Below are positions 1-64,000 of a stretch of DNA of 64,000 bases, in pieces. The number at the start of each line of letters is the position of its first letter. Within the stretch, counting starts at the first letter, position 1. Source of the DNA: Fragilaria crotonensis (taxonomy: Eukaryota > Bacillariophyta > Fragilariophyceae > Fragilariales > Fragilariaceae); contig JAKSYS010000007.1 in NCBI GenBank assembly GCA_022925895.1, forward strand, positions 62,001-126,000, written 5' to 3'. The position numbers and the translations under genes were made by a program. The notes under the pieces are model-generated. The model was not told the DNA's origin. It was given only the letters and a program-made list of their open reading frames with translations, and made no database searches.

Positions 1-1164
1 AGTCTCCAGCATGCCTCCTGGTGTTGGCTGTAAAAATAGATGTGTTGAAATCATTTAGTAATTAAGATTGATTTTGGCCTTGACTCAAAACTCAATGAAA
101 TAATGTCACCTTTGCAATCAAAATAGAGTCAGACAATGCGTCCTTCGTTGAGTCAAACCTTGTGAAGCAAGTGACAGATTGTACCGGATGCTACACAGTA
201 CGAAGTACACAACATATGCAGTCTACACAAATTCAATCAGTTGTTGATTCAATCACACTTGTTGGCATCGGCCACTTTGATTGAGAATAAAAACAAAGGT
301 GCAACTGCCTTGCATGCAGTTCATGAAACAGAAGGATTGTAACAGGGGTATGGAGGTGTCAGGGGTTTTAAACAGGCTCTTTTAAACCTTGAAAGTTTTT
401 CGAAGTAGACAATTTGTATTATTGAATTCAAGATTAGGGTTAAGGTTTACTGGCTATGGAATTGAAGGCGGATGCACATAACTCTTCGGCGTTTTTTGTC
501 ATGTGCCAGTATTTCCACAACACCATTCTGCCATCATGGGACAGGGAATCGCGAATCGCGAGGTCGTTCAATTCTCACGACCAAGAAGTCCATGTCTCAA
601 ATGTCGTCGGCTTATATGAATGTGCGACGCACGTATTACGAGTACTCCGTGGAGACATCTAAAAACTCAAATGTGGTTGGGGAGGATGTCGCAGGTACTG
701 AATTTTGCGTATAAGAATTGCGATCCCAGGTGAACAAGTTGTCCATGTGTTCGGCGATGGGGTCTCTTAGCTTGACATTGGCGTTCTCATGATCCCGATA
801 TGCGACATGCGTACGTACGGGCTAAGCAGTCATACTTTTTTTGAAGTCATCGTTCATGCGAAAGGAGGATAAATGTTGCCTTTCCGAGCTGTTGTAAAGG
901 AACTGAAACGCTGCTCCTCGTACTCGTATGAATGAACAAGGATGGTCGATCCTTAGAAAACATCTGCGGAAAAATCGGACACACTCGGCGTCACCTTCGT
1001 GATTGATGACGTCGTGGAGAGAGCAAGTGTCTAGGCTAAGGCAAACACGTATGCACTCTTATGTACAATAAGTCGTATCTATTAGAATCAGATTGGGCAT
1101 CCTTTACATGTGAACTCGGAGTAATAGATGTTTCATGACCCTCATTATCTGACCAAGAAGAACG
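1..1164. other. Intergenic sequence, no gene seen
   Basis: No convincing coding region. Two short open frames overlap near 456-714 but have no recognisable domain and no codon-quality signal, so they are left out. The stretch is moderately AT-rich and has no clear long repeat. It ends at the palindrome cluster that starts the recombinase element. Confidence 0.5.
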
Positions 1165-1339
1165 GGTATCCTAGGTGATAACAACTGCCCACCACGGTCA
1201 TTCTAGGTGATTTATCACCTAGAATACCGGGATGATCGATCAGAAAATTCTTCCGTGCGTAGGACATTGAGTACAAATGTACCAGGCTTGTTTTCTTCCA
1301 GGGAAGAAAAGGGTATTCTAGGTGTCATTTACCTAGAAT
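1165..1339. repeat. Left palindrome cluster of recombinase element (candidate recombination sites)
   Basis: Three related sites lie within 175 bp. Site L2 is ATTCTAGGT (1200-1208), 8-bp spacer GATTTATC (1209-1216), ACCTAGAAT (1217-1225). Site L3 is ATTCTAGGT (1315-1323), 7-bp spacer, ACCTAGAAT (1331-1339). A half site, GGTATCCTAGGTGATAA (1165-1181), is an inverted copy of 1213-1229 with one mismatch. L2 with its flanks (ACCACGGT before, ACCGG after, 1191-1230) matches the right-hand site at 5114-5152 in the same orientation. The arm-spacer-arm layout resembles the core sites of tyrosine recombinases such as Cre and Flp. That function is inferred from position and shape. Confidence 0.7.
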
Positions 1340-1464
1340 TGATACAACACTTTTTTTCATACATTATTCCAGTCTCGCAGACATCGATTTTTAACGTGTC
1401 TGCGTAACTTCCTATTGAATCACGAATACCATGACGCAGAGGATCAGCATTCTCGATTACTCCT

Positions 1465-1471
1465 TATAAAG
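1465..1471 (+). promoter_or_regulatory. TATA-like box of recombinase gene
   Basis: TATAAAG lies 39 bp upstream of the ATG at 1510. This is a plausible core promoter, but it rests on a short motif and position only. Confidence 0.35.
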
Positions 1472-1509
1472 CAGAATAAGAAAAGCACATCAAGCCCTTC
1501 TTTGCAATA

Positions 1510-4239
1510 ATGGAGACATCCACTCTTTTGGCTGCCTCACCGTGTGCACTAGGTAACAGGTGCCGCATGCAGAGAGATCAAAATGGGATGTTGCCTCTTG
1601 TCACAACAAATCAGGCGTGTGTTTGTTGCAAGAAGGTATTACATCCGATCTGCGGTCATGTTCATGAGCAGACAAGTTTTCTCACCTGTTCGTTGTGCTA
1701 CGAACAATTTGGCAGGACATTTGAGAGTCCTGCATTGGCAGCAGCATTTATTGAGGAGATTCAAGCAACAACTGAACTACTATTGGCCGGCAAAACAGGA
1801 AACTACGGAACAGCAGATTATACTCCTCCTAGCAATGCAGCCGATGACGAGATGTATACCGGTGCAGATGAAGTAGTTAATCAAGTGTTGACGACCAATC
1901 ACAGCTTAGCACGAGCACGGATGGTTCAAGATGTTTACGAAGCCATGACTCCAGCAAAGTGTCGGAAGGAGAATCGTTCCTTGTCAACAAGGGCAAAGAA
2001 TCAGAGCGAGGCATGTCGGTTAGTTGTTTGGTTGTTTGGTGTCAAGAATAATGAAAGTGCAGATACAAAAGTTAGGTTGAAGGCTTTGATTGACAAGTGT
2101 TTGCTCATGGCTATCGAAATAGAAATCAAGAAAATTGTCGGCCTGCCAACAGAGAGCAGGACGACTACAGCTATTCGTGTGGCTACGAAGGCTTGGCTAG
2201 AAGACGAACAAAATCCAGCTCCATTTACATTTGCTGGTTTCTTGTATGATGACTATTCAAACTATCTCCGAGTTCAACTCAAGAAAGATGGTGTCCCTTT
2301 GAAAGGAAAATGTTACAAAAACAAGCGATCAAGTCTCAATAACCTTTTCAAAAGGTACAAGTATCAAGCATCTCCCGAGTTTGAGGAAAAAGTAAATGAT
2401 TACATGGATGGCGTTGTTCGCATTGTAGCTGCTGCGGCCCAAAGTGGAATTGGTTCAATTGTCGTGTCTGGAAAAAGAGAATTGTCGTTTGAGGTGTATG
2501 AGAAGTTGATGGTCTGGTTTTTGCAGGAACGATCGCACGAAGGAATATTCTCACGAGCATTTCTATCCCTTACGTGGAACTTGATGTGTCGTGGTGTTAA
2601 CACGTGTGTTTGTCTGAAGCATTTATTATGGAAAAATGATTGCTTTGGTTTGTCGTTCTCACATGTGAAGAATGACCAAGACGGTTCCAGGAACTACCAC
2701 CCGAGGCACATCTATGCTAACCCAGACAGCTACCTTCTGTGCTGTGTAACAGCAATCTTTGAGTACCTACTATGTTATCCCGGGTTATTTAAAGATGAGC
2801 ACAGCATGCTGTTTCCAGGACCAAGTCAGGAAGAGCGATTCAGCGACAACCTCACAAGAGTGCTAGAAAAACACAAGGACGAGCTCCTTGACTTGGGATA
2901 TGTACCAGGTGACCTCGGTGTCCACTCAATAAGAAAAGGTGCTGGGACATATGCATCGAGTGGCACTACAGCTGCTCCTAGCTCTGTTGCTGTGAACAAT
3001 CGTGGTGGTTGGACACTTGGTGGTGCTCGCGATGTGTACATGCTGTACGAACGTGCCGGTGATCAGTATGTTGGTCGTATTTTAAGTGGCATGAATGTAT
3101 TGTCACCAAAGTTTGGTGCAAGTTGCCCTGACTTTATTTATCATCGAGATCTCTTGGAAGGGTTGTCTGCTGACGAAGAGGCTTCAGAGACTGAACGACA
3201 ACAAGATTTGCTAGAGAGGCAGGTTTCGGAATCATTGATGTCATGTTTTGGGGACTTAGAGAAATTTATCTCAATAAGGCGAACTCTTCGATTTGGACTT
3301 GCATCGGTGTTGCATCACTTTGATGAAGGAAAGCGTTATCACGGTGCAGATAATGCTGATCCAACAAATGCAACCAGTGCACACCCTTTGTCACCTGTCT
3401 GTCTTTCTCCGGTGTATCGAAGCAGGAAGATTGGTGCACTGAAGGCTCGTGTGAGAGTTGTTTATCCATGGGAGACCGATGACGTGTCAAAAAAGTGTGT
3501 GATGAGATTGACGGGTATTCCACCTCACGTGGTACACCTTGCACAGATGAGACAACTTCAAGAGTCGATGGCAACTATGCCTCCAATGATATTAGAAGGA
3601 GTTGAGAAGATGCTTGATGATAGGACTGTCAGTGGGACAATGTCAGAGACACGAATGCGGGCACTTATGCATTCAGTGGTCGATGAAGGTCAAAAGCAAC
3701 TCATGGAAGAGTTTCGACGAACTGGAGGAGCGAGCACGCATGGACCTGTAAACAACACAGACATGGCATCAATTGATGATGAAGCATTTTTTAGGCATCG
3801 AGTTTGGATGCACACGGGCAAATTCCGTCGTGTCCCTCCACTGTGGACATTCCCGAGGTGTAATGTCCATGCTGCATACAAAATTTGGCACACCCAAAAT
3901 ACTGTGACAGAGCAATGTGCGATGTTTTTTCTGAGACCTGTAGATGTCGACTTTCGAACGGATGGTCGCAGGCGATTGGAAGAATTCAGATTTTTGATGT
4001 GGCGGTTTGACGTTGTTGCCAGCGAGCTAGGTTTGTTGCGACAAAGGATGTCAGAGTTGGATTGCAGCACTGCAATCAACGCGTCAATAGAGAAGCTCGG
4101 AGTGCCATTGGAGACCCCAGCAGGTCGATGTCGGCATCTTGAGAAGTTGAAATGGCCAATATTCCTGCAGCTAATGCCTGATAAGCAGCGACCAACGAAG
4201 GAGGCTTTTAAAGCAACGTATCAGAGACTGCGGCCATGA
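1510..4239 (+). CDS. Crypton-like tyrosine recombinase (transposase)
   Basis: An intronless 909-residue protein. The N-terminus has a Cys/His cluster that could bind zinc (C37, C40, C48, H50, C60, C63). The middle is a tyrosine-recombinase catalytic domain: R361 in MCRGVN, K387 in HVKND, H472-x-x-R475 in HSIRKG, W501, and Y510 nine residues after W501. This spacing and order (R, K, HxxR, H/W, Y) is what the family needs for strand cleavage through a 3'-phosphotyrosine, so the enzyme looks catalytically whole. The C-terminal part around residues 760-800 (RVPPLWTFPRCNV) resembles the GCR1-like DNA-binding region of Cryptons; that match is weaker. The reading frame is unbroken, unlike most elements in this window. 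Flanking palindromes at 1191-1230 and 5114-5152 are the likely substrate sites. A domesticated recombinase gene is the main alternative. Confidence 0.85.
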   Translation: METSTLLAASPCALGNRCRMQRDQNGMLPLVTTNQACVCCKKVLHPICGHVHEQTSFLTCSLCYEQFGRTFESPALAAAFIEEIQATTELLLAGKTGNYGTADYTPPSNAADDEMYTGADEVVNQVLTTNHSLARARMVQDVYEAMTPAKCRKENRSLSTRAKNQSEACRLVVWLFGVKNNESADTKVRLKALIDKCLLMAIEIEIKKIVGLPTESRTTTAIRVATKAWLEDEQNPAPFTFAGFLYDDYSNYLRVQLKKDGVPLKGKCYKNKRSSLNNLFKRYKYQASPEFEEKVNDYMDGVVRIVAAAAQSGIGSIVVSGKRELSFEVYEKLMVWFLQERSHEGIFSRAFLSLTWNLMCRGVNTCVCLKHLLWKNDCFGLSFSHVKNDQDGSRNYHPRHIYANPDSYLLCCVTAIFEYLLCYPGLFKDEHSMLFPGPSQEERFSDNLTRVLEKHKDELLDLGYVPGDLGVHSIRKGAGTYASSGTTAAPSSVAVNNRGGWTLGGARDVYMLYERAGDQYVGRILSGMNVLSPKFGASCPDFIYHRDLLEGLSADEEASETERQQDLLERQVSESLMSCFGDLEKFISIRRTLRFGLASVLHHFDEGKRYHGADNADPTNATSAHPLSPVCLSPVYRSRKIGALKARVRVVYPWETDDVSKKCVMRLTGIPPHVVHLAQMRQLQESMATMPPMILEGVEKMLDDRTVSGTMSETRMRALMHSVVDEGQKQLMEEFRRTGGASTHGPVNNTDMASIDDEAFFRHRVWMHTGKFRRVPPLWTFPRCNVHAAYKIWHTQNTVTEQCAMFFLRPVDVDFRTDGRRRLEEFRFLMWRFDVVASELGLLRQRMSELDCSTAINASIEKLGVPLETPAGRCRHLEKLKWPIFLQLMPDKQRPTKEAFKATYQRLRP

Positions 4240-5113
4240 CACTTGCATACTACTGTAGTTGTAGTAGTAGCTACCCTGAGTACGTTGCCATAATTCAAAG
4301 TAGGAGTCATAATCAATACTATGATATCTGACCTCATTCAATTACTAGTCTGCACTGGTCAAGTAATACTCTAAAATCTTTCATGCCATTACAGCCGCCG
4401 CACCGCAATACCCAGGTTTCAACAAAAAATTCAGTTGATGTGTCGACAGCTTGCTGTTTGCAAAAAGGAATACATTCCAGGAGCCATAGACTATGCAGTT
4501 CTGCTTGCATCATGAGGGTACAAACCTCGGGTGTTTCTGCTTGTTCCAATAACCGCTCGCAAAATTAGTAGCTCAAAATAACCGAGTGGATGGATGACAT
4601 GCTGATTGTTTACTGTAGCCCATGCTGACAGTGTTTACTGTAGCCCATGCTGACCGAGGTGACATGAATGTCCATCAGTACTACCAGTATCAACAAGAAA
4701 AGAGGATTCTGTTAACTGTTCCTCCTGACCGCACACTGTTGTTCCACCTATTACCGATACACTTGTAGTGAGCGAACACGAACAAATCTTGATACATGGT
4801 GTCACATGCTACGTACCGTCCTATACGTAAATTGTACGGGGACGCAACCCACATTCACCTTGCCGACCATCGGATGCCAAGGCAAGCGTTTCCCATTTGA
4901 ATGCAAGAAACGATTAATGGAATGCCACTTATCTCGAGGACAACATAACAAAACTGTGTGAGTCCTGATTTTTATCCGAGTCCAGGCGCAATAAACTGAG
5001 AATGCGATGTGCGTTACGTTTGTTCGTAGTCTGGAGTCTGGAGTGCCAGGTACACGCAGGACGCAGTGTGCCATCGACCCATCCGTGACTTGATGGCTGT
5101 ACGTAGTATTTGT
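4240..5113. other. 3' noncoding part of recombinase element
   Basis: No coding region is supported on either strand. The segment includes a short tandem duplication at 4607-4654. The last 30 bp share an ATCCGTGAC block and a TTTGTACCA block with the 55.8 kb remnant, so it belongs to the element rather than to the host. Confidence 0.5.
4607..4654. repeat. Two-copy tandem repeat, 23-bp unit
   Basis: The 23-bp unit beginning TGTTTACTGTAGCCC occurs at 4607-4629 and again at 4632-4654 without change. It lies in the noncoding tail of the recombinase element. No function is evident. Confidence 0.8.
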
Positions 5114-5152
5114 ACCACGGTTTTCTAGGTTGTGAATCACCTAGAAAACCGG
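5114..5152. repeat. Right palindromic site of recombinase element
   Basis: GGTTTTCTAGGT (5119-5130), spacer TGTGAATC (5131-5138), ACCTAGAAAACC (5139-5150): perfect 12-bp inverted arms around 8 bp, the arm and spacer geometry of loxP or FRT. It shares ACCACGGT to the left and ACCGG to the right with the left site at 1191-1230. It could also fold as a hairpin terminator, but the paired occurrence around a recombinase gene favours a recombination site. Confidence 0.7.
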
Positions 5153-5444
5153 TTGTGAAACAGAAGAATTAAAGCCCAACACGATATACTCCGTAATCTA
5201 AAAACCAATACTTGAGTATACAACTGGAACAGAGGCCGCCTTCATCCCTCCGGCGTCAGGACCACTCAACTTAGTCATACCAGGTTCTACATCCACCAGG
5301 ATACCACCATCAGACTTATCGAATTGTAACGCCTTGGGGCTACATATTACAATTTGTCACAATAACCGACATTTGAATCTGCAAAGCCCCTCTGGCCGCC
5401 TCTTCTGCCTTTGCCATCATCAACAACAACAAGTCTTTCCCAGA

Positions 5445-8400
5445 ATGGAAGAAAGACAAGAGCTCGATGCCATGATGTTGGGCGACAGTTATACGAATCA
5501 ATATGGTAATGATCCAAGCATTACCAAAACAACAACATCGTCAAGGGTGAAGAAGGACAAATCTGAGATGACTTTAGATGAAAAGCAGAAGAAGAAAGAG
5601 AAAAAGAAGAAGAAGAAAAACAAGAAAAGCAGCAAGTCGGAATCCAAACAAACATCGTCCACGGGATCCCATTCCTTACAAGACAGCAGCGTTACGAAAA
5701 CAACGGCAGGGAGCACGGTGTTTGTCAATTCGTCGCCAGGGGAAAGTACAGACATTGACCACACCATCTGGCCTTTGGATCAGGAACACCAGTGGGATGC
5801 GACCACCAAGTGTTCCGATGTTGCCTCAATTGGGGGATTCAGTCACAACGAGGCATTGTGGGCAGGATTGAGAGCTGATCAGACTGTTGTTTCTGCGACA
5901 GGGGAATCCGTCGATCCTAGAAAGGTATTTACTAAAATCGATCGTCAGGAACGAAGTAAGCGCCGACCATCCGCCAAACACGAATCCGTCGGATCGCAAT
6001 CTGATGGTAGCCAGCAACAGCTCCTCATGTCACGACCTCCAGTCATTATTAAATCGCAACCCAAGAATCAGCGCAGGGAAAATCGACATGACGCAAGACG
6101 TCGCGCATACCGGTCCTCGGGAATTACGGAGACCATTACATCCAATGTGGGTGAGGTAGAGAACGAACCCGACCCGTTGGTCCAATACCTTGTCTCAATG
6201 GGATTCGATCATGGGGATGCGGAACTAGTTAGTGACAAGTTCGTTCTTCAACGGGATTCTCGGACATCAGTTCAAACGGACACATCCTCCCAACCGAGTG
6301 ACGAAAGTTCTTCCAGCGCGGCGTCGCGGAAGTTTCGGAACCTACATTCGTCGTTGCCAGCACCAGAATATCGTACAACGCAGTCAAGAAGGTCCTTACA
6401 GCACTCGCTGCATTCGGAGGATGGGGACATTGAGAATTGCAACCTTGGTGAACCTATGCAACGCGAACCTGAGAGTGGAGTATGGCAGCACGACTTGGAT
6501 GTGATACCTTCGGCGACCCCGGAGGCCATCCCAGTCATGGAAGACTCCTCGAACAAGTGGCCAATCATTTACGCCGACTCCGGGCCACTATCTTTGATGC
6601 ACGCGATGAAGGATAGAAATCTTCGGCGCTTTATCTTGCTCGGAATTCTAATTTTGGTTGCGGCTGTCACGACTACCACAGTCGTGCTGTTGCGCAGAAA
6701 CAGTGGGGGCGTTGCTGCGTCAACAGAGGCACTTGGACCCACCATTTCCCCATCATCATCACCGACCTTTATCAATGACGATATTCTCAATGAAGCAGCG
6801 AAAATATCTGGATGGGACGCCCTCAATCAAGCGGATTCCCCTCAGATGAAGGCAGTGGGGTGGATGTCTAGTCTTGATGAGACTGACTTGGACGAGTTTG
6901 GCACCGCATTCGTACAGAGATACTGTCTTGTGGTGTTCTATTTCAGCACCGGTGGGCCTAATTGGTTGAATCAGCACTCGTGGCTCGACCCCAAACTACA
7001 CGCGTGCAGCTGGGGTGAAGGCACATCGTGTTTCCCTGATGGCTCGAACCAGCTGATTTTCATTGGCTTGGATGAAACTCGCAATGGCCTATCAGGCTCA
7101 CTGCCGGTTGAGCTTGGATTTCTTTCAGAAACTGTTTTCCTTCGGCTTTCAAAGAACGACATTGGTGGTTCTATTCCTAGTGAGATTGGAAAGCTGAAAC
7201 GTTTATCAACTCTTGATCTGTCCTCGAACATGATAACTGGTTCGATCCCCGACACGATCGGAGATGCTGCAGATCTTGTCCAGCTTGATCTATCATACAA
7301 CCGAATAAATGGAACTATTCCATCGTCATTTTACAATCTTGTACGGCTTCATTTGCTCCGTTTGTCTTTCAATGAGATCACCGGCCCAATTGAGGCGGAT
7401 GTCGGGAATCTCAAGGACATTGCAACTTTCGATGTCCGAAACAACAAATTGTCTGGAACAGTCACCACAGGCTTTGATCAGCTGAAGGCCGCTGACGTTA
7501 TCTGGATGGACTACAACAAATTCTCAGGACCAATTCCTCCGTTGTCGGAAGTGATGGGTACGTGTGCTATGAAAAGCTCTCGTGTTTTGTTATTTCAGCG
7601 CTCGCCTTTCCTGTCCACTAATGTCATTACAATTTTGAGCAGCCAGTCGACTTGAGATGACTTTCAGTCACAATGACTTGACAGGAACAATTCCCGTCGC
7701 AGATGTGTTGCGTCGCCACTTGCAAGATGTTGAAGAGTCTTATCGTTTTCGCATTCAAAAGATTGACTTGTCGTACAACCGATTGTCTGGAACAATCAAT
7801 CCCGTAAGCGGGTATCTTCCGACTTTGCGATATGCAGATTTCTCCGGTAACAACTTCACGGGACAGGTAAGACTCCCTTGCTTTCGCTGTGCACTATTGT
7901 GAATTCCTCATGGCTGACTGCAAAACTCTTCCGATTTCAGTTCCCGGGCGATAATGGCTGGTCTGGAATTGAGTTTCTTGGCATTGCAAATAACAACTTC
8001 ACTGGGACGCTCCCTTCCGGGTGGCCGCGATCTTTAAGTCATCTGGATGTTGCCAACAACTCCTTGACAGGAGGCATTCCCACAGAATTGTGCAATTTTC
8101 CAGGCCTCAAGCTGCTAGGGCTTGGTGGCAATTCAAATTTGACCGCCACTCTACCTACGTGTCTCTTCGAGCTTCCCTTGCTGCAAAACTTAAATCTGGC
8201 CAGCATCAACCTAGAGGGAACTATTCCCACTCAGATTGGCATGCTTACACTGCTTGAGTACCTGGATGTATCAGGGAACTCATTGACAGGGACAATCCCA
8301 AGCGAGACGGGGCTTTGCTCGAATTTGGCAGCGATTGACTTGTCCAGCAACCAGCTTGGGGGTGGGATTCCCAGTGATTTGGGTCAGCTCCATTTCCTCA

Positions 8401-8615
8401 AGTCGTTTAATGTCGGAGAAAATGATTTGGTTGGGTCGTTGCCGCAAGAGTTTGGGGAATTGCAGGGCATCGAGCACATATCATTGCGTGGTAACGATCT
8501 CACCGGGAGTATTCCGGAAGGACTTTGTTTGACTGAGACGAATTGGTCAAGTGTTGACATTGGTTGCGGAATAGAATGTAGATGTTGTGTGACTACTGGG
8601 AAGGACTCGTGTTGA
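5445..8615 (+). CDS. Leucine-rich-repeat membrane protein (receptor-like)
   Basis: Three exons are inferred: 5445-7557, 7643-7866 and 7941-8615, with introns of 85 and 74 nt (GTACGT...GCAG and GTAAGA...TCAG); phases agree and give 1003 residues. The first ATG in frame is 5445; the frame is open upstream but has no earlier ATG. The N-terminal 390 residues are polar, with a Lys-rich tract near residues 45-65, and are probably cytoplasmic. One hydrophobic segment spans about residues 396-416. After a short linker come plant-type repeats (LxxLxLxxNxLxGxIP) from about residue 540 to the C-terminus. There is no kinase domain and no signal peptide. Diatoms carry many such proteins; ligand and function are unknown. 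The gene is convergent with the next one, 136 bp away. Confidence 0.85.
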
Positions 8616-8751
8616 CAGCTGATGTTTAGTCAGGGTATTCTTTAAAGATGCTCTACGACAGTTTTCAAACACACGAAGTACATATGAATTACACGGAGAT
8701 TAATCCACCAAATCTATAGAATGTGAGCTAAAGGGCACCTCTTCGTTGGCC

Positions 8752-9986
8752 TTAACCAAATACATGCGCACGCACAACCTCCACATCATCGGAGAGAACT
8801 TGAACAACTGCTCGATCGGCTGGAACAACAGCAGCCGGGCCACACCCATCCTCGTTTCGCCTTTGAATGTAAAGTACTCCAATGATAATGAGAACAATCA
8901 AGGCAATGGCACCAACGATGCCACCGATGATGCCGACTGGAGGGCCGCTGCCTTTCGAACTAGAATAGGCACCGTCCGAATCTGACAGCATTTTTGCCTC
9001 GGCATAGTGGACGGATGCAATGGAGTCGAACTCACCACTCTGAACTTGTTCCAGGATAGTATTAGTGAGAGTGTCAAACATTGATACCTTCTGATCGTCC
9101 GTGGCATTGCCGGAATAATGAATCACAACGCTCGAAGTGACAACAGTGCAATTGCCATCTTTCGACTGTGTGCAATCTGTAGAGGTTGTGTAAGCGCAAG
9201 CGAATCACTTTTGTCAAAAAGCAGTTTGGATTACGTACTTTCGGAACTCTGGGATGGCTTTCCAAGTTGGACACCAAGTAAATAAACGGTCACATTCGCG
9301 TCTGTCTCGTTTCCTTGAAGTCTGCGGCCACCGCAGCCGACTGTGGCCAATTCCGTGTCTCCCATAAGGACACGTTGCATTTCAGGTACAAGATTTTCGG
9401 TCATGGATGTCACTTCAATATCCAACGTTCCATCAACTGACTCCTCCGCCGGAAAAACATCTTTTTCGAGCTCTTCACAGTCTCCCATCAACTTGATGGA
9501 TGGATCTTCGCACCAAAGAATGAGCTCGTCAGGTGGTGGAGGGGGATTCGAACCATCGGATGCGTTTACGGGAGGCACCGGTGGTTGTTCATCCGGGATT
9601 TCTGGGGCTGTTCCATTGGCACTAGGATCCGAATCTCCATCGCCGACAATAATGATGTCCACCGGGTCCTCGCCTGATAACTTGGCCGCTCCCTTTTTGG
9701 TGCCATTCTTATCACGCTTCTTGCATTTCTTTTCCTTTTTGTCCTTCTTCTCCTTTTTGTCTTTCTTCTCCTTTTCCTTAGCTTCCTCACCTCCCAATGG
9801 ACCAGTGCTATTTCCATCGTCTACTGTCGGTGGCTCCTTGGGGGCAGTATCATCGAAGACATCCCCTGTCCCATTTTGACCGTCTAGAAGGAGAAGTCGA
9901 AGGCCGCGCTTGCCTCCTTTAATAGCAACAGAACTATTGATGTTAAGGAGGAGAGCAAACAGGATAACAAGTTGACGGGCGACCAT
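8752..9986 (-). CDS. Single-pass membrane protein of unknown function
   Basis: Two exons are inferred: 9986-9239 and 9176-8752, joined across a 62-nt intron (GTACGT...ACAG), phase-consistent, 390 residues. The start is the ATG at 9986; the codon four positions earlier is TTG. Residues 1-21 form a signal peptide ending NSSVA. A strongly basic Lys-rich tract near residues 70-95 is followed by Pro- and Asp-rich linkers, potential N-glycosylation sites, and a Cys-containing region conserved in style with secreted domains. A transmembrane helix covers about residues 330-353 (VGIIGGIVGAIALIVLIIIG) with a short 37-residue tail. This is a type I topology. No domain was recognised. A hAT-type MITE sits 270 bp upstream of the start. 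Confidence 0.75.
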
Positions 9987-10254
9987 TGTGGCAATCAATT
10001 AGGTGGAGGTACTGATCAAAGAACGGAGGGGTGGTGCATCACACGCACAAAATGTGAGGATTTTACTGTGGGTTGTCCAAGATGAAAGATTTGTCGTGAC
10101 AGGTTGTAGCTATCTTTTTCGCTCCTCGCCAAATTGGACTTATTTACTATGCGCCGGACAAGGAGGCCTAGCTCGACACCGACCACTCGTTTGAACTCTT
10201 CGCGTGATACAACACGGTTTCCTTCCTTCGCTTATATTTACGGAGCCAGTGCAC

Positions 10255-10574
10255 CAGAGACGGGAATTTCAAACCCAGCCCACCCAAACCCACGGCCCAC
10301 CCAAACCCATTGGGTTAAGGGTGGTTTTGGGTGAGCTCAGGATTTCATGGGTGGGTCTGGGTGGGCCGGCAAATCATAGCAAAAAATGACAGTAGATGTT
10401 TGCTACCGGTAGTAGTAGAACCATGTACTCCAGGACTGGCTACTGGGTTTGGGTGGGTTTGGGTTGGTCTTGGTAGATCGTATGGGTTCTGGGTGGGTTT
10501 GGGCTGGTACTTCCGTGAGCGTAGCTTTACGTGGGTACCCATGGGTTTGATGTTTTCAGAAATTCCCGTCTCTG
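10255..10574. mobile_element. hAT-type MITE, 320 bp, with 8-bp target duplication
   Basis: Perfect 16-bp terminal inverted repeats, CAGAGACGGGAATTTC (10255-10270) and its complement (10559-10574), are flanked by an exact 8-bp direct repeat CAGTGCAC (10247-10254 and 10575-10582). An 8-bp duplication and CAG termini are hallmarks of the hAT superfamily. The interior has no coding capacity and is made of imperfect CCCACCCAAACCC blocks on the left and GGGTTTGGGTGG blocks on the right, so the element can fold back on itself. It lies in the 5' region of the membrane-protein gene at 8752-9986. Confidence 0.85.
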
Positions 10575-11028
10575 CAGTGCACTATCCCACCAAGAGAACC
10601 TGTGTTTGTGTTCCCTGACTGCCTGCCATCTTTGACTCCGGTGCAATGAATGAACAATTTTGTTCCCACACTTTACGAGTGCTTTAGCATTCGACTACTC
10701 CGAGTACACTTTTTCTACTAGGAGCGATCAAGCGATCAATACCTACATACCTACATGCCTACATACCTATGCATACGATGGATATGACATGCATGTCAAC
10801 CAGACTTAGTAATTAATACTCGAGTGCATAATTGCGGCGTCTTGTTAACCAACATTAATGCTTCCTCTCGCGTTGTTCTTGTATCCTTTCACCTGGAAGT
10901 TCATCCCAACAGACGCCATGTTGAAAAATGTCACAGAAAAAACACGCATTTTACCCATGTAAAAAAACCAAACCCTACAAACGTTACCCTCCAACTACGG
11001 ACAAAACACAAACATGTCTTGTGTTTGC
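10575..11028. other. Intergenic sequence with short CTACATAC repeat
   Basis: No coding region is supported. A degenerate 8-bp tandem repeat (CTACATAC-like) occupies about 10741-10775. The rest is ordinary AT-rich 3' flank of the pyruvate dehydrogenase gene. Confidence 0.5.
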
Positions 11029-12429
11029 TCAATCGGCCTTACCACTCGCCCAGTAGGATTTGGCATAGTCTGGCATGCGAATGTGTGGTGGGTATTCCGA
11101 CTTGTCGGATTCCAAATCTTGAGCCAACACGTGCATAAAGAGCTGTTCCATGGGTGGTTTGGGCGATGCCTTGGCAGCAAGGACCTCGTTCTGGACCATC
11201 TTGCGAATACGCTTTTCAATATTCTTGAGCTCTTCCGCGTCCGAGAAGCCGGCATCAATAATGGTCTTTTTGATAAACTCCAAAGGATCGCGAGTGGATC
11301 GAGTGAAGGCAATCTCCTCTCTGTTACGGTAGGTGGTTCCGGGGTCACTCATGGAGTGACCGTGGTAACGGTAGGTCATCATTTCCACATACATTGGTCC
11401 ATTGCCATTCGCACAGTAGTCCTTGACGAAGCGCATGCCTTCAGTGACGGCCAAGACATTCATACCATCAATGCGAATACCAGGAATGGCATTTCCCATT
11501 TTGTAATAGTCACTGATACTGGAATGGCGGTCCATTGACGTTCCCATACCATAATGATTGTTTTCGATACAAAAGATCATGGGCAGTTTCCAGAGTGCTG
11601 CCATGTTTGCCGACTCCCAAATTTGTCCTTGATTGGCTGCTCCGTCGCCGTAGCAGGCAATGGCGACCGCCATGGGTTCACCTGGCTTGGCCTTGTACTT
11701 GTTGGCGAATGCCAAACCAGTTCCAAGAGGAACTTGAGCACCTACGATACCAGCACCTCCAAAAAAGTTGTTTTCTTTGCTGTAAAAGTGCATACTGCCA
11801 CCCTTTCCCTTGGACATGCCATCAATGTTTCCAAAGAGTTCGGCAAGTACCTTTCCAACAGACCCCCCACGAAGGAGTGCCACGCAATGGCAGCGATACG
11901 ACGTCGCCCAAGAATCTTCCAATGACAAGGCGGTATGTATTCCTGTGGCGACGGCTTCTTGACCATCGTACAAGTGACAGAATCCGCGAATGTTACGAGC
12001 CTTGTATTCATTGTCACACGTGATTTCCATGCGACGCATAGTGTACATGATTTCGAATTGATCCAAGAGCTGCTCTTTGGTGTATTCGACAGTTGTCGAT
12101 GGACCTCCTTCAATGTTGTGAATCTGCAAATGGGTGGGCAAATGGACAAGAACATGATGAAAATGTGAGATGGTCGACAATTGACAAGTGGGCTTCTGAC
12201 AGTGGACAGTATAGTGTACAGTACAGTTTGTACTGCAGTACCGCAGACATAAGATCCGTTCATGACTCGAGAATCCATTACATCTCCATCGTGATTTTCA
12301 GATACATCGGATTGGAAGACGCACCTCGAAGGATCCAGTCAAGTCGAATGTAGCGGATGTGGTCGAGGACATGAAGCGATTGGCCCAAAGGCCCATTCGG
12401 GCGGATGACCGTCCCAAGGTGGATAGCAT
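11029..12429 (-). CDS. PDHA1: Pyruvate dehydrogenase E1 component subunit alpha, mitochondrial
   Basis: Catalyses the thiamine-diphosphate-dependent decarboxylation of pyruvate, with E1 beta, in the pyruvate dehydrogenase complex. Two exons are inferred: 12429-12325 (35 codons) and 12123-11029, with a 201-nt intron, giving 399 residues, normal for the family. The first exon encodes a basic, Ser- and Arg-rich presequence (MLSTLGRSSARMGLW) typical of mitochondrial import. Family motifs are clear: HLYDGQEAVATG, the thiamine-diphosphate motif GDGAANQGQIWESANMA ending in ENNHYG, and the phosphorylation-loop sequence YRYHGHSMSDPGTTYR. The last includes the serine that pyruvate dehydrogenase kinase targets in other eukaryotes, so phospho-regulation is likely. 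The plastid form is the alternative, but the presequence lacks a signal peptide. The frame is intact. Confidence 0.95.
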
Positions 12430-13219
12430 TTTTTCGTTGGTGCAAGAATGTGGATTGTATGATGGAGTGCGGATCTGTGTGAGAGTGATTGTTTGCTAAA
12501 AAAGACAAATGGCGAGCGGCGAACGTGAAAAAGTGCCTGATGGGCCAAACTGCTGGCGTTGCTACTGTACTTGTGCAACTACTATAAACTTACGGGCAAT
12601 AGTCGTAGCGGTGTCTAGGACAGACAGGCAACTGCAACAGATGAAGTTTCTTCGGCAGCGGCAGTCCAAAAGGCGGGCTGGAAATTTCGTCATTTGGGGT
12701 TCGCATTCTTACATTATAACATACTGTATACCTGGTACTGTACACCGTTACGAGTACAAACGCTCGGATTATATACTGCTACTCCAGTACCACCATGAGC
12801 TGGTGCATGACAACTGCACAAGGTCTGCAGCGTAGCGTACGGCCGATTGACAGACGGTTGGTAGCGACCTGTCGTAGCCGCACACTTCTATTCGTGCGCC
12901 TACCAATATGATGCCGGCTGCAGTATGCAGTACCTTGTACAAGTACCTCTACCACGATAGTCGCTCGCTTCAATCTTCAATCCACGCCCTCCAACGACAT
13001 CGAGCATCTGTGCATCCACCATCCGCCACCATCATTGTGGCAGACCGCTTCATTGTGACCGTAACATACTTTATTACCAAAGTGCTTGGAGTAAAGTTCT
13101 CAGTATACCATTTGTCATTCATCATATCAAACTATCCATTACTGCATCGAAGACCAAGTCTACTCCCTACTCAATTAAAAAGAAACGCAGCAAGCAAGAG
13201 GACGGAACGGCGCATCATT
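12430..13219. promoter_or_regulatory. Divergent intergenic region of PDHA1 and NAA15
   Basis: 790 bp separate the two divergent start codons, so both promoters lie here. No canonical TATA box was recognised. Several GTAC-containing blocks (about 12720-12780) occur. No other gene is supported. Confidence 0.45.
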
Positions 13220-16200
13220 ATGTCCACGTCCACACACCCATCCACGAATGGCAATGCCAACAGCAGCAACAACCACGACAATGGCAGTACTAGTAACAAC
13301 GATAATCCTCAAGCTGGACAGGGACGACCATTGCCCAAAAAGGAAGGAGATTTATTCAAAGCACTGGTGAAACAATACGAATCAAAGCAGTACAAAAAGG
13401 CCATCAAGGCTGCTGATACCATCTTGAAGAAATTCCCAAATCACGGCGAAACCTTGGCCATGAAAGGATTGACAGTGTACTACTCTTCATCTGATCGGAA
13501 AGAGGAAGCCCATCAGTTTGTCAAGTTGGGTCTTCGCAACGACATGAGGTACGTCACCGATTTTGTGATTTACAAACATGCTTGATCCAATTTGCGGTAC
13601 ATTAATTCATATGCATGGCCATCTCAACCATACATCTCTTCACGCTTTTCTACACCTCTGTTTCCCCCCTTTCATTTTTTGCAGGTCGCACGTATGCTGG
13701 CACGTCTATGGACTCCTCCACCGTGCCGATCGCAACTACTTGGAGGCAATCAAGGCCTACAAACAGGCCCTCCGCATTGATCACGACAATTTGCAAATTC
13801 TACGTGATTTGAGTCTTCTCCAAATTCAAATGAGGGACTTGTCGGGCTTTGTTGTGACTCGGAACGCCATTCTCAATTTGAAACCAACGGCGCAGACTAA
13901 TTGGTTGTCCTTTGCGGTTGCCAAACATTTGCAAGGCAATTATGAAGGTGCCCTGCAGGTTATTGATATTTACTTGGGAACGCTCTCAGAAGGTAGTCCA
14001 GAACTCAAGAGAGATTATCAACCATCGGAACTGCAAATGTACAAGAGTTATCTACTGTTGCAAACCAACAACCCGCAGGCGGCACTGGATCACTTGGACC
14101 AATGTCGCGCTGTCGTCATGGATCGAGGTGCATGGCTGTGGTACAAGACGCGATGTCACATGGCCCTCCAGCAGTACGACGATGCCAAAGCCACCCTCTG
14201 GCAACTATTCCAACGAGGGGCCACTGAGGACTATCGAATCCATGCTGCCTATCAGTGTGCGACGCTCCAACTAACGACCAATGAGGTATTTGCGGGAATG
14301 GATACTCTTGCCACCACTCGGCGCTTAACTGCGGATCAAAAGACGCAGCTCTTGAGCATTTACGAGAATGAACTCAAACAAGAATTCCCGCGATCGCCTG
14401 CCGTTCAGAGAATACCATTGACCCTCCTGGAAGGAGACGCGTTGGCAACGCAATTAGGTATCTACATTCGCAAGTTGCTTGTCAAGGGAGTTCCCTCACT
14501 TGCTCTTGATCTGGGATCGCTTGTCTTGCAGGAAGACGACAATGGCCGTTACAGTCGAGTGTCGGACACGTTTGATTTCAAAAAATCATCCAACGTACAC
14601 TTTGATTCGCAACTTGACGCAAGACTACATTGACAACTTGAGAGCGCATAATAAGTTCCATCCAGACGATCCAGAAGAACAGGAACCGTCAACGATTTTC
14701 TGGGCTCTATTCCTTCAAGCAGGTCTGCAGGAACTGGCTGGCAATTACACGGATGCCCTGGCTCTCGTTGACGAGTGTTTGCAGCACACTCCAACGGCAG
14801 TGGATGTCTACGAAGTTCTAGGCCGCATCTTGCAAAAATCAGGTGATTTGAAAGCTGCTGTGGAAGCCATTGACAAGGGTCGTGATTTGGACCAACAGGA
14901 CCGTTACATGAACAACCAAACGACCAAGTACATGTTGCAAGCCAACATGCCGGAGACGGCTCTGGAGCGTATCGGCCTATTCACCAACAATGATGCCAAT
15001 ACGAGTCCCGATGCAACTCTCTTTGACATGCAATGCTCGTGGTATGAATTAGAATTGGCAGACTGTCTTGCGCGCCAAGGGAAGTATGGGCGTTCGTTGA
15101 AAAAATATGGTGAGTTTATCAGAGCTTGTTCGGATCGTGGCTGTTGCATGGAAGAGAACCTTGACTCTGTTCTCCTCTCCAAATTTGCATCTCATTGTGT
15201 GATTCTTTCATTGTAGCGGCTGTGATGAAGCATTTCGAAGACATTCACGAGGATCAATTTGACTTTCATTCCTACTGCATCCGCAAGGTTACGTTGAGGG
15301 CATATTGCGACGTTTTGGATTGGGAAGATGCTCTGTGGGGCCAACCCTATTATCGTCGAGCCGCCGAGGGAACAATTCGCCTCTACAAAACAATTTATGA
15401 CGACCCCAGCATCCTTGCGGACTTGCAAGAACCTGATTATTCTGAAATGTCCGCTGCGGAAAAGAAGAAGGCCAAGGCGGTTGCCCGCAAGAAGAAGAAG
15501 GCGGCAGAAAAGAAGGCTGCAGATGGCGAAGAGGTCGAAGTAGAAGGAAAAAGAACTTTTGTTGAAGGATGCGCTCGAGGAATGTCGTAAGCTGTCATCG
15601 ATTCTGTCGAAGCACGCTCCAAAGGAAATTTCCACTTGGATGATACAGTACGACATTGCGATTCGACGGGGTAAGGTGATGATGGCCATGGAGGTGAGTT
15701 ACAATAGTAGTAGTCAGTCGTATCGATTGTGAGTGTCATCGTTTCCCGACCAGTTCTAACCTACCACCCTTGCAATCGCAATGCCTTTTGGGAACGTTAG
15801 GCTTTATTCAAAGCACGGTCCGTGGATTCACAATCGAGCGAACTTTTGAGTCGAATTGCAGACTTCGGAACAAAGGTTGAGAAATTCAAGACAGAAGACT
15901 TCCCAGCTGTTGTGAAGGAAGTCATTGACTCTGAGTTGCCCGCCTTGTTGAATAATCACGAATCTGTCGCTGAATATGTGTCAACTGCGGCGAAAGAGAC
16001 TGCGACAAGAGGTCTCCCCTATCGTATCGCCGTTGCAAAGGCGTTGGTATTGGTAAAGAAAGCCACCGTGGCAGAGGCTGCCAAATTCTTGGTAGAAGGA
16101 GGACTTGATGGACGAGGTGTAAGTGTCGAAAGCTGTCGAGATGCTCTCGATGCCCTCAAGACGTTTGGTGCCAGCGATGCCATTAGTGCGTGGATTGGTA

Positions 16201-16241
16201 TGGTGAAGGAACGATTTCCACTAATCACAGACTTTGAGTAA
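13220..16241 (+). CDS. NAA15: N-alpha-acetyltransferase 15, NatA auxiliary subunit
   Basis: Ribosome-anchoring TPR subunit of the NatA complex, which acetylates N-termini with catalytic NAA10. Four exons are inferred: 13220-13548, 13685-15109, 15217-15693 and 15801-16241, with introns of 136, 107 and 107 nt. Family blocks are obvious: SHVCWHVYGLLHRADRNY, LQILRDLSLLQIQMRDL and DQFDFHSYCIRKVTLR, plus a Lys/Ala-rich charged segment near 15450-15540. Two single-base frame changes occur, each at an A run: AAAAAA at 14580-14585 and AAAAA at 15548-15552. One base too many in each gives exactly 890 codons including the stop, close to the 866 residues of human NAA15. Sequence or assembly error is more likely than a pseudogene, since the gene is essential in most eukaryotes and no stop substitutions are seen. 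Confidence 0.9.
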
Positions 16242-16525
16242 CGTTGTTGACGATAATCAATAGATTTGTGTGACAATCGGCTTGAGGTCAGAGTTACACA
16301 TGCTTCTTTGTACCCCTCACTAGTTGCCGAGACTGAAGTATGTACCAAGATACAGTCCGTCGTCTAGACACGACAGCTAGAGTAGGGTTCAACACTGACA
16401 ACTCGAGTATCTAACTTAAGTTCGACCCTCCCGAGCGATTGCGATTTCGCATCATCAGTTTAGCTGGACAACTATGAACTCTCCTTGATGTGACCTGAAT
16501 TGAGATGGTGGCATGCCATTGTCGT

Positions 16526-17032
16526 TTAGTGAAGATTGAAAGGTTCACCAGTCACCAAGGAATAAATCGCTCGCCCACCAAGTGCCACTACAACTCCAGA
16601 CCAGACAATGCGCAAGGTGAGTTCCTTGGTATCCACGGTGACATAGTCAGGATCCAACCCCTGAATTCGGTAGTACGTCCAATCGTTGGGATTTGAAAGG
16701 TAATTGTCCATGTTGGCTTGCGCCGTGATTCGATCGACCTTATCGGTGGCCATGAACTTGAGGACTGCTTGTTCGTACGTATCGGGATTCGTAAGACGAG
16801 TAAAGAACGGCGTGGGTCCTCCACGAATGACGGTTCCCCAGATATCATAACCAGCCTCAGGTCCCTCGATCTCTGGCTTGTTGGTAACCCATTTGTCTTG
16901 CTTCTTGTCAAATTTCACTGCCTCGAGTTGCGAAACAGATGATGATTGCTTTAGACGCTGCTGCGGTGCAAGGGTAAATGCCAAAGCAGCAGGAAGACAG
17001 AGGAGAATAAGCGACAACAACGACAACTTCAT
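16526..17032 (-). CDS. Plastid-targeted membrane protein, unknown function
   Basis: A 168-residue protein taken from the ATG at 17032, which opens MKLSLLSLILLCLPAALAFTLAP: a signal peptide followed by an ALAF-T junction, the Phe-containing motif that directs proteins through the diatom plastid membranes. An in-frame ATG at 17050 adds six residues and is possible. The mature part has a conserved-looking core (EGPEAGYDIWGTVIRGG; DWTYYRIQGLDPDYVTVDT) and one probable transmembrane helix near the C-terminus (LRIVWSGVVVALGGRAIYSL). It looks like a small thylakoid protein, but I do not recognise the family. It is convergent with NAA15, 284 bp apart. Confidence 0.75.
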   Translation of the reverse strand: MKLSLLSLILLCLPAALAFTLAPQQRLKQSSSVSQLEAVKFDKKQDKWVTNKPEIEGPEAGYDIWGTVIRGGPTPFFTRLTNPDTYEQAVLKFMATDKVDRITAQANMDNYLSNPNDWTYYRIQGLDPDYVTVDTKELTLRIVWSGVVVALGGRAIYSLVTGEPFNLH

Positions 17033-17489
17033 TTTTGAAACGTGCGACATGTAGAATGAGGAATATGTGGAAGGCAATTAATACAGCGTACTCGTACTAA
17101 AAAATGGTGGATCCATAGTCGTCGACTGAAAACATGAGGATTTTCCCCTTGTCCATGCGTGTGTGACACGTCAGGCTAATGTCTTGTTGTTGTAATCCTG
17201 TACTCAGACTATGAATGCCACGGTACTGTCAGTACAAGTACCATATGATCATATGTATTGGATCCACTTCAATGCGATACCAACATTGCCGTGCGTGCGT
17301 GTTCCAAATGTACCCGGAGATCAGTTTATTTGGTTACGGTGTGTAGAGTACTGTACGTTGTACTGAACGTACTAACTCTAACGTTGCTACGTCATCCTAA
17401 CAATGTACTATTGCCCCCTGGGAGTCGTAGTTTCCCATTTTGTGCATACGATGAACTTGGCAACATGGCCTCATTTTTTAGACACAACA

Positions 17490-19686
17490 TTAATGATCGG
17501 CATTCGTATCTCCATCATGATCGCTCTCGTCGTCATCCTCTTCACCAGCGTAGTCAGATGATTCCGCAGGCTTCTCATGAGGCTCCGTATCCATTTGCTC
17601 TGTCTTGACCATTGCGTTGCCTCCTGGCGCATTGTCAAGTCCATGGAGGACGATTGGAGGAAATAAATCGCCTGTTTAAAAGAACGACAATGATTAGCGA
17701 CTCAATGAAGGTCGTCGCAATCAAAGCAAGGGACGTACCATTTTCCCTCAATGTATTAATGCAATATGGCACAAGGAAGACATTGTTGAACAGATCAACT
17801 CGGTCTTGATGTGGCAATGTCGATATCTTCTCCCAATTGTAACGAATGGCCATTTTCAGAGACGTGCCATAATCTTGCAGCATTGCCGACGCCAAGATTT
17901 GCAGGGCCCTTTGGTCATTGAATTCCCATGGTCCCCACTTCACATATCCCTCTGCGAGACCAATTCGTTGGGCTACTTTAAAACTCAATTCGTCGCTCGA
18001 TCCGTACGTATCCCCAATCTGATGTGGCAACGCATTAGCCGCAACAGCAAGGGCCCGATGAAGGACATTCACACCGCGAGGAGTAGACGGGAACCCATCT
18101 TGTACGTCATTCGGAAGGGCATTCCAAAGCGGCCAATAGGGATGAACCTCGAGGCAGTGATCCAAGACAGCGTTGATGGCACGCAAACTACTTTTTGATT
18201 TGGATGTCGACCACACCAATTCCGGGTGTGTATCCATTGCTGAAGGTGTTGTCGATGTTGATGATGCTGCTGCTGTGGCGGTTGTGATGGAAGGGTCTGG
18301 AACATCCCAGGCATTGAAGCGTGCCTTCTTGCAGACTCGACACAGAGCTCCAGTGTTCGGAGCGACCCAGGTCGACGTGTCGGTATCTGATGACGCCGAG
18401 CCTTGTCGACGAAATTCTGTCAATCCGGCCAACTTTGGTTCGACGGGACTCTTTCGGATCGGAGCTTTCGAAAGTAAGCTTGCAGTAGGATCCATGTCAT
18501 CGTCGGGGTCTGCAAACTGGTCGTCCTGGAGAACTATTGGCCCTTCGTTTTGAGCATGTGTGGTCGATGCATTCTTAATCTCATGTCGCGCTGATAATGA
18601 TGTTGGGGGTAACTTTAACTTTGAAGGTGCTGCTGCCATCGACCGAAGAGGAGCTGGAGATTTAGAATTCTTGAGATAACTCAACAACTCCACCCCTGGA
18701 GAGGCGATTGTCGTTGCAGACGAGGTTGACACTGCCGTAGTTAATGGGGAAGATGTTCTGTTGGTTTTGATCAACGAGGCGGATGGGAGTGGTCGCTGTC
18801 GTGCACGTGGTTCCGAAGGTCTTAGCTTAACTCGACCTTTTGCCATGGAATTTCTCCAAAATCGTGCCGAAACTTGTGTGACCACCGCCTCCATATCCGA
18901 CGGTGCACCGGAATCGGTGCTGTTGTCGTTGCTGTTCCGTGCAAGAACAGGATCAGCTAATGCGGCAACCGTAGGAGTTGTAGACGACGGAGGTGGGGGT
19001 CGCGCTGGTAGTTGTAGTGGCACGCTGACTTTAATGCTCTTGTTGCCGTTATCGCTGGCCTTTCTCTTTTTAGACTGTTCTGGCACAATAGACGACTCTG
19101 CAATTAACGAAAATGACTTGTTGGATTGCCTCTTGACTTCCACTCTTTGGTAGTCTGGTTGTGGTGGCAAGATGAGTTGAGGAATACCCATCTCGATCGA
19201 TGTTCCATTCGACCTTGCGTTCTTGAGAAGAATCATTTGTTCCGCAAGAGAGGCAGTGTCCTCTTCTCTCAAGGGTGAATCTAGATGTCGCTCTCGTTCT
19301 CGTAGCGCTTGAGAAGTCTTGTCAACAGATCGTTTCCAGTCCACAGGATACCATTTTCCGTCCTTTCTCGACTTTTCCAGGAATCGGCAGGGAGGACTTT
19401 GTGCGAAAACGTGATTCACAATGGCCTTTGCCACCAATATCTTTCCGTGCTTTGGGCTGCTTCGATAGTAGGGTCGGTTGGCTCGTACCAAATTTCGATA
19501 CCACGCGTTGCCTGGATGGGTGTTGGTCAATCCACCTCTACCACATAACACATCGCGATCGTTTGGTTTTTCCACAGCTTCATGTTTATGTTGTTGCATG
19601 TGTTGTTGACCATCATCGGATGAACAGTCGCTACCAATATGGTCGTAATTCATGTGGAGCATGAGAGTACTGGAACCAGGTATCAT
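17490..19686 (-). CDS. DUF6824-domain protein, probable nuclear regulator
   Basis: Two exons are inferred: 19686-17739 and 17671-17490, with a 67-nt intron (GTACGT...ACAG); phases agree and give 709 residues. Without splicing the frame would end at 17635 in an implausible hydrophobic tail; the spliced tail is acidic and ends ESDHDGDTNADH. The first in-frame ATG is 19686. The DUF6824 domain (residues about 42-131) begins NDRDVLCGRGGLTNTHPGN and includes KILVAKAIVNHV and the W near WYPVDWKRS; it is expanded in diatoms and its role is unproven, though gene regulation is often proposed. A long Ser/Thr/Pro-rich linker leads to a CRVCKKARFNAW block and a conserved C-terminal helical region. Related but shorter copies lie at 48546 and 51590. 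Confidence 0.85.
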
Positions 19687-20652
19687 ACAGTACTGGAGAA
19701 CAACCTTACTCTGTATGGAGTTCGCGTAGGCGGTACACAACTGTGAATAACCGAAATTCTGATCCGTGTTCAAGCTTTCGTTGCAATCTTGCTTTCTTCT
19801 GACAACTAAGGCACAAACGATGATCGTATCAATAAGAGATCAATCACCTGTTAGCAGAACTTCAATAGCGTAATGAACAACAAGAGATCCGATGATGCGA
19901 ATGCAAAGCAGTAATGATCGAGTCACAATTGGTAGGACCGCCTTCGACTGCCCTGTACACGTGAATACCTGAATTTGCTTACGTGAGTGACGTAGATTTA
20001 CTACCAGTCAACCAAGATTTCAATTCCCGTAGTATGTGACTGGCTTTGGTCGAAGAGTCGAAGTGTGTATTTTCATCCAAGGCAGGGATTCCAAGATTCC
20101 AACTGTCAAGAACAGCATACAAATACTCTAGTACCAGGTACTTGTACCATGAGGTACAGGTACTGTTGACGAAACTCAGAGTGCAAGGTGCAAGGCTCAC
20201 TATGACATATATAAACGCTGTATGCAAGCAGGCTGCGTTATTTTGGGAAAGTTCCCCAAAACACCAAAATAGCTTATTTCGGGACATTTTTGAAACTTAT
20301 TTTCGGAACTTTAATTGGGAACGTTACAGTACACAGTACAGTGTGAGTCCCATGTGATTCCTACGTGGATCGTCAGTACATCGATGATATCATACAGTAC
20401 TACAGTAATTCAGTACTACTATGACCGAGTCCAGTACGACGCCAATCCCACAAAGATTCGGGCGATGGCCAGTTGATCTCTACTGAATCCTACGTATTCT
20501 ACACGGTTTAAATCGGCAACTTTTAAAATGTTTAATTGGGAACAAATTCCCAAAATAAGAAAAAGTTCCCAACATATCACAGCCTGTGTCCAAGTACTAC
20601 ACCTCGTCCCTGGTACGACTATGCGTACCTGGTGCAACTGGTGGGGCTTCAG

Positions 20653-20746
20653 CATAAGACATTTGGTGGGAACTGGGAACACATTGTCGAAACCCAGGTT
20701 CATAAGACATTTGGTGGGAACTGGGAACACATTCGAAACCCAGGTT
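20653..20746. repeat. Two-copy tandem repeat of 48 and 46 bp
   Basis: The unit starting CATAAGACATTTGGTGGG and ending GAAACCCAGGTT occurs at 20653-20700 and 20701-20746; the second lacks two bases. Nearby sequence repeats TTGGGAAC and its complement, including TTGGGAAcaaaTTCCCAA near 20535. Confidence 0.85.
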
Positions 20747-21141
20747 CGCCGCATATGCAAATTCCATTCCTGCTTTCTTCCGCATTATGCATGTGTATAT
20801 CGTTATATGGGGTACTAGTACTATGCATACCGTACAATACCTCGTAATAGACACTCCGAGTACGATGGTATCGTTGTAGTCAGTAGTAGTACTGTACTAA
20901 GTACTCCAGCTCCAGTACCCCAGTAATACTGTACTAGTACCTCGTAACCGGAGTGTAAAGTACTCCCAGTAATCGCTGCTCTAGAATATGCCTGGGTGCA
21001 GCTTTTGTGAATTTTGGGTAGCCTCCGTAGAGACAGTATACTATTTATTTAGCTCACCTCCGACGTCCATGAGCTTATCTCGTTGATCCCCACACTTCAT
21101 TGTTGCTGACCTTCATCAACTCATATCTTGTGTTCAGTTGT

Positions 21142-21220
21142 GTCTCCCGCGTGCACCGATAGCTCTATAGGTTCATCAAGGGCTCTTTGAATAGTGCAAG
21201 CATCGGTGCACGCGGGAGAC
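21142..21220. repeat. Perfect 19-bp inverted repeat, 41-nt loop
   Basis: GTCTCCCGCGTGCACCGAT (21142-21160) pairs perfectly with 21202-21220. The stem is GC-rich in an AT-rich neighbourhood, so it stands out from background. It could be the hairpin of a noncoding RNA, a remnant of a transposon end, or a DNA cruciform. No open reading frame overlaps it. Confidence 0.8.
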
Positions 21221-22536
21221 GCATCGGATTGACATTTATCTTGTCTTGATTGCCGATGGCTTTAAGCGAAAGATTTGTTATAGCGGTCCATCGAACATGT
21301 TCTACTTATTCACATGCGCATGAAGTTTGTACCATTGTTAAACAACTTGCCGGCAACACAAGTTGCTGTATCATGGTGCCGCTTCAAGATGCGGAGCACG
21401 ATTTTACAACAAATGAAGGTGAGAACATTTGAAGGCTAGAATTTCTTGTCAAAACGCAGACGTACTCACGTCACTTTTCGACAACTTTCGAGGAAGAAAG
21501 AGGCACCGCGACCGCATCCCAGTGTTGGGCATGATTTCGTTTGAAATCCAATTTCCTGCACGCAGGCAGTAGTCAACTACAGTGCATCAAAACGGAGTCC
21601 GAGGTGTCCTTAGTATTTGCAGTGCACGGCCACGCTTGATTTGTGTATGGTCTCTTCAATGATGCCATAGTGTTGGCCTGGTGGTACGCTGAGTACGGTG
21701 ATCCCAACAGCGTTTGACTTTTCCTGTTGTCTTGTGAAGTGCACAAGAATGCTGCAGTGTTTTCACGCTGGCACTTGGAATCTCTGGATTATATTGCAAG
21801 GACGAGGCATGCTCCAGCATTTGCTGTGTTTGTTGCCAGTACTGCTTTCAGCATTATTTCTGAAAAAACCTATTGCTGCCATCTGTGATGACGGTCCATG
21901 ACTGCCACATGACCATTGAGTAAAGGCCGAACCAGTACCAATTCAAGCGGAGCTGTTGTATTCCGCTTGCACTGTGCAGCTTTAACCTTGTCGCAAAAAT
22001 GAAACTCTGCGATGTATTCGATATTTTCTCGACACTAAAGTCTCCACTAGAATTACTCTAAAAGAACCTTGAAGGTTAATCAACCATCGGTTGTCATCTC
22101 TTTCATACAACTAGCGAGTAGATGTTGCTACGTGTCACAAACCACATAATCATCCAAACAATAGAGGATCTATGAAACCTCGCAATTATCCTTAATGTTG
22201 GGCTTGGCAGCACCGTGATGTGAAGATACAAAGTTGACATTGAGTACAACTTCATCATGGGCATGCATATGATGATCTTTGTTCTTGTGATGTAATCAAA
22301 TCCCATGTTGAGATGATCCAAGCTCCTGAGCTAGCATGCATTGCATAACAGCAGCAACAGTAAAGAAACGCGAAACTCCTCTGGCTCATCCAGCATATTC
22401 ATTGTATACTAAATATTTCTACCATACTACGAGCTACTATGGCTACCCAAAGGATTTTTTTCGTGCACCCAGCCCCCAGCCATACCAGTTAGCATCCTTA
22501 CGGAGTTGGACATATGATACACATTGTACGGCGTTT

Positions 22537-22579
22537 ACTCCGGACTCCGGACTCCGGACGCTCCGGTGCTCCGGAGTGC
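22537..22579. repeat. Short CTCCGG-based tandem repeat
   Basis: Three ACTCCGG units in a row followed by two more CTCCGG cores; several cores are palindromic (CCGG). No function is evident. Confidence 0.6.
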
Positions 22580-22899
22580 CAGACGTCGCCTTCCCGTCGC
22601 CAGATGTAGTCTTCCCGCCGTACGGACATATGCGATCTTTGGTTAGTTGAACGTACGGTTAGATCCGTTATCAGCCATCAAGCCATCAACCACTTTTCAG
22701 ACAAAAATCCGAACATCCGATCGATGGAATCACCAGGACAGCTCACACATAGACTCCCACACATCGTCACATTCATGTCAACAGTCAAATAATCGAATAC
22801 TCGTAGACTTCTAAACATTGGAGACTAGAGCACCAGCAGGTTATTCATCAACTCATACTCATACCGTTGACACCTACCTGGTACTTCCTTATTGTTGTC

Positions 22900-23829
22900 A
22901 TGATGAGCTGCGCCATTCTGCTTCTCCTATCGACCCTAGCGCTCCTGAATCTTCAAAGCGTGCTCGCCTTTTCTCTTTCGACCAAACCGGTTTCCCAACT
23001 CTTGACTGAAAAATCATCTACGATTGCCTCTCTGAAAGATCTTGCCGCAAAACTAGTCGACATCACACAAGAACCCTACTCGAACGACGTCTTTTTCCTT
23101 CGCTACTGCCTCGCCAACGATGGTAGTGACGATGACGCACTGCTACAGCAACGACTCGTATCGAACCTGGCGTGGCGCTCAGGAGAAGGCAAGTCCATTT
23201 GCGATTCCGCCCAGCGTGCGTTGCAAGCGGCAACTGCCGATGGAGGATGGAACAATCGTCCCGTCATGGACGCATCCCCATCGGCCGACCGAATCTTGCA
23301 ATATTTGACTCCCAGTAACATTTTGACGACTGCCACCTCTCAAGGAGATTTGATTTGTTGCATTCGTGCCGGTGGTATCAACGATTCGGAGTTAATGAAA
23401 GCTGTCACTGTCGATGAAATGGTGGATTTCTTTCTCTACGCCAGGGAAGTTAATTCCTGTGTGGCCAATGCCCGATCGTTACAATCGGACAAGTTGGTGT
23501 GTCTGTTGACAGCCAATTCCTTGGAAGGCGTCCAGTTGGTCGGTGGCGAAGCCAAATTCCGATCGGCACTCAGTGCATCCTCCAAAAAGGCTGATCCACT
23601 CTACCCCAACTACAATGGTCCCACACTCCTTTTGAACCTTCCCAAATTGTTGGGTGCACTCGTCAAGTTGTTTACACCACTCTTCCCCGCCTCTGTGAGA
23701 GAACGACTTCGATTTGAATCTGGACCGTTGGGAGGCAACACGGATTTGACACAAATTTTACCAGGACGACCGGAGCATGACAAGTTTATCAATGATATTG
23801 ATCGCCTTGTCTACACGACGACCGGGTAA
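22900..23829 (+). CDS. CRAL-TRIO-like protein, probably plastid-targeted
   Basis: A 309-residue protein from the first ATG of a tandem pair at 22900 and 22903; the frame opens upstream only with a TTG. Residues 1-23 form a signal peptide (MMSCAILLLLSTLALLNLQSV), followed by LAF-SLST, which fits the Phe-containing plastid import junction of diatoms. The mature part begins with a CRAL-TRIO N-terminal-like helical region (NDVFFLRYCLAN; LVSNLAWRSGEGK) and ends with NLPKLLGALVKLFTPLFPASVRERLRF, like the end of a Sec14/CRAL-TRIO lipid-binding fold. A lipid or hydrophobic-ligand carrier role is inferred from the family only. No introns. The Sec14 assignment is by eye. Confidence 0.75.
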   Translation: MMSCAILLLLSTLALLNLQSVLAFSLSTKPVSQLLTEKSSTIASLKDLAAKLVDITQEPYSNDVFFLRYCLANDGSDDDALLQQRLVSNLAWRSGEGKSICDSAQRALQAATADGGWNNRPVMDASPSADRILQYLTPSNILTTATSQGDLICCIRAGGINDSELMKAVTVDEMVDFFLYAREVNSCVANARSLQSDKLVCLLTANSLEGVQLVGGEAKFRSALSASSKKADPLYPNYNGPTLLLNLPKLLGALVKLFTPLFPASVRERLRFESGPLGGNTDLTQILPGRPEHDKFINDIDRLVYTTTG

Positions 23830-25025
23830 TGGTAGTACAACTTTGGTCAAGTCATTATGACGATGATAATGATGATGATTCATTTTATGACAAGAATTCA
23901 AGACACTTAACGCTATGACCTGCCCTAAGCTAACTGTTGGTATGAACGATAATGATTTTTTCGGAGTTGACTATTTCGCCTATATGATGCGCTAGGATGT
24001 GGATCCGGAAAGCACAGAACGTTGGATTGCAGAGTTGTTCAAAATCGTGGAACCGAGTTCGTCTAACAAGATGTACTCTAAGATAACTGTGTTTTCTTGT
24101 CGTAAACAGTGTGCTCCGAGTATACTATAACGGTCACGGTCGCACCTAACTCTTTAGCAGAGGGAAGACTCAACAATGGAAGAAGCCTTACGTAGTCTAA
24201 TATAAGTGAATGCTACCGGTGCCGCATCGTAAGCTAAACACGACAGGAGCACTCTCTGCGATTATAAAACCCAATGTGCAGGTGATACGACGTGTACATA
24301 GAAGCTGGAGTCACCCGACACGATGTCCACATTTGATGGAGCAGCTATGGCACACTGGGGTGCTTGATGACTAGAAGAGGATGCAACGATTCAAAGCAGG
24401 TATCCAAGAAAGGTTCCTGGGCGTTAAGGTTAATGCATTAAACTGGATTTTGTACCTGAATTCATGCCATTGAAAGCAGTCGTATAGTTGCTGATATAAT
24501 CATTCTCTGTCCAGTCAGCATGGTTGGTAATCTTGAGGAAGTGTAACCATGATGTGTGCAAGAACCTTCCATGCAATCTCCAAACCACCAAGAAATAGAT
24601 ACCATTCAGGAGAAGGCCCTACCATAGATTGAGAACAACTCCTCTGGTACATTGGTTTTGATTCAGGGAGGAAAGACTCATTACTTCAAATATAACCAGT
24701 TTCTCAAAGTCTCAGATGCATACATTGCTGTATGGCTGCATGTATACCTTGCCAATGAGACACCAATGCTTGTGCTCCAATAACTCTTTGATTTCTCACC
24801 CATTTATCTTACCATAGCTAACATGCGCTTAGCAAAACAAATGGAAAAGGCTTTAACAAAAGTCGTGCAAAAGTATCTTGAGTATTACAAATATGAAATT
24901 GCTGAAGTGAGCTACATATGGAACACTAGACCAAATTTATGGTCATTGGTACAGAAGACCGCATTGATTGGTCATTGGTACTGGTACCCATGACTGCATT
25001 TAATGGTCATGAATAAATAGAAGAA
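23830..25025. other. Intergenic sequence, degenerate remnants
   Basis: No intact gene. A 58-residue open stretch near 24826-24997 (NMRLAKQMEKALTKVVQKYL) may be a decayed fragment of an unidentified element. The remainder shows frequent stops in all frames. Confidence 0.45.
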
Positions 25026-25138
25026 AGGGGAAATTGCTATTGTACCTGTTAACTTTGCAAACACCTGTTATCTTTGTTAATACACCTGTTTTCTACGTAG
25101 TTGTTGCAAAAATAAACGGTGGAATAGCAATTTCCCCT
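25026..25138. mobile_element. Miniature inverted-repeat element, 113 bp
   Basis: AGGGGAAATTGCTATT (25026-25041) and its exact complement (25123-25138) bound a noncoding interior that has three imperfect copies of an ACCTGTT motif. No clear target-site duplication was found, so the superfamily is not assigned. It could also be a stem-loop RNA. Confidence 0.6.
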
Positions 25139-25623
25139 AAAAGAAATCTAATTATCTAGGTTTGCACCGTCCCTGATCTTTTGACAGAACCAGCGTGTGT
25201 ATCCCGTCGTGGCCGTCCTGTATTCCAAGGCGGCGACGATCACGTTATGAAAAAATTTGTCAATTAAGTTTGTCGCTTCCCATCTCGACTCGTCTTCGTG
25301 AGGACGCCGATTTATTTAGTATCTTTTCCAATGGTTGTTCGCAGTAGCTAATGTCTAGTATTGCCGGCTCGGAGGCTATTCAATTGTCTGTACATTTCGG
25401 AAATCTCCGCCACCTCAGCTTCCCTAACATGTTGATTTTCTGAATCCTAACTGTCATGTATCATTTTATTCCTTGCCTTCCATTTTGTCTGAATGAGGAT
25501 GTGATTGGCTTTGATAATTGAGTGGATTCGATAGAAACCGATGTTGGATTTGGCTGGTCTTGAATCAAACATGTCTTCTTCCGCCTTGTACCTCCACTCG
25601 ATGCTTAATACCCTTTTACAGTG

Positions 25624-26221
25624 TTATCCCATCCGATAGTCTTCTGGTCTTGGAGTGCAGCGTTCGTGAACTTTAGACGGTGCGTATCTGGTCGGTCGGT
25701 GGATCATATACTTCAATTCCCTCCACCCAAGAGAGGATGCCATCTGGTATGTGTAGTATGATCTGAAGCACTGGATGGGTTCCTTTGGAGACATTATTTT
25801 TCTGAAAATGTTGAGTCCGGTATTGTGATCCGAATTCAAGCACCATTGAAGCACATGCGTTGTCGTCTCTTCTGTGTTCTTGCAGCAAGGGCCATGTCGG
25901 AGCTGTGAATCCTTTACTTGACAAACTCATTCCACCACATAACAGAAACATCATGGTGCATTATACCTGCATTTTCTTCTTGAATTGAGCCAAGAACATG
26001 CATTTGGTGACGGCAAGGAATGCCAATGCGCTCAAAGTGCATGCAAGAGCAGAGCAGAGAAGAATGCCATCCCGAGTGACAGACACTTTCCAAACCCTAG
26101 AGAAACACGGTATAAGCCCAAATGGAGGATTGTTCTCGTCGCGTTTTCCTGCAACCAGCCAGTAGTTCTCTCCAACCCTTTGACTTATGTACTTGCTTCG
26201 TAGCTTCCATTGTGCAATCAC
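25624..26221 (-). other. Decayed open frames, possibly a retroposon tail
   Basis: Several overlapping minus-strand frames run from 26221 to 25624. Segments include VWKVSVTRDGILLCSALACTLSA and, in another frame, CCKNTEETTTHVLQWC. The latter recalls the C-terminal Cys/His box of some reverse-transcriptase-bearing elements. The frames cannot be joined by a confident splice and lack a clear start. An uncharacterised host gene with introns is the alternative. No function is assigned. Confidence 0.25.
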
Positions 26222-26259
26222 CAGACCCTCTCCTATGTGAGTTAACTTCTGCGATGTAG

Positions 26260-26925
26260 TGAATAAATACTGTGGTACTGTACTTGGTACTGTACTGATG
26301 CACGGTTGTTAGGTGTGCGGTTTTGTTGACCGTGCTAGTGTTACGGCTGGTTGCAATAAAGGAAAACTTATAGTAGCCCACGTAGACCCTAGTACAAAAG
26401 AATAGCATTAACCCTGTCGACCTAAAATTATCACGTAGAATTGCATGCTTCGTTCGTCTCACAATGGCGCTCAAAGATCTCTCAAGATCTCCCTGGTTTC
26501 TTGAGCTGCCGTATTTCCACGAGAGGTTATAGACTTGTGTTCAAGTCCATGAATGAAAACCTTTTATGGAAATACGGCAGCAATGAAACTCACAAAATTA
26601 TGGCAACATCGGTTAACACGCAGCTGCGCTCATTGTAGAAATGCCACACGAGGGTCTCACGCGCCATGCTTTCCAAAAAAATTAACAACGAGAAGTTTAG
26701 TATGGCTCAGTGCGTAGAATCTTTAAATGTCAAATAAATCTATACGAGGGTCTACGCATCCTACTAAAATCATCCTCATGATGCAACCTGCTATAGCGAT
26801 TGCGTGAGCGTGTGAACTTACTTATCGTAAGATCTTATCTTCTTTACCCCTTTTACTCTCACGTAACTACTTTAGTACTTAGTCTTATGCAAGTGAAGCG
26901 TTAGTGTGACGACTAGATTTATACA
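26260..26925 (+). repeat. Left LTR of copia element, split by an insertion
   Basis: Begins TGAATAAATACTG and ends TATACA like the right LTR, but carries about 450 extra bp (about 26345-26790) that the right LTR lacks. The insert includes a 14-bp inverted repeat at 26506-26580. Confidence 0.8.
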
Positions 26926-29900
26926 GTTTATCAGACCCATGACGATAGTTACTGGAGCGGAAGAAGCAAGAAGGAGCGCGAGCGTTTCCTTTATTGCGTT
27001 TGTCATGTGGGTGTAATGAAATGTCGTTTGTGTTATTTCCTCTGGATAATGTCGACGACGGTCACTAGGGGCTCCGAGGTCACACAGCATTGATGATGAG
27101 AAGGAATCTTCCCATACATCCCCAGCGTAGCGAGCGGTCAGTAGAGGCTGATCACCTCGATGACATTTAGCTTATATGCGTGTAGCCCCGCGTATAATAA
27201 CCTAACGATGAATATCGCAGAAAATGGCTGAAGATCCCGTTGATCTAGTTGGTATGAACCATGTCCTTAATGTCATCGGATTTGAGGACATCAATGAAAG
27301 GGACAACATTATGGAGGCGGGACTTGCGCAGTTTGAGGACTTTTGTTACCTAGTTGAGAAGGATATTCGTGATATGGCAGATGAGTTTTGGGAAGCTTAC
27401 GCAGGCAAACGGTAGGATTTTTTTTGGACTTGGCAGGACTAAAAAGTTAATTGGCGTAATGCATTGGGTTCAGGACTGTTACAGAATTCGACATGGAGTT
27501 GGTTGCCACGAACTCAAAGGCGGCGGACCCGGGAAAGCTCAAGGATGAACGTAAGTGGCCCAAATGGGAGAAAGCGTTTACTAACTACTTATCGGTCATT
27601 CCAGGAGTCAGTGGGATTCCTCTCTCTTTCATTGTGAGGGAGCAGGATGAACCTACTACCCCCGGGATGGAGTACTCTACTTTTAACGAGCAAATGGTAC
27701 ACCGGGCACTGTTGACAGGTCAGTATTTTATCGCTGATGCCAGGAGGGTGCATAACCTCCTGGTTGGGTTTCTGCAGGGCGAAAACACAGAGAACTGGAT
27801 TCGCAACTTCGCGAAGTATCAGGACGGACGTCGTGACATGATTGCATTGCGACATCATTGTGCTGGTGAAGGTAATTCGACACGACGTATTGCAGATGCT
27901 GCCAAGCGAATTCAAAATATGCTCCATTACAAGACAGAGCGAGCGTTGCCCTTCAACAAGTTTCTAGATTCCCTACAGCGTATGTTCACGATATTTGAGG
28001 AGGAGAATGAACCATTAATGGAGCGCGCAAAGGTTGAGGAATTGTTGACAAAGGTCCAGAACACATCATTGGCGGCCGCGGTAGCTCAGTTGAGGTACCA
28101 ATTGAGTACCGAAAGCATTTCTTTTACCGTTGCTGTTAACCACTTAAACTCCAAGATTTTGCAGACGTCTGACTATCAGCTGGCAAGAAAGGTAAGCGCT
28201 TATGGTACTGGCGGTCGTGGCACTGGTCGCGGCGGTCGGTCTAGCGGACGTGGCGGTCGACATGCCGGTCGTGGACGAGGCGGCCGCAGTGGACGAGGTA
28301 CCAATGGATAGGCAGCGAATACAGGGTATTACTCTGTGGCGGAATGGGAAAAGTTGTCGTACGAAGAATGCGATAAAATTTGCAAGGAACGTGATAAGAA
28401 AGGAGAGCAGGGAGGTACTAAGCAAAACATTTCTGAGTTGACCACCAATCACCTGACCACAGCGATCATCAGCTCCGTTCAAAAGGCAGTTATGGCGGAT
28501 GACTCAAAGGATGACAACACAGCGTCAAAGAAAACCAATAAACAAGCCGGTAATTCATTTGGCGGAAAGGGGAGCGTGAAACGTACGAAGACCAGTGAAT
28601 GACTACAGGCCATTCCGACGGTGGCAGCGTATCAATCTACTCAGCGACGAACGGCGACAAATAAATTTGCGAACATCTCATCATACTCATCTAACATCTC
28701 TATCACCACAGCGCGGAATGAACTTGATTCTCACGCAGACACATGCGCTCTTGGATCTAACTTTGTACCATTGCATTACACTGGTCGCGTATGTGACGTC
28801 TCACCTTAAAACTCTAACACTTGCTTATCATCCTGAACGTGACGTACCCATTGTGACTGGAGCAACGGCGTACACGGACCAAGCGACAGGTCAGGTGTAT
28901 ATCCTGGTTATTAACAAAGGCTTATGGTTTGGCGAGATGCTCACGAACTCGTTAATTAACCCCAACCAGCAGTTAAGATACGCGGGCGTCGCAGTGCAAG
29001 ATAACCCTTTTCATCCTACCGACCCCATGGCGATTACACACAACGATATTGTCTTTCCTCTGCAATCTCAGGGGACCACCATCTTCTTTGACACGTCAAC
29101 CCCAACTCAATATGAACTCGATCACTCACCACATATTATACTTACCCTTGACACCAAATGGAATCCGCACACCGTACAGCTGGCGGCTGTGCAGTCTGCG
29201 GAGGCAAAAGACATGTTCGGTGGCACAGAGCCTGGTTTGCAACAGATATCCTTGGTATAATGTTTCGAAGAGATGGCGGAAAGTTTGCGGATGGAGCGGC
29301 AGATTTGCATGGTTGATGTTGAAGCGCACAAAACATTCATATCTAAAGAGCGACATCATGCGGCGGTTACGAGCGAAAATCTAAGCGAGAGGTGGAATAT
29401 CGGATTGAATCAAGCAAAACAAACGTTAAAAGCTACGACGCAACGAGGCGTCAGATCTGCAATATTACCTGTGAGCCGGAGGTACCGGACGGACAGAATG
29501 TACCACCAAAAGAAATTGCGGAATCAGAAATTTTACACTGACACATTGTTCGGGCGATGCAAATCCATATCAAACAACACGTGTGCACAAATATTTGTGA
29601 ACCAATCTTATTTTGTTATAGCTTACCCAATGGAGCAAAAGTGAATGGCTGGACAGGCGCTTCGCCAATTTATTCGTGACTTCGGAGTACCAGAACAAAT
29701 CACCTCCGACGGCACCAGCAAGCAGACTGGACCTAAGACAGAATTCATGCAAAATGTGAGGAAGTATGACATTGAGCGCCACATAAGTAAACCGCACCAA
29801 CCCCAGCAAAACAGAGCAGAATTGGTGATTCCGGAAGTCAAAGGCAATGGTTCCGGCAAATGACAAAGAAGCGAGTGCCCAAGAGACTCTGGGACTACGG

Positions 29901-32802
29901 TATAGTATATATATGTGAGGTCATGTCACTCACAGCAAACTCAAACTTTGCATTGGAAGGGAAAACTCCCTTGGAACAATTGACCGGCAAGACACCTGAC
30001 ATCTCAGAGTATCTTGACTTCAGCTTCTACAATTGGGTTTGGTATAAAGACAATGCCGGCATTGGTGACAATATGTTTTGAAGATGGCTTGGAGTCTCCC
30101 ATCGTGTTGGCAACCTGATGTCGTACTGGATACTTACAACTAACGGTAGAGTTATTTCTCGAACCACAGTGCAACGAGTGACAAATCTGGAATCAACCAC
30201 AACAGAAGTCAAGCAGCGGATTCAAGAATTTGATAAACAGATAGCGGAATTACTTAAGGACGATAATCATGTCATTCGGGAAGATAACAAACAACAACTA
30301 CAGGACTGGGACGATCACAGAGATCTTGACAATGACGGTGATTTTGCACAAACGTTTGGCGAAACGAAGATATCTGAAGCGGACGAAGATTTCACACCCG
30401 ATACCTTCGATGATCCATACGAATAAAGAAATAGCATTAGCGAGCGATGCGAACGAGGCGCAATTCGTTAGAGTGACTAAACAACTTCGTGATGCCGAAG
30501 GGCGTCAGATTGGGACCGCAAACGATAATCCATTGTTAGACACGAGAGAATACGCAGTCGAGTTTCGTGACGGTCACTCGGAATCTGTATCTGCGAGTCT
30601 TATTGCACAAAACTTGTACTCACAACTTGACGACAAAGGTAAGCACCACATCTTGCTCGCAGATATTGTTGACCACAGGCGAGATGAGCGAGCGGTCGAC
30701 AAACGGGATGCGTTTGTTACTACGAGAAACGGAGTCAAACGACAACGTGAAACGACGCAGGGATGGCAGTTACTATGCGAATGGAAAGACGGCAGCTCCA
30801 ACTGGGTTGCACTTAAGGATGCCCGTCAATCGTATCCGGTATTAGTCGCTGAATATGCGATTGCGAATCGAATAGAGGAACCAGCTTTCGCATGTTGGGT
30901 CTCTGACGAAACAAGAAGGGAGATCGAATCATCGCAAAGGTGAAGTCCAAGTATTGGCAGCGAACGCATAAATATGGTATAAGAATTCCTAAGACGGTAC
31001 AGGAAGCGTTGGCAATCGATAAGGAAAATGGTAATATGTTGTGGTGGGATGCTATATGTAAGGAGATGCAAAATGTTTGACCTGCGTTTGAGAAATGGGA
31101 GAAGAGAGAGAGGGCAAACTTCCACCTGCGTATCAGAAAATCAAGTGCCATTTCATATTTATCATTTAACATCAAGATGGGCGAGAATTTCCGGAGGAAG
31201 GCGCAACTAGTGGCGAATGGGAACAAGACAGAAACGCCTGCGTCACTGACTTATTCGTCGGTGATTTCGAGAGACTCGGTAAGAATTGCTTGCTAGCATC
31301 GCTCAATGAACTTGAGGTGCTGGCTTGTGATATACAAAATGCGTATTTGACGGCGGATTGTCGTGAGAAAATTTATATCATTGCCGGACCAGAATTTGGA
31401 TCCGAAGAAGGTAGTATCATGATCATTCGCAAGGCCTTGTATGGTTTGAAGTCCAGCGGGGCAGCGTTCCGGGCTCATCTTGCGGAGACGTTGTATGACT
31501 TGAGTTATTTGCCGTCGAAAGCGGATCCGGATGTATGGATACGACCAGCAATCAAGGAAAATGGATTTGAGTAATATGAAATGACGTTGGTTTACGTTCA
31601 TGATATTATGTGAATCTCTCACAATCCGAAGGCAACTATGATGGGAATTCAAGCGACGTTCAAAACTGAAGGATGACAAGATTGAGAAACCTGAGAATTA
31701 CTTGCGAGCGCAGATCATGCAGAAGGTAATTGACGGCCGGGAATGTTGGGCGATGATGTCGGAGCAATATGTTAAGGCGGCAATCGCGAAGGTGGAATCA
31801 ACATTGAACGAAAGAGGTCAGCGTTTACCCTCGAAGGCCACGACACCGATGTAATCGAATTACCGACCGGAGCTCGACACGTCAGCAGAGCTTAAGTTGG
31901 AAGGCATGCGTTATTATCAGGAACTGATTGGAGTCCTGAGATGGGCGATTGAGCTTGGTAGGATTGACATTGCTATGGAGGTATCGATGCGTTCTACTCA
32001 CCTTGCGTTACCCAGAGAAGGACATCTGCAGCAGGTGTACCACATATTCGCGTTTCTAAAGAACAAACCGAAGCGAACGATTGCATTTGATTCGCAGCAC
32101 CCAGATATTGAAGAGACCAGATTTATCAAATGTGATTGGCATGCTTTTTATCGAGGAGCGAAGGAGCCGATTCCAGGGGACGCGCCGGATCCTCGTGGGA
32201 ATGTTGTATCAACTCATTATTTGTTGATGCCGATCATGCAGGTGATCGTGTGACTCGACGTTCTCAATCCGGTATCTTACTCTTTGTTAACAGGGCACCT
32301 GTGATATGGTATAGTAAGCGACAGAATACCGTGGAGACATCCACATTTGGCAGCGAGTTTGTGGCGATGAGGTTCGCGGTCGAATTAATAGAGGCGTTGC
32401 GATACAAGTTGCGTATGTTCGGAGTGCCGATTGAAGGTCCTACGAACGTGTTTTGTGATAGCGAGGCTGTGACCAAGAATGCGATATTCCCTGAATCTAC
32501 ATTTAAAGAAGAAGCACAATGCGATCGCATATCATCGAACAAGGGAAGCCGTGGCGGCAGGAACGATAAGGGTTTTGAAAGAAGATGGGACGACGAATTT
32601 GGCTGACTTGCTAAGGAAGCCCCTCCCACAAGCGACTAAGGATTTCCTATGCAATCGATTCATGTATTGAGAGAGCCTAGGTTCATCAGACACCATGGGG
32701 TGTCTGGTTACCTCCTGGACATGCAAAGACATGTGGCTTGAATTTACCAGGTCGATTTGTGGCAAATAATACCTCGGTACCCTTGCTATTGTTCGAGGGG
32801 AC

Positions 32803-33042
32803 TGAATAAATACTGTGGTACTGTACTTGGTACTGTACTGATGCACGGTTGTTAGGTGCGGTTTTGTTGACCGTAACACATGCACTGTGCTAGTGTTAGC
32901 GATAGAATGATTGCGTGAGCGTGTGAACTTACGTATCTAGAGATCTTACCTTCTTTACCCCTTTTACTCTCACGTTACTCCTATAGTAAGTCTTATGCAA
33001 GCGTAGCGTTAGTGAGACAACTACCGGTAGTAGATATATACA
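32803..33042 (+). repeat. Right LTR of copia element, 240 bp
   Basis: Starts TGAATAAATACTGTGG and ends ATATATACA, with TG...CA ends; preceded by a GAGGGG purine tract. A 5-bp target duplication with the left side was not evident. Confidence 0.8.
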
Positions 33043-33177
33043 CCATACCGCCCGAATTTTGCCATCGTCTGCTGCATTGCAAATTGCAAGTCATGATCAT
33101 GGGACACTGACACGTGTGATCTTTTGACAAAATTACGTATACCTATATCATTTATCTCACCGGATATTTGATAAATC

Positions 33178-36100
33178 TCATGTGAGAATCTGGAAGTCTT
33201 TGAGTTTTGATCTTCTCAAGGCTATTCGGTCAAACCAGCGCAGGTCCCTTCCACCGATCTCACGCTCGACATAGTCCAACCAATACTCTTCCAAAACTAA
33301 CATTTGGTTCACGGACGGATATTGTGTCACCCCTAACCGTCGCATGGCCTGAGTTTCGCTCAGATTCCAATCAGACGTTTCGAACAGGACTGGTGCGGGT
33401 TGAAGGTGACGATAAAGGTCCGCTGGTAACTCCGTGATAGGTACAGTCCCCAAACCAATAGCCTCATACGTTCGGAAGCAATCGGGTCGGTCCCCATCAG
33501 GAGAAAGTATGAATCGGTGTCTTGCAATTTCGTCATAATACTCGGTATAGTTCAATTGTGGGCCCGACGGAATGTTCTGCCGTTTAACATTGGTCATACT
33601 GAGATATCCGTACATGATGCCCCCTGTTTTGCTATGGTTGGTGTCACTCTGGAGCCTCAAGATAGCCTTACTCAAGAATCCAAGTGGCCAATGGTGAGGA
33701 AGAATGCCGTAGGGCCAAGGCGCAAGTTTTGGATGGAGCGGCTGGCGAAAGTGATAACCAAGATTTTGAGAGAAAAGTCTGACAATGAATGAGGAATTCA
33801 ACAAGGTCGCTTCGGTTTCCTCCGGAATCAATTGTACAACATGGCGATGTTGGCCCACAATCAAGATGATTGGCAAGGTGATGTTTGGCAGAATTGTTTC
33901 AACAAAGTCTGTGAGCCCTCTCGTATTCACATAGATTGTATCGTAAGGTTCAATCTGCGATGACGTTTCCATATTTAAGTGTTGACTCGCATGATAGCCA
34001 CCAATACCTAAATCGTTCCCCGGAGCTAGAAAACAGTCAACAACTGATGCATCCGATCCACCGCCATGAAAAACCCACGCAGTAAGGTGGCAACCTGATG
34101 CAGCCGTTATGAGATTGACACCCCGTTCGGAAATTGTTCGTCCCAATGACTCAGAAAAGCGACCGAGACTGACCGCTGCTCCTGCAACAGGTTCCTGGTC
34201 AGACTTGGCTTCTCCAGTCGCAGGTTTATGCTCAGTCGTGGTATCGCTTATAACTGTTGAATTATTTCCGAACTTGCGATCCGAGATCTCTCTGGACACA
34301 AAGACTTCGCTCTGCGTACAGTGCGTGCACTCTCCAAGTAGGGAAAATGGGGTCACGTAACCGTGACCAAACAAGAGTTGTCGAACCGCCTCATCCTTCT
34401 GTGGATTGTTGCCGTCCATCTCAATCACGAAGATGTCGACGGGAACACTCCAGTCGAACGTCTCAAGAACAGTGAGTTCCCCTTCCTCAACATCCAAGAA
34501 GAAAAGATCCACGTAATCAATCCCATTCTTCTCGAACAATTCCGGCAGCAGCATGCACGGAACCTCCACCAACGCAAGGGACTCGTCGATAAATCGTTTT
34601 TTATGAGCAGCACTCATATCCTTTGCAGCACCACCAACTGCACCATGGTGAGCGGGTTGAAAGGAGATGGATTTCCCACGACAAACGGCTCCGAAGACGT
34701 TGGTTGCGTTGGGTCGGTTGACAACCATCTTCGCATAGTTGTCAGCAGATGCTTCGATCAGAAGGGCTTTCCAATGAAGGGCGTATTCAAAGAACCAAGA
34801 GTTACTGAAGGTTATTCCGTCCAAGCCTCCAATCTCAACCACAACTCCACGGCACTTGGGGTCTTCAGCGTAGAATTTGTGGAAGATTCTAGTATCCTCC
34901 GAGTACTGAGAGTAGAAAGGACGCTTAGGTTTGCAGTGCAGTTCGTCGTAACTGTAATTAGATCAATATCAACTTCCTGGTCGGACTTGGCTTCTCCTGC
35001 AACAGGTTCCTGGTCAGACTTGGCTTCTCCAGTCGCAGGTTTATGCTCAGTCGTGGTATCGCTTATAACTGTTGAATTATTCCCGAACTTGCGATCCGAG
35101 ATCTCTCTGGACACAAAGACTTCGCTCTGCGTACAGTGCGTGCACTCTCCAAGTAGGGAAAATGGGGTCACGTAACCGTGACCAAACAAGAGTTGTCGAA
35201 CCGCCTCATCCTTCTGTGGATTGTTGCCGTCCATCTCAATCACAAAGATGTCGACGGGAACACTCCAGTCGAACGTCTCAAGAACAGTGAGTTCCCCTCC
35301 CTCAACATCCAAGAAGAAAAGATCCACGTAATCAATCCCATTCTTCTCGAACAATTCCGGCAGCAGCATGCACGGAACCTCCACCAACGCAAGGGACTCG
35401 TCGATAAATCGTTTTTTATGAGCAGCACTCATATCCTTTGCAGCACCACCAACTGCACCATGGTGAGCGGGTTGAAAGGAGATGGATTTCCCACGACAAA
35501 CGGCTCCGAAGACGTTGGTTGCGTTGGGTCGGTTGACAACCATCTTCGCATAGTTGTCAGCAGATGCTTCGATCAGAAGGGCTTTCCAATGAAGGGCGTA
35601 TTCAAAGAACCAAGAGTTACTGAAGGTTATTCCGTCCAAGCCTCCAATCTCAACCACAACTCCACGGCACTTGGGGTCTTCAGCGTAGAATTTGTGGAAG
35701 ATTCTAGTATCCTCCGAGTACTGAGAGTAGAAAGGGACGCTTAGGTTTGCAGTGCAGTTCGTCGTAACTGTAATTAGATCAATATCAACTTCCTGGTCGG
35801 ACTTGGCTTCTCCTGCAACAGGTTCCTGGTCAGACTTGGCTTCTCCAGTCGCAGGTTTATGCTCAGTCGTGGTATCGCTTATAACTGTTGAATTATTCCC
35901 GAACTTGCGATCCGAGATCTCTCTGGACACAAAGACTTCGCTCTGCGTACAGTGCGTGCACTCTCCAAGTAGGGAAAATGGGGTCACGTAACCGTGACCA
36001 AACAAGAGTTGTCGAACCGCCTCATCCTTCTGTGGATTGTTGCCGTCCATCTCAATCACGAAGATGTCGACGGGAACACTCCAGTCGAACGTCTCAAGAA

Positions 36101-38497
36101 CAGTGAGTTCCCCTTCCTCAACATCCAAGAAGAAAAGATCCACGTAATCAATCCCATTCTTCTCGAACAATTCCGGCAGCAGCATGCACGGAACCTCCAC
36201 CAACGCAAGGGACTCGTCGATAAATCGTTTTTTATGAGCAGCACTCATATCCTTTGCAGCACCACCAACTGCACCATGGTGAGCGGGTTGAAAGGAGATG
36301 GATTTCCCACGACAAACGGCTCCGAAGACGTTGGTTGCGTTGGGTCGGTTGACAACCATCTTCGCATAGTTGTCAGCAGATGCTTCGATCAGAAGGGCTT
36401 TCCAATGAAGGGCGTATTCAAAGAACCAAGAGTTACTGAAGGTTATTCCGTCCAAGCCTCCAATCTCAACCACAACTCCACCGCACTTGGGGTCTTCAGC
36501 GTAGAATTTGTGGAAGATTCTAGTATCCTCCGAGTACTGAGAGTAGAAAGGGACGCTTAGGTTTGCAGTGCAGTTCGTCGTAACTGTAATTAGATCAATA
36601 TCAACTTCCTGGTCGGACTTGGCTTCTCCTGCAACAGGTTCCTGGTCAGACTTGGCTTCTCCAGTCGCAGGTTTATGCTCAGTCGTGGTATCGCTTATAA
36701 CTGTTGAATTATTCCGAACTTGCGATCCGAGATCTCTGGACACAAAGACTTCGCTCTGCGTACAGTGCGTGCACTCTCCAAGTAGGGAAAATGGGGTCAC
36801 GTAACCGTGACCAAACAAGAGTTGTCGAACCGCCTCATCCTTCTGTGGATTGTTGCCGTCCATCTCAATCACAAAGATGTCGACGGAACACTCCAGTCGA
36901 ACGTCTCAAGAACAGTGAGTTCCCTCCTCAACATCCAAGAAGAAAAGATCCACGTAATCAATCCCATTCTTCTCGAACAATTCCGGCAGCAGCATGCACG
37001 GAACCTCCACCAACGCAAGGGACTCGTCGATAAATCGTTTTTTATGAGCAGCACTCATATCCTTTGCAGCACCACCAACTGCACCATGGTGAGCGGGTTG
37101 AAAGGAGATGGATTTCCCACGACAAACGGCTCCGAAGACGTTGGTTGCGTTGGGTCGGTTGACAACCATCTTCGCATAGTTGTCAGCAGATGCTTCGATC
37201 AGAAGGGCTTTCCAATGAAGGGCGTATTCAAAGAACCAAGAGTTACTGAAGGTTATTCCGTCCAAGCCTCCAATCTCAACCACAACTCCACCGCACTTGG
37301 GGTCCTCAGCGTAGAATTTGTGGAAGATTCTAGTATCCTCCGAGTACTGAGAGTAGAAAGGGACGCTTAGGTTGGCAGTGCAGTTCGTCGTAACTGTAAT
37401 TAGATCAATATCAACCTCCAGAACGGTCTTGGCTTCTCCTGCCACAGCTTCCAGAACGGTCTTGGCTTCTCCTGCAACAGGTTCCTGGTCAGACTTGGCT
37501 TCTCCAGTCGCAGGTTTATGCTCAGTCGTGGTATCGCTTATAACTGTTGAATTATTTCCGAACTTGCGATCCGAGATCTCTCTGGACACAAAGACTTCGC
37601 TCTGCGTACAGTGCGTGCACTCTCCAAGTAGGGAAAATGGGGTCACGTAACCGTGACCAAACAAGAGTTGTCGAACCGCCTCATCCTTCTGTGGATTGTT
37701 GCCGTCCATCTCAATCACAAAGATGTCGACGGGAACACTCCAGTCGAACGCCTCAAGAACAGTGAGTTCCCTCCTCAACATCCAAGAAAAAGATCCACGT
37801 AATCAATCCCATTCTTCTCGAACAATTCCGGCAGCAGCATACACGGAACCTCCACCAACGCAAGGGACTCGTCGATAAATCGTTTTTTATGAGCAGCACT
37901 CATATCCTTTGCAGCACCACCAACTGCACCATGGTGAGCGGGTTGAAAGGAGATGGATTTCCCACGACAAACGGCTCCGAAGACGTTGGTTGCGTTGGGT
38001 CGGTTGACAACCATCTTCGCATAGTTGTCAGCAGATGCTTCGATCAGAAGGGCTTTCCAATGAAGGGCGTATTCAAAGAACCAAGAGTTACTGAAGGTTA
38101 TTCCGTCCAAGCCTCCAATCTCAACCACAACTCCACCGCACTTGGGGTCTTCAGCGTAGAATTTGTGGAAGATTCTAGTATCCTCCGAGTACTGAGAGTA
38201 GAAAGGGACGCTTAGGTTTGCAGTGCAGTTCGTCGTAACTGTAATTAGATCAATATCAACTTCCAGAACGGTCTTGGCTTCTCCTGCGACAACATTATGA
38301 CCGGTTATGTTATGATTGGGTGTCTTCGATGCTTTTGAGACAAATGATGAAGCACTCGTCATGGCAGATTTCAAGCTGTGCCAATTCTCGAAATGAAATC
38401 CAAGGGGTAATAGAAGAACAATTACCGTCAAAGTAAGTTTCATGCAAGGACGACTTGAAAGGGGGGCCGTAAAGACTTTTGGAGTATACTTCCTCAT
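33178..38497 (-). CDS. Five-unit FkbM methyltransferase array fused to RXYLT1-like glycosyltransferase
   Basis: Read on the minus strand from ATG 38497. A signal-anchor (residues about 20-34, LTLTVIVLLLPLGFHF) suggests a Golgi type II membrane protein. Five tandem units of about 272 residues follow, each an FkbM-type (Methyltransf_21) domain with VVEIGGLDGITFSNS (SAM-binding loop), YVDLFFLDVEEGELTVLETF and IFVIEMDGNN. A C-terminal region (about 33178-34170) includes RHRFILSPDGDRPDCFRTYE and GTVPITE, as in exostosin/RXYLT1-like glycosyltransferases. If one frame, the product would be about 1770 residues. The frame changes at about 37775, 36872-36906, 36714-36740 and 34918, mostly where one copy differs from the others in a short G or C run. 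In near-identical repeats, consensus error is a real possibility; a decaying gene or several separate genes are the alternatives. Role in glycan modification is inferred. Confidence 0.75.
34190..38250 (-). repeat. Tandem array of five units of about 816 bp
   Basis: A marker sequence (GATCAATATC) recurs at 34961, 35777, 36593, 37403 and 38248, giving spacings of 816, 816, 810 and 845 bp. Units are nearly identical over their length, so the array is young or homogenised by gene conversion. The extra length of the 845-bp interval is one additional 30-bp linker repeat. Confidence 0.95.
37412..37517 (-). repeat. 30-bp linker minisatellite encoding VAGEAK repeats
   Basis: Between FkbM units, 30-bp repeats encode ten-residue linkers such as PATGEAKSDQE, VAGEAKSDQE and VAGEAKTVLE. 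Their number differs between junctions: one at the first unit, about four here, two or three elsewhere. They are hydrophilic and probably flexible spacers. Confidence 0.8.
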
Positions 38498-39847
38498 GAC
38501 TGTGATAGATTAGCGTACTGTGTGGACTCTTGTTACCGTGCATGAAACCTGAGCGGCAACTAATCGGGTTTGTGAAATCAACGGATTGTGTCAATTTACG
38601 CGTATGGATTTGTTGGTAATACTGTCATACATCAGGGCTGTGGTTGCAGCCAAGGAAACGTTCCGCGAAACAGAACGCCTTGTGTATCCTGCGGAAAAAG
38701 GGTCCTTATGTTTAAAGGGATTCGTAGTACAGTGGTTCTACTGGATGATGCACTAACGGTACGAAACGAATGAGGTCGTCACGCGTACGAGTACTGACGT
38801 TCGATCCAAAGATCCCATGTCTCCCTGCTGTCAGACGTGAATGTAACAGGAGTTTCAAGTTTCAAGAATTCCTTCTCTCTAGATCATGTATCGTGCTCGA
38901 GTACCAGGTACTCCGTACAGGGTTGGTAGAATGTGTGCCACATCATATTGAAAATGTCTCAAAGACGAAACTATGTGATTCACGATCAGATCTCATGTCA
39001 AAACGTGACGCACCTAAGAGACTCTCATGTATGAATCATAAATCGAGAAATGATATATATAATCTGTTTGGCTATTAACTAATTGTGTCCTACCAATGTC
39101 AAGTTTACCGTCCTACACACGAGCGTGCTCTACAACATTGTGATTTCATTTTGTCATAGTTGGCAGACAATTGTTCGGACAAATTGTTTCCGAGCAAGGG
39201 TTACAGATAAAGGAATTGAGAAAGTTCTAGAAAATATAAAAAAACTTATTTTTTCTCATGACCGATTGAGAGAGTTTGTGATTATTAAGAAAATTTAAGA
39301 AGGAGCGATTTTATTACAAGTTTCATGTAGATTATTTAAGATTTTTAAAGCAACTCAAATCTTCCTAAAGTTTCGAGAAAACTTAAGAAAATTTAATAAA
39401 CTGCTAGAAAACATACAGGTAGGTATCTTGAGAATTCCTAATTATTGATGGATTCCATTCGAATGCATCGGAGTATCTCAAGTTATTCCAAAAGAATCAA
39501 AAATGAGGAACTCATTCAATGGGTTGTCATCCCAGTCGTTACCTTTGCATTTTTCCAAGCCTTCTTTCATTTCCTTGAGGCGAATTTGTTGTACGTACAT
39601 TTCTACTATTTCATATAGTATGTCAAATGCAAAATTCCGTTGGAAAATCACTTAACTTGTTTAACTGTTCTCACTTATCTTCATGTCGGTTGACATAAAC
39701 GTCGAAAAGAAGATATTCCGGAACCTCCCGGATTCTTCCCCCTTCGCCAGTTCGAGCTCTACGTATAAAGTTTACTATGTACTCGTAAGGTGTCTGTCAT
39801 GCACAGGAAGAAGTGATTAGATATATCCTACTCCTTTTAAATTTGGA

Positions 39848-39877
39848 GTGTGTGTGTGTGAGTGTGTGTGTGTGTGT
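39848..39877. repeat. (TG)n microsatellite
   Basis: Thirty bases of alternating GT with one interrupting A. Confidence 0.9.
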
Positions 39878-40279
39878 TACGGAGTATGACCACTCTGGGG
39901 TACTGTTGTACTGTTACGTGGATCACATGTACTACAGGTCTACAGTACATAAATCGACAGTAATTTATGTTGGAACGACAGTGTCCTACCTTACTGTAGT
40001 ACTGTACTGTACGTATTCAGAGTTACTGGACGGAATACTCATTGAATTCTTTGAAAACAGGTTGCTTCGCAAATGCTATATGAATACACTGTAAAACACC
40101 AGAATGTATCGTACATACTCCGATCAGTTGTGAGGAACCCACTAGTCTCATTCTATCTAGCTAGTATGTGCCCTACACGCAAAGTAATCAGTTTTTGTAG
40201 ATTAATATGTAGCTAGTTTTTAAGGGGTAATAAAATTGTAGACTATAAAAAGTTATGAGACTAGTCAACAACAAGTTGA

Positions 40280-40350
40280 GATCAGTCCCATCCCTGGTGG
40301 GATTGAACTGATCCTCTTGGATTACCTAGGAGACTCAGTGAGTCTCCAGG
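40280..40350. repeat. Two adjacent palindromes
   Basis: GATCAGT (40280-40286) pairs with ACTGATC (40307-40313), enclosing an inner TCCCA/TGGGA stem. Then GGAGACTCA, one base, TGAGTCTCC (40329-40347) is a perfect palindrome, extended outwards by CCTA/AGG. The minus strand has weak tRNA-like features (a GTTCAATCCC block), but no acceptable cloverleaf. Confidence 0.7.
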
Positions 40351-40619
40351 ACTTGTCAACCAGTTCTCATTTCTACTGGTTACTCACCTAATGTGTACGG
40401 TTGTACTGTTGTACAGGATCAGTGCTCTACTGTTGCACTGTACTATTGTATTACTAGCCTACCAGTATATCCAAGTACTATACATGGCCATAGTATTGTA
40501 GTACTGATACTAGTAATTGTAGTATACTGTATTGCTCTACACTAAGGGTACATTCGGTGTAGTACTACACTTGCTTCCCTAATTGGGCAGTACGTGTTCT
40601 TTATACTTTATATGGCATC

Positions 40620-42360
40620 AGTCGATGTATATTGACACGTTCATTTACAACACCACGTTGTGCATACTGTACCATTCGTATAGGTTTCAGTAATCTGATA
40701 AGGTCTCGTACGTGGGGCGGACAGTTGGAGAGTAGTCCTGGTGGTCTTTCCAATAGGACTTTTTTCAGGGATGGCAAAAACCACTTTCAATTACAAAGTG
40801 GTTTTTGGTCTGACCAAAAACCACCAAAAACCACTCCGTGTTAAAACCCCTAATAAAATTTTTCACGTAGATTTTGTACCATCGTACACGTAGATACGCT
40901 ACTGTATCGATCCTCGTAAAACGGAGTACTGGAATACTACTAGTAGGTCTACCAGTAGTAACTATACATACAATAAAGAATGTACTCCGTACTAGAGTAG
41001 GAACCGAAATTAGAGGATTGGCAATCACCATCACTTTCAATGTAGTTGTAGTCATCTTCATCAACAAAACAAGTAAGCTGAGCTACACCCCATCACTTGG
41101 CATCTTGTTTCATGAACTGAACCAAAACCTGTATACAAGACCTATTAAGGTGATCGAATGAGCGATTTGCAATTTAAGAGTTTAGACCCAGAAGTTGTGC
41201 TGGGATGGTGTGTTGGTGGTGGGTACAAGACGGTGCAGGCCTCACTAAAGGTACGAGGTCTGCTATTTATTTAGCAAAAACCACTTTTTAGCTCGAAAAG
41301 GAAAAACCACCAGAAATATTTGCTAAAGTGGTTTTTGGGTTTAAACCTGGTTTAAACCCAAAAACTACTTTTAGCAAAAACCACTCGGTGCCGTCCCTGA
41401 CTTTTTCACCAACACGGTACTCGTGTTCTATGCATTTCGCATTTTCCTTTTTATTGTTGGCATCAATGATATCTTGCTTACATTGTTGTATCCTAGCCCA
41501 ATCCGTCTTTAATTGGATAGGTAACAACATATCATGTCCGAAGACTAACTGTCCAGGTGTAGCATCTAATGTAGTATGTACTGTACTATGTATTGCCCAT
41601 GCAGCTGCACTAAGGAACGGTCCCCAAGGGTCATTTGTATTGAGTTCTTTATGTTTGAGCTCAAATGTCCGACATGCATTGCCAAGTACTTGATGTACTT
41701 GTTCTACAATACTGTTTGATTGCAGATTGTAACTAGATGACGGTTTTTCTTTCATTCCATAATTGTCGCACATTTGTTTGAACTGTGCATTGAATTCGGA
41801 ACCGTTATCATACCCTATGTATTGGGGTTGTGGGTATCTTGTCAACCACGTATCATTAACAAATGCTTCCATGACAGTATGTGCATTTTTATCTGGTATT
41901 GCGATGACTTCAAACCATCCTGTTACAGGATCAATCATAGTTAACGCACGGAGTGTATGTGTAGACTTTGGAGTGCGTACAACGTAGGGTCCAATCAAAT
42001 CTACGTTGACACAAGACCAGGGAAGTTCTTTGGCTTCCTTAGGTGGTAAGTGTCCATACTTTTTCCGTTGTTTCTTAAACAACTGACAGGTACGACATGT
42101 CTTACAGAATGTCTCAACGGGACTACGTAAGTTTGGCCACGCCGTGCATGTTTGACAAATTATTGCTTCAGTTCGTGATTTGCCTGGGTGTGCTAGATAC
42201 TCATGATACCAGGCTACTATGAGTTGTTGACCTTGAACAGGAATATATATTCTCCCTTGGTATGTAATGACTTCAACTCCTTCAATCGTTTTGGTACTGA
42301 AATTCTGACTCTTAGCAAGCCTTCGTGCGTCTTTGTTTAAGTTTGTTATCTAACCGCTGA
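40620..42360 (-). mobile_element. Ty3/gypsy integrase remnant, split by a MITE
   Basis: A fossil fragment on the minus strand. Recognisable parts are the zinc-binding N-terminal region and catalytic core of a Ty3/gypsy integrase (about 41400-42360), and the C-terminal end of the same protein (about 40620-40763). The two parts are separated by the MITE at 40764-41399. No LTRs, protease or reverse transcriptase were seen, so it is truncated on both sides, with a few breaks in addition. Confidence 0.8.
40764..41399. mobile_element. hAT-type MITE inserted in the gypsy remnant, 636 bp
   Basis: Termini CAGGGATGGCA (from 40764) and the complement of CAGGGACGGCA (ending 41399) are inverted repeats with one mismatch in the first 11 bp. 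Flanks ACTTTTTT (40756-40763) and ACTTTTTC (41400-41407) agree at seven of eight bases, consistent with an 8-bp hAT target duplication. Sub-terminal blocks repeat AAAAACCACT and its complement AGTGGTTTTT many times. The interior has no transposase. Confidence 0.8.
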
Positions 42361-43429
42361 TATTTGGCAATTCATCACAAGGTGGGTTTTGTGAGTTGAT
42401 TTACTTTTAGTCATTAATCACGGTTTAAGTTTACTTATGTTGTTACATTTAGAATTAAATACTAGTTAATTCTTATACATAATTGTTTTTAACTCACACG
42501 TTAATACCAACATATGTTTTTCATCAAATTTTATCAGTGCATTCTCGAATTATAACCAATCTATATGGTTTGATGTCAACAAAAAAATAGAATCTACAAA
42601 TATATTTCTGATTGAATCAACAAAGTTATGGTTATAACAAATTGATTTTCACCGTTGCAACCATTTTTTCGAAAATTTGACTTTGTGTTTTCAAAATTCA
42701 CTGGTATGAGGCATACTTGCCAGATTAGGTTTCCCGAGTCACAGTGAATGACGTTGTCAAAAAATTTTACCGTATTTCTGGCATTTAATGGCTGTTGTTC
42801 AACAGGTCCAGTGATCTTTTGAGTTCATTTTTGAATCTTTGACAATTCTGTGCATTGCTTCTCTCCTTTCACAGATTCACATGCCGAAACATCAGGGAAG
42901 GCAAATTCGTGGTTTCAAAATATTTCTTTGGGATACTACCAACTACATAAGTTTTGGTTATTCAAAAAATATATTTTCATTGTAATTATTTTTTTGATAA
43001 GGTGCCCATTTAGACATTGATTTTTGTTATTAATTTATACTACAGGTATTTCTAAGATGCCCTTTCAAATCAAATATTTATGAGTAAAGTTCTGTTGAAT
43101 GTACTTATTTTTATCATTATTGTAGTGTGTTGTAAGGAGTTATTTGTTTGACTTCATCACTCATGATCATGATGCTCTCTGTTGTTGTGCGTATTCAGTA
43201 ATTCAGATGACATGCTCATTTCTACTAAACTTGTCCTTGTGGTAATTTTTGCGCGCCATTTTTTTGGAGGTTTGATGATTTGTACAATGTACCCTACCGT
43301 GTACCAAATATCCATGGTATAGTAGTGGTATTTGTTGCTCATTACTTTGTTTCCACTTTTGATCACTTTCTGTTGAATTTTGTGCGTCAGAGGTCCACTT
43401 TAATCATTACGCAAAGATTGTGTGATCCT
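42361..43429. other. AT-rich intergenic sequence, no gene seen
   Basis: About 1.1 kb, AT-rich, with stops in all frames. It may include the 5' end of the transposon whose coding remnant starts at 43430; no inverted repeat was identified. Confidence 0.45.
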
Positions 43430-44400
43430 ATGTTCCATTGCTTCAACATAAACTGTTACCAGCGATTCAGAACCGAACGCGGTCTGCGTTCGCATCTGTG
43501 GCGTAGTTCTCTTTGTCAGGAGTACATGTCAAGAGCGTGGATTGATGTCAGTGTGGAAACAGTATCAACGTCGCGTCTTGTTGGGTATGGAGTTGAATCG
43601 ACGCGCCTCGATTTTGATATGAACACCAACGTTCCATTGTACGCGCCATAAGAAGACTTGCAGTGCAATGTAACAAATGGCGTTAATGATCTGACAAACA
43701 AGGACTATCAAGTAGAAGAATTCGACCATGGACTGACCAATATTGATGAGGACGTGCCCAACACCGATTCGTATCATGAATTGCAAGTGCCAAGAGATTC
43801 TGACAATGCTTTGATTCAAAATGTTTCTCCATCTGCTTTTGAAGCTTTCATGGAACGAATGAAAGCCAGGGATCACCAAACAATGAAGATTTTGCAGCAC
43901 GATGTAGAACATCGCAGTATTGTCAATCTTCTCAAGATTTTGGAGGACAGCCAATGTCCCGACTACATGTTGCAGTCAATCCTTGAATGGGCATACAATG
44001 CCAAGGTGGATGGTTTTGACTTCAACCCCAAGGCCACGACGAGGAAAGCAAACATTGCCTGGATGTATCAGGCTTTGGAAAAGTCACACCAGCTGTTGCT
44101 CCAGGTGGTGTCCACAGTACTTGAGGATCATGACGATGTTGCCAATACTGTGTGCTTTGATTTCACCGTCGCTCTGTTGTCATTGCTTCAAAATGACGCC
44201 TTGATGTCACCTGAGAATCTTGTGATCAATCCTGACAATCCAACTTCGATGTTCAGACCCGCCGACAACAAAGTTGGGGAGGCACACACTGCCCAACGTT
44301 ACCGCGACCTTTTATGATGAGTTAATCACACGCAAGGATCAACTCTTGGTTCCGATCATTCTTTATCTCAATGGTACAGCAATCGACAGCAAGGGTCACC
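43430..44400 (+). pseudogene. Zinc-finger transposase N-terminal remnant (Plavaka/CACTA-like?)
   Basis: From ATG 43430 the frame encodes a C2H2-like finger (CFNINCYQRFRTERGLRSHLW), then an acidic linker, then a helical block (HRSIVNLLKILEDSQCPDYMLQSILEWAY). In another frame near 44320-44400 it reads ELITRKDQLLVPIILYLNGTAIDSKGH. This order recalls fungal and algal Plavaka-type (CACTA-related) transposases, where a finger precedes a block ending in a D-containing strand. The assignment is by resemblance only. A single in-frame TAA at 43649-43651 and a frame change near 44317 break it. A copia fragment adjoins its 3' end, so the rest is missing. Confidence 0.5.
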
Positions 44401-45955
44401 AAGCAGGGGATTCAAGAATTTGACGGACGGATAGCGGAATTACTTTATAAACGACAATCACGTCATTCGGGAAGGTAACGAAAAACAATTACAGGACTGG
44501 GAAGATTGCACAGATCAGGATAACGACGGTGATTTCGCACAAGCGTTTGGTGGAGTTATATCGGACACGAAGATATCTGAAGCGGACGAAGGTTTCACAC
44601 CCGATACCTTCGATGATCCAAACTTGAATAAAGAAATAGCGTTAGCGAGCGGTGCGAACGAGGCGCAATTCGTTAGAGTGACCAAACGACTTCGTGATGC
44701 CAAAGGGCGTCCGATTGGGACCGCAAACGATAATCCATTGTTGGACACGTGAGAATACGCGGTCGAGTTTCGTGATGGTCACTCGGAATCTGTGTCTGCG
44801 AATCTTACTGCGCAAAACCTATACTCACAACTTGAAGACAAAGGTAAGCGTCACATCTTGCTTGCAGACATTGTTGATCACAGGCTGGACGAGCGAGCGG
44901 TCGACAAACGGGATGCGTTTGTCACTATGAGAAATGGCGTGAGACGGCGACGTGAAACGACGCAGGGTTAGCGGCTACTGTGCGAATGGAAAGATGGGAG
45001 CTCCTACTGGGTTGCAGTTAAGGATGCCTGTCAATCATATCCGGCATTAGTTGCTGAATATGCGATCGCGATTGCGAATCGAGGATGAACCACCAGCTTT
45101 CGCGTGGTGGGTTCATGACGTTATCAAGAAGCGAGATAGAATCATTGCGAAGGTGAAGTCCAAGCATTGGCAGCAAACGCATAAATATGGTATAAGAATT
45201 CCTAAAACGGTACAGGAAGCGTTGGCGATTGATAAGGAAAATGGTAACATGCTGTGGTGGGACGCAATATGTAAGGAGATGCGAAATGTTCGACCTGCGT
45301 TTGAGAAATGGGAGAAGAGAGAGGGCAAACTTCCACCTGCGTATCAGAAAATCAAGTGCCATTTCATATTTATCATTTAACATCAAGATGGGCGAGAATT
45401 TCCGGAGGAAAGCGCAACTAGTAGTGCTGGCAAATGGGAACAAAACAGAAGCACCTGCGTCACTGACTTATTCATTGGTGATTTCGAGAGACTCGGTAAG
45501 AATTGCTTTGCTGCTAGCATTGTTCAATGAACTTGAGGTGCTGGCTTGTGATATACAAATGCGTATTTAACGGCAGATTGTCGTGAGAAAATTTATATCA
45601 TTGCCGGACCAGAATTTGGCTCCGAAGAAGGTAGTATCATGATCATTCGAAAGGCCTTGTATGGTTTGAAGTCCAGCGGGGCAGCGTTCCGGGCCCATCA
45701 TGCGGAGACGTTGTATGACTTGAGTTATTTGCCGTCGAAAGCAGATCCGGACGTATGGATTCGATCAGCGGTTAAGGAAAATGGATTTGAGTACTATGAA
45801 ATGACGTTGGTTTACGTCGACGATATTATGTGTATCTCTCACGATCCAAAGGCGACCATGATGGGAATCCAAGCGACATTCAAAACTGAAGGATGACAAG
45901 ATTGAGAAACCTGAGAATTACTTGGGAGCGCAGATCAGGCAGAAGGCAAACAAGA
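44385..45955 (+). mobile_element. Ty1/copia pol fragment, second copy
   Basis: A fossil fragment homologous to about 30200-31720 of the larger copia element, covering the end of the integrase region and most of the reverse transcriptase. Neither LTR is present. It is broken at several places and truncated at both ends. Its left end abuts the zinc-finger transposase remnant directly. Confidence 0.85.
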
Positions 45956-46154
45956 CTGCAAACCGAATCGTTTCTCCTCACTGCAACGTCATATAGCAAA
46001 GTTGTAATTCACCATTCTACCGGTACTCCAGTTCTCCAATACTGTTGCCTTGACCATAGAACTAGCATATTTTGTTGGTTATTTTTGTTGCTGACCACTG
46101 TTACCCACCTCAATCGTTGTTCTAACACCGCCGAAGAACCGCTTGTTGAATTAT

Positions 46155-47650
46155 TCAAATGAATTGTGAAATAAGTGGAGCCCATGCCGCTGGAGATGCA
46201 TGCATCCTGTGCAAGCAATGTCCCTTGAGGCATCTCGAGCAGCAGCTGCAGCATGCCTGTAAATCTTCAACGCACTGCACTAGTGGAATCAAGTTGGTTT
46301 TGCAACCTTGAAATGATGCTGCTTGTTGGCATGGATCCAATTGACAATTTACGTAACAACACTAATGTGAAGGAGCAACTCCAAGATCTTGGTTTTCATT
46401 CGAAAAGAAAAGAAGTCTACCCCCTTCGCATTGTTCTCCTAGAGAGTCTAATCGGGGTTAATATTCCAGCATAAGTAAAAAACCGTGTTCAATGAAATCC
46501 CCAATGTGTACGTGATCACGGTGATAATCTTCTGTACCGGCAGCCAGTTTACTGCAGTTAGTTAACTGCACAAATTGGTGCGTAGTGACTTGTGCAGGAA
46601 AAGATTGGTGTTCGCAACATTCTGTTGTAGTTGATCTTGTTAAAAAAACTCCACAACAAACACTCAAATCTGTCTCAACTAAACAAGGCAACGTCAAGAA
46701 GGCATCTCTGCCCGTTTGTTTCACTAAGCTCATTCCAAATGACCTTTGGCACCGAGAAGAAGTCGGAATTGAATGTTCTTTGAATTGGTTATGGATCACA
46801 TCCTTAAATCAACCTTGTTGCCATGTGAAGATGGATCTCCAAATCTGCCCCAGCTTGAGGATATCATTCAGTGTATTGCTAGAGTTATGAACAAGAAGAA
46901 GACAAATACCATGAAAGTCAGTGTGGTAGCTACTCAGGAAACTCACAACACCACTGCATTCTGTCAGAGAGAACAACACCAGCTGGTTGTCAACTTCCAA
47001 CATGATTGAGGGGTTCTTTGAGATTCAGAGCGAACTCAGTGCTCTTGATGATCTCATTCTCATGATCCCCTCACTCTTTGAAATTGCCCTAAAGCATTCA
47101 GTTAGGTTACTATGTTTCACTGCAGGAGGAATGCATCACACTTGTGACTGTGCGAGAGATGTTTAACACAGTTTTGGAAGACTATGTGGAATTGAGTGGT
47201 GGTCACCTTGGTGCTGATTTATCACTTGCTTGTCGTTGATAAGGCCTTGGAGAAGGCTGTTGTCCAGCTTGCGAAAGGGTAAGTACCAACCGACAATCAA
47301 CAAGTTCGAGGCCAAGGTCTGCTGCGACCACCACAACTAAATGGCGGCATTGTTACAGCTGGCGCATTTAAGATTGATACGGAAGATAAACAATGATGGC
47401 ATTGTCAGTCAGATTATGAGCCTTGATGTTTTATCTGGCACGTCTGGGAGTTGTGAGAGATTGTTCACAGCGTCAAAGCATGTGCTCACTGATGCAAGAA
47501 AGTCCACTGCACCAGCGGCATGTGAAGCACTGCTCCTACTGGAGGTCAATTGCTCAGAGTAGAATGGGCAGACAATGGCCAGGGCAACAGTTTGACTGGA
47601 ACAATGTTCACCACTTTGATTGCTGGTACTCCTACTACAACCACTGGTAA
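46155..47650 (+). pseudogene. Degenerate hAT-like transposase remnant
   Basis: Scattered short frames. The only clear landmark is at 47341-47562, where SGTSGSCERLFTASKHVLTDARK followed by CEALLLLEVN matches the C-terminal dimerisation region of hAT transposases (S..CERLFS..., then a leucine-rich end). Upstream pieces are in different frames with many stops. No terminal repeats were recognised. Whether it ever mobilised the two hAT-type MITEs here is unknown. Confidence 0.45.
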
Positions 47651-48545
47651 TGAAGTTGTTGAAACCAATTAGGACCCTGATTTGTTTATACTAATGATGA
47701 CTGCTGGTAACATCAACATTTGGCAGCTGTTTTTTCATTGACTTCAAACATCAAGTACACTGAGTACAGCATGACAGCAGGTGCTTAAAGTGGGTTGTAA
47801 GATTCAGCTCCTCACATACAGTGTTTCTGCCGCGAAAACGTTGGTACCGTAGGTACTCACCGTACTGTCAACTATGCTACTACATCATCAATACTGTATG
47901 CAGTATAAGTGCAGTTATCCGTGAAATACAGAAAATACTGAATACCGAATGAACGAATAAATAAGTATTTCCATTCTCCAGTTATTGCTAATTCCGTATT
48001 GCAGTAACCATCTTAGTCACAGTATTAAGTCTTCGACTCAGATATAGCATTCGGAAGCCAGTACTGGTTGAAGTGTACTGGAGTAATTTCTAATTTCACC
48101 AACCCTGCTCCAGAATAACGAAAACATCTCAGTTCATCACAACCTGCCAGGGTATCAGTCCCACAAGAGTGATGGTACAGCAGTAAGTCCAGTGCAAAGA
48201 GGAGGTCCAAGACATTCTTATTGAAGGTCGATATCGCTCCAAATCACGCAGATATGGAAATTCGACCTAAATTTCTACGTTACCACAAATTGTCTAACCC
48301 TTTAAACAAAACGTCCTGGACATTGCACATACCTCCCCGTTTAACTAGATGAGGTCATCAATATTTGTGCGCCAAGGAATATCGAAGGATTCCCGGCCTT
48401 TCATAGCATTTAAACACGTATTCGTAAGTGTGATTTCGCTTTTCCGCTTAATACAAATAGGCGCAAACAAAATCTTTTGCTCCGACGAAACGTCTACACA
48501 AATATAGAGGTGCGATTGACAACCAGAGAAGCTGAGGCATCAACC
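47651..48545. other. Intergenic sequence, no gene seen
   Basis: No supported coding region. The last part should carry the promoter of the short DUF6824 gene; no motif was recognised. Confidence 0.45.
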
Positions 48546-48968
48546 ATGTCTTCAATCAAGCCAAAGGGCATTATGCTTGGACGAGGTTCCACGTGCTACA
48601 ATAACCCAGGCAACAAGGCGTTTCGCAAGGTAATCAAGAAACACGTGATCTATTATGGAAATCAAGCTAGTCGGAAGGAAAAGGCTGCATTAGTTGTGTT
48701 GTTTGTTTCCAAGCTTGAAGCAAAGGGCTATCGTTTTCTTCAGCAATCCACAACTGGAACCTGGGTTTTAGCGCCTCCTCATCTTGCCGAGAACAAGGTG
48801 GCTCACAGTCTTCGAGACGCTCGAATTGATGCGGCTAAAATCAGCTGCGACGTCAATGTTCGTCCTCCGCAGGACCTCTTTCCCGATAGTACGGAGCCAA
48901 AGCACAGAGGACGGAACAAGGCATACATCGATGGGAGAAAATACCAAAGAGGAAATGATCAGGAGTAA
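48546..48968 (+). CDS. Short DUF6824-domain protein
   Basis: 140 residues from ATG 48546 (the open frame upstream starts only with TTG). The domain begins PKGIMLGRGSTCYNNPGNKAFRK and includes the YRFLQQSTTGTWVLAPP block, as in the large DUF6824 protein at 17490-19686. It is little more than the domain plus a basic tail. The TAA stop lies within GTAAGT (48965-48970), a perfect splice-donor consensus, so a further exon is possible. The homologous copy at 51590-52507 does continue for another 180 or so residues. The gene may therefore be a truncated duplicate. Confidence 0.6.
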   Translation: MSSIKPKGIMLGRGSTCYNNPGNKAFRKVIKKHVIYYGNQASRKEKAALVVLFVSKLEAKGYRFLQQSTTGTWVLAPPHLAENKVAHSLRDARIDAAKISCDVNVRPPQDLFPDSTEPKHRGRNKAYIDGRKYQRGNDQE

Positions 48969-49501
48969 GTCTGACAACACGGCCGTGATCATCGATGGGT
49001 GGGCAACTTGAGAGCAGGGATACCAAATTATCAATACAAATGCACTTCCAGGAAGTGCTCACAGAAGTTCACATGAGTCTTCAGGATTGTGAATTTGGGT
49101 AAGTGGAAGGACACCACAATAGCCTTTCTCCAGATGAAGAAGAAAACTTAATGTGTGTTGGGCTGATTTTGTTGTATCAAATGTTTGCACTTTGTAGATA
49201 GAGAGGCTTCAATTTTGAGAGCTAGAAATGCATCACCTCATCACACTTTGTAGAAAAAATAGTTTCGACTCTGAGTGGTGAGAAAACACATCACCACTTC
49301 ATCACACCATGACAGACAATGACGTAATTGATGAAAGCATCGTCGTGACTCTGAACAAATTGTCCGTTACACTGCTCTGAAGGCAGATGCCTCTTACTTG
49401 AAACTTGCTAACCACCAAATTGAGACCACCCACAAGGCCATCCCTAGTTAGAAGATAGAAAAATCAAAAATACATAGATAATGATTCAAGGAGAAACACA
49501 C

Positions 49502-50502
49502 TCACACCTGATGTTGCCAATCTTTTATAGTCTTAGAGACATCTTTTGCTGTACGGGTCTTAAAATTGTTTGGATGGGCCCATGAATTGGCAGTGTACTC
49601 AAAACCATTGACCGGGGTCAATGCAGAGTGCACTGTCCGCTTATCCTCTTCGCTATGACGATTGTCCAAGCGTTTGTTGCCATACGACGGCTCGGCCCAT
49701 TTGAGGTTGAATCGTAATGTTGAGAAGCAGAAACACGGTGCTGCCGCCTTGTTCGACGTCAACACAAACACGGTCACGGCGCGAGGTCCGCAAGATCGAT
49801 CTTGGCGAGTGCCATTGAAATTGCTGTGACGGCGGCAGAACTGGTCCGGTTTGTGTCGTGCCAATCGAAGTTACTCAAAGTTCTCGTTTGGGCAGATTCA
49901 TCGAATTTGCCATTCGATGGGTCACCTCATGAATCACGTGATCCTCTCGGCGCAATCAGTTTCGCAGCGGATCATTCATGCATTGCATGCATTATTGAGT
50001 TTTGACACAACATTGCCCCGATAGTCCCGGAACACGTCAGTAGGTATTGGGAGAAGGTTCTGCTCATTAGCAAGGACTTGCATGCGCCGGCACCACGTCA
50101 GGAGTCAAAAAGTTGTCCAACAGGATCAGCCAGGGTCCGTCGGGAATAATGGATCCATCCGGAGCGGTATTCGTGTCTGCATTTATGGTGGGCATGGATA
50201 CAACCTGGTCCACAATGATTGAAATTGCCGTCGGTAGGAGAATAACACCATACTCCGCATAACAATGTGTTATCCACTACTCCCATGCACCAAGCACCAC
50301 CTACGCGAGTCATGCGTACCTTAATCAGTCCGTTCTTTGCAAAGTTCATGAGTGTCATTGCAGGTTGCAACATAACGCGCATCATCGTCAACGCGAAGTC
50401 CATCCACTCCCACTTCGCATGCCTTCGATTCAGCGTCCGCCGATGATGCCAATATCATCACAAGCAAAGACAAGAAGAAGTGGTACTTGCGCTCCTTGTC
50501 AA
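49502..50502 (-). pseudogene. Prolyl 4-hydroxylase remnant, copy A
   Basis: Minus strand. The N-terminal signal-like stretch (FFLSLLVMILASSADAESKAC) lies near 50400-50500 and PWLILLDNFLT near 50100-50140. The end of the 2-oxoglutarate/Fe(II) dioxygenase domain (PRAVTVFVLTSN; VHSALTPVNGFEYTANSWAHPNNF) is at 49502-49790. The middle, including most of the catalytic core, is missing, and frames change between pieces. It cannot be functional. Comparison with copy B shows an internal deletion. Confidence 0.75.
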
Positions 50503-50985
50503 CTACTCCAGTAATATCATACAGTATGCTGTACATCCAATGCCAGCATGAACGGACTATACGGTGTGGTACAAGTGCCTCAATCCGAGTAATTGAGTAG
50601 AACATCTGTCATAACTCCTCCGTTGGCTCTGCTGAGGGAATCCTTGGCTTTGCAGGATGTTTCTTGTCATTAAGACCCAACTTGTATTGCCCTTGGTTCT
50701 GAACTATTAGAATGAAAGTGCAACAACGGTCTCGTGACGTGCCAAACGTACCAAAGGAAGTTTCCACTTTCCACCAACCATTACGCGGGAAGGAAACGTC
50801 CAAATATAGAAGAAAAGGCCTGAGCCCAGCGGCCCGGTTGGGTAAAGTTCTTGGCATGACTGGGCACTACTGCCCATATGTTCCATGGATGTCTCTTGAA
50901 CGTATGTACTTAGGATATGATTTCGTTGACTCAGTAATGATCCTGCAGAGTTTATGATTTATGATTCCAAACCGCCACAACCTGA

Positions 50986-51589
50986 TGCCATGGTTAAGCT
51001 CGACTATGTACTGACGAAGCGAGACAACCTGTTCCACACCCTGATTTGTCGAAACATAAGTAATTGTAGAATGGTATACACATAAAATTATCAGACACCT
51101 ACAAAAGGTTTTCAAATATCGAGAGCAGTACAACACTATTATTACCATGCGTGTAAAGTCGACCAAAGTTTCAACGCCCGTATAGACTTCCGATTGGTCG
51201 GAACCCTAACAAATCATCTCGAGGATCGTGAATGAAATGCACGCCTATGCCCGGACTTCGAGAACTGAGACATAATTTCACTCATTTAGGTCATTTCTAC
51301 CGATAGTTCGGATGTAGTTCCCCAGCAATCGCACGAAGTAATCTACAGTACGTACTACTGTATAAGGATTCTCTGCCTAAAAAAGGGCTTAAATCTTAAA
51401 TGGTCCAGAATATCCAGGGATCGCCATATCTACAACAACCACGTCGGTAAAATGTAGATGCTGTATGATGAGAGATTTTCTTATCGCGCGTACGCAACAG
51501 CTGAATCTAAACTCGTGCCCTCGTAAAGTACAGGTATACTTCAAACATTTTTGAAGTAGGAATTTGCGAACAGAGTCGAGGCTCCCACC
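50986..51589. other. Spacer between duplication units
   Basis: 600 bp without a supported gene. It separates the right flank of unit A from the DUF6824 copy of unit B. Confidence 0.5.
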
Positions 51590-52507
51590 ATGACTTTGAT
51601 CCAGCCGACAGACATTTTGCTTGGACGAGGCCCCACGTGCTACAACAACCCAGGCAACAGGGTGTTTCGCAAAGTGTTGAAGGAGTACGTGGTCCATTAC
51701 AGGAATCAAGCACTTCGAAGGGAAAAGGCAGCCATAGTCAAAATGCTGGTCCAAGCTTGAAGCGATGGGTTATCGTTTTCTCCAGCGATCCTCAACTGGA
51801 GCCTGGATTGAAGCGCCTCCTCATATCGCCGAGAACAAGGTGGCCACGGACTTCGAGACCTCCGCCTGTCAATTGCTGAGTTTAGGGACGACGTGAATGT
51901 GCTTCCGAGGAACTTCCGACCGTCATTACAGAGCAAAATACGCAGACCAGGTCATGCCAGTTATCACTGGGAGGCACATTCCACGAAGGAAGTGTGCAGC
52001 ATGAGTCAGACAACACGGCCGCGATCACTACGGACGTTACCCTCCTTTACACGTTCCCCAACAAACCTACGGATCAATGCCAATTTAATTGTAACCTCCC
52101 TGACGAACATGCCTATTGGATTCAGTTCGGCGCTGTGGGAATACCCTCTTGCTGATGAAGAAAGGGAGGAAGCGAATCTGTCATCCTTTGCCTATGTGTT
52201 TGAAGAAGCTTCAGAGCAAGGGGCACATGAATCTCTTTGCTCCCCTTGCTCTGAGCTCGAACAACGGTTGGAGCATTTAGAACGAAGTTGGACGGATACG
52301 TTGTTCCCAGCGACTGTTTCAAAAACGACTTGGGCAACTAATGACGCTCACGGTCTGGATTCTGTGGGCGTGGCCTTCGACATGTATGTAGCCGTCAACG
52401 GTCGGTCTATTGGCAACGTCTTTGTTGGCGATCCATATCAACCATTGGGGTGCGATTTGGACGATGCGCAGAGCCTTTGCCGCTGGTTTAGTAGTCACCT
52501 GTCGTGA
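51590..52507 (+). pseudogene. DUF6824 gene, second copy, frameshifted
   Basis: ATG 51590 opens MTLIQPTDILLGRGPTCYNN, close to the copy at 48546. The frame stops at 51757-51759; the family sequence continues in another frame (KLEAMGYRFLQRSSTGAWI) and then, after another change, in a long acidic region to 52507 (YPLADEEREEANLSSFAYVF, NVFVGDPYQPLGCDLDDAQS). The last stretch looks protein-coding, so the ancestor was about 300 residues. At least two frame changes make this copy a pseudogene unless they are sequence errors. Confidence 0.7.
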
Positions 52508-53046
52508 TTGGAACAGCGCTGTTTGTATAATAAATCGAGCAAGCCGTTTGTGAACATTTTTAATAAATGTAGCCGCTCTTTGTCTAAGAAATCGTGTTTC
52601 AATGCACGGTCACCATTGAAGTCGTCTACGAAGTTCTCGCCCGTCGATATCGACGGCAAATAAGGAGTCCACAATCTTTTCGCATCCACAGGATCAGCAC
52701 GGCACGGCATGCATGTAGAGATGAGCGTAGTGTATCCGTCGTAAAATCCCTTTGTGCAATCTCGCCTCCTGTTCTGTCAATTGTAACGGTGGATCGTGAG
52801 AACCATGTCGCGTGGGATCGGTTTGGCGGTAGCAGATATCAAGAACCAGTCCGCACAAGGTTCGTCAGTGTACACAAATCCGGGGGTGGACAATGGACAG
52901 TTTGCTTTTGCATTGGTGGCATCAAACCACAGTGCAAGCATATCCTTCATGTGCAAGGCTTGCGATCGTGTGAACAATACTGATGGGGATCCAAAATGTA
53001 CAGAATACGAGATTGCTAAGTTGCTCAATGTCGTGAACTCGATCAA
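52495..53046 (-). other. Open minus-strand frame with one stop, possible SET-like remnant
   Basis: A single minus-strand frame stays open from 53046 to 52495 except for one TGA near 52777. The first half (FDATNAKANCPLSTPGF; ADWFLISATAKPIPRDMVL) vaguely recalls the end of a SET domain (N...PN...A...I..G); this is a weak resemblance. A plus-strand frame at 52796-53119 overlaps and cannot be excluded as the coding one. Confidence 0.25.
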
Positions 53047-53464
53047 GGCAAACTCAGGAACCGTGTCGTTAGAGAAGCTTCGAAAGCTTTTCGTCGCAGA
53101 TTCAATACCATTGCGTTAATCTACCTGCACGAGTACCTTGTCTCAGAAGCTTTGCTCTAAAATAAACTGTGTTTAGCTTGGGGTTGAAAAGTGTATTCCG
53201 TCGTCACAGTCACATCCAACATCTGTATCACAGGCAAGCCTTTAAAGTGGATGAAGCCCGAAATAACCCTTTTTCTTAATTGACAACATGTGATCTTTCT
53301 GCGGACAATGAATAACCATTTCAGTGTCCATGTGACGCGACGTGTACCTCGTCGCTGCAGTCACCAGATGTGATCTGAATGGAGGAGAATAAAGGTACGA
53401 GTATCGTGGAACCACTATCAGTGAAAATGGCGCTCAAATCCGACACCGCCAATCGTTTATAGTC

Positions 53465-55118
53465 TTAGATACATCCCTTGCTATACGGGGTACCAAAATC
53501 GTTTGGGTGAGCCCATGAATTGGCAGTGTACTTCATACCATTGATCGGCGTCAATGCAGAGTGCAGTGTCCGCAAATACTCTTGACTGAGACGATCGTTC
53601 CAAACGTTTGGCCATACGGCGGCACAGCCCATTCGAGGCTGAATCGTAATATTGAAACGGAAACTCGGTACCGCCGCCTTGTTCGACGTCATTGAGGTAC
53701 AAAAACACAGTCAAGGCCCTAGGTCGCACGATCTGTCCATGTGAATGCGATTGACATCGCTGTGACGGCGGCATGACTATCCTGGTTCGTGTCGTGCCAA
53801 TCGAAGTTACTCAAAGTTCTCGTTTGGGCAGATTCATCGAATTTGCCATTCGATGGGTCACCTCATGAAGCACGTGATCCTCTCGGCGCAATCAGTTTCG
53901 CAGCGGATCGTTCTTGCGTTGCAGGCATTATTGACTTTTGACACAACATTGCCCCGATAGTCCCGGAACACGTAAACAGGTATTGGGTGAAGGTTCTGCT
54001 CGTTAGCTAGGACTTGCATATGCCGGCACTCGTCAGCAGTCAAAAAATTGTCCAACAGGATCAGCCAGGGTCCGTCGGTAATAATGCATCCATCGGGGCC
54101 TATAGTCGTATTCATGTCAGCATTCGTGGCGGGCATGGATAGAACTTTGGGTTCGTATTCTTGATAGTATTCCTCTGTCACTATCCGTTCAAACAGGAGA
54201 TGCAAGTCTCCGGGTTTGAGCGCTGGAGGGACGCCCTCGTCCATGGGACACCAATGCTTGTGATCCAATAACTCACAGGTCTCACAGACCGGAGCGCATT
54301 CTGTTTCCACGGACCCTGTACATTTTCCCTCCGCCTTTAACTTGAAGCATTCTGGTTTTGTGTTTTTGCATCTGTCTCTGACTTCATCGTACTTTGGATT
54401 CATCTCATTTTGAACAAATTTTTCCATGTAGAGCGACATGTTCGTTTCGATTTCTTGTATTTTCTTGGAATCAAGTCCTTCTGTCACTTGAGTGATCCCA
54501 TACGGAGTTTCGAGTAGACTTTTGTCTCCCAAAAACGGCATGAAGACGATAATTGTAATCTGCAAGGTTTTCAAGTTTGGTTAAGACTCCTGGCAGTTGG
54601 AAAGCATACACCATGAGCTGGCATCACATTCACCTGTGTCGGATTGTGGAAAATGGCTTGGATATTGCGCGCGCACTCTGACTAACGTAAGCACTCGGAG
54701 ATAAAAGAATAGGAAATTGCAATTCTCGAGGTCCATGATGTTGCTCGGAACCCCAAACCCCAAATTTGCATTCGCAGTTGGAGACTGTTACAATGACGGC
54801 AACAATTCTGGAATGCAACATGGCCCACAATTATCAAAAGTGCCGGCGGTAGGAGGACAACACCATAATCTGCATAACAATGAGCTACCCAATACTCCCA
54901 TGCACAACACATCACCTACGCGACTCCTGCATGCCTAAATCAGCCCATTCTTTGCAAAGTTCATGAGTGTCGTTGCACTTTGCAACAGTACGAGTACCAT
55001 CATCAATGCAAAGTCCATCGAATCCCACGTCGCATGCCTTCCGTTCCGCGTCCGCCGATGACGCAATTATCACAAGCAAAGCGACGAAGAAGAAATGGTT
55101 CTTCCGCTCCCTTGTCAT
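53465..55118 (-). pseudogene. Prolyl 4-hydroxylase, copy B, decayed
   Basis: Minus strand from ATG 55118 (MTRERKNHFFFVALLVIIAS, a signal peptide). A long open stretch at 54574-53858 carries a Cys-rich ShKT-like region (CKNTKPECFKLKAEGKC...CETCELLDHKHWC) and the start of the hydroxylase domain (GPWLILLDNFLTADECRHM). The end of the domain, with RALTVFLYLNDVEQGGGTEF and the H-containing SALTPINGMKYTANSWAHPN, lies at 53465-53760 in two other frames. The segment with the HxD iron ligands was not found intact. The parent would be an ER prolyl 4-hydroxylase acting on secreted proteins, a family common in diatoms. Confidence 0.75.
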
Positions 55119-55784
55119 GTATGCCGTTATGCTCGGTCCCACGCCAGCTGAACGGGGTTTCCGGATTGGTAGCGGAGCACACCGATCGCAAGTTTGCCGC
55201 TCACCAATCGAAGTAGTGTATTCCAAGGTGCTGAGTTCTGGGTTCGCTTCAAGTCTTTACGGATCACAATTTCATGACGAAAACAATTATAGGCCGAACC
55301 TCCAAGGTCTCGTTGTCAACGCCTCTGAGACTGACCTCCTCCACTGACTCTGCCGAGGGAATCCTTAGCTCATGAGGATGTTTCCTGTCACAAAGACGCA
55401 ACTTGCAGTGCCCTTGGCTCTGACCTATTCGACTGAGTGCAACAACGGTCTCGTTGGTGACGGAATCACCTCTTGTGAGGTGCCAAATGCACCAAGGGAC
55501 GTTTCCACCAATACGGAAAGGAAACGCACTCAGGAAGAAAGGCGTGGAGCCAAGCTGCCCCGTTTGGAAAAGTTCTTGGCACTTGGCACCAGGTACGGCT
55601 GGGCACTACGCACTGGCATCTGTTCCACCGGTGTCAGTGCGCAGTTGCCCAACCATCCTTGTATGATCTATGTCTCGTAAACTAACTTGAATACGTTTTC
55701 GTTAGCTCCAGTAATGATCCAACGGCGTCTTGATTGCGAACCGCCACAACTGTTGTACGCGACGAGCGACGAGGGTCGAAGATT

Positions 55785-55855
55785 GCCCATCCGTGACAGA
55801 ACAAATGTGCGTATGTAGGGTTTGTACCAGCATTTTCTAGGTTGTGAATCACCTA
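55785..55855 (+). repeat. Lone right end of the recombinase element
   Basis: CCCATCCGTGAC, then GTATGTAG, TTTGTACCA and TTTTCTAGGT-TGTGAATC-ACCTA occur in the same order and spacing as at 5088-5143. The 8-bp spacer is identical to the right site of the 1.2-5.2 kb element, but the second arm is cut short after ACCTA. No recombinase gene is nearby, so this is a solo end or the scar of a lost copy. Confidence 0.75.
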
Positions 55856-57581
55856 CTCTAGAGAGTAAAAAAAATTAAAATAAACATCTAATTTACGTGC
55901 TGCCGCTTCTTTCAAACGTGCAAGGTCGACCCGCACGGCTGAACATACCTCCCTCGAGAAAGCACGTCCAGGAGGTTCCGGAATTTCTGCTCTATCCTAG
56001 TATTTCTTCTACAGGACTTTTTGTGTATCAGATTGCCACGCGAAACGGACAAAATAGACTGATCGAATTGGTTGGAGGCTGTTGGTATTCGTAGGTACTC
56101 AAGTACAATGGACAATTATCATTTTCTGATTTGACGGATTTTATTATAAAAGAAGAAAGTCCGCAGATTTCTTTCTCCTAATTTCTTTCTTCTACTTAAG
56201 CAAATTGAAGCTTCTTCAATTTTCTTCTAGTTTCTCCCTTTTTCTCCTTTTTCTAAACAGCTTCTCCTATTTTCTCCCTTTTGCTTCCTTTCGCTTACTA
56301 CGTTGCAAGTCGTAGAATTTTAGTTTCGTTGATACGAACTCGAACATATAAAACGTGTCGTACATAAAATTCACCTTAGTGCTGCAGGTATACACTGCTT
56401 TAAAGCCTATTTTGGACCATGCCACACGTTTCCAAATGAGCGAGTAGAGCTTCTCTTTTCTTCCTTTTTCTCCTTTTTCTTCACGGAATTTTTCTTTCTT
56501 CCTTTCTCTTCTTTTTCTTCCAGATTTTTTCCTTTCTTCCTTTTACTTGCTTTTTCTTCCGGGGTTTCTATGAATGTATATAGAACTTGCATATGAATCG
56601 ATGGACTTGTTTTGCTCATCACGTTTTCAATTTCGGTTGATGTCCAAGGTTATCACGTCATGGCACGCAGAAAAAAAGAAACGGTTTTGAAAAAAGTCCT
56701 TAAACATGAAAGAAACACTAGTCCGAAAGCAAATATTCCGGGACCTCCAGGATTCAGGATGCTCTCAGTATGTTACTGTCTTACTGTAGTACTGTATGTC
56801 AGTACATTGAACGTGCAGACATCAGTACTGTGACGTGGGCGCTGACGTCAAAAGAGTGAAACCTAATCGGACCCCGAGATGTAGAGCATCTCAAGACCAA
56901 AACTCTACTGGTACAAGTACCAGGTACAGTGTCGGACTGCAGTGAGTACAATTGTAACAGTTCATGCAAGGAATGCGCTTCAGTTTTAGTTAAAATTGAT
57001 TAAAAAACGAATAGTTTGCACTTAATGGGGTGGCCATAAATAACCGCAACAAACAAAGCACTCTCTGCATATCTCCCGAATCCTCTAATCGAAGATTAGT
57101 GTTCAAAACTCCGGAATCCAAATGTTTTCGGTATTCTCGGATTTACGCTCTCGGATTTCAGTATGCATACCAGGTACGCATTTTTGTATCAGTACAGTGC
57201 CGTTGGAGTTCGCATGACACACATGGTCACATGGTATTTCGACTTCCATCTTCAGGGTTCCCCAGCCGTCGGCCGTGTTTATCAACGACAAAGGTCAAGC
57301 AGTATACCAGGTACTGGGTCTACTGGGTGGTCTTGACACAGGTCCACACAGACAACCCGCGCACCTCATTATATGTATTCGAACCAATTCTTTGGAACGA
57401 AGGAAAGGGTCAAACAGCAAGAAGCAAGCAGCGTAGGTGCTTGTAAACCCATTGACTACATTCCTACTCTTGCACCAATTCCTTGCTCTGTAATTTGGCG
57501 AAGCAGTATTGAGTTCTGGGAGGTTCCGAGTGCGTTCCTTGTCCATCAAATCCAACCCCTAGTTGCTGTCTCGACTCCTGA
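55856..57581. other. Intergenic, pyrimidine-rich tracts
   Basis: No supported gene. Two pyrimidine-rich tracts (TTTCTTC and TTTCTCC repeats) lie at about 56156-56290 and 56450-56562; a minus-strand Lys/Glu-rich frame there is a by-product of the low-complexity sequence. The last few hundred bp must include the first exon and promoter of the PA200 gene, which I could not place. Confidence 0.5.
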
Positions 57582-60500
57582 CTAAACAGTGCTGAGCGGA
57601 CGAAGCATAAGGGCGTTGATTTGCAAGTTATAAAGCCGAATTTAGACCAAACAACAACCAGAAAAGAAGACAAAGGAAAAGATTATGATTCGAGAAGACG
57701 AAATGCCGGTACGGCCTCCGCCTTCCACTTGAACTTGCCAGGACATCATTTGGATGGCAAGGATGGAATACCGTACATTACCAAGTTTGCGCAGGAAAAG
57801 GCGCGTATGATTCTCCGACTGGCACATTCGATTCAGTTGACGGAAACACTTTACATAAATGAACATACTTCTTCAGATGATGATGAAGAGGTTGATATGG
57901 ATGATGATGAAGTCAATGGAGGAGGACCCCATGCAATAACGGAGGAACATACTCTGGTGAGTGTAGACGTTGTTGTGTTCGCAGGTCTTTTCAATCGATT
58001 TGCACTTTTCTAACACTCTCGCACCAAGAATTCCATCACGCAAAAGTGTACACGGTTGCAGTCACAACTCTCTACCCTAGAGAGCCTCAAACATTGTGGG
58101 ATCACCCAGCGTGAGCTATGTCTTTTAATTCTGCATATTCTTCGCATAGTTTCGGCCACCGTTACCTTTCAGTATGATGAAAACAATCAAAAGAACAAGG
58201 CTGTATTGCATTATGAGAATGTAGGATATATCTGGAATGGCACTGACGAACAATATGAGAATGTGAACCTGCCTGAGCAATTGGAGGATGAGTTGCGTTA
58301 CAGCTTCGCCTTACCATCACCAGCCAGAGAAGCCTTGCTGTCGGTTCTCGTTTCGGTCATGTCGAAAAAGAGTCTCCTGCGAGGTGTCTCAAACAACGCA
58401 TTGTATCCCGATCCTGACGACAAGAAGCGATTCATGCTTATTCTTCGTTGGCAACCGTTGTTGCGCATGTTGTTGCGCACCTGTCCTTATCTCGATGAAC
58501 ACAAGTGGGCCAGCCCACCCAAGGATTCCAATTCCCGTCAAAATACGATTCAGAAACGAACTGTGCATGTTATTCGCCATTCTCGCAAATTCTTCGATCA
58601 AGGTTTTCGACCCTACGGTCCACCAGGGCGACTCGATGAGACTGCTCGTGATATTTGGGACATGGTCAAAGATGACATCAATACAGTCAACACACGCATG
58701 CCTTCTATCGATCCCTGGTCATGATGTACCTATTTCAACCCTCAAAATGTTCTCCAGCGTTTTATCTCGAACTCATGCCGCAATGGTTTGACTTTTGGAC
58801 CAGTTTAGACCGGTGCCCAGAAATTGATTTTTGTGGCTTGTATTTTTCTGTCGAGCTCGCAAGTACCTATCGCCGAACTCTTACGATTGGGGGCCTATTC
58901 GAAGGAGGCTCTTGACTCACAGTCAATACTGGTACGTGCTTGATGATGACTACAGTGCGACTCCACCTAGCACGTTGCTAACTCGACACATGCGTGGTAC
59001 CACCTTAGGTTGCAAATACCCATCGGCGGAGCCTCCATGGATTCCACCTTTCCCCGTGCTGCGAATCCCCGAAGCCGTAGCTGTCCCGCACGCTTGAAAG
59101 CATTCGTGGGAACTGCGTCGTCGTACGAAGAAGGAATTGATTTTGTGGCCAAGGTCGCAAAACTTCTGGTCATGAATCTTGGTGTCGACTCGCCAGGGAC
59201 AGACAAATCCGGTATTTCTGAGGAACTGCCGATATCTTGCGGATGCTTCACTTTGTGACTCCGTACTTCAACCCGTCAAACATTGGAACGTGGACGTTTA
59301 CTCTCAGAGCGTTTTACACTACTTCAGTTATGAAGTGTGCCGTCAGGTTGGCATTTCAGCTAGTTTGGAAACGTTGAAGGAGTCGCAGCCCACAGTTGCT
59401 GATGTCCTGATGAAAACGAGCTGTATCTGGCGGACATAGCCATTCCTCCGAAGGAATTGGTAGTATTGCTTGACGCCCTCCTCCCCCTTTGTCAACAGGC
59501 CTTATACAGTAAGAATGGCCATGTTGGGCGTGCTGGTGAGGCAGCTCTGGTGTATCTTTCCCAGATTGACCCTATTCATGTCACCCCTCCCTTTCTTGAT
59601 TTTGCCACTCGTGCTCTGGACATTTCCGCCGTTAACCTGGCACACCAAGCGCCTGCAGCCCTATCTGCCCTCACGAGACTGGTCCAACCCTCGTTGCGTC
59701 GACAGCCTTCGATTCTGCTCAGCAGACTTCCAGAATTGCTTCGGCTAAGTTTGGCTGGTGTGGATAGCAATGACCAGAACAAGACGATTCGAACGCTTAT
59801 TCTCTACCGCAACTTGACTTCGTGGATACCTGTTGGATCCATCGGACGTCATTCGGACGTAGTGATGGGAGATAACTCCGATTTGAATGGAATGGTTCAT
59901 CTGGGACACGATCTTATGGGGTTTAGCTAGAGTTTCCGAGTCGGAAGAATACCTAGCGGCAATGAAAGCGCTGCCAGCCACGTCAATTCTCTCGCAGCCA
60001 AGCCTCCTAGCGGATGGCGAAGGAGTCACCGAACTTCTCTACGAGGAAGCCGATTCGGCCATGGCGGATTGGGTTCTTGGATTTCTTGATCGCATATACG
60101 ATTTGCTCCGAGCTGCTGGCGAGCGCGAAAAATCTGGAAAGAATGCTTCTGGTGTTGCCTCACGTCATTCGTCTTCCGACGTCCAGCAAGCTCGAAACGT
60201 CTCGCGAATCATCAAAGAGTGCCTCTCTCAAGTCTTTTGTTCCATGGATGAAATGATTTACAAGCAGGCTGTCAGATCCGTTGCGCAGTTTCTATCAGAG
60301 GAGACCCTTACTGCTGCCGCAAAGGATGCCGCTGCTCTTTGTCAGGCTGTCTGCGCTGCTCGATCGGGGAATGCCGGCATTGTGGCGGAAGGGCTCGATG
60401 CCCTAGTCCCTGTTCTTACCGAGGATTTAGAGCGCCAATCAAATAAGACGCTAGTTTACCGCATCCGGTGCCTCTCGGGGGCGGTTCGGAATGCCGGTAA

Positions 60501-63500
60501 AGCTGTGTATGGTTATCGGGATCCGATCACGAAAGCCATCACCGTCGCGCTGTCCAGCAAGGACAAGCAAGTACTCAAGATGGGATGTAAGCTGCTGCGT
60601 CATACCCTTGCATCTCAGAGTGATTCATATCCAATCAGCACGTCGTTTGCGCCTCGTCCGATATCCCTATCTGGCGTCGGTCCCGGCCTTGGTAGGAGCG
60701 CTGAATTGTCCGGCGATGGTGTCGAGTGGCACATTCCTGATGGCGAACAGGTCCAATTCGTTTTCTCGTTATTGTGGGCTCACGTCATGCAACCGATTGC
60801 GGACTTGAAAAGGACGAGTTCCGACGATGAGGCCATGACTGACTCAATCGGCACTGCTTCGTCAAGTCCATTTGATGGTTCGAAACTCAGACGTTGCCTG
60901 CGGGTCATCAGGTATGCTCTCCGCGGTGGATCGGCCATGCTTTTGGACCTCCATGATGACACTTCCGAGGACCATATTCACAGCTTGATTCCTCATGAAG
61001 AAGCCGTTCAGAAGCTGATCATGTCTGGATCACCCGAAAGCCGTGAAGGCCTTTTCAAGATGCGCAAACAGATCTGTGCCTTCGTCGTGATGATGTCCTC
61101 TATCATTGCGTCCGAGACCGTTGACTCGGAGACGGAACTGAATGGAACGCCAGGGCCTGCGGTTCAACAGAACTACCTTGCGCGGCCTAGTACAGACACC
61201 AAGATCTGCAAGGAAGTATCAGAGATCGCCATGTTACTTTTGACGAGGCGCGGAGCTCAGTTCCGTTGTCAAGAAGGAAAGACCATTTGGAAAGCGCAAA
61301 AGCAATTAGTTTGCGACTTCGCTCTTTCCTCGCAGAAAGACCACATGGCTGCGATTTTGCAGCGAGCCGGCTCTTTTGTCGATTCTCAGTTCGTTGCATT
61401 CAAAGATGGCGAAGATGGAGGCAAGGCCACCCCGCGAAGACTTTTAGTGACCCGAGTCCAGCTTTTCTACGAAGCCATTCAACGAAACTCGAGCTTCGAG
61501 ACTCCCCGTAGACTCCGGCGCCTGCAACAGGACAACGGCACCGCATCGAAAAAGCTCTTTTCATCGAACACTAGCATGGAGGCTGAGTTCAACGAGATAG
61601 AGAAGATTTTCGATACTTTGCGAGCCAGGGCGCTCGATGGGTACGAGGGTATGTTGGATGGCCTCTTTGCCCTCTCATGTCACTCGAACACGCAGGTCAG
61701 AGCTGCCGGCATTGGAGTCGTTGACTACGCAGTGACGCGTTTTGGCTGGTTGGTCCGATCCAGAGTGCCTCGTCTACTTTCAGCTCTGACGTTGAAAGAT
61801 GGTGACCAGAAAGGTGTTTACGGCATACCTTCATGTTCGCAGCTTAGCAATCAGCTAGATAATCAAGGGAAACGGCGCCGCATGGCTGAAGTCATGAAGG
61901 GCGTCTGTTCTTTGCTTGGGGTTGGGCGGACCGTCAAGGAACTCATGGGCAGCGAGAAGAGTCGTCTCAGTTTCGTACAAACAATGTGCGAAACGGACTC
62001 TGTCATTGCCAAATTTCCAACAGAAGAAATGCAGAAGATGGTCCACTACTATCAGAGTGTGTTCAATCCTTTCAGATCGAAGTACTATTCACTGCATCGA
62101 ACGAACGAAAAAGAAAGAGTCATCCATGGGCAGATCCTCTCATACCTGATCAATGTCTTACGTAACGATGTCCCTCCAAGCAATGGGAGCGACAAGGAAG
62201 ATGCAGCCGCAGCTCCACATTGGCGACGACGCCTCTTGGTTGCTTGGTTCCTGACGTGCTTCACCGATTATGAGGACTTACGAGCGAATCACAATGGACT
62301 TTGTTCGCAGTTGTGGAAGCTCTGCTTTCAACTTCTCGAGCACGAAGTTGGGCAACCTCTCCAGCGAATGGCCCTCGGATTATTCGGGCGTCTTTTATCG
62401 CTTGCACTTCATGACCTACCAGATGAATTTTGTGCTTCGTTAAAGACAACCTTAAGCGCGAAGATTTCTGCAAGGTCATGACGAACGCACTAGTGCGACC
62501 ATCGTGAAGACGCGAGCGTGGGAGGTGGCCACGACGCTCAATGGTCTGCTGGCGTGGAAGACTTGATTCGAGACGCCGGCAGAAATGTTGCTCCAAAGTC
62601 TCTTTTCCTTTCACGAGAAGCGGCCAGAGTTCTGGGGTCTTCAAAAGTACACATGCACAACTGGTGGAACTCATGGTTTTGAAAGCAGGAGCTGAAGGAG
62701 CTCGCGACACTTCATCATTCCTTCTCGCCGAAGCCAGGGTACTTGCAGCGGCACCGCCCAACGAAGACCAACGCAACCAGCAAGTGACATCCGCTGAGAT
62801 TTTCGCCGGGGTCTCTCGCGGTTTGTTATCGCTGTTTGAGGACGATGTCACATCGCTTTATAAAACGATCCTCTTGCCTTTCTTGGAGGAGGTGATTCCA
62901 AAGATTCCAATATCTATTGCGGGCGCCTTCTTTGACGCGTTCCGTTTTGGAATTCAGTTCTGCGACTCGACACGATTTCTACCACTCACATCTTGGGTGG
63001 TCGAGAACGTGGAGTCATCGTTGTGGCAAAGTACCAGCGAAGAGAAGGATGAAAGCATGGTCGGCAGTGGTGAGACTACAGGCCCAGCAACGGTTGGATC
63101 CGAGGGTTTCACCCTCCAGTCGAAGTATCTCTACCTTGCAAGTGCACTTCTTGTCGAATTAGATGCCTACATCGGAGGTCGGGCTACGTACCCTTGGTAC
63201 ACCAACAAGCTTACCCGGGGTCAGGCGAATACCAAGCCATGCAGCGCGATGTCGCCTTCGTGGATGGCGGAACAAGAGAAGCTTCTGAATCGGTTGCTGT
63301 CATCTGTAGGACATCCATATGAGAATTGCAGAGATCACATTGCTGGTTGCCTCTTTCGCATCTATAATTGTGAGAAACGGCGTCTGCCGCTCGACAGCTC
63401 AGCGTCACAAGAATCAAAAGTCGCTAAAATGATTGTTGACAGACTGGCGAAGTCTGGCGATGCATCTGGTGTGTCTTCGAAGGAACGGTACAATGCTCTG

Positions 63501-64000
63501 ATAACAGCACGGAAGTTCATTTCTTATTGCATCTTCCTCGGAGATGTGAAGCGAGACTTCTGTGACATCATTCTGCCATTGCTTCCTATGACGTTTGAAA
63601 CGTTGCAGACAACGGTAGATAGTCAGGGTGAGGGCCAAGAAGACGTGGATCCTGCAATCCGCGCTCTTGAAGCCGAGGTTTTCAAGGGGTACCGTTATAC
63701 CGTCGCCGAAATCAGTGTATCATGCGTCCTATCTCATGGGCGTAGCGACGACCTGATTCAAGTTCTCAACGTCGTCAAGGCAGCATCGAACCACCAGTTC
63801 TGGCAAGTTCGTCAAGGGGCTGCTCACTTTTTGCGTTGTTTCGAAGGCTGCCACAAGTTTCTCTTCAGTGACGAGCAATCAAGTACTGCTAGAAGTATCA
63901 TTGCATCCCTTCTGGCCGACGAGCGGCGCGAGGTGTCGTCTGCAGCAATGTCCGCGCTGACTGGAATCCTGGCCGCCACGCCCGATGATACTGTGGCGAC
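57582..64000 (+). CDS. PSME4: Proteasome activator PA200/BLM10 (PSME4), partial
   Basis: A HEAT-repeat protein that caps the 20S proteasome. Homology is seen in ELMPQWFDFWTSLDRCPE, VNLAHQAPAALSALTRL and, in the C-terminal half, HPYENCRDHIAGCLFRI and ADERREVSSAAMSALTG. The gene runs off the window. Splices inferred: 57956/58062 (105-nt intron, phase 0) and 58931/59009 (77 nt, completing a Trp codon). No in-frame ATG exists near 57621, so a 5' exon is missing. The reading frame shifts near 58700, 58822, 59235, 59318, 59410, 59925, 62445, 62500 and 62600-62640, yet 59930-62440 is one clean frame. Most changes are single bases with no stop substitutions, suggesting sequence error, but a decaying paralogue is possible. 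Confidence 0.8.

What the first reader, a model, noticed from the sequence alone, without database searches (positions are those of the whole stretch)
1191..5152. Tyrosine-recombinase element bounded by loxP/FRT-shaped sites
The gene at 1510-4239 keeps the full R-K-HxxR-W-Y set. On either side lies a site of the form arm-8 bp-arm: ATTCTAGGT/ACCTAGAAT around GATTTATC on the left, GGTTTTCTAGGT/ACCTAGAAAACC around TGTGAATC on the right. Both sites share ACCACGGT and ACCGG flanks in the same orientation. Cryptons are usually described with only short direct repeats at the ends, so palindromic core sites of Cre/Flp geometry would be an informative and possibly new arrangement. The two spacers differ, which is unlike homologous-spacer recombinases and raises the question of how the ends are joined.
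Basis: partly seen in the sequence, partly recalled or inferred. Interest (0 to 1): 0.75.

Follow-up and report, generated by a model that had tools for sequence, protein, structure and literature searches.

The report
Diatom Crypton with compound attachment sites
A jumping gene in a freshwater diatom carries an intact tyrosine recombinase and, just inside each end, palindromic sites that change together with the recombinase in its relatives; related copies show insertion at short AGAAG-like sequences outside those palindromes, giving a testable picture of how this little-studied class of transposon moves.

Summary
The palindromes are real and far beyond chance, but they are not the ends. The window holds a 4.0-kb Crypton-type tyrosine-recombinase (YR) transposon at 1156-5168, bounded by 7-bp direct repeats AGAAGAA. 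Inside lie a half-site (1169-1176), two palindromes on the left (1200-1225 and the missed 1315-1339) and one on the right (5118-5151). Ten 2.5-kb copies too short for the YR gene keep these ends. Paralogous empty sites for five of them place the exchange at AG(AAGAA), outside the palindromes. Two tandem pairs show the predicted circle junction. In diverged relatives of the same genome the arms change together (CTAGGT, GTAGGT, TTAGGT) with the YR subfamily, while spacing to the crossover stays at 13 nt left and 15 nt right. A distant YR family, also found as tandem dimers, has palindromes near its ends too. Best reading: the palindromes are arm-type recombinase-binding sites of a compound attachment site, as in phage attP; the element circularises and integrates at minimal AGAAG-type targets. 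The kind is known (Crypton); I met no description of this end anatomy for Cryptons in the papers searched. No circle, binding or activity data exist.

The parts
1156..5168 (+). Whole element, 4013 bp including both terminal direct repeats
   Evidence: Ends by comparison with other copies (12 left ends, 10 right ends) and with paralogous empty sites of 5 of them
1156..1162 (+). Left terminal direct repeat AGAAGAA (crossover sequence, attL side)
   Evidence: 13 of 13 left-end rows read AGAAGAAC; empty sites
5162..5168 (+). Right terminal direct repeat AGAAGAA (attR side)
   Evidence: AGAAGAA in 8 of 11 right-end rows; exceptions C284b AGAAGAT, C189 AGAGAAGAA, C370 AG only
1169..1176 (+). L1, single half-site TCCTAGGT, 13 nt from the start of the terminal repeat
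   Evidence: Half-site at 13 nt in 11 of 11 elements compared
1200..1225 (.). L2 palindrome ATTCTAGGT-GATTTATC-ACCTAGAAT
1315..1339 (.).
5118..5151 (.). R1 palindrome CGGTTTTCTAGGT-TGTGAATC-ACCTAGAAAACCG; its ACCTAGAA arm ends 15 nt before the right terminal repeat
1510..4239 (+). Tyrosine recombinase gene, 909 aa; YR fold matched over residues of about 150-650, long conserved C-terminal part, cysteine-rich N terminus
   Evidence: ORF; alignment; model; Flp/Ndc10/Cre matches
1156..1428 (+). Left end kept (81-83% identity) in the ten 2.5-kb copies: presumed minimal left attachment region
5078..5170 (+). Right end kept (84-86% identity) in the ten 2.5-kb copies: presumed minimal right attachment region

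Best explanation
A Crypton-type DNA transposon in a diatom (Fragilaria crotonensis, inferred). Its 909-aa tyrosine recombinase excises the element as a circle by recombining the two AGAAGAA repeats. The circle junction (R1 - 15 bp - AGAAGAA - 6 bp - L1 - L2 - L3) is a compound attachment site: recombinase protomers or dimers bind the palindromic and half-site arms on both sides of a short crossover. The circle integrates into chromosomal targets that supply only the crossover sequence (AG at least, AGAAGAA usually), leaving one copy at each end. Shown by sequence: ends, direct repeats, empty sites of related copies, tandem circle-type junctions, arms covarying between subfamilies, constant spacings, short copies keeping only the ends, YR catalytic residues and predicted fold. 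Inferred: that the arms are bound by the element's own YR, that a free circle is the intermediate, and the exact cleavage positions.
Against: No circle reads or binding data. Core half-sites directly flanking AGAAGAA were not identified. C370 (only CAG shared), the 9-bp TTTCTGCTG on both outer flanks of the C284 pair, and C189 (2 bp more than a conservative exchange with a 7-bp junction would leave) do not fit a strict 7-bp overlap. The 2.5-kb copies' ends are only 81-86% identical to the window's, so another master may move them. Empty sites are paralogous repeats, not alleles, and none was found for the window element or for 6 of the 11 insertions queried. L2 is degenerate in C54 and C73 and mismatched in C753. 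Related rows are not independent: C30 and C34 YRs are 99% alike.
Confidence: 0.8

Rival explanations
1. The palindromes are loxP/FRT-like crossover sites: the recombinase joins L2 (or L3) to R1, and the element ends there.
For: Arm-spacer-arm geometry of YR sites; predicted fold closest to Flp, Ndc10 and Cre.
Against: Empty sites and tandem junctions put the ends at AGAAG, outside the palindromes. The three sites of one element have three different spacers, while L3 keeps gtcatt- between the window, C753 and C54.
Confidence: 0.04
2. The palindromes are operators of a transcriptional regulator (the YR or a host factor) controlling the YR gene, not recombination sites.
For: L2 and L3 lie upstream of the YR start; distant families also have palindromes upstream of the YR frame.
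Against: R1 lies 879 bp behind the gene at the far end; the copies too short for the YR gene keep the sites at constant distance from the crossover. Dual use is not excluded.
Confidence: 0.08
3. Single-stranded hairpins, as in integron attC sites (recalled): the palindromes act folded on one strand of a single-stranded intermediate.
For: Long arms (up to 13 bp) with short loops.
Against: The L1 half-site, which has no inverted partner, is conserved at constant spacing; both ends of the insertions fit reciprocal exchange of double strands.
Confidence: 0.04
4. The elements move by a transposase supplied in trans; the YR only resolves intermediates (as Kojima and Jurka suggest for ciliate Tec elements).
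For: Repeats at the ends could be target duplications; the C189 copy shows 9 bp on both sides.
Against: Repeat length varies (3, 7, 9) with the target's own match to AGAAGAA, and the sequence pre-exists in target and element; other frames of 80 aa or more inside the element are only 97-129 aa (not searched against families).
Confidence: 0.04

Closest known systems
Crypton transposons, group CryptonS (Kojima & Jurka 2011, PMC3212892; abstract and passages read)
   Same: Stramenopile host, YR as the enzyme, short terminal direct repeats thought to be the recombination substrate, circle model, conserved C-terminal region; a distant relative here (P0022, 28% identity) has a C48 peptidase domain, as some CryptonS elements do (1 of 7 proteins scanned). 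Non-autonomous derivatives are reported there for other Crypton groups.
   Different: Repeat is AGAAGAA/AGAA(G), not TATGG; subterminal palindromes plus a half-site at constant distances. The held text has no word beginning 'palindrom', and it says that no conserved nucleotide sequences were found among Cryptons of different species.
Phaeovirus (Ectocarpus EVE) tyrosine-recombinase attachment sites (PMC13236599; passages and part 1 of section 6 read)
   Same: Stramenopile host, YR, minimal crossover (CC); viral ends carry a conserved inverted repeat on the left and imperfect direct repeats on the right.
   Different: Giant virus of 288-407 kb; AT-rich inverted repeats also flank the CC core there; here several palindromes with the same arms, covarying between subfamilies, in a 4-kb transposon.
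Phage lambda-type attP and Tn916/Tn1549-type conjugative transposon ends (recalled; only the integrase structures were met)
   Same: Arm-type sites on both sides of a short crossover; minimal target.
   Different: Arms here are palindromic (dimer-like); no DNA-bending site or excisionase was identified.
Fungal Starships (PMC12134995, passages read)
   Same: YR-driven, direct repeats, sometimes inverted repeats at the ends.
   Different: Giant cargo elements with DUF3435 captains; the Pfam scan of the window YR listed no such match.

Membership tests
Crypton (superfamily) | Encodes a tyrosine recombinase with R-H-R-Y | tested here: met
   R361, K387, H472, R475, W501, Y510 in the window YR and 4 of 4 relatives compared; fold match to Flp/Cre
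Crypton (superfamily) | No reverse transcriptase or DDE transposase in the element | tested here: met
   Besides the YR only frames of 97-129 aa at the 80-aa limit in 1156-5168; Pfam lists only a sub-threshold zinc finger for the YR protein
Crypton (superfamily) | Short terminal direct repeats shared with the target | tested here: met
   AGAAGAA at both ends of the window element; present beforehand in paralogous empty sites of related copies C172 and C872, variants for C189, C562, C370
Crypton (superfamily) | Excision as a circle and integration of the circle | not testable with these tools
   Only indirect: tandem pairs with circle-type junctions
CryptonS | TATGG termini (majority of members) | tested here: not met
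   Termini AGAAGAA; the paper says 'majority', so it is not strict. Not filed as CryptonS.
CryptonS | Groups with reference CryptonS YRs in a tree | not tested
   Repbase sequences not held; P0022 with a C48 peptidase domain only hints at it
DIRS/Ngaro retrotransposons | Reverse transcriptase next to the YR | tested here: not met
   No second large frame in the element
Starship | DUF3435 captain | tested here: not met
   No DUF3435 match listed in Pfam at E<=10 (filters drop most weak matches)
loxP/FRT-type simple site recombination | Crossover inside the palindrome's spacer, equal spacers | tested here: not met
   Spacers differ; exchange of related copies lies outside the palindromes

The most novel reading that the evidence does not exclude
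Diatom, perhaps most stramenopile, Cryptons carry a phage-like compound attachment site: several palindromic recombinase-binding arms on both sides of a 2-7-bp crossover, with arm sequence co-evolving with the recombinase, so that a bare AGAAG-type sequence is enough as target and each subfamily moves its own short copies. Two YR families of this genome, only 26-30% identical in their matched parts, show palindromes around their junctions.
Probability: 0.5. Interest if true: 0.75.

Novelty: new variant of a known kind. Interest (0 to 1): 0.6.

Why it matters
Kojima and Jurka (2011) wrote that there had been no studies of Crypton transposition and that boundaries are difficult to characterise (passages). 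Here one genome gives defined ends, empty sites, circle-type junctions, candidate binding sites and three recombinase/site variants that differ mainly at one arm letter (C, G, T). That makes recognition, excision and integration directly testable, and suggests distinct eukaryotic recombinase/site pairs with a very permissive target.

Tried and rejected
Palindromes as element ends: rejected by empty sites. The apparent 92-95% identity between fully held 2.5-kb copies was an alignment artefact of unfetched (N) stretches in other rows; direct pairwise alignment of the 5 fully held copies gives 0-11 mismatches in about 2.48 kb, with 22-37 gap columns. A target-duplication reading for C284 (TTTCTGCTG) and C872 (AAATG) was considered; C872's empty site already has AGAAGAA, and no constant duplication fits all copies. 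Core half-sites: none convincing around AGAAGAA by eye. The viral contig scan with the YR alignment gave no relative (18 pattern stretches, none confirmed). The profile search of solved structures gave 6 hits at E 0.31-0.97, none a YR. Other diatom genomes could not be searched (no relatives held for G000). Empty sites for C284, C105, C30, C34, C153 and C753 were not seen, but only 40 of 260 candidates were scored: inconclusive. For the window element no empty or allelic copy appeared (40 of 47 candidates scored; only 432 bp of right flank in the query). Literature: searches were listings from an open-access library (one search listed 12 of 17, 15 of 28); passages were opened in PMC3212892, PMC13236599, PMC12134995 and PMC4157794 (nothing on Crypton end sites in the 12 of 20 places shown). 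Goodwin et al. 2003 was not read.
Full report

The palindromes. TTCTAGGTN{7,8}ACCTAGAA occurs at 1201, 1316 and 5123 in the window and 0 times in 100 shuffles. The element holds 3 inverted repeats with arms of 9 or more and spacer 6-10; 200 shuffles of it give a mean of 0.08 and at most 1; the 58.8 kb downstream hold 3. In the genome the 8-bp-spacer form occurs at 33 places, reversed-pattern control 0. 28 lie in ten 2.5-kb copies, 2 in the window element, 1 in a decayed YR copy (C764), 1 in a left-end fragment (C89), all placed by DNA match; the last, on C321, has by eye AGAA 13 nt before a half-site and the next arm 32 nt on, like a diverged left end.

The ends. 13 of 13 left-end rows begin AGAAGAAC, and 8 of 11 right-end rows read GTGAAACAGAAGAA; exceptions are C284b (AGAAGAT), C189 (AGAGAAGAA) and C370 (AG). 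Two copies in tandem on C284 are joined by GAAACAGAAGAACGGG, what circle formation or circle insertion predicts. Of 11 joined flanks searched in the genome, 5 (C172, C562, C872, C189, C370) have uninterrupted paralogues, 21 places among the 40 scored of 260 candidates; I fetched 10. They show AGAAGAA already in the target (C172, C872), AGAGAAGAA for C189 (whose 9 bp stand on both sides), AGAGGAA in the paralogue of C562, and only CAG for C370. So exchange falls at AG(AAGAA). By the same end sequences the window element is 1156-5168: its left end lies 44 bp outside L2, its right end 17 bp outside R1.

Relatives and covariation. YR relatives in the same genome (C753 68%, C30 55%, C34 59%, C153 57% identity over matched parts; 85% and 69-73% over residues 240-535) have the same layout with different arms: GTAGGT/ACCTAC in C753, TTAGGT/ACCTAA in C30, C34, C153, C712. 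For 11 elements one search listed 33 arm pairs; 3 were dropped (one at the half-site of C764, two outside the elements C30 and C313). Of the 30 left, at L2, L3 or R1 places, the variable letter is complementary in 29 (exception C753 L2). L2 of C54 and C73 is too degenerate to be listed; right ends of C764 and C712 were not found. The half-site stands 13 nt from the repeat in 11 of 11; R1 stands 15 nt from it in 8 of 9 right ends, the ninth (C284a) being cut one base short of the pattern and reading 15 by eye. The right-end pattern also matched at L2 of C712 and C313, set aside. Some rows are close kin (C30 and C34 YRs 99% alike). Genome counts for arm letters C, G, T, A are 33, 18, 15, 0, controls 0; the C search used spacer 8 only, the others 6-10. 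Stretches with the G and T forms include short elements where one search lists no YR match (50 of 65 candidates scored), among them a roughly 1-kb tandem pair on C54.

Short copies. The five fully held 2.5-kb copies differ by 0-11 mismatches in about 2.48 kb, with 22-37 gap columns; pairs with the five partly held copies differ by 0-14 in about 1,900 aligned bases. The longest open frame of C284a is 102 aa. They keep only about 273 bp of the left and 93 bp of the right end of the window element, the stretches that hold L1-L3 and R1. So the palindromes belong to the DNA needed in cis.

How it most likely works. Excision by recombination of the two repeats gives a circle whose junction carries R1 on one side and L1-L2-L3 on the other: a compound attachment site bound by the YR. 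Integration is at chromosomal AGAAGAA-like sequences with as little as AG shared. Spacers differ between the palindromes of one element, so loxP-like exchange between them is not expected. Binding by the YR, the free circle and the cleavage points are inference.

Generality. Other YR loci of the genome (26-30% identity) have palindromes with AAAGT-type arms upstream of the frame, about 120-490 bp before the first Met (about 850 for L016): L016, L020, L021, L022, L023 and, imperfectly, L024, 6 of 8 examined; L017 and L019 showed other inverted repeats only. On C327 and C262 one such family sits as a tandem dimer of about 3.38-kb units; the junction reads CGCTTATACATAACTG, with palindromic sites (by eye) on both sides. 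This suggests that the arrangement and tandem dimers are common in diatom Cryptons; only this genome was examined.

Against known kinds. Kojima and Jurka 2011 (PMC3212892; abstract and passages) describe CryptonS of oomycetes and a diatom with 5-6-bp repeats, mostly TATGG, and say that no conserved nucleotide sequence was found between Cryptons of different species. Phaeovirus insertions (PMC13236599; passages and part 1 of section 6) use a CC crossover with inverted and direct repeats in the viral ends, the nearest published analogue I met. Listings for Crypton with stramenopile, diatom, palindrome, subterminal, attP and terminal repeats showed no title or abstract on such sites in a Crypton; only four papers were opened, in passages, and the library is open-access only.

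Noticed in passing
L071 (C327:187300-195500) and C262:1-8800 (L072, L023, L073): A distant YR family occurs as tandem dimers of about 3.38-kb units, 99.4-99.6% alike, with palindromic arms around the junction. YR hits 3-5 kb apart on one strand on C471, C443, C219 and C569 suggest more such arrays.
   Followed up: partly
C284:141039-146363 (L034, L035, L047): The outer flanks of the tandem pair both carry TTTCTGCTG next to the terminal repeats; unexplained (natural repeat in the target or a second kind of duplication).
   Followed up: partly
C803:21806 and C290:1: Contigs break at or within two bases of an element end, as expected if these are tandem arrays or collapsed repeats in the assembly.
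   Followed up: no
window 1291-1310 minus offset: C869:63291-63310 = window 1291-1310: A further palindrome TTTTCTTCCAGGGAAGAAAA just before L3; C753 has TAATTCTTCCTGGGAAGAATTA at the same place. It contains inverted GAAGAA motifs like the terminal repeat; role unknown.
   Followed up: no
L063 (C53:76650-79350): Two G-arm left ends 2.2 kb apart in the same orientation rather than a left and a right end: an array or rearranged copies.
   Followed up: no
window 33178-37781, minus strand: Several frames made of near-identical repeats of one unit (by eye an FkbM-type methyltransferase-like protein), a local tandem expansion.
   Followed up: no
window 365-448: Dispersed short repeat with 12 other places listed in the genome at 76-80% identity.
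   Followed up: no
window 5445-8615: Frames of a protein that by eye has leucine-rich repeats and a transmembrane stretch, directly downstream of the element.
   Followed up: no
window 1510-4239, YR residues 34-65: Cysteine-rich N terminus with a sub-threshold zinc-finger match (Znf_SCAND3, E 0.0079, 16.6 bits against a cut-off of 27).
   Followed up: no
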